NCBI GenBank assembly: GCA_024408295.1
Contig: JAKSVE010000006.1
Location: 1 to 42,757 of the forward strand
Source: Bacilli bacterium
GTDB lineage: Bacteria > Bacillota_I > Bacilli_A > RFN20 > CAG-826
DNA length: 42,757 nucleotides
Direction of reading: 5' to 3'
Under the pieces are notes generated by a model that saw only the letters and a program-made list of their open reading frames with translations, had not been told where the DNA came from and made no database searches. The position numbers were made by a program, and so were the translations under genes. Every line of letters starts with the position of its first letter. Position 1 is the first letter of the stretch. This document shows, piece after piece, positions 1-42,757 of this stretch.

Positions 1-10
1 ATCTCATAAT

Positions 11-47
11 AAAAACCCCTCCAGTTGGTTGTCCAACTTTTGGGGTT
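11..47 (-). terminator. Rho-independent terminator of glnS
   Basis: Read on the minus strand, AACCCC and AGTTGG pair with CCAACT and GGGGTT around a 4-base loop, followed by a T-run. It lies 36 bases past the glnS stop codon and probably ends that single-gene transcript. Confidence 0.8.
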
Positions 48-82
48 CATATCATTTACGCCGGTTTTAATTCGTTTTGCGG

Positions 83-1747
83 TTATTTCTGGAACGCTGC
101 AGCATTGAATGATGACTTCAATGAGCAGGTTCTGTTGAAGATAAGTTCGTCTGAAGTTGATAACTTATCTGTGCAGAAGTATCCGTTTCTGATGAACTGG
201 AAGTGGTCTCCAGGAACTGTGTCTTTGAGGGAGACTTCGATATAGCCTTCCTTAACAACCCAAGAATCCTTGTTCAATCTCTCAAGGAAGCTAAGTCCCT
301 TTGTCTCTTCCGTTTCGTCCCAAATGAGAACATCGAATAAGTTGAACTTTGCTTTCTTTGCAGTTGCCTTATCAACGAAGTGGATTGTTCCATTTGGCTT
401 TCTTCCATCAGATGGGTTATTACCGTACTTTGTTGTTGGGTCATATGTGCAGTGGACAAGGGTGATATTTCCGTTCTCATCCTTTTCAACTGATGTTGCC
501 TTGACGAAATATGCGTTCATGAGGCGGACTTCACAATCAAGTGCAAGCCTCTTCCATTTCTTGTTAGGCTTCACTTCGATGAAGTCTTCCTTCTCGATGA
601 AGATATGCTTTGAGAATGTGATGGTGTGTTTACCGAGTTCTGGGTTTTCAACGTTGTCGAGGACTTCGAGCTCTTCGACTAAGTCTTCTGGGAAGTTGTC
701 GATTACCACCTCGAGTGGTTCGATGACTGCCATAGCACGCTTTGCACTGAGTTTCTGTTCTTCCATTAAGCAAAGGTCGAGCGCGCTTGATTCACAAGTT
801 GAGTTGATTCTTGATAAGCCGGTAGAGAGGATGAATTCCTTGATTGCGTTGGCAGTGAATCCTTTTCTTCTGAGACCTACGAGTGTTGGCATACGTGGAT
901 CGTCGTATCCTGTGACATATCCGCCTTCAACGAGCTGACGGAGATATCTCTTGGACATGATTGTGTTGTTAATGTTTAGACGGCCCCATTCGTACTGATG
1001 TGGAGCTGGTGACATTTCGCAGTTTTCGATAACCCAGTCGTAAAGTGGTCTGTGGTTATCATATTCGATTGAGCAGAGTGAGTGTGTAATTCCTTCGAAT
1101 GCATCCTGAAGAGGGTGTGCAAAGTCATACATTGGGTAAATGCACCACTTGGTTCCTTGTCTATGATGAGCAATATGGATGATTCTATAGAGAACAGGAT
1201 CTCTCATATTGATGTTAGGGCTAGCCATATCAATTTTGGCTCTGAGAGTCTTTTCTCCATCGCCATACTTGCCTTCTCTCATTTCGCTGAAGAGCTTAAG
1301 ATTCTCTTCGACGCTTCTATCTCTCCAAGGTGAGTTCTTTCCTGGTTCGGTGAGAGTGCCACGATATGCTGTTGTCTCTTCTGGAGATAAATCATCAACA
1401 TAAGCAAGACCCTTCTTGATCAATTCGATAGCCTTGTCGTATGTCTTTTCGAAATAGTCTGATCCAAAGAAGACGTTAGCTGGCTTATATCCGAGCCACT
1501 CTAAGTCCTTGATGATTGCATCAACGTATTCAGCGCCTTCGTTTACAGGGTTGGTGTCATCAAATCTTAAGTTTGTCTTGCCGTTAAATGCCATCGCTAA
1601 CTCGAAATCGTTGATGATTGCTCTAGCGTGGCCGATATGTAGGTATGCGTTTGGCTCTGGTGGGAAACGAGTCATGATTGAGCTTACTTTTCCGTCGGCC
1701 AAATCATTTTCCATGATGGTTTTAATGAAGTTATTTATCTCTGCCAT
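83..1747 (-). CDS. glnS: Glutaminyl-tRNA synthetase
   Basis: Charges tRNA-Gln directly with glutamine in the cytosol. The 554-residue protein is the usual length for bacterial GlnRS. It has the class I HIGH motif at residues 37-40, the MSKR version of KMSKS at 264-267, and the GlnRS-type segment ITHSLCSIEYD near 220-230, which separates it from GluRS. The C-terminal third is the anticodon-binding beta-barrel region. A TTGGAGTG ribosome binding site precedes the ATG. It is transcribed alone, away from the HAD gene. Most Bacillota make Gln-tRNA indirectly with GatCAB, so a GlnRS here suggests old horizontal acquisition (inference). A separate GluRS gene lies at 26984. Confidence 0.97.
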   Translation of the reverse strand: MAEINNFIKTIMENDLADGKVSSIMTRFPPEPNAYLHIGHARAIINDFELAMAFNGKTNLRFDDTNPVNEGAEYVDAIIKDLEWLGYKPANVFFGSDYFEKTYDKAIELIKKGLAYVDDLSPEETTAYRGTLTEPGKNSPWRDRSVEENLKLFSEMREGKYGDGEKTLRAKIDMASPNINMRDPVLYRIIHIAHHRQGTKWCIYPMYDFAHPLQDAFEGITHSLCSIEYDNHRPLYDWVIENCEMSPAPHQYEWGRLNINNTIMSKRYLRQLVEGGYVTGYDDPRMPTLVGLRRKGFTANAIKEFILSTGLSRINSTCESSALDLCLMEEQKLSAKRAMAVIEPLEVVIDNFPEDLVEELEVLDNVENPELGKHTITFSKHIFIEKEDFIEVKPNKKWKRLALDCEVRLMNAYFVKATSVEKDENGNITLVHCTYDPTTKYGNNPSDGRKPNGTIHFVDKATAKKAKFNLFDVLIWDETEETKGLSFLERLNKDSWVVKEGYIEVSLKDTVPGDHFQFIRNGYFCTDKLSTSDELIFNRTCSLKSSFNAAAFQK

Positions 1748-1984
1748 ATATATTCACTCCAATTTTTTCTTAGTGTTTTAAACACGGGCTCTAATTTACC
1801 ACAAATTACTAGTAAATATCACTAGTAATCTTATAAATCTTTTCATTGATCGTTAAATTATCGTTTTTGATCTACAATGAAAAAGGGAAAAAATAGAGAA
1901 TAGAAATCTTTACAATCTGGAAATACCACAGCAAGAAATAACGCAGGAGATGACTTTTGATTTTTATGCGTCTAAAATGTTTGC
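1748..1984. promoter_or_regulatory. Divergent glnS / HAD intergenic region with inverted repeats
   Basis: This 237-base gap separates two divergent genes. A perfect 9-base inverted repeat, ATTACTAGT/ACTAGTAAT with 7 bases between, lies at 1805-1829. It overlaps a plausible minus-strand promoter for glnS (TTTACT-like -35 and TAAATT-like -10). A second inverted repeat, TTTTCATTG (1840-1848) with CAATGAAAA (1875-1883), lies further upstream. Either could be an operator. No T-box leader features were seen. Confidence 0.45.
1950..1978 (+). promoter_or_regulatory. Promoter of the HAD gene, leaderless type
   Basis: ATGACT (1950-1955), a 17-base spacer and TAAAAT (1973-1978) lie six bases before the ATG at 1985. 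There is no ribosome binding site, so transcription should begin at or next to the start codon. Confidence 0.55.
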
Positions 1985-2584
1985 ATGCATAAAACGATTT
2001 TATTTGACTGTGGTAAAGTGTTGATTGGATTCTCGCGTAAGAAGCTTCTGAATGTTTATGTTGGCGAAGATGAAGAATCTAGGGATTTGATTAACGAAGC
2101 CATATTCAAAGATTGGGGTATGCAGGATAAGGGGATGCCAACAAAAGACTATTACGAGTTAGCAAAGTCAAAACTCCCAGAACGCTTGCATCAGTCAGCC
2201 TATAACATCTTATTTCATTGGAAAGAACAGACTTGGCCTCTTCCTGGAATGATGGAAATTGTCCAACGTTTAAAGGAGAAGGGTCATCAATTGATTTTGT
2301 TATCTAACATGCCTGACACATTCTCATACGACCATGATGATATTGATGTTCTTAAGTATTTCGATGATTTGGTTTTTTCCTTTGTTGTTGGCCTTGCAAA
2401 ACCCGACCCTCAGATTTTCGTCTACACACTAAATAAATTTGCAATAAAACCATCGGATTGCTTGTTTGTTGATGATAACCCAGATAATATTTTGAGTGCG
2501 GAGTCAGTTGGTATCGATGGATACTTATTTGACCCCGAAAATACAGCAAAATTTATTGAATTTGCTGAGAAAAACGAATTATAG
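1985..2584 (+). CDS. HAD-superfamily phosphatase (YihX-like)
   Basis: Predicted cytosolic phosphatase of 199 residues. Motif I is FDCGKVL with nucleophile Asp8, but the usual second Asp (DxD) is Gly10, as in YihX-type sugar-phosphate phosphatases. Motif II is Ser107 in LLSNMPD, motif III is Lys139 in GLAKPDP, and motif IV is the Asp163-Asp164 pair in FVDDNPDN. A helical cap lies between motifs I and II, around residues 15-90. The substrate cannot be read from sequence; glucose-1-phosphate is the E. coli YihX precedent. No ribosome binding site is visible and the -10 box ends six bases from the ATG. Confidence 0.88.
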   Translation: MHKTILFDCGKVLIGFSRKKLLNVYVGEDEESRDLINEAIFKDWGMQDKGMPTKDYYELAKSKLPERLHQSAYNILFHWKEQTWPLPGMMEIVQRLKEKGHQLILLSNMPDTFSYDHDDIDVLKYFDDLVFSFVVGLAKPDPQIFVYTLNKFAIKPSDCLFVDDNPDNILSAESVGIDGYLFDPENTAKFIEFAEKNEL

Positions 2585-2607
2585 AACAAGTTACTTAAAA
2601 AACTTTT

Positions 2608-2681
2608 GCAACCGATAGTTGCGAACATGAAAACTAGAGTTGGTAGACGCAACTTGGTTATAAATGTTTAGATATCGTTGC
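2608..2681. repeat. Four alternating GCAAC/GTTGC motifs upstream of the XRE regulator
   Basis: GCAAC at 2608-2612, GTTGC at 2618-2622, GCAAC at 2649-2653 and GTTGC at 2677-2681 form nested inverted repeats, including AGTTGCG paired with CGCAACT. They fill the gap between the HAD stop codon and the XRE start codon. No T-run follows, so an operator is more likely than a terminator. Confidence 0.45.
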
Positions 2682-2699
2682 GGCAAGGAGGCCGGGACT

Positions 2700-3446
2700 A
2701 TGAATATTAAAACAGCAGACAGATTATGCACACTCAGAAAGGAACACAACCTTTCTCAGGAGGAGTTAGCAGAGAAACTTGGCGTATCACGTCAGGCAGT
2801 CTCTAAATGGGAAAGAAGCGAGGCATCCCCAGACACTGATAATTTAATTGAACTCGCACACATATACGGAATCTCCCTCGATGAACTCATCAACGGAGAT
2901 GAGGCAATCGAGCTTATCAAGGAAAGCAAGGTCGAAGAAGAGGAAGAGATCAAACCTGATTACCGTTACGAAGACGATGGTTATGTCGTTACTATCTATG
3001 GTGATGAGGCCATCTTGGATGACGGCGTTGAGACAAGAAAATATTCAATCAAGGAACATAGAGCTAAAAAGAACAGAATCCACACAGTCAAAGGAATCGT
3101 TGACTCAATCTTTGTTCTTCTTGCGGTGGCAACATTCTTGATTGCAGGATTCCTTACAAATCAATGGGTAAATTTCTATTTCGTCTTTATTTTGATTCCT
3201 GTTGCCGCATCTATTGTTGAGGCAATCTATAGAAGAAGCATGAAGGCATTCGCCTATCCAGTATTGGTTGCAGCAATCTATTGCGCAATCTCGCAGCCTA
3301 CCGGTTTGTGGCATCCATTATGGATCGTGTTCTTAACAATCCCTGTGTATTACGCAATCGCAAATCCGGTCGACAAGAACAGAAAGACCGATGACTTTGA
3401 AGTCATAGACGATGCCTTGGACGAGATGAGATCCAAAAAGAAATAG
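2700..3446 (+). CDS. XRE-family regulator with membrane-anchored C-terminus
   Basis: The 248-residue protein starts with a lambda-repressor-like helix-turn-helix (residues 1-62; recognition segment LGVSRQAVSKWER). An acidic linker follows, then a hydrophobic C-terminal half with about four predicted membrane helices (residues ~130-225). This is the architecture of membrane-tethered XRE regulators that pass an envelope signal to DNA. The start at 2700 is supported by AAGGAGG at 2685-2691; an upstream in-frame ATG at 2664 lacks one. It is transcribed alone and ends at a strong hairpin. GCAAC/GTTGC repeats upstream suggest autoregulation. The signal is unknown. Confidence 0.85.
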   Translation: MNIKTADRLCTLRKEHNLSQEELAEKLGVSRQAVSKWERSEASPDTDNLIELAHIYGISLDELINGDEAIELIKESKVEEEEEIKPDYRYEDDGYVVTIYGDEAILDDGVETRKYSIKEHRAKKNRIHTVKGIVDSIFVLLAVATFLIAGFLTNQWVNFYFVFILIPVAASIVEAIYRRSMKAFAYPVLVAAIYCAISQPTGLWHPLWIVFLTIPVYYAIANPVDKNRKTDDFEVIDDALDEMRSKKK

Positions 3447-3456
3447 TGGTATTCAG

Positions 3457-3488
3457 AAATCGCCGTCGCTTGATGGCGATTTTCTTTT
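3457..3488 (+). terminator. Terminator of the XRE regulator
   Basis: AAATCGCC (3457-3464) pairs with GGCGATTT (3475-3482), followed by TTCTTTT. The T-run overlaps the start of the next promoter. Confidence 0.85.
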
Positions 3489-3513
3489 AATATAATTAAA
3501 ATAAACATATAAT
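3485..3513 (+). promoter_or_regulatory. Promoter of the alpha/beta hydrolase, leaderless type
   Basis: A weak -35 (TTTTAA, 3485-3490), a 17-base spacer and a perfect TATAAT (3508-3513). The six bases ACGGAT separate it from the ATG at 3520, and there is no ribosome binding site. Confidence 0.65.
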
Positions 3514-3519
3514 ACGGAT

Positions 3520-4461
3520 ATGCCATTAATCATTATTTCATCATTTATTTTGTTCTTGTTAGTCGCATTCTTTGTAGGGACCTATATAGTCTATAGGATG
3601 GCCTTCTATAACGATATGAAGAACAAAGAAGAAAGATGGGAACCAATGAAGGGTCCTCAGTATAAAAAATTTGAGGATACGTCTAGAGCGATGATCGCCT
3701 CCTCGCGTCAGATTCCTTACGAGGAAGACATTTATATCAAAGCTAAGGACGGAACTAAATTACATGCACGATTGTATAAGTCGATAGTTGATACTGGTGT
3801 TTTCGCTATCGAGTGCCACGGCTACAAAGACCCAGCTGTAAAAGATTTTTGCGGAGGCCTCGAACAATCGTTGAAGATGAACCATAACGTTCTTCTCATC
3901 GACCACCGCGGACATGGCGAAAGCGGTGGCAGAACAATCTCATTCGGAATTAAAGAAAGATATGATGTCATCGATTGGATAAACTACTTAAACAATAGAT
4001 TCAATTCGCCTGACATCTTGCTCTATGGAATCTCCATGGGCGCATCCACTGTCTTGCTTTGCTCAAACATGAATTTGCCTGCAAATGTCATCGGAATCGT
4101 TGCAGATTGCCCATATTCATCTGCGAAAAGAGAAGTTGTTTGGACTGCTAAAAAGATGGGAGTACCTCCAAGTTTAGGATACCCAGCTTTATTCCTTGGG
4201 GCTGCAATCTACGGGCACTTCGATCTAAGAAAAGGCGAAGTTGCAGAAGCGGTTAAAACAAGCTCAAAGAAGATATTGCTAATCCACGGAACAGATGATC
4301 ACACAGTTCCGTTTGAAATGGCTGAAGAAATATATAACGCCAACAAGGACATGATCACATTCGTCCCGGTTGAAGGTGCGCCTCACGGGCTCTCGTGGAT
4401 GGTGGATAATAAAAAGTACCTAGACTCGCTAGATACTTTCCTTAAATCGATTATGCGCTAA
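3520..4461 (+). CDS. Membrane-anchored alpha/beta hydrolase (serine hydrolase)
   Basis: The 313-residue protein has an N-terminal membrane helix (residues ~3-27) and an alpha/beta-hydrolase domain. The nucleophile is Ser172 in GISMG. The probable acid is Asp259 or Asp260 in HGTDDHTVP and the probable base is His289 in GAPHG. An HRGHGESGG segment near 129-137 is typical of the family. It resembles YfhR/bem46-like and peptidase S33-type hydrolases; the substrate (ester, acyl group or peptide) cannot be assigned. The catalytic domain probably lies on one face of the membrane. Its 3' end overlaps the convergent small membrane protein gene by 11 bases. The start follows the -10 box directly, with no Shine-Dalgarno. 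Confidence 0.88.
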   Translation: MPLIIISSFILFLLVAFFVGTYIVYRMAFYNDMKNKEERWEPMKGPQYKKFEDTSRAMIASSRQIPYEEDIYIKAKDGTKLHARLYKSIVDTGVFAIECHGYKDPAVKDFCGGLEQSLKMNHNVLLIDHRGHGESGGRTISFGIKERYDVIDWINYLNNRFNSPDILLYGISMGASTVLLCSNMNLPANVIGIVADCPYSSAKREVVWTAKKMGVPPSLGYPALFLGAAIYGHFDLRKGEVAEAVKTSSKKILLIHGTDDHTVPFEMAEEIYNANKDMITFVPVEGAPHGLSWMVDNKKYLDSLDTFLKSIMR

Positions 4462-4828
4462 ATGTTGCCAAGAAGATGTAAATCGTTATCTCCAAGATTG
4501 GACACATTGCAACCAACAATATTGGTAACCATAACCACATTTTCTTTGCGCCTGCGCGCTTTGCCTTGTTGTTATGGACTATTGCAAATATGAGAGGGAT
4601 TAAACAGAAACCGGAGCATCCTGCTGTGTAATATAATCCGACGACGAATATGATCGATCCTCCGAGTGCAATGCCAAGTGCTGGATCTGTCGCGTCTCCG
4701 CTAGGGTCGTAATTTGCAATGCTTGCTGCCGAATCAATAAGAAATGTAAGAACGTAGAATAATGCGAAAGCACATGCGATTATGCCGATTATTTCAAAAA
4801 TTCTTCCAAAAACTTTAAGAGCTTTCAT
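4451..4828 (-). CDS. Small integral membrane protein, unknown function
   Basis: This 125-residue protein has about three predicted membrane helices (residues ~8-34, ~52-84, ~97-123). A short basic loop (HNNKAKRAGAKK) separates the last two. A good AAAGGAGT ribosome binding site precedes the ATG. It is convergent with the alpha/beta hydrolase and the two coding regions overlap by 11 bases. I do not recognise the family, and nothing in the sequence indicates a substrate or enzymatic role. Confidence 0.75.
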   Translation of the reverse strand: MKALKVFGRIFEIIGIIACAFALFYVLTFLIDSAASIANYDPSGDATDPALGIALGGSIIFVVGLYYTAGCSGFCLIPLIFAIVHNNKAKRAGAKKMWLWLPILLVAMCPILEITIYIFLATFSA

Positions 4829-4895
4829 AACTTAGTTGACTCCTTTCGTAAATATCATAAACCTTTTTCGCTCAAGGTGTTATTATATTGCTACT

Positions 4896-4972
4896 GCGCC
4901 CGTAGCTCAGCTGGATAGAGCACTTCCCTCCTAAGGAAGGGGTCAGCCGTTCGAATCGGCTCGGGCGCGCCA
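4896..4972 (+). tRNA. tRNA-Arg (anticodon CCT), reads AGG
   Basis: A complete cloverleaf of 77 bases with encoded CCA. The acceptor is GCGCCCG/CGGGCGC, the anticodon stem is CTTCC/GGAAG, and the loop CTCCTAA gives anticodon CCT. The D- and T-arms are normal. The first 25 bases are identical to tRNA-Arg(CCG) at 8003, so the two are paralogs. A TATATT sequence ends six bases before the 5' end. Confidence 0.97.
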
Positions 4973-4993
4973 CCGCTTTGCGGTTTTTCTTTT
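4972..4993 (+). terminator. Terminator of tRNA-Arg(CCT)
   Basis: ACCGC (4972-4976), loop TTT, GCGGT (4980-4984), then a T-rich run. The hairpin begins at the last base of the tRNA CCA end. Confidence 0.75.
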
Positions 4994-5000
4994 TGAAACA

Positions 5001-5029
5001 TTGACAAAGGCAATACTCGCTAGTATCTT
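5001..5029 (+). promoter_or_regulatory. Promoter of tRNA-Ala
   Basis: A perfect TTGACA (5001-5006), a 17-base spacer and TATCTT (5024-5029), 25 bases before the mature tRNA-Ala. Confidence 0.8.
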
Positions 5030-5054
5030 ATTCGTGCACTTAAGTGCAGGATTT

Positions 5055-5130
5055 GGGGCATTAGCTCAGTTGGGAGAGCGCCTCCATGGCATGGAGGAGG
5101 TCATCGGTTCGAGCCCGACATGCTCCACCA
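5055..5130 (+). tRNA. tRNA-Ala (anticodon GGC)
   Basis: A 76-base cloverleaf with encoded CCA. The acceptor is GGGGCAT/ATGCTCC, the anticodon stem is CCTCC/GGAGG, and the loop ATGGCAT gives anticodon GGC. The A32-T38 pair is the known special feature of bacterial tRNA-Ala(GGC). Confidence 0.96.
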
Positions 5131-5140
5131 AACCGCAATC

Positions 5141-5168
5141 AACCCTTCTATACGAAGGGTTTTCTTTA
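5141..5168 (+). terminator. Terminator of tRNA-Ala
   Basis: AACCCTTC (5141-5148) pairs with GAAGGGTT (5154-5161), followed by TTCTTT. Confidence 0.85.
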
Positions 5169-5193
5169 TTTCTTCTTTCATCAAATTGTTGAA

Positions 5194-5222
5194 TTGGAGT
5201 GCTTAAATATTTATATTTATAT
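5194..5222 (+). promoter_or_regulatory. Promoter of the GH3 gene, leaderless type
   Basis: TTGGAG (5194-5199), a 17-base spacer and TTATAT (5217-5222), then six bases to the ATG at 5229. The alternative -10 TATATT leaves five. There is no ribosome binding site. Confidence 0.5.
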
Positions 5223-5228
5223 TGAGAT

Positions 5229-7781
5229 ATGGCAATTTTAAACAACGCTATAAAAGCAGTAAGCAGATTAAACAACAAACAGAAAGCATCCCTTTTATAC
5301 GGAAATGGTAACTGGGAGACTAATTTAGTTAATAATTCGTCTATCGGATCTGTAGTTATGCATGATGGTCCTTGTGGTCTAAGAATTCCTGAAAAGGGGC
5401 TTCCACCTGCAGGATCGTTTGTTCCTAATGGCGATCCTTCCACTTGCTATCCTGCTCCTTGTCTTGTTGCGTGTTCATGGAATCCAGTTGCAGTTGAAAG
5501 GATGACCTCTTCTTATGCATACGAGGCAAGACTCCATGGTACTGATTTAGTCCTTACCCCTGGAGTTAACATTAAGAGAAATCCTTTATGCGGAAGAAAC
5601 TTCGAGTATTTCTCTGAGGACCCTTTGCTCTCAGGCAAAATGGGCGCTGCATATATTAATGGCCTTCAGAAGAATGGCGTTGGAGCTACTATCAAGCATT
5701 TTGCTGCAAATAACCAGGAGTTTTGTAGATGTGTTTGCTCCTCTGAAGTTGATATGAGGGCACTCAACGAAATCTATTTGAAGCCATTCGAAATTGCTAT
5801 TAAAGAATCTGACCCTTGGGCTGTTATGTGCGCATATAACCTGATTAATGGTGTCCCTGCTTCAGATTACACATATTTGACAAAGAATACTCTGCGTGAC
5901 AAATGGGGATATGATGGAGTTCTTATGAGCGACTGGGGCGCAACTTACGATAGCGTTCTCTCTCACGAAAACGGACTCGATCTTCAGATGCCTTGTTTCG
6001 ATAATCATTCATCCAGAATCGCAAAGGCTGTAAAGAGAAATAAGGTATCGCAATACTCGTTGGATAAATCATCTGAGAGAGTTGCGAATATGTATTTCAA
6101 AACCCTTGCAAAGCCTGAATTGAAGCCTTTTGATACCCATGAGGAAGCAAGAATCATGGCAGAAGAATCCATCGTTTTGCTCAAGAATGACAAAATGAGC
6201 AAAACGGGATATAAGTGTGCTTTGCCATTATCTTCATACAAAAACACTTGTGTCATTGGAGCTTTGGCTAATTACGCTGTGTTCCAGGGCGATGGTTCAA
6301 GTAAGGTTACCGTGGCTCATGGTGTAGCAAAATCTTTTTTGGAAGTTATCAACGAAGGAAAGAATGACGCAGAAAAGGTTCCTTATTGTCAGGGTTACTC
6401 ATATTCTTATGAAAAGGACTGCGAATACTTTGGAATCGACAAAGCTGCTCTAATGTCGCACTTTGATAACGACGAGAAGAAGGTTGGAGAATATCTTGAT
6501 GCGAAGTTTATTGCTGAAGCTTCAAATATGGCTTCTGCTCACGACACCATAATCATTTTTCTTGGTCTTCCTCCACTAGAAGAATCAGAAGGTTTTGACA
6601 GGGCTCATATGCTTCTCGATTCACGCCAAATTACTTTATTTAAAACCATTGCTTCATTAAAAAAGTCTGGTTCTGCAAAGAAAATTATTACAGTTGTCTG
6701 TTGTGGATCGCCTGTCGAACTTTCATTTGCAAATATTTCGGATGCTATTTTGCTAACGTATTTGCCTGGCGAAGCTGGATACGAAGCCCTTGATAATATT
6801 GTTTTAGGACGTGTAACGCCATCGGGTAAGCTTGCCGAATCGTGGCCACTCAAAGGAATGGATGTTCCTAGCTATGATTCATTTGGAAAATTCCGTAGAA
6901 GGGCTTTATATAAGGAAAGTATTTTTGTTGGTTATAGATATTATCTTTCAGCAGGCCGTAATGTGTTGTTCCCGTTTGGATACGGCTTAAGTTACACTAC
7001 TTTTGATTATCTTGATGCATCAATATCGGACGATGAGATAAATAAGGGCGATACAATTAAAGTGTCAGTCACTATTAAGAACTCTGGCAAGTATGATGGT
7101 TCAGAAGTCATTCAAGTGTACTCTTCTTTTAACAACGGAGATGTCGAATTAGACCCTGAATATAATGTTATAAGGCCATCCAAGGAATTGAGGGCTTTCT
7201 ACAAGGTCCATTTAAAGAAAGGCCAGAAGAAAAAGGTTACGATCGAGATTCCTGTAGATAATCTTGCGTATTTCGACCCTGTTACCGATTCTTATGTTTT
7301 GGAAGAAGGGAAATATACCCTCTATATTGCGTCCTCATGCGAAAATGTAAAGAAGTCACTAAATGTTATCGTATCATCCGACGATCAAGTTGTTCCTGCG
7401 GATGTTGATAGTGGTTACTTTAAGTTTGCGAAAGCTGGAATTCACATTGTTCCAAATAAGAACTTCTATTCTCACCTGAATCGTCAAGAGCCCGCAAAGG
7501 ATGAACCTAGAAAGTTCACTGTGCATTCTACATTGAACGATATTAGTAAGACGGTCATCGGTTCTATTATCAAAAATGCTTTAACTAATTCGACATATAA
7601 GAATGTTAAAAACGGCAGCCTTACTGAACAAAATGCCGAGAATTATTTGAAGATGGTTCTCAACTCACCTATATTCTTCATGACATGCGGTGGGATGAAA
7701 GAAAAATACGCTTATTGCATTGTGCATATGGCTAACCATAGATGGCTGAGAGGCTTATTTGCTCTCATAATAGGTCATTAG
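5229..7781 (+). CDS. Glycoside hydrolase family 3 beta-glucosidase
   Basis: The 850-residue protein hydrolyses beta-linked glucosides from the non-reducing end, a typical last step in uptake of plant-derived oligosaccharides. The order is N-terminal TIM barrel with KHFAANNQE (from Lys156) and nucleophile Asp235 in VLMSDWGA, then the alpha/beta sandwich (~300-590), then a fibronectin-III-like domain (~610-715). Last comes the helical C-terminal extension common in Bacillota GH3 enzymes (FTVHSTLNDI onward, ~755-850). There is no signal peptide or anchor, so it should act in the cytosol on imported sugar. It stands alone between tRNA genes with no transporter beside it. The start is directly after the -10 box, without Shine-Dalgarno. 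The exact sugar specificity is unknown. Confidence 0.95.
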   Translation: MAILNNAIKAVSRLNNKQKASLLYGNGNWETNLVNNSSIGSVVMHDGPCGLRIPEKGLPPAGSFVPNGDPSTCYPAPCLVACSWNPVAVERMTSSYAYEARLHGTDLVLTPGVNIKRNPLCGRNFEYFSEDPLLSGKMGAAYINGLQKNGVGATIKHFAANNQEFCRCVCSSEVDMRALNEIYLKPFEIAIKESDPWAVMCAYNLINGVPASDYTYLTKNTLRDKWGYDGVLMSDWGATYDSVLSHENGLDLQMPCFDNHSSRIAKAVKRNKVSQYSLDKSSERVANMYFKTLAKPELKPFDTHEEARIMAEESIVLLKNDKMSKTGYKCALPLSSYKNTCVIGALANYAVFQGDGSSKVTVAHGVAKSFLEVINEGKNDAEKVPYCQGYSYSYEKDCEYFGIDKAALMSHFDNDEKKVGEYLDAKFIAEASNMASAHDTIIIFLGLPPLEESEGFDRAHMLLDSRQITLFKTIASLKKSGSAKKIITVVCCGSPVELSFANISDAILLTYLPGEAGYEALDNIVLGRVTPSGKLAESWPLKGMDVPSYDSFGKFRRRALYKESIFVGYRYYLSAGRNVLFPFGYGLSYTTFDYLDASISDDEINKGDTIKVSVTIKNSGKYDGSEVIQVYSSFNNGDVELDPEYNVIRPSKELRAFYKVHLKKGQKKKVTIEIPVDNLAYFDPVTDSYVLEEGKYTLYIASSCENVKKSLNVIVSSDDQVVPADVDSGYFKFAKAGIHIVPNKNFYSHLNRQEPAKDEPRKFTVHSTLNDISKTVIGSIIKNALTNSTYKNVKNGSLTEQNAENYLKMVLNSPIFFMTCGGMKEKYAYCIVHMANHRWLRGLFALIIGH

Positions 7782-7816
7782 AGGACGATTAATCTTCTAT
7801 TTGAATAAATTTGCAA

Positions 7817-7900
7817 GCGTCGGTGGCGGAATGGTATACGCGTTGGTCTCAGAAGCCAATGGGGCAACCCTTGTGAGTTCGAGTCTCATCCGGCGCACCA
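7817..7900 (+). tRNA. tRNA-Leu (anticodon CAG)
   Basis: An 84-base class II tRNA with encoded CCA. The acceptor is GCGTCGG/CCGGCGC with one G-U pair. The loop CTCAGAA gives anticodon CAG. There is a long variable arm, and the T-arm is GTGAG/CTCAT. Confidence 0.95.
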
Positions 7901-7911
7901 ATTGATAATAT

Positions 7912-7936
7912 AGCATCCTCGAAGGGGTGCTTTTTA
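7912..7936 (+). terminator. Terminator of tRNA-Leu(CAG)
   Basis: AGCATCC (7912-7918) pairs with GGGTGCT (7925-7931) through one G-U pair, followed by TTTT. Confidence 0.8.
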
Positions 7937-7988
7937 AATTATATATAAGTAAATTGTCGCAAAATGACCTAAAATCTTTATACTTTAG

Positions 7989-7994
7989 TATAAT
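7989..7994 (+). promoter_or_regulatory. -10 box of tRNA-Arg(CCG)
   Basis: A perfect TATAAT ends eight bases before the mature 5' end of the tRNA, so the primary transcript should have almost no 5' leader. The -35 is weak (ATGACC at 7964-7969, spacer 19). Confidence 0.6.
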
Positions 7995-8002
7995 AGGTGC
8001 AT

Positions 8003-8079
8003 GCGCCCGTAGCTCAGCTGGATAGAGTACAAGCCCCCGAAGTTTGTTGTCGGCCGTTCGAATCGGTCCGGGCGCGCCA
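8003..8079 (+). tRNA. tRNA-Arg (anticodon CCG), with C at position 33
   Basis: A 77-base cloverleaf with encoded CCA and an acceptor identical to tRNA-Arg(CCT) at 4896. The anticodon stem is CAAGC/GTTTG (one G-U pair) and the loop is CCCCGAA, giving anticodon CCG. Position 33 is C rather than the almost universal U, and the D-stem ends in a G-U pair. It may be a weakened or dying copy. CGG codons could be read by a U34 arginine tRNA if one exists elsewhere. Confidence 0.85.
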
Positions 8080-8083
8080 CATT

Positions 8084-8107
8084 ACCGGTGTAAATACCGG
8101 TTTTGTT
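8084..8107 (+). terminator. Terminator of tRNA-Arg(CCG)
   Basis: ACCGGT (8084-8089) and ACCGGT (8096-8101) pair around a 6-base loop, followed by TTTGTTTT. Confidence 0.8.
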
Positions 8108-8131
8108 TTATCCATTAAAATAATAGAAAAC

Positions 8132-8147
8132 TGTCCATTAATAGACA
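8132..8147. promoter_or_regulatory. Candidate TetR operator palindrome
   Basis: TGTCCATTAATAGACA is a 16-base palindrome with 7 of 8 complementary pairs. It ends six bases before the -35 box of the TetR-family gene. Position and symmetry suit an autoregulatory operator. Confidence 0.5.
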
Positions 8148-8153
8148 AAAGCC

Positions 8154-8182
8154 TTAACAAATTTTGTTCCTTAATATATTAT
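8154..8182 (+). promoter_or_regulatory. Promoter of the TetR-family gene, leaderless type
   Basis: TTAACA (8154-8159, 5 of 6 to consensus), a 17-base spacer and TATTAT (8177-8182, 5 of 6), then six bases to the ATG at 8189. This is the clearest leaderless promoter in the window. Confidence 0.75.
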
Positions 8183-8188
8183 ATTGCT

Positions 8189-8722
8189 ATGGCAAAAATT
8201 GATCGTAGGTTCATCAAAAGCGAAAATGAGATCTTAAAAGCCTTTTCTGCTCTTCTAAATAGGTATGAATTGGCCGATATCTCGATTCAGGATCTTGTAG
8301 AGGAAGCTGATATTAATAAGTCGACTTTTTACCTCCATTATTCCAATTTGGGACAGGTTCTCAACACATTGCAAGATAAGCTGATTACTGATGTTTTTGA
8401 AATTTATCAATCTTCTGATGGCGACTTCTGTCTTTTCTTGGTCCGTCTTATCGATGGCATAAAAAAGAGTAGAAAAATCTATAGAACGGTACTCCTCAAT
8501 TCCACTCAATACTTCTTTGAAAATATATATTCGATTTTTTGGGGATCTTATTCTGAGACTGATTTGAAGAACAAACATTTGGATGTTTCAATTTACTCTC
8601 GCATGTCTCTTATTCACTCCCTTTGCAATATTCTTCTTCTTTGGTGCCAGGGAGGATGTGTTTCTTCTAAAGAGGAAGTTATAGAGCGCCTGAACCGAGA
8701 TATTGAACACTATTTAAAATAG
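8189..8722 (+). CDS. TetR/AcrR-family transcriptional regulator
   Basis: The 177-residue protein has an N-terminal helix-turn-helix with the family signature ISIQDLVEEADINKSTFYLHY (residues ~31-51). A helical ligand domain follows, like that of the DhaS-type TetR subgroup. The true start is 8189: the same frame stays open upstream but would have to run through tRNA-Arg(CCG). No target gene is adjacent, since it lies between two tRNAs. The near-perfect palindrome at 8132-8147 suggests it represses itself. The ligand is unknown. Confidence 0.88.
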   Translation: MAKIDRRFIKSENEILKAFSALLNRYELADISIQDLVEEADINKSTFYLHYSNLGQVLNTLQDKLITDVFEIYQSSDGDFCLFLVRLIDGIKKSRKIYRTVLLNSTQYFFENIYSIFWGSYSETDLKNKHLDVSIYSRMSLIHSLCNILLLWCQGGCVSSKEEVIERLNRDIEHYLK

Positions 8723-8749
8723 ATATTTCCTTTTATATAGAAATCGTTT

Positions 8750-8755
8750 TATAAT
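8750..8755 (+). promoter_or_regulatory. -10 box of tRNA-Leu(CAA)
   Basis: A perfect TATAAT ends eight bases before the tRNA 5' end, the same spacing as at tRNA-Arg(CCG). No convincing -35 is seen. Confidence 0.55.
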
Positions 8756-8763
8756 TTCGGAGC

Positions 8764-8850
8764 GCCCGAATGGTGGAATGGTAGACGCGATGGACTCAAA
8801 ATCCATTATCTGATGAGGATGTGCCGGTTCGAGTCCGGCTTCGGGCACCA
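8764..8850 (+). tRNA. tRNA-Leu (anticodon CAA)
   Basis: An 87-base class II tRNA with encoded CCA. The acceptor is GCCCGAA/TTCGGGC, the anticodon stem is ATGGA/TCCAT, and the loop CTCAAAA gives anticodon CAA. There is a long variable arm, and the structure is intact. Confidence 0.96.
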
Positions 8851-8861
8851 TAGAATGAAAT

Positions 8862-8893
8862 AGGTCTGGTTATAGCCAGGCCTTTTCTTTTTT
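8862..8893 (+). terminator. Terminator of tRNA-Leu(CAA)
   Basis: AGGTCTGG (8862-8869) pairs with CCAGGCCT (8876-8883), followed by TTTCTTTTTT. Confidence 0.8.
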
Positions 8894-8947
8894 CGTGCAA
8901 TACTAAAGTAGTACGCAAATTATTTGTAATAAGGCTGAGAGGTTCTT

Positions 8948-9594
8948 ATGGTGGCATTTGAAGAAATAAAGAAATCAATACATACATTGAAAAGGCAGAC
9001 GAATCACTTAAGGCGTTAGGCTATACAGACATTCGTTTCCGCACGTTACTAAGGTGGCGTCGGATGTCGAATATATTCTTGAAACCTTGGGTTACGATTC
9101 TCATATTGTCGAACTAGGCAAAATTGCCGCATATTTGCATGACATCGGAAATTTGGTAAATAGAACTGACCATTCACAAAGCGGCGCTATTATGGCCTTT
9201 AGAATCTTGGATTATTTGGAGATGGAGCCGTCCGATATTGCTGATGTTGCAACTGCGCTAGGAAACCATGATGAAGGTAGTGGCACACCTGTTAGCCCGA
9301 TTTCTGTAGCCTTGATTTTGGCCGACAAAGCGGATGTAAGAAGATCGAGAACAAGAAACCGCGACACAATGCATTTTGACATTCACGACAGAGTCAATTA
9401 TTCGGTTAAGAAGTCTCAGCTGAAGATTAACTCAGGCCACACAATCATCAAACTTAAACTCGAAATCGATACAAAAATCAGTCCAGTAATGGATTTTTTG
9501 AAATTTTCACAAACCGCATGGTCTTGTGCAGAAAGGCCGCGGAAATGCTGGGTTTAAAGTTCAAACTAATTTTGATGAACAGTCTTTGATGTAG
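8948..9594 (+). pseudogene. HD-domain phosphohydrolase, broken by four -1 frameshifts
   Basis: The translated pieces line up with one known HD-domain family. They are MVAFEEIKK in the first frame; YIEKADESLKALGYT in a second (from 8983); HSFPHVTKVASDVEYILETLGY through YLHDIGN and NHDEGSG in a third (from 9030); EIFTNRMVLCRKAAEMLGLKFKLI in a fourth; and DEQSLM before TAG at 9592-9594. Each junction is explained by loss of one base, near 8974, 9029, 9488 and 9571, mostly in A or T runs. A GAGAGG ribosome binding site still precedes the first ATG. The core frame 9054-9557 alone would make an HD fragment lacking both ends. The parent enzyme would be a metal-dependent phosphohydrolase. Confidence 0.85.
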
Positions 9595-9731
9595 GACTTC
9601 TCTGACGCGCCTACGTTTCACATAACAAATATCTATTCAAACTTGATCGTCAGTGCTAATATATATTCATAAACAAAGCCAACAATGTTAGTTACTCATT
9701 TTGGCGCCATTTAAAAGGGAGAAAAAACAAT

Positions 9732-11801
9732 ATGAAAAAGTCGTCAGCAATTTGGCTTCTTTCCGCAACAATGCTTTTAGCAGCTTGCGGCAAGCCAACC
9801 GACACACCAACTTCTTCAGTCTCTGATGAGCCAGCAAGCTCACAGAAACAGGAAGAGAGCAAGCCAGCTTCAAGCTCAGAAGCAAAGCCATCTTCATCAA
9901 GCAGCGAAGCAAAGCCATCTTCATCAAGCTCAGAGGCTAAGCCAGTTGTTCACAACCACAAGTGGGTTGCAGGAACAAAGACCGGCAAGATCACACCTGA
10001 AACATGTGATGACCACAAGGCATATCGTCTTGACGTCACAGACGCAACAGGTTGGAACAAAGCCGACACAAAGATGAACGGAAAACCAACAGCTGATGGA
10101 CCAACAGCGACATCAGAATCAGTTTGGGAAATCGAAGAAGGCCAGCTTCCAGCAGGTAAGTACGACATCGAAATCGTCGCAAAAATGACATATGCTACCC
10201 ACGGAACCAGAGTCTGGAACAACATGTGGGAAACAGAAACAGAAGCAACAGGCGATAAGGAAACAGAATCACCATATCGTTATTGGGTTGAAGTCGGCGC
10301 TACAAAGTACGATCCAAACGTCAAGGAAACATGGGCTGACATCGGTTTAACAGCAACCGAAATGAATTCAGTCAAGAACGCAACAGGCGTCACAGTTGAC
10401 TACGATCAGACAACAATCAAACTCGAGCACGGTAACATCGGATACTCATTAATCATTGAGTCAGTCCGTTTCGTCCTCATCGAAGCAGCTCCAGCTCAGG
10501 AACCAAAAGAACCAGTCGTTACATATGATGGAATCGACTTAGTCTCAGAAAACAACAAGACAATGGTCAAGATCACCGGTTCAATGGAACACGTTAAGGC
10601 TGCAAACCGCAACTTTGCATTCGCACTCGCTCACAAGAAGGTCGATAGCGTTGATGCTGGCGACGGCGGATTCATCGTCGGTTCAGAAACTCCAGCTGCA
10701 GAAGACTACAAGTATGCTCCAACAGTCAAGGCTGACGGATCATTCGAAGTCAAGGTTGACGTTTCAGAAATGACACTCACAGCAGGTGCATATTCAGTCT
10801 ATGCAGGACCTACAGGATTCTACAAAGACGTCACAGCAACATTAAGAGGCCAGTCAAACGGCTCAGCAGAAGGCAGCCAGATCGGTGGAACAAAGGCAAA
10901 ATCAAATGGATACAAGCTCTACTTCCGTGATGACGTCAACGCATTAATCGCAGACGAACTTCCACCAGTTGAACTTGTCGAAGCATTCTACGAAGCAGGC
11001 ACAGGCGACGACGCTGGCAAGACATATGTCCTTATCGGCGGTGAACTCGGCTGCACAGAAGCTGAATTCAAAGCATACACACCATTCGTACAGTTCCAGA
11101 ATACAAGCAACTGGACAAATACACGTTTAGACAACCAGCCAGGAAAGGTTGATTTAGTTGTTAGAGGAACAAAAGGATACGTCAGAGCAGACGTCTCAAC
11201 TCTTGCTCCAGGCAACTACAACACACACTTAAACATCAAGGCTAACTCACAGGCTGACTGCAAGATGGACGCAGCTCTTGACACAAAGGAAACCCCATTC
11301 TACAACGACGGAAAAGACTGGGCTGTCTACTCAAATCCAGCTGGAACTCAGCCAGCTGAATTCTGGGGTAACTTAGGACTTGTCATCGCAGCACATCCAC
11401 TTGATATCACAGAAAACGTCACATTAATCGAAGCTGAAAACGCACCAACAATCTCAGGTGGACAGGTCACAGCTAAAGAAGAAGGCTCAACAGTCTCCGG
11501 AACTGGATATGTCGCAAACATCAAGAAGGGTTCAAACTGGTGGGAACAGTCAGGATCAATTGACTTCTCTCTCAAGACCGCTGCTGATGCTACATACACA
11601 GTTGAAGTTGCATACAAAGGTGCTGCATTCGAACTCAAGATCGACGGCCAGACTAAGGGCAACTTAGGCGAAGCTGGTGATGCTTGGACAACAATCACAT
11701 CTGATCCGTTCGAACTCACAGCAGGCAAGCACACAATCACAATTGCTGGCGCTTCAAGCACTGCTGCTTCAATCGACTACATTAAGCTCATCAAGGCTTA
11801 A
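9732..11801 (+). CDS. Large lipoprotein with C-terminal carbohydrate-binding-like module
   Basis: The 689-residue protein has a lipoprotein signal with lipobox LAAC (Cys19). A low-complexity Ser/Glu/Lys/Pro linker with SEAKPSSSS repeats spans ~25-70. A beta-rich region follows around 75-255, then a middle region with repeated beta-sandwich character. The C-terminal module (from about residue 560, beginning LIEAENAP) has the look of a CBM6/CBM35 domain, ending in SIDYIKL. It is probably anchored on the outer face of the membrane and binds glycans (inference). AAGGGAG is the ribosome binding site and it ends at a strong terminator. Codons are strongly biased to GTC, CTC, ACA, CCA and TCA, which suggests high expression. 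No catalytic domain is recognised. Confidence 0.82.
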   Translation: MKKSSAIWLLSATMLLAACGKPTDTPTSSVSDEPASSQKQEESKPASSSEAKPSSSSSEAKPSSSSSEAKPVVHNHKWVAGTKTGKITPETCDDHKAYRLDVTDATGWNKADTKMNGKPTADGPTATSESVWEIEEGQLPAGKYDIEIVAKMTYATHGTRVWNNMWETETEATGDKETESPYRYWVEVGATKYDPNVKETWADIGLTATEMNSVKNATGVTVDYDQTTIKLEHGNIGYSLIIESVRFVLIEAAPAQEPKEPVVTYDGIDLVSENNKTMVKITGSMEHVKAANRNFAFALAHKKVDSVDAGDGGFIVGSETPAAEDYKYAPTVKADGSFEVKVDVSEMTLTAGAYSVYAGPTGFYKDVTATLRGQSNGSAEGSQIGGTKAKSNGYKLYFRDDVNALIADELPPVELVEAFYEAGTGDDAGKTYVLIGGELGCTEAEFKAYTPFVQFQNTSNWTNTRLDNQPGKVDLVVRGTKGYVRADVSTLAPGNYNTHLNIKANSQADCKMDAALDTKETPFYNDGKDWAVYSNPAGTQPAEFWGNLGLVIAAHPLDITENVTLIEAENAPTISGGQVTAKEEGSTVSGTGYVANIKKGSNWWEQSGSIDFSLKTAADATYTVEVAYKGAAFELKIDGQTKGNLGEAGDAWTTITSDPFELTAGKHTITIAGASSTAASIDYIKLIKA
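9876..9935 (+). repeat. 27-base tandem repeat encoding SEAKPSSSS
   Basis: About two and a half copies of a 27-base unit encode the nine-residue linker repeat of the lipoprotein at 9732. Copy number may vary between strains by slippage. Confidence 0.75.
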
Positions 11802-11820
11802 TCAAAGTAGATTAAACACA

Positions 11821-11853
11821 AAACGGACTCTGTCAAAAGGGTCCGTTTTTTTG
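11821..11853 (+). terminator. Terminator of the large lipoprotein gene
   Basis: AAACGGAC (11821-11828) pairs with GTCCGTTT (11841-11848), followed by TTTTT. Confidence 0.9.
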
Positions 11854-11928
11854 TTTGCCAAATCATCGGCCTGCTTGCAAACAAATCGGTTTTTCTGATT
11901 CTTCTCCCTAACAATGTTTATTCGTTTG

Positions 11929-11937
11929 TGATATAAA
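11929..11937 (+). promoter_or_regulatory. Extended -10 promoter of the Memo-AMMECR1 gene, leaderless type
   Basis: TGA directly precedes TATAAA (11932-11937), an extended -10. Six bases then lead to the ATG at 11944. There is no ribosome binding site. Confidence 0.6.
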
Positions 11938-11943
11938 AATGGT

Positions 11944-13326
11944 ATGTCTATATTAGCAGCATTTATTACACCTCATCCCGTCACTTCCATTCCGGAAATC
12001 GGAAAAGGAGAAGAGGACATTATCTACAAAACCGTCGCGTCTTTAGAAAGAGTTGGCAAAAGGATTGCACAGCTTGAGCCTGATACGATTGTTTTGATTA
12101 GCGCTCACGCAGAATCATATTCTGACTACTTTCAAATTAGTGATGGTGACGTTGCAATCGGGTCTTTGGCGCGTTTTGGTGGGGCTAATATCACTTTTAG
12201 AAATTATTACGACAGACGTTTCGTCAAGGCTCTATGTGAAATGTGTGAAGAGGAAGGCTTCCCTGCAGGAATTGATTCGGAAGTTCACCATTATCTCGAC
12301 CACGGAACGATGATTCCTCTATATTTTATTAATCAGCAATACAGGGCATACAATCTAGTGCGTCTTGGTATATCCGGCACTAGTTTGCATTCTCATTATA
12401 GACTCGGAGAGCTCATCAAAAAGGTGTCGAATAAGCTCGGAAGGAAGACTGTTGTTGTCGCTTCCGGCGATTTATCTCATTGCCTTACCCATGATGCTCC
12501 TTATGGATTTAATGAGATGGGCGTTAAGTATGACACCAGAATGATTAAATCTCTCGAAACTGCCAATTTTATGGATTTATTTGGTTTCGGTGAGGATTTG
12601 ATAGATATTTCGAAGCAGTGTATCCATAGAGCGGCATGTATCATGGCTGGCATTTTGGATAGACAATCAATAGAAACGAAAATCTATTCATATGAAAAAC
12701 CACAGGGTGTTGGACTATGTGTAGCAGAATTTGTCACAGGCGGAATGGATGCCTCTAGAGCGTTTGGCGACATATATCGTTCAAGACAACTTATGGAAGT
12801 GGATAGAGTCAAGCAAAACGAAGACGAGTATGTTAAGTTGGCAAGACAGGCAATCGAGAATTATGTCAAGACCTCCACAAAGCTAAGAATCCCGTCAAAC
12901 ATTCCATCTGAGATGCTTGGGGAGTCCAAAGGAGTATTTGTCACGATAAGACAAAACGGAGCCTTACGCGGCTGTTTAGGCTCAACAAAACCGATAGCCA
13001 AGAATTTGGCACAGGAAATTATCACGAATGCCATGAAAGCTGCGACCGAGGATCCTAGATTCGATGAGTTAAATGAAGAGGACCTCCCATATATCTTTAT
13101 ATCGGTCGATGTTATTTATGATCTGATCGAGGTTAAGTCTGTTACGGATCTTGATCCAAAGATTTATGGAGTGGTGGTGGAGCAAGGGAAACGCCACGCT
13201 ACTCTTCTTCCTGGACTTGCAAGTGTCACTACTTCAGAAGAGCAACTCGCTCTCGCAAAAAGAAAAGCAGGCATTCCTCAAAACGAGAAATGCAGGCTTT
13301 ATAGATTTAGTGTTCAGCATCATTAA
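11944..13326 (+). CDS. Memo (LigB-like) - AMMECR1 fusion protein
   Basis: The 460-residue protein joins the AmmeMemoRadiSam B and A parts in one chain. Residues 1-265 form a class III extradiol-dioxygenase-like (Memo/LigB) domain, with ITPHPV, LISAHAES and SGDLSHCLTHDAP carrying the likely metal-binding histidines. Residues ~285-456 form an AMMECR1 domain with its signature RGCLGS near 341-346. The system's radical SAM partner is not in this window. The biochemical role of the system is unsettled; a redox modification has been proposed. It starts without a Shine-Dalgarno sequence, six bases after the -10. Its stop overlaps the convergent GNAT gene by 4 bases. Confidence 0.93.
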   Translation: MSILAAFITPHPVTSIPEIGKGEEDIIYKTVASLERVGKRIAQLEPDTIVLISAHAESYSDYFQISDGDVAIGSLARFGGANITFRNYYDRRFVKALCEMCEEEGFPAGIDSEVHHYLDHGTMIPLYFINQQYRAYNLVRLGISGTSLHSHYRLGELIKKVSNKLGRKTVVVASGDLSHCLTHDAPYGFNEMGVKYDTRMIKSLETANFMDLFGFGEDLIDISKQCIHRAACIMAGILDRQSIETKIYSYEKPQGVGLCVAEFVTGGMDASRAFGDIYRSRQLMEVDRVKQNEDEYVKLARQAIENYVKTSTKLRIPSNIPSEMLGESKGVFVTIRQNGALRGCLGSTKPIAKNLAQEIITNAMKAATEDPRFDELNEEDLPYIFISVDVIYDLIEVKSVTDLDPKIYGVVVEQGKRHATLLPGLASVTTSEEQLALAKRKAGIPQNEKCRLYRFSVQHH

Positions 13327-13760
13327 TCTCGCTTCTTGCGGGATTTTTTAACGCGCAAAACCCTCATCATTTCGATTTTTTGCACAGAATTCTCCTCGAT
13401 TATTTCTCCGCCGAGATGCTCTGTAAACCCTAGTTTCTTGTAGTGTTTTTCGAACTCTGGGGCCACTCTGATTAAAGAGTTCATCCCACCGATTTCTCTG
13501 ATTTTGGTTTCCGCAAATCTCAAGGTATATTGCGCAATCATCTGATGCCTTAGTGGCTGAAGGACAGCAATGTTTTGCACCAAGTAGTTTTCAGGGTCTA
13601 CTTCGACTATTTCGCAACAGGAAATAGGCGTGCTATTTAACATCACAGTTAGATAAATGGTGTATGTCTCCTTGTTTGGTTCAATTTCATTCTTGAAGAC
13701 GGAGTTCCACACTGAGAGAAACTCGTTGGATGGCTTATATTCGAATTTCGGTGTTACCAT
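13323..13760 (-). CDS. GNAT-family N-acetyltransferase
   Basis: The 145-residue protein has the GNAT fold. The region VQNIAVLQPLRHQMIAQYTL (~71-90) is the acetyl-CoA pyrophosphate-binding motif in degenerate form, and HYKKLGF (~118-124) is the typical late motif. The acceptor substrate is not predictable. The frame stays open upstream to 13844, but the start at 13760 fits the leaderless pattern and avoids overlap with the divergent gene. It ends convergent with the Memo-AMMECR1 gene, overlapping it by 4 bases. Confidence 0.8.
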   Translation of the reverse strand: MVTPKFEYKPSNEFLSVWNSVFKNEIEPNKETYTIYLTVMLNSTPISCCEIVEVDPENYLVQNIAVLQPLRHQMIAQYTLRFAETKIREIGGMNSLIRVAPEFEKHYKKLGFTEHLGGEIIEENSVQKIEMMRVLRVKKSRKKRD

Positions 13761-13766
13761 GCATGC

Positions 13767-13796
13767 ATTGTATTCTATTTTTAGGAGACATGTCCA
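13767..13796 (-). promoter_or_regulatory. Promoter of the GNAT gene, leaderless type
   Basis: On the minus strand, TGGACA (5 of 6 to consensus), an 18-base spacer and TACAAT (5 of 6), then six bases to the ATG ending at 13760. Confidence 0.7.
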
Positions 13797-13818
13797 AACT
13801 TTTATAAAGTTGAGTTTG

Positions 13819-13827
13819 TGATACACT
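13819..13827 (+). promoter_or_regulatory. Extended -10 promoter of the membrane protein gene at 13834, leaderless type
   Basis: TGA precedes TACACT (13822-13827), and six bases lead to the ATG at 13834. It is divergent from the GNAT promoter; the two start codons are 73 bases apart. Confidence 0.6.
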
Positions 13828-13833
13828 AATGGC

Positions 13834-14457
13834 ATGAACATCAAGAACCTTTTTAAAGATTATAGAAAACTGCTCGCAATCACATTTGCGATTTTAGGAG
13901 CTGCATTTGTTGTTGCTGATTTTGGTGTAAGTATCACCATGTCCTATATGGCTCATGACTATTCGTCTAATGTCGTGTTCACGTTCATAAACTTCGCTAT
14001 TATGTGTTTGGTCTGCTTTCATTTGCTAAACGGTAATATAAATAGCAATTATTCTGCCTATCGTGGGATGGCCATGTTTATTTTCCTTATTACCTTTGGC
14101 TATGCTGAAACCGTATTGATCAACGCTCCATTACTGGTTGCTAGTATTATCAATTTCGATATTATCACCCTTGCCGTTTTGCTTCTCATGATTGGTGCGG
14201 TAGTGGTTGGCATTCTATCTTATATTCGCGTTAGGAGATTCCTTTATAGAAGAAACGTCACATATAGATCTCTATTTTGGCTCACATTTGCGTTTACTGC
14301 GATTGTGGTTGTTTCCTCGCTACTCCTTACGGTTCTTCTGATAATACTCAACGGTTCGTTTAAACCAAGTTATCTGGATTATGCAAGCTTAGGCGATGCT
14401 TTCCTATCGATATCGGTCTTGTTTACCGTCACAAGACTTAGTCCTAGATATTATTAG
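13834..14457 (+). CDS. Integral membrane protein, unknown function
   Basis: The 207-residue protein has about six predicted membrane helices (residues ~13-36, ~43-62, ~71-90, ~98-125, ~142-170, ~180-200). A basic loop (YIRVRRFLYRRNVTYR) lies before the fifth. There are no recognisable catalytic or transport motifs. It is divergent from the GNAT gene and followed by tRNA-Thr. No Shine-Dalgarno sequence is seen; the start is set by the -10 spacing. Confidence 0.75.
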   Translation: MNIKNLFKDYRKLLAITFAILGAAFVVADFGVSITMSYMAHDYSSNVVFTFINFAIMCLVCFHLLNGNINSNYSAYRGMAMFIFLITFGYAETVLINAPLLVASIINFDIITLAVLLLMIGAVVVGILSYIRVRRFLYRRNVTYRSLFWLTFAFTAIVVVSSLLLTVLLIILNGSFKPSYLDYASLGDAFLSISVLFTVTRLSPRYY

Positions 14458-14462
14458 TTTTC

Positions 14463-14491
14463 TTGTTAGTTTGACTGACTTAGTCTATATT
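14463..14491 (+). promoter_or_regulatory. Promoter of tRNA-Thr
   Basis: TTGTTA (14463-14468), a 17-base spacer and TATATT (14486-14491), ending nine bases before the tRNA. Confidence 0.6.
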
Positions 14492-14500
14492 TATCTAGCC

Positions 14501-14576
14501 GCCGACTTAGCTCAGTTGGTAGAGCAGCTCCCTCGTAAAGAGCAGGTCGCTGGTTCGAGTCCGGTAGTCGGCACCA
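14501..14576 (+). tRNA. tRNA-Thr (anticodon CGT), with C31-A39 mismatch
   Basis: A 76-base cloverleaf with encoded CCA. The acceptor is GCCGACT/AGTCGGC and the loop CTCGTAA gives anticodon CGT. The anticodon stem GCTCC/AGAGC has a C-A mismatch at the pair closing the loop. The T-stem GCTGG/CCGGT has two G-U pairs. The other arms are normal. Confidence 0.9.
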
Positions 14577-14583
14577 TTTAAGA

Positions 14584-14609
14584 AATCAGCCGCAAGGTTG
14601 ATTTTTTAT
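14584..14609 (+). terminator. Terminator of tRNA-Thr
   Basis: AATCAGCC (14584-14591) pairs with GGTTGATT (14596-14603), followed by TTTT. Confidence 0.85.
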
Positions 14610-14618
14610 AATTTGCTC

Positions 14619-14647
14619 TTGTCTAATTAATCTTTAGTGCATATAAT
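14619..14647 (+). promoter_or_regulatory. Promoter of tRNA-Val
   Basis: TTGTCT (14619-14624), a 17-base spacer and TATAAT (14642-14647), 40 bases before the tRNA. Confidence 0.65.
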
Positions 14648-14687
14648 ACCTTTCGCGTTAATCGAGAGGTTAACGGAACATACATCT

Positions 14688-14763
14688 GGGTGTTTAGCTC
14701 AGCTGGGAGAGCATCTGTTTGACGTACAGAAGGTCAGGGGTTCGATTCCCTTAGCACCCACCA
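14688..14763 (+). tRNA. tRNA-Val (anticodon GAC)
   Basis: A 76-base cloverleaf with encoded CCA. The acceptor is GGGTGTT/AGCACCC, the anticodon stem is TCTGT/ACAGA, and the loop TTGACGT gives anticodon GAC. Confidence 0.95.
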
Positions 14764-14775
14764 GATGAATAAGAT

Positions 14776-14799
14776 AACGTCCGAGAGGACGTTTTTTCT
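14776..14799 (+). terminator. Terminator of tRNA-Val
   Basis: AACGTCC (14776-14782), loop GAGA, GGACGTT (14787-14793), then TTTTC. Confidence 0.9.
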
Positions 14800-14865
14800 T
14801 TGTTTAGCTCTTTATTGAGCTGAACAATTGTTTTACAATAGGTCACGAGTTCTAGGAGAAAAATT

Positions 14866-15105
14866 ATGCCAGTCACAAAAGCAGCACCAACAAAGGTCTA
14901 TCATGTTTCTCAGACCGAAGATAAGACAATGTGGAGAGTCACACTTGCCGGAGGATCAAAACTCGATAGCGGCAAAGCTAAGATCATAAAGACTTTTAAG
15001 ACACAGAAAGAAGCAATCGCATACGCTGAATCTCTTGGCGATGGAGAGAACACCGTTTTAGTTCACAAGAAGGGCTCAAATGGCGGTGGCATCCGTAAGC
15101 ACTAA
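14866..15105 (+). CDS. DUF2188-like small protein
   Basis: The 79-residue soluble protein resembles DUF2188 proteins. It has KVYHVSQTEDKTMWRVTL, a conserved acidic-helix segment TQKEAIAYAESLGDGEN, and a C-terminal VLVHKKGSNGGGIRKH. It is very basic at the C-terminus. Family function is not established; nucleic-acid association is a guess. AGGAG precedes the ATG with good spacing, and TACAAT at 14834-14839 may be the -10. It is expressed alone between tRNA-Val and tRNA-Gly. Confidence 0.78.
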   Translation: MPVTKAAPTKVYHVSQTEDKTMWRVTLAGGSKLDSGKAKIIKTFKTQKEAIAYAESLGDGENTVLVHKKGSNGGGIRKH

Positions 15106-15144
15106 TCTATTTTAATCCAAAGACCTTTATATTGAGGTTTTTGT

Positions 15145-15218
15145 GCACCTGTAATTTAGTGGTAGAATTCCATCTTCCCAAGTTGGCTGTACGGGTTCGA
15201 TTCCCGCCAGGTGCTCCA
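15145..15218 (+). tRNA. tRNA-Gly (anticodon CCC), with stem mismatches
   Basis: A 74-base cloverleaf with encoded CCA. The acceptor is GCACCTG/CAGGTGC and the loop TTCCCAA gives anticodon CCC. The anticodon stem CCATC/GTTGG has a U-U mismatch at 30-40, the T-stem ACGGG/CCCGC has an A-C mismatch at its outer pair, and the D-stem is AT-rich. It is probably still a tRNA but structurally weak. Confidence 0.87.
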
Positions 15219-15227
15219 ATCATATTA

Positions 15228-15251
15228 AAACGGCCTTTTGCGGCCGTTTTT
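15228..15251 (+). terminator. Terminator of tRNA-Gly(CCC)
   Basis: AAACGGCC (15228-15235) pairs with GGCCGTTT (15242-15249), followed by TT. Confidence 0.85.
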
Positions 15252-15254
15252 CAC

Positions 15255-15791
15255 TTATTTTCTCGATTTTTTCTTGTTGTGTTTCTCTTTTCTTTCTTCT
15301 CTAGACTTTATTCTTTTTGCGAGTTTTGCCGTCGCTATTATGAATGAGACAAGACCAAATATTATAGAGATTACGGAGAAGCTTGCGACGATGATGTCGT
15401 ATAAAGGTTTTCCGATGAGGTTGAATAGAAGCATTATCGGCACAATCACCTTAATTACTTTGATTAAATATTTGGTGTTGTAGACGGTTTCCTTTATGGC
15501 CCAATCATCTTTCCCTTTCAGTCTTGCTCTTAGAAGGATGTAGTAGAGGAGCAGCACAACTAAATACATAGAGGATGCCACCATGAGTATTATGACTGGG
15601 ATGGTAAAACCACTAGATAGAATTTTGAAAAGAATGCCTATCAGAGAGAAAGCAAGTGTAGCCAATAATATTGATGCGCTCCATATGAATTTGATGATGT
15701 TTATTCCGTTGGAAAACGCCTTTTTTGGCTTTGTTATAAACATGTCGAGTATGGAATTGTCTTCTCTTTCTTCCGCAATTTCTTTTCTCAT
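15255..15791 (-). CDS. Integral membrane protein, unknown function
   Basis: The 178-residue protein has about four predicted membrane helices (residues ~30-58, ~64-88, ~113-132, ~133-155). The C-terminal tail is strongly basic (KLAKRIKSREERKEKHNKKKSRK). The positive tail probably faces the cytoplasm. I do not recognise the family. It has no ribosome binding site; an extended -10 lies six bases upstream of the ATG. The gene ends a few bases from the tRNA-Gly terminator, which may serve both strands. Confidence 0.75.
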   Translation of the reverse strand: MRKEIAEEREDNSILDMFITKPKKAFSNGINIIKFIWSASILLATLAFSLIGILFKILSSGFTIPVIILMVASSMYLVVLLLYYILLRARLKGKDDWAIKETVYNTKYLIKVIKVIVPIMLLFNLIGKPLYDIIVASFSVISIIFGLVSFIIATAKLAKRIKSREERKEKHNKKKSRK

Positions 15792-15797
15792 AGTGAA

Positions 15798-15806
15798 ATT
15801 ATCTCA
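15798..15806 (-). promoter_or_regulatory. Extended -10 promoter of the 178-residue membrane protein, leaderless type
   Basis: On the minus strand, TGA precedes GATAAT, followed by six bases (TTCACT) and the ATG at 15791. The -35 is weak. Confidence 0.55.
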
Positions 15807-15891
15807 TAATCTCTATTTATAGTAGAGCGTTATTATTTTATGTTTACAAACGAATGTAATTTGTATAAATTACCACGTGGAGGAAACACAT

Positions 15892-17313
15892 ATGTTACTT
15901 AACGGTATTTTGGCCTCATCGACTGAATGGAACTTCAGTATGGCTAACTATGGCGCAGTCTGGGGCGGATTGGTCCAGATTGGTCTTGTCGTTATTTCTT
16001 TGTTCTTGGGAAACATGCTCAGAAACCTCATTCCTTTTCTAAGAAAATCGCTTATCCCATCAGCTTTAATTGGCGGAACAATATTGTTAATCATCAGCAT
16101 TATCTGCAATCAGCTTGGTTTCCATCTTGTTGATAAACAGTTTATGCAGGTTCTTACATATCATGGACTTGGAATCGGATTCGTCGCAATGACGCTTAAG
16201 ACTTCCAAAGCAACAACAAAAGCCGGAAAGATTAAGGTGGTTGAGACTGGCTTATTGACCGGTGGTACATACATGCTTCAGGCTCTATTAGGTTTGGGCA
16301 TTACAATTATCCTCTTCCTTGCAGGCTCTGGGTTCTATGCTTCAGGTCTTATCCTTCCTTTAGGATACGGTCAGGGCCCAGGTAATGCTCTAGCATGGGA
16401 TATCAACTACACAAATGACTATCCAACCATGTTCAGTGGAAACGGAAGCTTTGGCTTATCTATCGCATCAATCGGCTTCATTGTCGCTTCTGTTGTTGGT
16501 GTTGCATTCATTAACATCAAGAGAAAGAGTGGCAAGATCACAACCGTTGGAGAGATCAAAGAACAAGAAGAAATCTATGCAGAATCCGGAGAAATTCCAA
16601 GTTCTGAATCAATCGATAAGTTCTCAGTTCAGGTTGGCTTAGTTGCTATCGCATACGCTTTATCATTCGGATTCATGGTCCTCCTCGGCTTGATTTCGGA
16701 ATTCACAAACAACCTCGCATGGGGATTCAACTTCCTCTGGGGCGTCTTTGCCGCAATGCTTGTAAAGCTCGTGCTTAAGCTATTGATGAAGGGCAAACTC
16801 GTTAAGAGAAACTACATCAACAACTACCAGATGGATAGAATCTCAGGATTCTGCTTCGACGTCATGGTCGTTGCCGGAGTTGCCGCTATTGAGATCAAGG
16901 ATGTCATGAACTACATCCTTCCAATCATCCTTCTCTGTTTGGTTGGCGCTCTTGCATCCTATGTTTATATCAGATTCGTTACAAAACATTGCTTCAAGGG
17001 CTATGAGCACGAAGCGTTCGTCATGCATTTTGCAACATATACTGGTACAGCTTCAAACGGTATGATTCTCTTGAGAGAAGTAGATCCAAACCTCGAGACT
17101 CCTGTTGCAAATCTCTACGTTATGTCACAGGTCATCGCTATGGTCTCAGCAGCTCCATTGCTTTTATTGCTTGGTTTTGCTGGTAAGTCATTGACTAATT
17201 CGTTAATTGCTCTTGGCGTCTTTGCCGTCTTATTTATCGCGTACACATTGTTCTTATTCAGAAAACTCATCTTCAAAAAGAAAAAGGCTGAACCAGAGGT
17301 AGTAAATGAGTAA
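15892..17313 (+). CDS. Glutamate:sodium symporter-like carrier (GltS/ESS family)
   Basis: The 473-residue integral membrane protein has about twelve predicted helices. The glycine-rich segment GYGQGPGNALAWD (~163-175) matches the conserved re-entrant loop of GltS-type carriers, and NLIPFLRKSLIPSALIGG (~45-62) matches the family's N-terminal half. It probably imports glutamate with sodium, but related substrates are possible. The start at 15892 follows GGAGG with 8-base spacing; an in-frame GTG at 15877 lies on the ribosome binding site itself and is rejected. Its last 8 bases overlap the acyltransferase gene, so the two are translationally coupled. Confidence 0.85.
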   Translation: MLLNGILASSTEWNFSMANYGAVWGGLVQIGLVVISLFLGNMLRNLIPFLRKSLIPSALIGGTILLIISIICNQLGFHLVDKQFMQVLTYHGLGIGFVAMTLKTSKATTKAGKIKVVETGLLTGGTYMLQALLGLGITIILFLAGSGFYASGLILPLGYGQGPGNALAWDINYTNDYPTMFSGNGSFGLSIASIGFIVASVVGVAFINIKRKSGKITTVGEIKEQEEIYAESGEIPSSESIDKFSVQVGLVAIAYALSFGFMVLLGLISEFTNNLAWGFNFLWGVFAAMLVKLVLKLLMKGKLVKRNYINNYQMDRISGFCFDVMVVAGVAAIEIKDVMNYILPIILLCLVGALASYVYIRFVTKHCFKGYEHEAFVMHFATYTGTASNGMILLREVDPNLETPVANLYVMSQVIAMVSAAPLLLLLGFAGKSLTNSLIALGVFAVLFIAYTLFLFRKLIFKKKKAEPEVVNE

Positions 17314-18502
17314 ACAAAAGAACCAATTGGTTTTGAAAAGACACCGCTTTTACAGCGTTCTTTTTCGCCCAATCATGGCGTTGTTCAATCTTGTTGCCGT
17401 CGGCTGCAAGGTCAAGACAACCAAATTGAAGAAGGGCGAGAATGTCCTTGTTCTTTCTAATCACCAAACAGATTTAGATCCTGTCATAATGTACCTGTCG
17501 TTCAATAAGCCAATGTACTTGGTTGCGACCGACACATTGCTTTCAAACGGTGGGATGTCAAAGTTCTTGCGCCATACTTATTCCCCTCTTCCGAAGAAGA
17601 AGGGCATGTCCGATATTCAGAATGTAATGGACATGATTCGCGTTGCAAAAGAAGGCGGAAGTATCGCGCTCTTCCCTGAGGGCAATAGAACATACGCCGA
17701 ATTCCAGTTCCCGATTGATGTTGCAACCGTTAAGCTTATTAGAAAACTTAAATTGCCTGTCCTCTTATACAACATCAAAGGGGGAAACGGAGTAATGCCT
17801 CGTTTCTTCTTTAAGAGAAGAAAAGGCAAATTCACCGGTGAAGTCGTAAAACGTCTCGAAGTGGATGAATATTCCAAGATGAGCGATGACGAACTTCTTG
17901 CTGTTGTAAAGGATACAATCAAGGTCTACGACTCCGAATCAGGAGAGCTTTATAAATCTAAGAACAGAGCGATGTACATGGAGAATATGTTCCACGTCTG
18001 TCCAAAGTGCGGATCCGTTTCGAAACTCCATTCCGAAGGTAACTATCTAACTTGCTCCGAATGTGGCTTAAAAGTGGAATACACTGAAGATCTGCATCTA
18101 AAATCAGATGACGAATCATTCAAATATACCAAATTGATTGAATGGTACGACATGCAGAAGGAGTGGACTAGAAATTACGAGCTAAAACCTGGCGAAACTA
18201 TCTTCGAGGATGAAGGCGTGAAGCTCTATCAAATCGAACTTTATAAGAAACGCAGACTCGTCATCGAATCAAAGATGGCCCTCACAAATGAAGAATTGAT
18301 ATTTGGCCACGCTCATTTCAAGGTGTCTGACATCATTGTCGCATCTCCTATTGGAGGAAGGCGCATGTCGTTCACATGCAATGGTAAGAACTATCTCATC
18401 ATGTCAAACAAGAGGTTTAACCCTCTTAAATATATCTTAATGCTGAATAAACTCGATTCTGGTATTAAGAGAATAGGCTACGACCACAATTACTCTTTAT
18501 AA
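17306..18502 (+). CDS. plsC: PlsC-type 1-acylglycerol-phosphate acyltransferase with zinc ribbon and PH-like domain
   Basis: The 398-residue protein adds the second acyl chain to lysophosphatidic acid in phospholipid synthesis. Residues 1-200 are the acyltransferase domain with NHxxxxD (His53, Asp58) and the FPEGNRT motif (122-128). A four-cysteine zinc ribbon follows (Cys231, Cys234, Cys249, Cys252). Residues ~265-385 look like a bacterial PH/GRAM-type domain (TNEELIFGHAHFKVSDI). The tail is unusual compared with standalone PlsC of ~200-250 residues and could bind membrane or regulate. AGAGG in the symporter's end is the ribosome binding site. The operon ends at the hairpin at 18508. Confidence 0.88.
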   Translation: MSKQKNQLVLKRHRFYSVLFRPIMALFNLVAVGCKVKTTKLKKGENVLVLSNHQTDLDPVIMYLSFNKPMYLVATDTLLSNGGMSKFLRHTYSPLPKKKGMSDIQNVMDMIRVAKEGGSIALFPEGNRTYAEFQFPIDVATVKLIRKLKLPVLLYNIKGGNGVMPRFFFKRRKGKFTGEVVKRLEVDEYSKMSDDELLAVVKDTIKVYDSESGELYKSKNRAMYMENMFHVCPKCGSVSKLHSEGNYLTCSECGLKVEYTEDLHLKSDDESFKYTKLIEWYDMQKEWTRNYELKPGETIFEDEGVKLYQIELYKKRRLVIESKMALTNEELIFGHAHFKVSDIIVASPIGGRRMSFTCNGKNYLIMSNKRFNPLKYILMLNKLDSGIKRIGYDHNYSL

Positions 18503-18507
18503 ATAGA

Positions 18508-18537
18508 GGCGATGTCTGATAACGTCGCCTTTTACTT
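18508..18537 (+). terminator. Terminator of the symporter-plsC operon
   Basis: GGCGA (18508-18512) pairs with TCGCC (18525-18529), followed by TTTTACTTTT. Confidence 0.8.
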
Positions 18538-18628
18538 TTGTTTTCGAGCATTCTAAGACGCATATTCCTTTATGTTGCATAGATTTCTGTTCTCAGTCGT
18601 CAGGTCTCCTATAATGCTTAGAATCGCA

Positions 18629-18655
18629 TAAAGAAAAGCACCCCTGAGGATGCTT
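18629..18655 (-). terminator. Terminator of the three-lipoprotein operon
   Basis: On the minus strand, AGCATCC pairs with GGGTGCT, followed by TTTTCTTT. It resembles the tRNA-Leu(CAG) terminator at 7912. Confidence 0.85.
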
Positions 18656-18669
18656 GACTGTTTAGTTTA

Positions 18670-19527
18670 CTATGCGCCCATTGCCTCACGGCCATAGATA
18701 TAGATTTCTAAGCCGTAGTTGGTCTGTCCGAATTGGATGACGTGATCAATGTCTTCTGCTAAGCCTGGAGGGAATGCGTAATAACCATATTCTGAGTAAT
18801 CATACTCATCGGCATCATCCATCAAATCACCATATGGAACAACCGTGTAGAAGTTATCTTCAAGAAGCTTCGTGTATTCTTCTTCAGCGTCCCAGGCAAC
18901 GTTCTTGATGATGATATCGATATATCCCTCACTGTTGATGTGCGAGTCGTATCTATATTTGCCGTTATCCTCAAGGTGTGGAAGGTCGTGGCCAAGTAGG
19001 TCGACGACTAAATTTGTTGGCCATGCATCCTCTGGAGCATAGGTGTAGTTGTAGGCAAATATGCCTAAGCACTCCTTGCCCTTGTGATTTCCTTCAAGGA
19101 ATTGCATTTCAATTCCCTTTATTGGAGTGATCACCTTATCGGCAAAGTAGACATCATAGTAGTAGCGGGTGAATCCATCTGTATCCCAACCCATTTGCGT
19201 GTCGTAGGTTACCTCGTATCCTGCGATTGAACACAAATCTGCATATGTAACGAGAGCATCCTGGATTTCGTCTTCGGGAATGTAACAGAAAATCTCTACG
19301 AGCGGATCGCCGAAATCGTCCTCTTCGACAATGACGTCAAACTTATCGCATGGAAGACGAGGCAAATCCTCTCCGAGGTTTCCGATGATATCGCTTGTAT
19401 ATTCTTCGCCCCAAGCAGAAGGGCCAACTGGTTTCTTGCTAGTGCTTGAACCTTTATTAGCAGAACCGCATGCTGACATCGCAATTGCTGCGATGCCAAG
19501 CAAGGTATTTCTAACGGTGTTTCTCAT
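18670..19527 (-). CDS. Lipoprotein with two copies of a WP...LG..P module
   Basis: The 285-residue protein has a lipobox MSAC (Cys20) and a short serine-rich linker. Two modules follow: residues ~39-165, where Trp-Gly replaces Trp-Pro, and ~169-280, beginning WPTNLVVDLLGHDLPHL. Each has an LG..LP motif near its start and an aromatic, acidic second half. The module is shared with the lipoprotein at 22734. I do not recognise a named domain. The gene starts two bases after the stop of the upstream gene and has no close ribosome binding site, so translation is probably coupled. It should be an extracellular, membrane-anchored protein. Confidence 0.82.
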   Translation of the reverse strand: MRNTVRNTLLGIAAIAMSACGSANKGSSTSKKPVGPSAWGEEYTSDIIGNLGEDLPRLPCDKFDVIVEEDDFGDPLVEIFCYIPEDEIQDALVTYADLCSIAGYEVTYDTQMGWDTDGFTRYYYDVYFADKVITPIKGIEMQFLEGNHKGKECLGIFAYNYTYAPEDAWPTNLVVDLLGHDLPHLEDNGKYRYDSHINSEGYIDIIIKNVAWDAEEEYTKLLEDNFYTVVPYGDLMDDADEYDYSEYGYYAFPPGLAEDIDHVIQFGQTNYGLEIYIYGREAMGA

Positions 19528-19529
19528 AA

Positions 19530-22500
19530 TTATTTAGAGACGGTCTCTCCTCCGAAGAATGAGAAGTTCTCATAGTCGTTGATGATGAATTCGTCATCGT
19601 TTATTTCGATTCCCTTTTCGCTATTTCTAAGATCAAGTTCGATTGTAACGCTTGGATCATCGTCATATTCGAAGACGTACACGTGATCACCGTGTAATCC
19701 TTTATAAGAGAAACTGTATGAGACATCATCGTTTGAGAGTGTTGCCTTTCCTGCTGCTGTTACAGTGAATGAGAATGGCGCGCCATTTCCGTCTTCGCCG
19801 CTCCATGCTCCGACAACTTCAGCTGGAAGCGAACCTTCTGCAGCTGCTTTGACTGTGATTCTAACTGTTTTTGAGACGTTTCCGTCCTTACCTTTGACTG
19901 TTGCGGTAACTTCAACGACACCAGCAACAGTTCCAACGCTCAATTCGCCTGTCTTTGTGTTGATTGTGGCCTTGGTTGTTGTACCTGAGTTGACGTTGTT
20001 ATTAACTGTCCATGTGATGGTCTTGTCTGATGTGATTGATGAATCGAAAGAAGTGGTAAATGTGACTTTGCCGGTTGTTTCGACTTCAGTTGCAGAAGGA
20101 GTGATGCTCCAGTTTGTGTCATTTGGATAAACGTTGTCCTTGACGACAAACTTGATCTCTTTCTTGACGGATGGGTCTTTCTTTGAGGCGACTGTGATTG
20201 TGACCTCACCTGCCTTCAAGAATTTGACGGTTCCGTACGCTCCAACGGAGATGCCTTCCTCCTCATCGTAATCAGCATCCTGTCCAACAACCGTTGCAAC
20301 AGTCTTGTCCGATGATGAGTAAGTGACTGCGGTAACATTTGCGTTATCTGGATATGCTTTTAAGAGCGATAGGTATGTTGTTGAACCTGCCATAACTTCA
20401 TACTTGCCATCTGCGTTAGGTGTCAATGAGCCAACCTTGACTGTGAAGGATGTCATATAGACTTGAAGCTCAGCGTCGAATGAAGACTTGAGAGGTGACT
20501 TGATTGTGCCGTTATCAAGATACTTGATGTCGCAGACAAAGATTGTTGAGTGTGAGAATTCAAGAGCAAAGCTTTCGCCTGTTTCAGCGTTTGCTAAGAG
20601 GATTCTATCGTTCTTTGCGCCTGTGATTGTTCCGGTTACCTTATGGCCAAAATATTCAATTTCCGCAGTGGTTTCGCTGAGAATTGTAGCGGAAACATAC
20701 TCTCCTTTATATTCGTTGCCAACGTATGATGCGAGAGTTGGCTTGTTTGCGACTGTGATTGTGACTGTGTTTGATTTCACGCCGTTTGAGGCTTCAGCAT
20801 AGACGTTTGCTGTACCTGCAGCTAAGCCTGTGACGACTCCATCAGCGCTGATAGAAACGATTTCTTCTCCGCCTTCCTCGATATGCCATGTGAGTGATTT
20901 ATCTGTTGCGTTATTTGGCGCAACGAGGGTGTGGAGAACCTGTGTTTCGCCAACATAGATTTCTGCTGATGAAGGAGCAGCGGTAACACCTGTGACTGGG
21001 ACTGCGATTGTTGGGTCTTTCCAGTTGTTGCATGTCTCGTCTTTTGAGAAACACATTGAGTCGAATGTGATGCCACACTGTCTTCCAATCATTGAAGCCT
21101 TCATGACGATTTCGACCTTGCTTGCTGCTGCAAACTCGACTTCAATCAACTTGCTGAACTCCCCAGATGCCTTTTGCTTGATTTCTGCAGTGATATCGTG
21201 CTCTTCGTATGTCTCTCCATCGTTTGATGTACGGACAACGATCTTTGAGATGTTATCAATATTGCCCTTATGTGATTCATAGAAGAATCCATAGTTGAAC
21301 GATAATTTTGATACTTGCTGTTCACCGAAGTCAAAGTAGAGTCCTGGGTTGACATCTTTGTTCAAGACTTCCTGATCGGATGGGTTAATGACCATGTAGA
21401 GCTTTCCAGAGTCATACTGGTCTGAGTTCTTGCCGTCCAAGATTTGAGCGCCAGGTCCTGCGGTAATGGTGAATGGTGCATTGGTGTTGATGTTGTTGGC
21501 TGCCAAGACTTCCTTTGTCTTTGCGTCGATTGCGACGAATTCAAAGTCGTAGACCGCATTGCTCTTGTCCTGGGTTGGAGGGGTGTTGACCTTGACTTTG
21601 ATATGTTCTGATTCGAGTGTCTTGTTCTCGCCCTTAACAGTCGCATAGATTTCAGTTTCGCCTGGAGCGATTGTGTGGACTGTCATGGCTTTGTCGCCCT
21701 GAGCATAATCAAGGGAGACGATTTTGCTGTCGTAGTGCCATGTGATGTCAGCATTTTCCTGCTTAACCAAATCCCAAGCTTCGAACTGCGTAGGGGTTAA
21801 GACCGCTTCAACGATGAACTTCTCGTCGATATCGCATGCGACATCGTGATTTGCATCGCCTGAAACACTCTGTCCTGCTTTAACTCTAGCGTGGATATCT
21901 GTGTAGTATGCTTCCTGGTAGTCGTGTGGCCATCCTTTGTACTGCCAATATGTTGTTTTTGTATCGTCTCCGAATTCTGGGATTCTTGATTCATATGGAA
22001 CCGCTGTTTCTCCGAAGTCATCTAAAATGATTTCGACATAGTTCTTTGGATCTGCCTCGTTGACGTCATCGCAGTAGCCAAAGATGTGCGAGATGTATCC
22101 GTCTTCGTTAACGAGAATTGCGATATCGATAATGTCATTGAACCATGCATAGTTGAATGCTGTGTAATTCAATTCCTTGATTTTCTCGTTTGACTTGACG
22201 AAATAGACGCCCTGAGTCATTGCAACGTCTGCTGCGGTTAGGTTGTTCAAGAATGCTGGGAGATAGAAGTATGCATTCCAAATTGAAAGGTCGGAATTTT
22301 TATAGCCTTTCTGGAGCCATCCACCCTTCGATTTTGGATTGCCCTTTTCGTTGTCCCAGAATGTCCATGACTCGCCTTTTTCATCGATATGATAGTAGGA
22401 GAGACAACTCTGGTAGTCGTATCCGCTTTGAGCGAGGTCCCAGCTGTAGTCACAGATGAGATCGCCATCGTAATATTCATAGTCGGTTTCGGTGTTAGCG

Positions 22501-22709
22501 CCGTCATCGTAGCTCTGATAGCTCAAGACGGTGACGTTTGAATAATCCTTCTGAAGAGCCTTATCAAAAGCGGCAGTTGGCTTAACGATTGAGCCTCCCT
22601 GGCTTGATTCATCTCCTGGATTAACGCTTGATGTGTCAACCGGTTTGGTTCTGCATCCTGTCAATACCATGGCAGCCGCAGAAATTAATAATATCTTTTT
22701 GGTTTTCAT
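19530..22709 (-). CDS. Large multidomain lipoprotein with bacterial Ig-like (BIG2) domains
   Basis: The 1059-residue protein has lipobox LTGC (Cys19). Residues ~48-245 form an aromatic, acidic domain I cannot name. An Ig-like domain lies at ~285-374 and a beta-sandwich at ~385-560. A clear BIG2 domain follows at ~570-653 (VPVTGVTAAPSSAEIYVGET). A small beta-barrel-like region (~660-750) and two more Ig-like domains (~765-856, ~865-955) come next. The C-terminal domain (~962-1055) resembles the ~660-750 region (both begin near a G.(W/Y).G motif). It is anchored outside the cell as an elongated adhesin-like or scaffold protein (inference). AAAGGA is the ribosome binding site. It is the middle gene of a three-lipoprotein operon. 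Confidence 0.85.
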   Translation of the reverse strand: MKTKKILLISAAAMVLTGCRTKPVDTSSVNPGDESSQGGSIVKPTAAFDKALQKDYSNVTVLSYQSYDDGANTETDYEYYDGDLICDYSWDLAQSGYDYQSCLSYYHIDEKGESWTFWDNEKGNPKSKGGWLQKGYKNSDLSIWNAYFYLPAFLNNLTAADVAMTQGVYFVKSNEKIKELNYTAFNYAWFNDIIDIAILVNEDGYISHIFGYCDDVNEADPKNYVEIILDDFGETAVPYESRIPEFGDDTKTTYWQYKGWPHDYQEAYYTDIHARVKAGQSVSGDANHDVACDIDEKFIVEAVLTPTQFEAWDLVKQENADITWHYDSKIVSLDYAQGDKAMTVHTIAPGETEIYATVKGENKTLESEHIKVKVNTPPTQDKSNAVYDFEFVAIDAKTKEVLAANNINTNAPFTITAGPGAQILDGKNSDQYDSGKLYMVINPSDQEVLNKDVNPGLYFDFGEQQVSKLSFNYGFFYESHKGNIDNISKIVVRTSNDGETYEEHDITAEIKQKASGEFSKLIEVEFAAASKVEIVMKASMIGRQCGITFDSMCFSKDETCNNWKDPTIAVPVTGVTAAPSSAEIYVGETQVLHTLVAPNNATDKSLTWHIEEGGEEIVSISADGVVTGLAAGTANVYAEASNGVKSNTVTITVANKPTLASYVGNEYKGEYVSATILSETTAEIEYFGHKVTGTITGAKNDRILLANAETGESFALEFSHSTIFVCDIKYLDNGTIKSPLKSSFDAELQVYMTSFTVKVGSLTPNADGKYEVMAGSTTYLSLLKAYPDNANVTAVTYSSSDKTVATVVGQDADYDEEEGISVGAYGTVKFLKAGEVTITVASKKDPSVKKEIKFVVKDNVYPNDTNWSITPSATEVETTGKVTFTTSFDSSITSDKTITWTVNNNVNSGTTTKATINTKTGELSVGTVAGVVEVTATVKGKDGNVSKTVRITVKAAAEGSLPAEVVGAWSGEDGNGAPFSFTVTAAGKATLSNDDVSYSFSYKGLHGDHVYVFEYDDDPSVTIELDLRNSEKGIEINDDEFIINDYENFSFFGGETVSK

Positions 22710-22733
22710 TTGTTTTTCCTTTCCGCCTACCGA

Positions 22734-23858
22734 TTAATAGTAGATTGCAATCGCGATTGTCTGTTGTTCTAAGCAGTACATTAAGCTGAGTAAATGCTCA
22801 TCTTTTCCGTATGAGTAATCGCGGGTTGTGATAGTTAACGATCCTGTTGATTTTCTTTCTTCGACGAACTTGTATCCTTCTCGCTCGAGAACCGCTCCAT
22901 ATGCGGTCATGTCATCGAGTGTGACACCGTCATAGTAGAGGGTCAGTATTTCATCGTCTCCGATGAATCCGAACTCGAAGTTGGATGCGTCATTGCTGAG
23001 CTTTGGCAAATCCTTGCCCAAGAGTTCTGTGATATATAAGTATGGCCATGCGTTTGTGACGTTTGCGGTGAGCACACCCATATAATACTCATACATGATT
23101 GTGACGTATCCGGATGGGCTTATTGCTTCGTTGAAGTAACTGCCAACCTTGATTGAATATCCTGCCATCTTAAGTGATGACTCGTATTCAGTAACGTCCT
23201 TTTCGGTCATGTGGTAGGCATAGATGCTCACTCGCATTTCATTCTTTGCGGTGATACTTGGATAGATTTCGTAGCAATCTGCCTTTATTTCTGGAATCTT
23301 TTCGCCAAGAATCTCTCTGATTGTTTCCTCTGGCCAATAGTCGATTCTGTATTCGTATCTATAGATCATCAACTCGAATGCTGTTTCGCCATCAGCATCT
23401 TGCTTAAGCTCGTATTGAACAATCAAATCATCAGTTAATGAGTACTCGATGAATCCGTATGGCAATTCGCCTGATAACTGATATCCAGCATTGACTAGAG
23501 ACTTCTCATATGTGGCCTCAACAGTCCTTTCGAATATTCCGTAACATCGGATGATAACTAAGTCTAGCGAGTTTCCGTTGTCGTCAGTTTCCTTTGTAAT
23601 TCCGAAATAGTACTCGTCTGCATCAACGGTCGGTACCATTGACGCTTTTTCTTTCTCTGTGATTTTCCCAATTACAGATAGAACATCGTCGTCCCAAGCT
23701 TCTGAATGATAAGTCTCATCGTATTCAACATTAAGTTGAGACTTAGTGGATGAGCTTGGCTGGCTATTGTTATTACCGTTATTTCCGCATGAGATTGCGC
23801 ATCCTAACGTTAAGAGTGATGCGGCAAGTGCCAGTATAGTTTTTTTCTTACTTCTCAT
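22734..23858 (-). CDS. Lipoprotein with three copies of a WP...LG..P module
   Basis: The 374-residue protein has a lipoprotein signal; the modified cysteine is Cys20 (LTLGC) or possibly Cys24. Three modules follow at ~55-170 (divergent), ~175-270 (WPEETIREILGEKIPEI) and ~271-374 (WPYLYITELLGKDLPKL). Each continues with a segment ending in GY about 55 residues after the motif (NAGYQL, MAGYSI, REGYKF). It is the first gene of the operon, with an AAAGGAGG ribosome binding site, 24 bases ahead of the Ig-like lipoprotein. Function is unknown; export and membrane anchoring are clear. Confidence 0.84.
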   Translation of the reverse strand: MRSKKKTILALAASLLTLGCAISCGNNGNNNSQPSSSTKSQLNVEYDETYHSEAWDDDVLSVIGKITEKEKASMVPTVDADEYYFGITKETDDNGNSLDLVIIRCYGIFERTVEATYEKSLVNAGYQLSGELPYGFIEYSLTDDLIVQYELKQDADGETAFELMIYRYEYRIDYWPEETIREILGEKIPEIKADCYEIYPSITAKNEMRVSIYAYHMTEKDVTEYESSLKMAGYSIKVGSYFNEAISPSGYVTIMYEYYMGVLTANVTNAWPYLYITELLGKDLPKLSNDASNFEFGFIGDDEILTLYYDGVTLDDMTAYGAVLEREGYKFVEERKSTGSLTITTRDYSYGKDEHLLSLMYCLEQQTIAIAIYY

Positions 23859-24173
23859 TGAGAAAACCTCCTTTCCTTCTCAAATGAACCCACTTAATAT
23901 AGACATATGTTTATGAAATTCAATGATTATATTCAGATTTTACTATTTTATTTATAAAGGGGTAAGAAATATGGGGTTTTTGCAGGGATTTTCTAAGATA
24001 TTTTGGTAGGATAAATCACGTTTTGATTGATACAAAAACGAGTTATTTGATGTAATAATAAAAGCGCTTTACTTGTGTATAAAATTATACACGCTTTAAA
24101 ACGTGGTGAATTGGTGTAAGATAATATTCAAGGTCCAAAAGAAATTAATCTTTTGAGACATTGAGGTGGAGTT
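23859..24173. promoter_or_regulatory. Divergent lipoprotein-operon / cdaA intergenic region
   Basis: This 315-base AT-rich gap has no gene. It contains the palindrome AAAGCGCTTT (24061-24070), which matches the core of CcpA cre sites. Next to it is the inverted repeat GTGTATAA-AA-TTATACAC (24075-24092). GATAAT at 24120-24125 is a possible -10 for cdaA. Both repeats lie just upstream of that -10, where a repressor would act. Confidence 0.45.
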
Positions 24174-24998
24174 ATGATTACGATTTTTAACACAGGATAC
24201 CTAGCTAACGGAATTATTGACTTAGTTTTGTCGCTTGTTTTGTTCTCGCTTTTGGATTTGCCATTTATTCTTATGGTGAAGAAAAAAGGTCTTTTTGCTG
24301 GTCTTGTTTCTGTTCAGGTCGTTTCAATCTTATCACTCATTCTCTGCCTTGACGTTATCACTTACATCTCAATTGCAGTGGTCATCATGCTTGCTGCTCT
24401 TGGCATATTCGCTAATTTCAACCAGTTCAAATTTTTCTTCTCTGGCTCAGCCAAAGGAAAGAGCATTAAGGATTTATTCAACAAGAAGCCAACCGAGCGC
24501 GCTGTCACTATTTATGACAAGAGTGGTGTCATTGATGAGATCGACGAGGCTGTTAGATTCTTATCAAGCAGAGGCACCGGCGCTCTTATTACCATCATCA
24601 GAAAAGATGACATCCTCAATGTTGAGACCAATGAACCAATCATCAAGCAGAAGGGCGTAGCTCTCGACGCTGTTGTTAATGCAGAACTCTTGGAAACAAT
24701 CTTCTATTTAGGCACCAGACTCCACGACGGTGCGGTTGTCATTAGAGACAACAAGATCATTGCGGGTTCAGTATTCTATGAATCAACGAAGAGACCGTTA
24801 ACAGGAAAGTATGGTGCTCGTCATCAGGCTGCAATGGGTATTTCTGAAAACTCAGATGCAGTTACCATTATCGTTTCTGAAGAAAACTCGAAGATTTCAA
24901 TTTGCCATGATTTGATGATGGACGTTGTTCCGCCAGATCAGTTCAAGGCTCAGTTAGACTTGGTTTTAAGCCAGGATTCAGTTGCGAAGATCCACTAA
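24174..24998 (+). CDS. cdaA: Diadenylate cyclase, CdaA type
   Basis: Makes cyclic di-AMP from two ATP at the membrane. The 274-residue protein has three N-terminal membrane helices (residues ~11-35, ~39-59, ~62-82), then the DAC domain (~105-250). The DGA motif is at 185-187 (LHDGAVVI). The usual RHR motif is RHQ (216-218, GARHQAAMGIS), so the second arginine is replaced by glutamine. The start has GAGGTGG at good spacing. In Bacillota the gene normally precedes cdaR and glmM; here it is followed by two unrelated genes. Product identity is secure; full activity with the RHQ variant is not proven. Confidence 0.92.
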   Translation: MITIFNTGYLANGIIDLVLSLVLFSLLDLPFILMVKKKGLFAGLVSVQVVSILSLILCLDVITYISIAVVIMLAALGIFANFNQFKFFFSGSAKGKSIKDLFNKKPTERAVTIYDKSGVIDEIDEAVRFLSSRGTGALITIIRKDDILNVETNEPIIKQKGVALDAVVNAELLETIFYLGTRLHDGAVVIRDNKIIAGSVFYESTKRPLTGKYGARHQAAMGISENSDAVTIIVSEENSKISICHDLMMDVVPPDQFKAQLDLVLSQDSVAKIH

Positions 24999-25004
24999 TA
25001 AGAC

Positions 25005-25631
25005 ATGGACTATTCAGTAAAACTAACCATATACATTTTAAGCGCAATCATTGTTTTCGGATTGTTGGTTTTTTGGATTGTTTACTCGCCTATTAAGCAC
25101 TACCTTTGGAGTACAAAATCCAAAGACATGTTCTACAAGAAGGTCTACAACGTAGCCAGAAATTTAGACTTATATCTCGTCAATGGGTTAGATATCAAAG
25201 TTGGGGATGAAATCCACGCTCATATCGACCACTTGATTGGCGGAGACAAATATTTATATTTGATTACAACTTACTATTACGACGGATGCCTTGAGGCTAG
25301 AGGTGATGATAGAAGCTGGATCTACTACGCAAAGAACGGCACTAAATCAAACGTTTCGAATCTTATTTTTGCCAACCAGAAAACCGTTAATGCTTTCTCT
25401 ATAAGAACCGGTTTTCCATCCAATATGATAAAAGGAATCGTCGTTGTTAATGACGACTGCTTCGTAAACAGAAACGACTCTCAAGTCGGTGAGAATGCTT
25501 TGTCTACAATCTCAAGTCTGGAGAATATAGTGGCTCAGTATGAACAAAGCGATGTCGGCTCATTTAACGCCGAGCAATTAAAACAGGTAATCAGAGATCT
25601 TCATGATTCAAATGAGGTGAATAATGGATAG
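25005..25631 (+). CDS. Single-pass membrane protein, possible degenerate NERD-like domain
   Basis: The 208-residue protein has one N-terminal membrane helix (residues ~5-29) and a soluble domain. The segment DEIHAHIDHLIGGDKYLYLITTYYYDGCLEARGDDRSWIYY (split here as DEIHAHIDHLIGGDKY and the following stretch ending in WIYY) is reminiscent of NERD domains, which have a conserved D-H...W pattern, but the catalytic E-x-K is absent. This assignment is weak. It begins six bases after the cdaA stop with no ribosome binding site, and overlaps the next gene by 8 bases, so it is part of the cdaA operon. A role in c-di-AMP control is only a contextual guess. Confidence 0.7.
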   Translation: MDYSVKLTIYILSAIIVFGLLVFWIVYSPIKHYLWSTKSKDMFYKKVYNVARNLDLYLVNGLDIKVGDEIHAHIDHLIGGDKYLYLITTYYYDGCLEARGDDRSWIYYAKNGTKSNVSNLIFANQKTVNAFSIRTGFPSNMIKGIVVVNDDCFVNRNDSQVGENALSTISSLENIVAQYEQSDVGSFNAEQLKQVIRDLHDSNEVNNG

Positions 25632-26682
25632 AGAATTATCGCCAAAACAGAAGTATAAGAAGTATTTCGTCGGTGTTTTACCGATGATTTTAGTTTTTAT
25701 TTTGGCTTCTGTCATTGCGTTTTCCATAGGTTTGTTCTCGATTGACATGCTATTCTTGACCGTTCCGTTCATACTAATCCCTGTTCTATTTGCCTTGCAG
25801 GTCAATATGGCAGATGTAGAAGGCGGATCCCAATTCTCCAACAAAGGTCTATGGTCATCATTCAGACGTTATTTCGTCGGTCCTTTCAATGGCTGCTATA
25901 ACGTCATCAACTCTTTCTTCAAAGCATTCCTCTTCTCCCTTCTCGGATCAGTGATATATGCAATCGTATTTGTCTCCATTGCCCAATACGTTTCGCCAAC
26001 ATTAGGCACCACGATTGAAGCGGTTGTTTCGATGATTGAGTCTGGAGTCGGATTCGATGATGTGACAGCATCATTATCATCCTCCCCGACATTCGTGTAT
26101 ATGTTGCTTTCGGTTCAGATAGTCGAAGGACTTATCTTCACCGTCTTGTTCATCCACTATATCTTAGGCTCGGCTCCAATGGCCCTTATCCAAGGCATTA
26201 TGGGAGCAGGAGATAGAAGAGGCGTCAGGATGATCTATCAGGCCACAAGAAAGTCAAATAGAGGCCTTTACAATAAGAATTACAGCAAGTTTGCATGGCC
26301 GTTGTATCCGTTGGTTATCGTCGGATTCTTCATGGGATTAGCCATCTCCCTTCTCGTTTTAGTGAGAGCAGAATTTGTCTATCTAGACGATCCTGTTACC
26401 GTTTTTAATGGCCTTATGTTTGCAATCCCAATGGGCGTTCTAGGATCAGTTCTTCTCTTAGCCTTCTACCTCCCATATTTCTTTTACTCGGTCGAGGCGT
26501 TTGCATTTGAGCTAATCCCTGTAATAAGAGATACATCTGTCAGAATCGCAAAACAAAACTTAGAAGAGCTCAAGCGTATGCGTGAAATTAATGATGAACA
26601 AGCACGTGCGTATGAAGAAGACATAAAGCGCGCTCAAGAAATCGACATCGAATCAAGCGAAGACGATAGTGAGGATAAGTAG
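25624..26682 (+). CDS. Multi-pass membrane protein of the cdaA operon
   Basis: The 352-residue protein has about six to seven predicted membrane helices (residues ~14-37, ~40-58, ~95-122, ~155-185, ~222-246, ~258-285). It ends in a long acidic coiled-coil-like tail (~300-352, ending EDDSEDK). GAGGTGA within the preceding gene is the ribosome binding site, and the 8-base overlap implies coupling. I do not recognise the family; it resembles DUF-type membrane proteins without catalytic motifs. Co-transcription with cdaA suggests a link to c-di-AMP or turgor control (inference). Confidence 0.78.
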   Translation: MDRELSPKQKYKKYFVGVLPMILVFILASVIAFSIGLFSIDMLFLTVPFILIPVLFALQVNMADVEGGSQFSNKGLWSSFRRYFVGPFNGCYNVINSFFKAFLFSLLGSVIYAIVFVSIAQYVSPTLGTTIEAVVSMIESGVGFDDVTASLSSSPTFVYMLLSVQIVEGLIFTVLFIHYILGSAPMALIQGIMGAGDRRGVRMIYQATRKSNRGLYNKNYSKFAWPLYPLVIVGFFMGLAISLLVLVRAEFVYLDDPVTVFNGLMFAIPMGVLGSVLLLAFYLPYFFYSVEAFAFELIPVIRDTSVRIAKQNLEELKRMREINDEQARAYEEDIKRAQEIDIESSEDDSEDK

Positions 26683-26737
26683 TGGGCGTGCTCTTTAATT
26701 AATCAAAAGGCTGTTCGCAATAATACTTAATCTAAAT

Positions 26738-26814
26738 ATTCCCGTATCTTGCCTAAAACAAAACCCCCGATTATCTCGAGGGTTTTTAGTTTTACTGGAG
26801 CAAGATACGGGAAT
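26738..26814. repeat. 15-base perfect inverted repeat of the tRNA-Gly 3' end
   Basis: ATTCCCGTATCTTGC at 26738-26752 is the exact reverse complement of 26800-26814, which is the 3' half of the T-arm and acceptor of tRNA-Gly(GCC). The two arms enclose the terminator hairpin at 26761-26788. Confidence 0.85.
26761..26788. terminator. Bidirectional terminator between the cdaA operon and tRNA-Gly
   Basis: AAACCC-x-CGA pairs with TCG-x-GGGTTT around a 5-base loop. A T-run follows on the plus strand, and TTTTGTTTT follows on the minus strand, so it can end both convergent transcripts. Confidence 0.8.
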
Positions 26815-26869
26815 CGGACCCGCGTGTCGACCTTGGCAAGGTCGCGTTCTACCATTGAACTAATCCTGC
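26796..26869 (-). tRNA. tRNA-Gly (anticodon GCC)
   Basis: A 74-base cloverleaf with encoded CCA. The acceptor is GCAGGAT/ATCTTGC, the anticodon stem is CGACC/GGTCG, and the loop TTGCCAA gives anticodon GCC. It is the structurally sound glycine tRNA of the window, in contrast to the CCC one at 15145. Confidence 0.96.
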
Positions 26870-26894
26870 AACACGTCGCCTTTCAGCGTGGACT

Positions 26895-26923
26895 ATTATA
26901 ATAATCTAATTTGATATTGGCAA
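26895..26923 (-). promoter_or_regulatory. Promoter of tRNA-Gly(GCC)
   Basis: On the minus strand, TTGCCA, a 17-base spacer and a perfect TATAAT, 25 bases before the tRNA. It lies back to back with the gltX promoter. Confidence 0.85.
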
Positions 26924-26924
26924 G

Positions 26925-26953
26925 TGGTAAAATCAACTTTATGAGAATATAAT
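26925..26953 (+). promoter_or_regulatory. Promoter of gltX
   Basis: A perfect TATAAT (26948-26953) with a weak -35 TGGTAA (26925-26930) at 17-base spacing. Confidence 0.6.
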
Positions 26954-26983
26954 CTTAGAGGCTCCATTTAGGAGGAGATATTT

Positions 26984-28636
26984 ATGGCAGACTACAAAGA
27001 TTTAGCAAACCTTATGTTCCCAGACATCACTGAGACAGTAGATGATTTAGAAAAGAGATACCCAGCAAGAAATTTGCCTGAAGGCGCTCAGGTCACACGT
27101 TTTGCACCTTCCCCAACAGGATTCCTTCATACTGGTTCTTTGTTCACTGCGCTAGTAGGATTCAAATACGCTAAGCAGTCTGGTGGTGTTTATATGTTCA
27201 GACTAGAGGATACAGACACCAAGAGAACAATTGCAGGTTCTGGCGATGAGTTAATCGACCAACTTGGAAACTTCGGCATTGTTGCAGACGAAGGCTACTG
27301 GCCAGACGGCGATAGAGGCGCATATGGCCCATATCAGCAGTCAAAGAGGCGCGATATCTACCGCACTGTTATCAAGCACTTGGTGGAGCAGGGCAAGGCA
27401 TATCCTGATTTCTGCACCGCTGAGGATTTAGAGAAGATCAGAGCATACCAGGAAGCCAATAAGATTCTCCCTGGATACTATGGCGAGTTTGCTAGAGATA
27501 GAAACCTTTCAGTTGATGAGCAGATTGCTAGAATCAACAATGGCGAGCCATATGTCGTTAGATACAAATCACACGGAGACCACAACAACAAAGTCTCATT
27601 CGTAGATGCTATCAGAGGCAAGCTCGATATCGCTGAAAATGATGTCGACGTTGTCATCCTCAAGGGTGATGGCCTCCCAACATATCACTTCGCACATGTT
27701 GTTGATGACCACTTCATGAGAACCACATTAGTTTCCCGTGGTGAGGAGTGGATCCCTTCAACTCCAATTCACTTGGATTTATTCTCGGCTTTAGGTTGGG
27801 AACCAACAAAGTATGCCCACCTACCAGTTATCATGAAGCTTGATAACGGCAATAAGCGTAAATTATCCAAGAGAAAAGATCCTGAGGCTGCAGTGTCCTA
27901 TTTCTTGCAGGAAGGATACCCAACAAAAGGATTGCTCGTCTACCTCATGAACATCGCTAACTCCAACTTCGAGGAGTGGACAATCGCAAATAAGGACTTC
28001 GAGTTATCACACTTCCAGTTCTCATTCGAAAAGATGTCATTAGACGGCGCTTTGTTCGACATCGATAAGCTCCAATATTTCTGCCGTGAAGTATTAGGCG
28101 CTGAACACGCTGATACAATCGTTCCAGCAGCAAAGGCTTGGGCAAAGGAAAACAATGAGAAATTATATGCAAAAATCTCTGCAGATGAGGCATATGTTTC
28201 CCGTATCGTTAACATCGATAAGGATAAGCAGAATCCACGTAAGGACTTCGCAAACTACGCTGAAATCGAAACAAAGACAAGATTCTTCTACGATGAGGAC
28301 TTCGCTCCAATCAAAGCAGCGGGATTCCCATTCAATGAAAAGTTCGATAAGGAATTCGTCAAGTCATTCTTAGCAGACTGCGCTGAAAACATGATCTACG
28401 GCGTAGATGAGATGACATGGTGGAATGGTGTCAAAGACTTGGCTGCAAAGAATGGATTCGCAACCAACAACAAAGAGTACAAAGCAAATCCAACTGCATT
28501 CAAAGGCAACACTGGAGATGCAGCTGAATTAATCCGTATCGCTCTTACCGGATCAAAGATGGCTCCAAACCTTCATGAGGTCATTGAAATTCTCGGCAAG
28601 GACAGAGTTGTTGCTCGTTTATTGTCAGCAATCTAA
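26984..28636 (+). CDS. gltX: Glutamyl-tRNA synthetase
   Basis: Charges tRNA-Glu with glutamate in the cytosol. The 550-residue protein is longer than the usual ~470-500 and carries an N-terminal extension of about 36 residues before the catalytic RFAPSPTGFLHTGS. The HIGH motif is HTGS (49-52) and the KMSKS motif is KLSKR (near 292-296). AGGAGGAG precedes the ATG. It is monocistronic, with tRNA-Glu 49 bases downstream, so the enzyme and one of its substrates are neighbours. Because glnS is present, this enzyme need not mischarge tRNA-Gln. Confidence 0.96.
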   Translation: MADYKDLANLMFPDITETVDDLEKRYPARNLPEGAQVTRFAPSPTGFLHTGSLFTALVGFKYAKQSGGVYMFRLEDTDTKRTIAGSGDELIDQLGNFGIVADEGYWPDGDRGAYGPYQQSKRRDIYRTVIKHLVEQGKAYPDFCTAEDLEKIRAYQEANKILPGYYGEFARDRNLSVDEQIARINNGEPYVVRYKSHGDHNNKVSFVDAIRGKLDIAENDVDVVILKGDGLPTYHFAHVVDDHFMRTTLVSRGEEWIPSTPIHLDLFSALGWEPTKYAHLPVIMKLDNGNKRKLSKRKDPEAAVSYFLQEGYPTKGLLVYLMNIANSNFEEWTIANKDFELSHFQFSFEKMSLDGALFDIDKLQYFCREVLGAEHADTIVPAAKAWAKENNEKLYAKISADEAYVSRIVNIDKDKQNPRKDFANYAEIETKTRFFYDEDFAPIKAAGFPFNEKFDKEFVKSFLADCAENMIYGVDEMTWWNGVKDLAAKNGFATNNKEYKANPTAFKGNTGDAAELIRIALTGSKMAPNLHEVIEILGKDRVVARLLSAI

Positions 28637-28644
28637 TTAAAATC

Positions 28645-28680
28645 TTGCAAAGCGATAACCTTAATGGTTTAATATCGCTT
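28645..28680 (+). promoter_or_regulatory. Promoter of tRNA-Glu overlapped by an inverted repeat
   Basis: TTGCAA (28645-28650), a 17-base spacer and TTTAAT (28668-28673). The 8-base inverted repeat AAGCGATA (28650-28657) with TATCGCTT (28673-28680) spans the spacer and -10. It has no T-run, so it could be an operator or an RNA 3'-end hairpin of gltX. Confidence 0.6.
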
Positions 28681-28684
28681 GCGC

Positions 28685-28759
28685 GGCCCTATCGTCAAGC
28701 GGTTAAGACACCGCCCTCTCAAGGCGGGTTCCCGAGTTCGAATCTCGGTGGGGTCACCA
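28685..28759 (+). tRNA. tRNA-Glu (anticodon CTC)
   Basis: A 75-base cloverleaf with encoded CCA. The acceptor is GGCCCTA/TGGGGTC with two G-U pairs, the anticodon stem is CCGCC/GGCGG, and the loop CTCTCAA gives anticodon CTC. It lies directly after gltX. Confidence 0.95.
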
Positions 28760-28770
28760 ACAAACAAATT

Positions 28771-28793
28771 ACGAGGCCCAGCCTCGTTTTTTT
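28771..28793 (+). terminator. Terminator of tRNA-Glu
   Basis: ACGAGGC (28771-28777), loop CCA, GCCTCGT (28781-28787), then TTTTTT. Confidence 0.9.
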
Positions 28794-28854
28794 GTGGTGA
28801 ACACATAGAGATGAGAAGAGGGAACCGCAAGAGGCGGTGCAAATATTCGCATTT

Positions 28855-29700
28855 TCATTTCTCTGATGCTTTTTTCTTTCTCTTCTTTTTCTCTCCCTCG
28901 ACCTTAGCTTTATTAGCCTCCCTCTCCGCCAAAGTGATATATCCATCATATTGATAACGGAAGCTACGACCAATCCTCTCTACTTCGTTCTGAAGGCCAA
29001 TCCAAAAGAATCTAACACCCCATCTTTTCGAATCGTCCAACACATCCATATCCGCATATCTTGCTACAGGAGAGAACTGTATTGGACCTATATGTAGATT
29101 CCTTATGTAACTCCATTTCTTTGCGTCTATTTGCTTGCACACTTGGCGAAAATTGCAGCAATATCCCTGCTCTTCCGTTCCGTGATAAATGTAGTTCGCT
29201 TCGACATTATCCTCGTAAAAACCCCTAAAAACCACTCTGTGGACAATGTCCTTAATAAATTCCTTACTCTTATTCAATTCTTCGTTTGCGGCCTCTACAA
29301 GCGATTCTTTCCCTCTTCTGAAATCTTCAAAGCAGTAGCGTTTCTTGCCCGTATTATCCAACGTACCATCGCCAAAATGCATGTACACAATAATCTTTAG
29401 AGTCCTCTCACTTATTCCCTTTGAACGTAGGTACGCAATAAAGTTCTTAAGCCCATACGTTCCAACTGTAGTGGCGGTGCCAGTTTTTAGTGATATGTAT
29501 TTTCTGTCACCCTTAATCTCGATATAGAAGTCCGCTTTATTTGCCCCTTCCACCAGCTCTGATTTTATGAGATCTCCATCATCGAGGTATTTGTACATGT
29601 GCTTCAGATTTCCTTTTATGCCATAAGGTAAATCTTTATAAGTCTTGCCATTGATCACGTTTACAAAATTAATCTCAAGTTTCTTTCCGTCGTTCTTCAT
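28855..29700 (-). CDS. Orphan PD-(D/E)XK-like nuclease (putative restriction endonuclease fold)
   Basis: The 281-residue protein contains KADFYIEIKGDRKYISLKTG (Asp57, Lys72). This resembles the 'D-I-x-I-x-I-x-x-x-K-x-I-S-I-K-x-G' core of several restriction-endonuclease-like proteins. In that core Asp and Lys are kept while the middle acid is replaced by Ser70. The C-terminus is a lysine-rich tail. AGGAGGAT is a strong ribosome binding site. No methyltransferase or partner lies nearby. It is one of only two genes in the window ending in TGA and it sits beside tRNA-Glu, both mild hints of transfer. The nuclease assignment is plausible but not proven. Confidence 0.6.
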   Translation of the reverse strand: MKNDGKKLEINFVNVINGKTYKDLPYGIKGNLKHMYKYLDDGDLIKSELVEGANKADFYIEIKGDRKYISLKTGTATTVGTYGLKNFIAYLRSKGISERTLKIIVYMHFGDGTLDNTGKKRYCFEDFRRGKESLVEAANEELNKSKEFIKDIVHRVVFRGFYEDNVEANYIYHGTEEQGYCCNFRQVCKQIDAKKWSYIRNLHIGPIQFSPVARYADMDVLDDSKRWGVRFFWIGLQNEVERIGRSFRYQYDGYITLAEREANKAKVEGEKKKRKKKASEK

Positions 29701-29852
29701 AAAAAGATCCTCCTAATACTTACTAGACGGAAAATCGGATTTTTTACCAAAAACTTTTCAAAATTGCCATTTTTTGCCGCGTTTTTGCGAAACTTTTTAT
29801 CCAAGAACCATATTTAACACATTAAATTGTGCCAAACGATACCCTGTGCATT

Positions 29853-29877
29853 AAAAAAAGACAGGCGGCCCTGTCTT
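29853..29877 (-). terminator. Terminator of the 137-residue lipoprotein gene
   Basis: On the minus strand, AAGACAGG pairs with CCTGTCTT around a 4-base loop, followed by TTTTT. Confidence 0.9.
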
Positions 29878-29889
29878 AGTTTTGATTGC

Positions 29890-30303
29890 TTATTCGAAGT
29901 AGGTGCAGCTGATATTTATCGAATCATCGATATTGTCGTGTCTCCACAATATATCGTAATGGTTGAGCTTTCCATCAGCATTGAATCCCCAACTGAAATG
30001 GTACTCACAAATACCCTCGCTTCCAGGTGCATCTTCGATAACATTACAGTAGTAGTGGTTATAAATTTCAGCTCCCTTTCCGGCATCTTCTTCGAAATGG
30101 AATGTTGGATTTGTTGAATTGTAGAAGTAGTCGATGCAGTCATCCATGGTGTATGTATCAATGACGTACATCCATTCCTTGAACTTTCTTTCTCCGTTGA
30201 CATCCCAAACCTCAATGATCTCCATAAGCGACTTTAAATATGAGCAGGATACCAAAGTAAACATGCTAGCAACACCAATTGTTATCTTTCCGAGTTTGTT
30301 CAT
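29890..30303 (-). CDS. Small lipoprotein, unknown function
   Basis: The 137-residue protein has lipobox LVSC (Cys20) and a compact extracellular domain with many aromatic and acidic residues (DTYTMDDCIDYFYN, HFSWGF, DILWRHDNID). Two cysteine-containing segments might form a disulfide. GGAGGA precedes the ATG. It is divergent from the MBG-repeat lipoprotein. Nothing more specific can be said. Confidence 0.78.
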   Translation of the reverse strand: MNKLGKITIGVASMFTLVSCSYLKSLMEIIEVWDVNGERKFKEWMYVIDTYTMDDCIDYFYNSTNPTFHFEEDAGKGAEIYNHYYCNVIEDAPGSEGICEYHFSWGFNADGKLNHYDILWRHDNIDDSINISCTYFE

Positions 30304-30396
30304 GTTAAATCCTCCGCAAAAAGTAAACTAATCTTGAAAATATCGTTTATTATCTAAGGGATAATCAGGACAAATAATCGAAAACACAGGTCTGTT

Positions 30397-30429
30397 AAGA
30401 GGGTTAAGAGATGATTCTTCAGTCCTCTT
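30397..30429. repeat. Inverted repeat between divergent lipoprotein genes
   Basis: AAGAGG (30397-30402) pairs with CCTCTT (30424-30429), with AAGAG and TTCTT inside it. It ends just before the -35 of the gene at 30468 and could be a regulator site. Confidence 0.35.
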
Positions 30430-30432
30430 GGA

Positions 30433-30461
30433 TTTTCATTTAGCTTAAGCGTGTGTATAAT
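30433..30461 (+). promoter_or_regulatory. Promoter of the MBG-repeat lipoprotein, leaderless type
   Basis: TTTTCA (30433-30438), a 17-base spacer and a perfect TATAAT (30456-30461), then six bases (GTGCGC) to the ATG at 30468. Confidence 0.7.
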
Positions 30462-30467
30462 GTGCGC

Positions 30468-32504
30468 ATGAAGAAAAAGACGTCTCTCCTATTAACCTTG
30501 ACCTCAATCATGGGCGCTACATCGTTAGCCGCCTGCAGTTTTGAATTGGAAGGATCATCAATAGAACTCTCTCATCATGAGCACGCTTCTCAAGTAACTC
30601 CTAGTTTGTCAGTAGAGGTGTTAAAGGATTTCGAGGGTCTTACATTCAATGACGAGACAGTCCCCTATGATGGCGCTGCCCATAGCTTATCTGTTAATAA
30701 CCTCCCTGAAGGAGCAGTAGCGGTCTACACCGGAAACAATCAGATCGACCCAGGTACATACACGGTTACCGCAGTAATCTCAAAAGATGGATACAACACC
30801 AAAACCATGGTGGCTAAATTGACCATCACCGCAGCTAAATTCAGCGGTATTTCTTTCAAAGACGACACCTTCATCTACGACGGCAAATACCACAGCATCA
30901 AAGTCGAAGGCGCACCAAGCTTTGCAACAGTTAAGTATTCCGGAAACGACAAGAAAGATATCGGCGATTATCAAGTCACCGCAACAATATCAGCCAAAGG
31001 ATATGAAACCATTACCCTGAAAGCCACAATGCACATCATCAAAGACCCTAGTATCAAACCAATAACTGGAGTCACATTTGAAGATGCTACATTCGAGTAC
31101 GACGGCAAACCACATTCAATCGAAGTAAAAGGCATGCCAAGTGATGCAACGGTTAGATATTCGAACAACAACCAACGTGACAGAGGAACCTATAGAGTAA
31201 CCGCAACAATTACGGGCGAAAAATATGAAACTTTAACCCTCACAGCCACACTCTCAATCATCAATCCATATATCAAAGATCTACAATTTACAGACGTAAC
31301 AATGATCGAAGGAAAGCCAATTAAGCTCAAAGTTGCAGGGAAATTGCCGACAAGAGCAGAGGTTTCGTACTCAATCAAAGGCTACAGCAGCCTAGAACAA
31401 GTAACCGCTCCTGGAACATATGAAGTATACGCAACCGTCACCGCTCCAAACTATTCTCCAACCGTCTTAAAAGCCAATTTGACAATCATCAAAAACGACT
31501 TCTATGGAGTCGACACAAACAAGAACGCATTCCAGTTCACCAGCGACACAAAATACCAAGAACTCAAGGATGAACTCCTCAAAGGAAACTACACCTGCGA
31601 GATTTCAGTTGAAGATGACTATTTCTATCCGGATGGCACCACACGCCACCAATATGGCAATGCTATCACCCATTATGTTGATGGCGATAAATATGTCATG
31701 CATTATGACTTAAGAGATCCAACTGCAGAAGACGAGGATTTCCTCCAGGAACAATGGACGTTCGCAGAAGTGGTAGGGGATTATTCATTCTCGACCACCA
31801 CGATGTTTAGCGCATTCACTGAAGGCATCGGCAAAGCCCCAAAAGACTCATATAAAGAGACCTACCAAATGAGAAGCGCCATGGAGGCTCTATCCCACAT
31901 CTCCGAATCAAGCGATGGTGGATTCGAGGATGGCACAACAGGCGGATATAGAACCAGTTATGGAACTCCAATGATTGACATAGCTAATAACGAAATCAGA
32001 ATCACCGTCCGCAGACACTACTTCCATACGGAATTCAATCACGATGAAATGGAAGTTTATACGCTGAAAAACATCGGCAATACCAAGGTAAATATCCCTG
32101 AAATCGCTAGAGGAAAAGCGGAAGAAGCCAATTCCTATTCAAATGAATCATTCACTCAAAACGGAGTCGATTATACGTGCCTAGAAAGCTTTGACACGGG
32201 AGAATTGAGCTGGAGAGCAAATATCTCTTTCGATGCCGCTGACGTTGAGTACTTGCCTCACGGTGATTACCTTGTCTACGCACAAATCTATGGCGTCCCG
32301 GTCACTACTTTCGACTACGATTATTACGATTCAAGATATGAATTAGATCTTACAGGATACACGCTCTGTTTCTTCTTCGACGACGACGGAATCTATAAAG
32401 GGGATTATGCAAGCCTCGGCTCTATCCCTTTCTCCAACCTAAGGATAATCAACGCTCATTTTGAGGTTTATAACGGCACTGCGAAATATTACGGTGAGTG
32501 GTAA
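30468..32504 (+). CDS. Lipoprotein with four MBG-like repeats
   Basis: The 678-residue protein has lipobox LAAC (Cys23). Four tandem MBG-type beta-sandwich repeats of ~65-75 residues follow at ~55-121, ~125-191, ~202-264 and ~271-341. Each has the pattern F.....YDG..H.......P......Y........G.Y.V.A.I, although the fourth has lost the YDG. The C-terminal half (~345-678) is a separate aromatic and acidic region that I cannot name. It is probably an extended surface protein anchored to the membrane. A GTG at 30453 is in frame upstream, but the promoter geometry puts the start at 30468. Its end lies two bases from the convergent phosphatase gene. Confidence 0.83.
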   Translation: MKKKTSLLLTLTSIMGATSLAACSFELEGSSIELSHHEHASQVTPSLSVEVLKDFEGLTFNDETVPYDGAAHSLSVNNLPEGAVAVYTGNNQIDPGTYTVTAVISKDGYNTKTMVAKLTITAAKFSGISFKDDTFIYDGKYHSIKVEGAPSFATVKYSGNDKKDIGDYQVTATISAKGYETITLKATMHIIKDPSIKPITGVTFEDATFEYDGKPHSIEVKGMPSDATVRYSNNNQRDRGTYRVTATITGEKYETLTLTATLSIINPYIKDLQFTDVTMIEGKPIKLKVAGKLPTRAEVSYSIKGYSSLEQVTAPGTYEVYATVTAPNYSPTVLKANLTIIKNDFYGVDTNKNAFQFTSDTKYQELKDELLKGNYTCEISVEDDYFYPDGTTRHQYGNAITHYVDGDKYVMHYDLRDPTAEDEDFLQEQWTFAEVVGDYSFSTTTMFSAFTEGIGKAPKDSYKETYQMRSAMEALSHISESSDGGFEDGTTGGYRTSYGTPMIDIANNEIRITVRRHYFHTEFNHDEMEVYTLKNIGNTKVNIPEIARGKAEEANSYSNESFTQNGVDYTCLESFDTGELSWRANISFDAADVEYLPHGDYLVYAQIYGVPVTTFDYDYYDSRYELDLTGYTLCFFFDDDGIYKGDYASLGSIPFSNLRIINAHFEVYNGTAKYYGEW

Positions 32505-32506
32505 GG

Positions 32507-32956
32507 CTACTTATCGAGTTCGGTCAAAATGTCATTGACGCAGCGCCTTAGTTCATCAATCACTAATTGGTAATTATCAGAATACCAAGGATCTTCAATC
32601 TCGTAAATGCCTTTGCTGTATGCGAAAACAGGAAGGCATTTTTTGCTACTATCATTTACAAGATAGGAGAGGATTCTTCTATTGGATTCATCCATGTAGA
32701 AGAGACGGTCACAACCGTCCAAATCCGCCTGAGTCAAGCGTCTTGCAGAGTGTCTGATAAAAGGAATTCCATTGGCTCTCAAAGCCGCTTTCATAGGGGG
32801 ATAAATGTCATTTCCAATCTCTTCTAATGACAAAGCTAAAGAAGTGGTTTCGAACTTGCTTTCGAGACCACTTTTCTTTATCTCATCTCTGAATATCATC
32901 TCGGCAGCAGGCGACCTGCAAATAGAACCGTGGCACACAAAAATTACTTTAATCAT
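32507..32956 (-). CDS. Low-molecular-weight protein tyrosine phosphatase
   Basis: The 149-residue protein is the usual length for the family. The catalytic loop is CHGSICR (Cys8 to Arg14), the CX5R motif, followed by SP. The general acid is Asp122 in EDPWYSDNY. It removes phosphate from tyrosine residues on proteins, or from phosphoarginine as in YwlE-like members. The residue after Cys8 is His; family members commonly have other residues there. No capsule or kinase genes are near. No ribosome binding site is visible; GATTAT lies six bases upstream of the ATG, a weaker leaderless candidate. Confidence 0.92.
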   Translation of the reverse strand: MIKVIFVCHGSICRSPAAEMIFRDEIKKSGLESKFETTSLALSLEEIGNDIYPPMKAALRANGIPFIRHSARRLTQADLDGCDRLFYMDESNRRILSYLVNDSSKKCLPVFAYSKGIYEIEDPWYSDNYQLVIDELRRCVNDILTELDK

Positions 32957-33234
32957 GCTCTAATAATCCAGAAAATAACGCAGTTTTGCAATGATATTTG
33001 TGAAGATTTGTGGGAAAATGCTAGAAAACAATAATAAAATGACGATATTTGAAAACCAATAAAAATAGGGCTCATTTAAGGAAAATCTTATCGATTATTT
33101 ATATAATTTTTATGAACAATTGAACTATTCAGTGTATTTTCTTGTGTGTTAGCGTTTACATAAAAAAATAATAATTGACATTGTTGGCTCTTTTGGTAAA
33201 TTGCAATCAACCTATGTAATAGGAGGCATCAAAA
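32957..33234. promoter_or_regulatory. AT-rich promoter region of the MoxR/VWA operon
   Basis: This 278-base gap separates the phosphatase gene (minus) from the operon (plus). TTGACA (33175-33180), a 16-base spacer and TAAATT (33197-33202) form the operon promoter. A TGTTAGCGTTTACA cre-like site (33147-33160) lies 14 bases upstream of the -35. The rest is AT-rich with no other structure recognised. Confidence 0.6.
33147..33160. promoter_or_regulatory. Candidate cre (CcpA) site
   Basis: TGTTAGCGTTTACA differs from the cre consensus TGWAANCGNTNWCA at only one defined position (the fourth base). It lies 14 bases upstream of the operon -35. Sites upstream of a promoter often activate. Confidence 0.45.
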
Positions 33235-34713
33235 ATGAGCGAAAGATTCAATGAGTTCAAAAAGAAAATGACGATTGAAGTGCTTGTGAAAGCTCTTTTG
33301 ATTGGCCTTTCAGTGGGATTTTTAGCATCAGGTGGTGCAATTTTGACACTGAAGCTTATCGGAATAGCTTTGCATCCACTTTACATTGCGTTGATTGTTG
33401 CAGGAGGACTTGCCCTTGGTGCTGGCGTGTTTAGCGCCATCTTCTTCCCATTAAAACCAAGCGATCTCAAAGTTGCAAAACGACTTGATGAAGAACTTGG
33501 TCTAAACGAGAAGATGCAAACCATGGTTATCTTCAAAGATTCCGATGCACCAGTCATGCAATTACAGCGAGAAGATGCGGTCAGCGTTCTCTCCACCAAA
33601 CCAACTAAGAGCGTGAAATTCAGATTCAGCTTGGTTGTCCTTGCGGCATTCATCGTAACAGGCGCTGTGTTCACAACATCACATGTCGTTCCAGTTATCG
33701 ATCACACTGTGCAACACCAAACACCAACTGATCCACCATACATCTTAGACAGTTGGACTGAGCAGGCCATCATGGACCTTATCAAGTACATCAATAGTTC
33801 AGAAGCACAGCCACCTGCAAAGGAACAGTTGGTCGGAAACCTCGAGGCCTTATTGAAAAACCTCAAGGTTGATGGAGTAACGATCCCACAGATGCAGGAG
33901 TATGTTGAGAATACAATCTACATGAACACCTCATCAATCAACAGGGTCAACGTTGGTGATGACATCGCTCTTGCTCTCTCAACAGCAGACGAAAAGGCAA
34001 TCTTACACATCTCATCAGCAATGCTCAAAGCTGATAAGAACGGTCTTGAGAAAGCTATCCTCGAATTAAAAGATATCCTCGACTCAGACGGATTCATGGT
34101 CATGGCACCAAGAATTCACAAGCAGATGGGTCAGGCAATGGAAGCTGCTGGTATTGATAAAACTGAGACAGATATCGCAAGACAGCTTTATAGACTCTCA
34201 AACTTAATTGATTTCACAGCCAAGAACGAAAGCAGATATGCAACATTCATGGCATCAATCGAGCCAGTCTTAAACGAAGCTTCAAGACGAGTACCTGAAG
34301 CAATTATTGAAGAAAAAGTTAACATCGCAGTTAAGGACTATGTAAACGACAGATTGGTTAAGATCTTCCAGATCAACCCACCTGAGCAGCAAGGTCCACA
34401 GTCCGGCGGACACAACAACGAAACCGGAAACAACGATGTCGGCGACCACACAGGTGGTATGGGTACCGGCGAACTTATCATGGGTAGTGACGACGTCATT
34501 CTCGACTACGAGGAAGGCTACGTTCAATACAAGGATGTTATCTCTAAGTATTTAGCAGACTTACTCGCTCTATACGAAGACGGTACACTTCCGGAAGAAT
34601 ACAAGGATTTAATTGATTACTATTACGGTTTATTGTACGGATCAATCAAAGCCGATGAAGAAGGCGAAGAGACAGGTACACCAGGCAGTGATGGTGATGG
34701 AACAGGAGTATAA
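33235..34713 (+). CDS. DUF4175-like membrane protein, first gene of the MoxR/VWA operon
   Basis: The 492-residue protein has three membrane helices near its N-terminus (residues ~15-38, ~43-71, ~129-149), with a conserved intervening segment (RLDEELGLNEKMQTMVIF). A long helical, probably extracytoplasmic region follows (~160-390). The tail is rich in Gly, Asn and acidic residues. The segment resembles the 'LD..LGL.DRL.TA' motif of DUF4175 proteins found in MoxR-DUF58-VWA loci. AGGAGG is the ribosome binding site. It leads a six-gene operon and probably forms part of the membrane complex. Confidence 0.75.
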   Translation: MSERFNEFKKKMTIEVLVKALLIGLSVGFLASGGAILTLKLIGIALHPLYIALIVAGGLALGAGVFSAIFFPLKPSDLKVAKRLDEELGLNEKMQTMVIFKDSDAPVMQLQREDAVSVLSTKPTKSVKFRFSLVVLAAFIVTGAVFTTSHVVPVIDHTVQHQTPTDPPYILDSWTEQAIMDLIKYINSSEAQPPAKEQLVGNLEALLKNLKVDGVTIPQMQEYVENTIYMNTSSINRVNVGDDIALALSTADEKAILHISSAMLKADKNGLEKAILELKDILDSDGFMVMAPRIHKQMGQAMEAAGIDKTETDIARQLYRLSNLIDFTAKNESRYATFMASIEPVLNEASRRVPEAIIEEKVNIAVKDYVNDRLVKIFQINPPEQQGPQSGGHNNETGNNDVGDHTGGMGTGELIMGSDDVILDYEEGYVQYKDVISKYLADLLALYEDGTLPEEYKDLIDYYYGLLYGSIKADEEGEETGTPGSDGDGTGV

Positions 34714-34717
34714 AACA

Positions 34718-35704
34718 ATGGAAAACATCGAAAAAGTCAAATTATTCAGTGAATCAGTCTCAAAGATTAAAGAGCAGATTCACAAAGACGTCGTCGGTCA
34801 GGAAGATATCATCGACAGCGTTATCATCGCAATCGTATCAGGCGGTAACGTCCTTCTCGAAGGTGTCCCTGGAATTGGTAAGACCAGATTGGTCAGATCG
34901 TTATCAAAGGTCTTATCATTACCATTCTCACGTATTCAGTTCACACCTGACTTAATGCCTTCAGACGTTACAGGTACAAACGTCATCGAAAAAGACGAGA
35001 ATGGCAACATGAAACAGAAGTTCGAAAAGGGACCTATCTTCGCTAACTTAGTCCTCGCCGACGAAATCAACCGTGCTACCCCAAAGACCCAGGCAGCTAT
35101 GCTTGAAGTCATGCAGGAGCACAAGGTCACAGTCGCTCACGAAACATATAAGATTGAAGAACCATTCTTCGTCATGGCAACTCAGAACCCAATCGAGCAG
35201 GATGGTACATATCCACTTCCAGAAGCTCAGATGGACCGTTTCATGTTCAAGCTTCTCATGAAGTTCCCTAAGCTCGAGGAACTTTCAGAAATCGTCAACA
35301 TGACACAGATCACCATGGACGAAACAGCAGAATCAGTCGTCGACGGACCAACAATCCTCGAAATGAGAGAGCTCGCTAAGGGAGTTCCATGCATCGACGA
35401 CGTCACAGACTACGCAATGAAGCTTGTCGCTGCAACACATCCAGAACTCGAAGGAGCAGGAGAAGTCGCAACAAAGTACATCAAGTACGGTGCTTCACCT
35501 CGTGCTTGCCAGGCTCTCATCACAGCAGCTAAGGTCCGTGCTTTAGTCTACGGAAACTACAACGTCTCAATCGCTGATATCGACGCACTCGCATATCCAG
35601 TTTTAAGACACAGAATCAAAGTCGGATTCAACGCAATCTCAGAACACTTATCAGTCGATGATGTCATCGGTCTCTTAATCAAGGAAGTCAAGAAGGCTAA
35701 GTAA
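34718..35704 (+). CDS. MoxR-family AAA+ ATPase
   Basis: The 328-residue chaperone-like ATPase has Walker A GVPGIGKT (49-56), Walker B LVLADEIN (112-118), the sensor 1 segment ATQNPIEQDG (154-163) and the C-terminal helical lid. MoxR ATPases remodel or load metal into VWA-domain partners, which lie directly downstream here. The start at 34718 has AGGAG with good spacing; the frame is open upstream but overlaps the first gene. It is highly biased in codon use, with GTC, CTC and ATC strongly preferred. Confidence 0.95.
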   Translation: MENIEKVKLFSESVSKIKEQIHKDVVGQEDIIDSVIIAIVSGGNVLLEGVPGIGKTRLVRSLSKVLSLPFSRIQFTPDLMPSDVTGTNVIEKDENGNMKQKFEKGPIFANLVLADEINRATPKTQAAMLEVMQEHKVTVAHETYKIEEPFFVMATQNPIEQDGTYPLPEAQMDRFMFKLLMKFPKLEELSEIVNMTQITMDETAESVVDGPTILEMRELAKGVPCIDDVTDYAMKLVAATHPELEGAGEVATKYIKYGASPRACQALITAAKVRALVYGNYNVSIADIDALAYPVLRHRIKVGFNAISEHLSVDDVIGLLIKEVKKAK

Positions 35705-35715
35705 GGTAAACGACT

Positions 35716-36603
35716 ATGGGAACTTATGCAATAAATGAAGAATTTTTGCAGCAAGTAGAGACCCTTCAGTTACTTTTAAAGAACAACGTCGCTGGAATGT
35801 TTGGTGGAACTCACCAAGCAAAGACATTCGGTTCAAGCTGCGACTTCGCAGACTACCGTGACTATAAAGCCGGTGACGATATCACAAAGATCGACTGGAA
35901 CGCATATGCGCGTTTCGAAAAACTCTATGTGAAGCTCTATCTCGACGAGAGACAGGTTCACACAAGAATCTACATCGATGCCAGTCGCTCAATAGACTAC
36001 GGAAGGGGAAGCAAAGCTTTAAAAGCTCTACAGTTAGCTGCCACTTTCGCTTACATCTCGATTTGTAACATGGATAAAGTATCCATCTACTACATCCAGA
36101 ATAAAGCGGTACACACTCTTATCTCCAACATGGTTGGAAAAGAGTCGTTCTACAACCAGATCATCAAGTTGAATGACATTGTCTTCGACGGTGATAGCTA
36201 CATCTCCGAAAGTCTTTTACCAACAACCGTCGGCTATGGAGACGGACACTCCGTCATCATCTCCGACTTCTTAACGGACAATGACTATGACGCCGCAATC
36301 GATTTCCTCGTCTCAAAGAAGAGGGACGTCGTCTGCGCACAGGTGCTCTCAGCCGATGAGATTGACCCACTCCAAAGAGGTAAGGTTCATCTCTTCGATT
36401 CTGAGAACAACGAAAGACAATATAAAAAGAATATTAATAAGGACGTAATGGCCGCGTATCGCGCAGCCGTGAAGTACATGACGAGTCGCTTGCAGAATTT
36501 CTGCTCAGCTAGAGGCGCAAACTATCTCTTAGTTCCAGCCGATAAGACAATGCAGCAGATCTTCTTCCAGGACTTCCCTGAAATGGAGGTAATTAAACAA
36601 TGA
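35716..36603 (+). CDS. DUF58 protein with MIDAS-like motif
   Basis: The 295-residue soluble protein has the DUF58 signature DYRDYKAGDDITKIDWNAYAR (46-66). A DxSxS metal-ion-dependent adhesion motif lies in YIDASRSI (Asp88, Ser90, Ser92), so the domain is VWA-like. TAAGGT is a weak ribosome binding site. The final ATGA overlaps the next start codon, so translation is coupled. It uses TGA as stop, forced by that overlap. It probably binds MoxR and the membrane VWA proteins. Confidence 0.93.
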   Translation: MGTYAINEEFLQQVETLQLLLKNNVAGMFGGTHQAKTFGSSCDFADYRDYKAGDDITKIDWNAYARFEKLYVKLYLDERQVHTRIYIDASRSIDYGRGSKALKALQLAATFAYISICNMDKVSIYYIQNKAVHTLISNMVGKESFYNQIIKLNDIVFDGDSYISESLLPTTVGYGDGHSVIISDFLTDNDYDAAIDFLVSKKRDVVCAQVLSADEIDPLQRGKVHLFDSENNERQYKKNINKDVMAAYRAAVKYMTSRLQNFCSARGANYLLVPADKTMQQIFFQDFPEMEVIKQ

Positions 36604-38492
36604 GTTTCTTATTTCCATTAGGTTTACTCGGATTAATTGGTATTCCAGTAATAATCATCATCTACATCATCAAGAATAGATATACAGAACAGACGGTCTC
36701 ATCAACCTATATCTGGACATTATCTGAACGTTTCTTGAAGAACAAGAGACCAATCTCAAAGCTCAAAGGCTTGATTTCCTTGCTTTTGCAGCTTGCAGCG
36801 GTCTTCTTCATCTCAATCGCGGTTGCTCACCCTGTCTTTAAGGTCAAAAACGCCGCAAAAGAGTACTGTTTCGTTCTCGATTGCACAGCTTCAATGGCTA
36901 TCGACACCGGAAACGGAACTAGATTCGAAGTCGGAAAACAGCAAATCGCTGATATGATCAACGGAGCTGCTGATGGTTCAACATTCACCCTCATCCAAAT
37001 CGGAGTCACGACAAGAACCATCTACGAGCGTTTCCCTAACAAGGAAAAGGCAATCGAAATTCTTGAAGGCGTCGAGCAGAGCGATATCACATCAAACACC
37101 CTCTCAGCATGGGCACTTGCAAAAGACTACTTCGACCAGAACTCTTCAACCGAAGTCTATCTCGTCACCGACACTGCATACGAGACTGAAAACGTCACCC
37201 TTGTCAATGTCGCAACAGAAGTGGACAACTTCGCAATCACAACTGCCAACTATGCAACAATTGGCGAAAAGCTCAGATTCCAGGGCAAGGCTATTTCCTA
37301 TCAGAACGACGCTGAATTGGAGTTTAATCTCTACCTTGATGATGTCGAAATCACAGACTACGAATTGCAGGTCGAGACATTAGGAATCTTAGTCACCAAA
37401 GATAACTTAGCTCTTACAGCAGGAGTGGAGAAAGACTTCTTCCTCGAACTCCCACAGAAAGACTTCGTCACAGCAAAAATCGAAATCAAAAATCAGGATT
37501 CCCTTGATAAAGATAACGTTTATATGCTCTACAACGTCTCTCAGGAGCACAACTATTCAGCAATCGTCATCTCTGAGACACCATTCTTCATCAAGTCGGT
37601 CATCGCTACCGTCTCAGATGCCAGCGTATACTGCATCAAGCCAGAAGAATACGATGAATCAGTCCACGGACACGGATATGACCTATACGTTTTCGATGGA
37701 TATTCACCATCCACACTTCCACGTGATGGTTCAATCTGGTTCTTCGATATCAGAGAAAACATCCCTAACTCAGGATTCACAATCCAGGATGAAATTGAAC
37801 TTGGAGAAGCTTCACAGATCACATATCGTATCTCGAACTCATCTGAATATAGAAAGTTCACCCAGGGCACAGTCGGAAGCAACATCTTTATCGGTAGATA
37901 CGTCAAGTACGGCATCTATGCGAACGGATTCACAACCATTCTCACCTACGAGGGCGACCCAGTCGTCTTCACAGGCCTCAACGGTTATGGAAATAGACAA
38001 GTTACCTTCGCATTCAACCTTCATGACTCAGACATGCCAATGCAGGCTGACTGGCTCATCTTGGCCAAGAACTTCATCTCATATTCATTCCCTGAAGTTA
38101 TTGAGACATCAAACTATGTTTGCGGTGACGAATTGAACATCAACGTTCTCTCAAGCTGCAAATCAATCAAAGTCGAAGCTCCAAGCGGAGAAGTCACATA
38201 TTTGGACACAAACGAAGCATTCGCCTCAACACCATTGACCGAAGTTGGCGAGTACAAGATCTCTGTCCTCTTAGGCGACCAAATGAAAGAATTCAGGGTA
38301 TTCTCATCCTTGCCTCCACAGGAAGGACAAGTTATCCCTAATGTCTACGAATCGTTCTTACTTGAAGGCGAAAAGACCGAGAATTACATCGATGGCAAAT
38401 TTGATAAGCTATGGATCATCATTGCCATTATCGGAGTCATATTCGTCGCAGATTGGATAATTTACTGTTATGAGCAATATCAACTTCAATAA
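36600..38492 (+). CDS. BatA-like membrane VWA protein
   Basis: The 630-residue protein has an N-terminal membrane helix (~5-24), a second one (~60-80), then a VWA domain with MIDAS Asp94, Thr96 and Ser98 (DCTAS). A long beta-rich extracytoplasmic region follows (~230-590) and a C-terminal membrane helix (~605-625). The BatA/BatB topology places VWA and tail outside the membrane. The GGAGG ribosome binding site lies within DUF58. The last 23 bases overlap the next gene. Confidence 0.88.
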   Translation: MSFLFPLGLLGLIGIPVIIIIYIIKNRYTEQTVSSTYIWTLSERFLKNKRPISKLKGLISLLLQLAAVFFISIAVAHPVFKVKNAAKEYCFVLDCTASMAIDTGNGTRFEVGKQQIADMINGAADGSTFTLIQIGVTTRTIYERFPNKEKAIEILEGVEQSDITSNTLSAWALAKDYFDQNSSTEVYLVTDTAYETENVTLVNVATEVDNFAITTANYATIGEKLRFQGKAISYQNDAELEFNLYLDDVEITDYELQVETLGILVTKDNLALTAGVEKDFFLELPQKDFVTAKIEIKNQDSLDKDNVYMLYNVSQEHNYSAIVISETPFFIKSVIATVSDASVYCIKPEEYDESVHGHGYDLYVFDGYSPSTLPRDGSIWFFDIRENIPNSGFTIQDEIELGEASQITYRISNSSEYRKFTQGTVGSNIFIGRYVKYGIYANGFTTILTYEGDPVVFTGLNGYGNRQVTFAFNLHDSDMPMQADWLILAKNFISYSFPEVIETSNYVCGDELNINVLSSCKSIKVEAPSGEVTYLDTNEAFASTPLTEVGEYKISVLLGDQMKEFRVFSSLPPQEGQVIPNVYESFLLEGEKTENYIDGKFDKLWIIIAIIGVIFVADWIIYCYEQYQLQ

Positions 38493-41151
38493 TCCTTGGC
38501 TGCTTCTAGTTCTCGTTCCTTTCCTAGCAGCGGTCATCACACCATTCTTCATAGCAATCAAGAAAAGAAACATGAACGGTTATGCGATTACCTCGCTTAT
38601 CGCTCACATCCTCATCGTTACACTCGCATCATCAGTCGTTGCGGGCACAACATACCAAAGAGTCATCACCGAGACCAATGTCTATGTCCTCGCTGACGTA
38701 TCATATTCAGGTGATCAGAACTTAGATAGAGTCGACCAATACATCGTCGATCTCTCAGAGAACCTCCCAAAGAACTCGCTCATGGGAATCGTTGCATTCG
38801 CAAAAGATTCCGAGTTGTTAGTTGAGCTCGGCGGAGAAATCAAGTCCGTCAAGGAGAATAATCTCGACAATACCGAGACCAACATCGTTGACGCACTCCA
38901 GTACACAGCATCACTCTTCAAAGAAGACGTCATCAAGAGAATCGTCATCATCTCCGACGGTAAGGAAACCAACTACAGTTCCATCGTCTCAGTTGTTGCA
39001 GAACTCGCAGAAGACAACGTCTACGTCGACGCTATCTTCCTTGATAACAACCTCACAGAAGAAGACAAAGAAGTCCAGCTTCACGCAGTTGAGTACAACC
39101 GCTCTGTCTTCCAGGGCAAGAAGGAAAAACTCGAAGTCATGGTCCAGTCATCATACGACGTAAACGGATACTGCACACTTTATAAGGACGAGACCCTCGT
39201 ATATAAGAAGCCAGTCTCATACGTCGATGGCTTAAATATCATCGATTTCGACCTCGACACAGAAGAAGCGGGCGACTTCGATTACAGAGTTGTTGCAGAA
39301 GTGGAACACGATTACTGCTTATTCAACAACGAAATCAAGTTCACACAGTCAGTCTCTGATGAAGTCAAGACACTCTTCCTATCAAGTGACTATGACCTCC
39401 AGGACACCGCAGTCAAACTCTACGGACAGGGCAAGGCAACAGTCGATTTCTTCTTTGCCAACAAAAACGGCATCGCTCAGCTCATGGGCAACGACGATGT
39501 CAAACTCCCTATCACAGTTGAAGAACTCTGCGCCTATGACCAGTACATCTTCGCCGATATCGACTTCACAAAAGTCTTCTCATCAGGCCAGTTCCTCGAA
39601 TCAATCGACACCTGCGTCTCTGAGTTCGGCAAGACCCTCATCTCCATGGGTAATACATATATCCAGACAGATAAGGACGGCACTGACGAAACTCTTAATG
39701 CTTACCAGGCTATGCTTCCAGTCAAGTATGGCGCTAGCGCAACAGACAAGAAACTCGTCACCCTCATCATCGATATCTCCAAGTCCATGGTTAACTACTC
39801 CCGTGTCTTAATCGGTAGAGCAGCAGCATGCCAGATCTTGGACCTCTTAAACGACAACGACATCGTCAACGTCATCAACTTCGCTGGCGATACCCAGATC
39901 CTTCAGGCTCCAGTTCAGGTCGGACCAAACAAAGAAGAGATCAAGAAGAAGATCCAGACTGCAAAAGCTCAGCAGGGCACCTTCTTATCAACCGCTCTTC
40001 AGGATACCTTGAAGATGATTAAGGACCTTCCATATGAAAATAAGGAATGCTTCTTGTTATCAGACGGTCTTCCATATACCGGCGGAACAGTCACTGAAGA
40101 ATCAATCCAGAACGTCGCTAAGGAATATGCAGCAGAAGGCATCGTCCTTTCAACCATCAACACCGCATGTCCTGACGGCGAAAGCCTCTTAAACACTCTT
40201 GCAATCTATGGCAACGGTTCATACTTCAGAATCGACGAAGAAAAACAAGTCGAGAAAGTTATTCTCAACCAGGTCTCAACAGAACTTAGAGATTCAGAAG
40301 AAGAAGGCAAGTCCTACACCGTCTCATCTCTTAAGAACAGCTCTGAAATCTACGCAGACGTCGATATTGAGAACTTAGAGAAACTAAGAGGATTCTACTT
40401 AGGAAAGAAGAAGTCCAACGCAACAAACCTTGCAGTCGTCTCCTATAGCAAATTCGGCGATGAGAGAATGACAGACTCACCTCTCTTCACCTATTGGAAC
40501 TACGGAAACGGCATGGCCTATTCCCTCTCAACCACATTCTCAGATAAGAAGACGTGGTGCATGAACTGGAAAGAAGACAATTCTGAGGGCATGAAGTTCC
40601 TCAAGAACCTGATTCCAGCAACAATTCCACAGCTTAAGCAATCAACCCCATATATCTTCGGATACGAGACAGAAGGAACAAAGACCACAGTCAGCGTCCA
40701 CGCTCCATCAGTCCAGGTTGGTTCAACAATCACCCTTGAGGTCACAACACCAAAGGGCAACCAAGTCACAAGAACCCTCATCTTCGACCTCGAGAACTAC
40801 ATCACATCACTCGACACATCAGAAGTCGGTAAGTACCAGATCCACCTCAAGTACAATAAGGGTAACCTCGAGTACAGCGCAGATTCCGAATTCTTCATCT
40901 ACTACCCACCAGAGTACAACAGATTCGAAGTCTACGAAGCTTCAACCCTCTACTACATGGTCTCAAGTGGTGGAACGGTATCAGAGGATGGCAAGCTCGA
41001 AATCGATAATGGAGATCTTGATGTCGCAACATACATCTATGACTTCACACCATCATTCTTAACCGCAGCAGTCGTCTTGTTCGTCATCGACGTCTTCGCT
41101 CGTAAGATCAAGTGGGCAGACATCAAAGCCCTCTTCAAAAAGAAAGCCTAA
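38470..41151 (+). CDS. Membrane protein with two VWA domains flanking a GATase-like region
   Basis: The 893-residue protein has two N-terminal membrane helices (~9-29, ~38-58). VWA domain 1 follows (~70-200) with MIDAS Asp76, Ser78 and Ser80 (DVSYS) and an SDG at ~162-164. An Ig-like segment lies at ~210-295. A class I glutamine-amidotransferase-like region (~297-400) lacks an obvious catalytic Cys-His-Glu set. VWA domain 2 (~428-610) has MIDAS Asp435, Ser437 and Ser439 (DISKS) and SDG. A C-terminal beta domain and a membrane helix (~855-875) complete it. Both MIDAS sites look intact, so the protein could hold two metal-dependent partners at once. It overlaps the previous gene by 23 bases. 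Confidence 0.88.
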   Translation: MSNINFNNPWLLLVLVPFLAAVITPFFIAIKKRNMNGYAITSLIAHILIVTLASSVVAGTTYQRVITETNVYVLADVSYSGDQNLDRVDQYIVDLSENLPKNSLMGIVAFAKDSELLVELGGEIKSVKENNLDNTETNIVDALQYTASLFKEDVIKRIVIISDGKETNYSSIVSVVAELAEDNVYVDAIFLDNNLTEEDKEVQLHAVEYNRSVFQGKKEKLEVMVQSSYDVNGYCTLYKDETLVYKKPVSYVDGLNIIDFDLDTEEAGDFDYRVVAEVEHDYCLFNNEIKFTQSVSDEVKTLFLSSDYDLQDTAVKLYGQGKATVDFFFANKNGIAQLMGNDDVKLPITVEELCAYDQYIFADIDFTKVFSSGQFLESIDTCVSEFGKTLISMGNTYIQTDKDGTDETLNAYQAMLPVKYGASATDKKLVTLIIDISKSMVNYSRVLIGRAAACQILDLLNDNDIVNVINFAGDTQILQAPVQVGPNKEEIKKKIQTAKAQQGTFLSTALQDTLKMIKDLPYENKECFLLSDGLPYTGGTVTEESIQNVAKEYAAEGIVLSTINTACPDGESLLNTLAIYGNGSYFRIDEEKQVEKVILNQVSTELRDSEEEGKSYTVSSLKNSSEIYADVDIENLEKLRGFYLGKKKSNATNLAVVSYSKFGDERMTDSPLFTYWNYGNGMAYSLSTTFSDKKTWCMNWKEDNSEGMKFLKNLIPATIPQLKQSTPYIFGYETEGTKTTVSVHAPSVQVGSTITLEVTTPKGNQVTRTLIFDLENYITSLDTSEVGKYQIHLKYNKGNLEYSADSEFFIYYPPEYNRFEVYEASTLYYMVSSGGTVSEDGKLEIDNGDLDVATYIYDFTPSFLTAAVVLFVIDVFARKIKWADIKALFKKKA

Positions 41152-41169
41152 TAAGAAAGGAGAAAAGAT

Positions 41170-42564
41170 ATGAAACTTAAACCATTAGCAATGTTGATTT
41201 CTTCTCTTCTTCTTGCGGGCTGCGCAGGATACATCGATGAAAATCCATATGTCCCAAGCAAGAACAACTCCACCAACACCTCTAGACCTGCCCAAACAAG
41301 CAAGCAAGACGGAGGTAACCAGGGAGGAGAAGCGGGCGACACATCAGTGGCCCCAGGAGAGACATCATCCGAACCAGAAGAAGAGGACTTCACCTACACA
41401 GTTTGCCTCATGCTCAACGGCAAACTCTATAACGAGGATGATTTAGAAGAATGCCAAGTCGTCTTCTACGACCTCAATAGAAAAACCGAGTTCCCAGTCG
41501 ACTTCGATGAGGATGGCTATGCAATCACCGATCAGTTAGACGGTGACTACGCTATCCACCTCAGAAACTGCCCTGAGGACTACACCTATGACCCAAATAT
41601 CTACTTTGTAGACTATGTCAACAAGTACACAGAGATCAACTTGATCCCTCTCATACCTCTTCTTGGCACCGGCAAGACCCCATATGATGACATCTATAAG
41701 ATGACAAAAGTTGGAACCTACCGTTACACCATCAAGAACAAGAGAACCGACCTCCTTTACGCTCAGTTTGAACCTAGAAAGTCAGGCGTTTACACAATCG
41801 AGACACTCTGTGATATCTACGACGACAACATCGACCCAACAGTCGAGCTCTATTCTGGCTCAGCTGTTTACAAGAACCTTGATAACCCAACCGTCTTAAA
41901 CGATGGTGGCGCTGTCCGTAAAGGCGGATACACCAAGAACATCAAGTACACCGTCAAGATCGCTCAGGAGTTCATTGGAAACGTCTTCGCTTATGGCCTT
42001 AGAGCTACAGTCAAAGACGGAGTTTACCCAATTTATATTGACTTCAGAATCACATATCTTGAAGACTACATTTGGACCGATATTAAGGCTGAGTCAATGG
42101 AGTCAACCGTACCGGAGTTCAAGACACCAGATTTAACCGGCGCATACACATACGCTAACCTCGGTGGACTTGTCTTTGATGGCAAGAACTTCGTCTACAA
42201 CCAGGCCGATGGATTCTTCCACTATAAGACGGTGGATGGACCAATCGTCTGCGCTGATATCGACTCACCAACACAGTTCTTAGACGTCTCATTGACACAC
42301 GTCCAGGATGCAGGAAACAAGAACCTCACAGTCTCCGATGGCACAGAGAATTACACCGAGTTCATCTGCACTATATATAAGAGAAGATGCAACTCCGCAG
42401 GTAGATGCTATGTCACCATGGAACTTAAGGAATTCTTGCAGAAATATTCTGACTCACAACTCCTCTTCCAGGACGGTAACGGATTCATCGAATATGAGAC
42501 TCACCACTATGCCGCAGAACCTGATCAGTGGCTCTGGGCTTGTGGCTTCTACGGAGTCGCTTAG
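41170..42564 (+). CDS. Lipoprotein, last gene of the MoxR/VWA operon
   Basis: The 464-residue protein has lipobox LAGC (Cys18). A Ser/Thr/Gly/Pro linker covers ~30-70. Two beta-rich domains follow (~75-330 and ~340-464). The second has paired cysteines (CTIYKRRC, GRC). AAAGGAG precedes the ATG. It ends at a complex terminator. It is probably the surface partner or substrate of the VWA complex. I recognise no named domain. Confidence 0.8.
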   Translation: MKLKPLAMLISSLLLAGCAGYIDENPYVPSKNNSTNTSRPAQTSKQDGGNQGGEAGDTSVAPGETSSEPEEEDFTYTVCLMLNGKLYNEDDLEECQVVFYDLNRKTEFPVDFDEDGYAITDQLDGDYAIHLRNCPEDYTYDPNIYFVDYVNKYTEINLIPLIPLLGTGKTPYDDIYKMTKVGTYRYTIKNKRTDLLYAQFEPRKSGVYTIETLCDIYDDNIDPTVELYSGSAVYKNLDNPTVLNDGGAVRKGGYTKNIKYTVKIAQEFIGNVFAYGLRATVKDGVYPIYIDFRITYLEDYIWTDIKAESMESTVPEFKTPDLTGAYTYANLGGLVFDGKNFVYNQADGFFHYKTVDGPIVCADIDSPTQFLDVSLTHVQDAGNKNLTVSDGTENYTEFICTIYKRRCNSAGRCYVTMELKEFLQKYSDSQLLFQDGNGFIEYETHHYAAEPDQWLWACGFYGVA

Positions 42565-42581
42565 GCCCCTCTAAAATATTG

Positions 42582-42637
42582 AAAGTGCTTACATCGTTTG
42601 CAACGTCAAAAAATTGCAAATTAGTGAGCACTTTTTT
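42582..42637 (+). terminator. Complex two-arm terminator of the MoxR/VWA operon
   Basis: AAAGTGCTTAC (42582-42592) pairs with GTGAGCACTTT (42624-42634). Inside it, TTTGCAA (42597-42603) pairs with TTGCAAA (42614-42620). A T-run follows. The outer hairpin alone would be a normal terminator; the inner one makes it more stable. Confidence 0.8.
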
Positions 42638-42647
42638 AAATCTTTTA

Positions 42648-42677
42648 TTGACATAATTTAATATTCTTGCATTATCT
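42648..42677 (+). promoter_or_regulatory. Promoter of the gene at the right edge
   Basis: TTGACA (42648-42653), an 18-base spacer and TTATCT (42672-42677). The 5' leader contains a small hairpin (GCGG/CCGC) before a GGGAGGAAAG ribosome binding site. Confidence 0.7.
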
Positions 42678-42722
42678 ACACATAAACCGCGGATTCGTAT
42701 GTAACCGCAGGGAGGAAAGAAT

Positions 42723-42757
42723 ATGAAAAAGAAGAACTTATTAATCCTTTCTCTTAC
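42723..42757 (+). CDS. Start of a probable secreted or lipoprotein gene, cut by the window
   Basis: Only eleven codons are present, reading MKKKNLLILSL. The lysine-rich start and hydrophobic run are typical of signal peptides. A strong ribosome binding site and promoter precede it. Confidence 0.7.
   Translation, partial: MKKKNLLILSL

Follow-up and report, generated by a model that had tools for sequence, protein, structure and literature searches.

A DUF6591-like repeated module in a three-gene predicted lipoprotein operon of gut Bacilli

The described systems closest to the locus reported here are the Pfam family DUF6591 (PF20234), the Big_2 surface proteins and the F5/8 type C carbohydrate-binding domains. 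DUF6591 is a known family with no assigned function, and our literature search found no paper naming either DUF6591 or PF20234; no solved structure of the family was found here. Elsewhere, DUF6591 proteins are either lipoproteins or zinc-ribbon proteins with a membrane anchor, and an N-terminal unit of about 97 positions occurs in them in tandem. This unit starts with W-P, continues with an (L/I)(L/I)P pair and carries a conserved Tyr in its second helix and a Gly-aromatic pair at the helix end, all of which are traits that recur in the module described below.

The window (the whole stretch of DNA analysed, 42,757 nucleotides) comes from an uncultured gut Bacilli bacterium and contains three genes, here called A, B and C, which lie head to tail on the minus strand and encode predicted cell-surface lipoproteins. 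The genes and the signals around them are as follows.

23896..23923, minus strand: promoter-like TTGAAT-16-TATATT 5' of A (9/12 match), in a region where the number of promoter-like sites, this one included, was not above chance
23867..23873, minus strand: ribosome-binding site AAGGAGG of gene A, in the upstream sequence, 8 bases 5' of the ATG
22734..23858, minus strand: gene A, 374 aa, predicted lipoprotein with three DUF6591-like modules
19530..22709, minus strand: gene B, 1059 aa, predicted lipoprotein with a conserved core (residues 40-560) and a variable, Ig-rich C-terminal half
18670..19527, minus strand: gene C, 285 aa, predicted lipoprotein with two DUF6591-like modules
18636..18655, minus strand: terminator-like hairpin, 14 bases past the C stop

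The three-lipoprotein operon proposed in the initial annotation was recovered in full, with all open reading frames in place and gaps of 24 bases between A and B and 2 bases between B and C. Since a ribbon of signals frames the set, with a ribosome-binding site before A and a hairpin after C, A-B-C is likely a single transcription unit. Each protein begins with a signal peptide followed by a lipobox-like Cys, recognised by sequence pattern rather than by a dedicated predictor; this Cys is present in every member of the B and C families and in at least 90% of the A family, and lipidation and a surface location are predicted for all three proteins. The gene divergent from A encodes a diadenylate cyclase (DAC); genes for a NERD-domain protein and for an unnamed membrane protein come next (window 24174-26682), and the same trio also flanks A in one relative (G011).

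A and C together contain five copies of one module.

23337..23696, minus strand: module A1, A residues 55-174, HMM domain E 3e-7
23049..23336, minus strand: module A2, A residues 175-270, HMM domain E 6e-20
22737..23048, minus strand: module A3, A residues 271-374, HMM domain E 3e-18
19024..19413, minus strand: module C1, C residues 39-168, HMM domain E 4e-7
18673..19023, minus strand: module C2, C residues 169-285, HMM domain E 3e-19

BLASTP aligned C with A at an E value of 8.5e-6, A2 with A3 at 8e-7 and A3 with C2 at 1.7e-4, while A1 and C1 were both recovered by a profile seeded without them, reaching the E values listed above after one refinement round. On these sequence comparisons the modules of A and C are homologous, with three copies in A and two in C, in agreement with the five copies counted originally. 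The description of the copies needed to be relaxed. Their lengths of 120, 96, 104, 130 and 117 residues (A1, A2, A3, C1 and C2) fit the proposed 95-125 residues for every copy except C1, giving a range of 96-130. Likewise, the proposed WP...GY motif proved slightly too strict: WP occurs only in A2, A3 and C2, being replaced by WD in A1 and WG in C1, and GY stands 57-70 residues past the W in four copies, C2 having FY at that place. Strict conservation was confined to two positions, the P in the LP/IP pair and a Tyr of the second helix. Conservation within the module is highest at W, P, P, Y and L, residues that look structural rather than catalytic, which argues against the module being an enzyme. 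The b1-b2 loop of C1 carries the conserved Asp residues D70 and D74.

When the window proteins and the relatives of A and C were scanned against Pfam and NCBIfam, only signal-peptide or chance matches came back, a DUF1949 match on C (E 0.12) being taken as one of the latter. A, C and their relatives showed no PF20234 match even at E values up to 1, and none of 61 relatives exceeded the curated Pfam cut-off of 27.1 bits; in two related multi-module proteins, weak direct PF20234 matches at the N-terminal unit scored only 15.3 and 11 bits. Where these direct searches were negative, profile-profile comparison gave a clear result. When an alignment of 44 modules was compared by hhalign with 13 N-terminal tandem units taken from proteins over the PF20234 cut-off, the two were collinear over 87 columns with a probability of 96.7% and an E value of 3.6e-10. 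As controls, 60 column shuffles of the DUF6591 alignment reached at most 7.7% (E 0.0045), the reversed alignment 0.2% and two domains of B at most 0.2%, and a smaller hand-picked module alignment (A3) still scored 95.5% against DUF6591. HMM searches agreed in both directions: the module profile found DUF6591 proteins with E values down to 4e-10, and the DUF6591 profile ranked A-type, C-type and other module proteins directly below its own members.

The profile-profile and HMM matches thus argue that the module is distantly related to the N-terminal tandem unit of DUF6591, and the initial view, in which it was not recognised as a known domain, does not hold in that form. Since the module never exceeds the Pfam cut-off, it is best described as a divergent relative and not as a DUF6591 member by the Pfam criterion; the relation places the module and does not explain it. 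The window modules also differ from DUF6591 in lacking its second region (positions 104-227), A and C both ending with a module, in lacking a zinc-ribbon/TM anchor, in having longer loops and in belonging to a three-lipoprotein operon.

AlphaFold2 predicted the single module A2 as a compact a-b-b-a-b-b-b-b domain (pLDDT 94, pTM 0.85) and returned a pLDDT of 86 for C. Foldseek searches of the PDB with C and with the single module gave no match at E < 1e-3, a viral library likewise gave no usable match, and neither A nor the module profile matched any PDB sequence. The best Foldseek matches (polyketide dehydratases, hot-dog thioesterases, MTC28 and GlyQ) superposed poorly and were not used.

The distribution of the set was evaluated from homologues of C, sought by sequence alone in a whole-genome collection; the many order-wide matches of the C profile that covered only the signal peptide were ignored, and a C-type match in genome G028 (L048), lying inside an alpha/beta-hydrolase-like protein, was rejected as chance. 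The order A-B-C is kept in 20 genomes from three families of the order, comprising 16 of the 224 genomes of the window's family (the window genome counted) and four genomes of two further families (G232, G242, G396 and G409), and contig ends cut two more sets. The gaps between the genes are mostly below 30 bases in these relatives. The operon therefore proved to be conserved in fixed order and tight spacing, and the genes are not scattered in relatives. The set is not obligatory, since three genomes carry A-B but no C and three others carry a C-like gene but neither A nor B; it is accessory, with a patchy occurrence in a minority of relatives. In the module tree, the grouping of the copies followed mainly their position (A1, A2, A3, C1, C2) rather than the species. 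The distance matrices for A, B and C correlated with r values of 0.87-0.93, where permutations reached at most 0.37, shared species history contributing to r. This grouping and the agreement of the matrices argue that the module duplications are old and that A, B and C have been inherited together. Some relatives have a fourth gene, for a Big_2 lipoprotein, ahead of A, and two of these (L030:9990-12368 and L039:5201-7648) contain an M6-peptidase-like region.

The long protein B was divided into the following domains.

21885..22592, minus strand: N-terminal domain, residues about 40-275, conserved, no database match
21030..21566, minus strand: middle domain, discoidin (F5/8 type C)-like candidate glycan-binding domain, residues about 382-560, profile match to PDB 7nit
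20751..21008, minus strand: Big_2 Ig-like domain, residues about 568-653, best stretch 571-650
19533..19838, minus strand: C-terminal domain, residues about 958-1059, weakly DUF5640-like

Big_2 (PF02368) matched B in two stretches with a whole-protein E value of 1.8e-14 and 53.9 bits against a cut-off of 22.8, and all 20 B relatives had Big_2 matches as well. B thus resembles the Big_2 surface proteins in carrying this domain over the cut-off, and its description as an Ig-domain lipoprotein holds for the second half; the half that is conserved best, residues 40-560, consists mainly of sequence other than Big_2. The profile of the middle domain matched residues 1101-1187 of the beta-galactosidase in PDB 7nit with an E value of 1e-5. 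F5_F8_type_C itself was found weakly in three B relatives (best E 6e-4), with no match listed for the window B. The middle domain is therefore termed a candidate glycan-binding, discoidin-like domain, on the basis of the relatives and the profile. Small lipoproteins carrying the C-terminal domain of B (E 1e-7 to 1e-9) were observed beside the operon in two relatives (L031:9546-10094, L032:9296-9832 and L032:10026-10541).

Starting from what can be read directly in the sequences, namely the module homology, the relation to DUF6591, the gene arrangement, the co-inheritance and the Big_2 domain of B, we propose that A, B and C form a co-inherited set of surface lipoproteins binding a ligand, possibly a glycan, with B as scaffold, a reading whose chances we put at about even. 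The three proteins would be lipid-anchored outside the membrane and would act together, B being a long scaffold in which the N-terminal domain is followed by the discoidin-like candidate carbohydrate-binding domain and then by Big_2 domains. B would hold the main ligand-contacting domain, and the module arrays of A and C may add binding surfaces or bind B. In this way the set might serve in the herbivore gut to capture a ligand or adhere to it, a glycan being plausible; Bacilli MAGs from rumen and horse faeces are among the nearest named gltX relatives. The single surface assembly suggested in the initial annotation is consistent with the co-inheritance, and physical association of the three proteins is presumed. 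A broader version is possible but doubtful: the module would be a large unnamed branch of a DUF6591 superfamily serving gut Bacilli as a general extracellular binding unit, present in one to seven copies in each protein. A-B-C would then be a surface complex of three lipoproteins not described before, in which each of the five modules would have evolved a separate, fixed role.

The strong conservation of B residues 40-275 could instead indicate envelope biogenesis, the N-terminal domain carrying or inserting a lipid or polymer through what we presume to be a LolA/LppX-like bathtub fold and the modules of A and C serving as accessory factors. Consistent with this, a homologous MoxR-DUF58-BatA/VWA cluster directly adjoins A-B-C in convergent orientation in five relatives (G163, G164, G232, G242 and G409, the last a partial read), with small lipoproteins in between, and the window contains a counterpart MoxR ATPase - DUF58 - BatA/VWA - VWA cluster at 33235-41151. 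The N-terminal domain, however, had neither a PDB match by profile nor a Pfam match, and DUF6612, the sole family tried, presumed LolA-like and represented by four sequences only, scored 1%, leaving the LolA/LppX-like assignment unsupported. Moreover, an accessory set present in a minority of relatives is unlike core envelope genes, and we consider this explanation unlikely.

It is also rather improbable that A, B and C are unrelated surface lipoproteins joined by transcription alone, with the modules acting as spacers or as a variable coat. Such a view would suit the high divergence of the proteins, their acidic composition (pI 4.0-4.5), their low-complexity N-terminal linkers and the patchy distribution, but the order A-B-C is fixed across families and the modules are conserved by position. 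Very unlikely, finally, is a role of A and C as sensors or inhibitors whose modules bind a peptide or protease in a propeptide-like manner and control a surface protease, as the M6-peptidase-like regions upstream of A in two relatives and the membrane anchoring or lipoprotein nature of DUF6591 proteins might suggest, given that the window operon is adjoined by no peptidase gene, its upstream neighbour being the divergent diadenylate cyclase gene, and that the other scanned upstream genes in relatives showed no peptidase match.

Returning to the proposed ligand-binding lipoprotein set, the analysis adds to an uncharacterised Pfam family a far larger group of tandem modules, carried by surface lipoproteins of gut Bacilli. 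It also offers a compact fold, predicted with high confidence and without a clear PDB match, and a conserved operon in which the function of the module could be tested. Should A-B-C prove to bind glycans, it would count as a further Gram-positive system for capture at the surface of herbivore-gut bacteria.

Further lipoproteins from the order and the class also carry the module, each with one to seven copies. On contig 14 of the window's own genome, a 538-aa lipoprotein located outside the operon (L219:4278-5894) has three to four modules. An 859-aa lipoprotein (L222:2733-5312) combines Big_2 and then seven modules in one chain, a fusion that counts in favour of the ligand-binding reading of A-B-C, and several of its modules are connected by His-rich linkers (EHHHDHHHW), which are possibly metal-binding.
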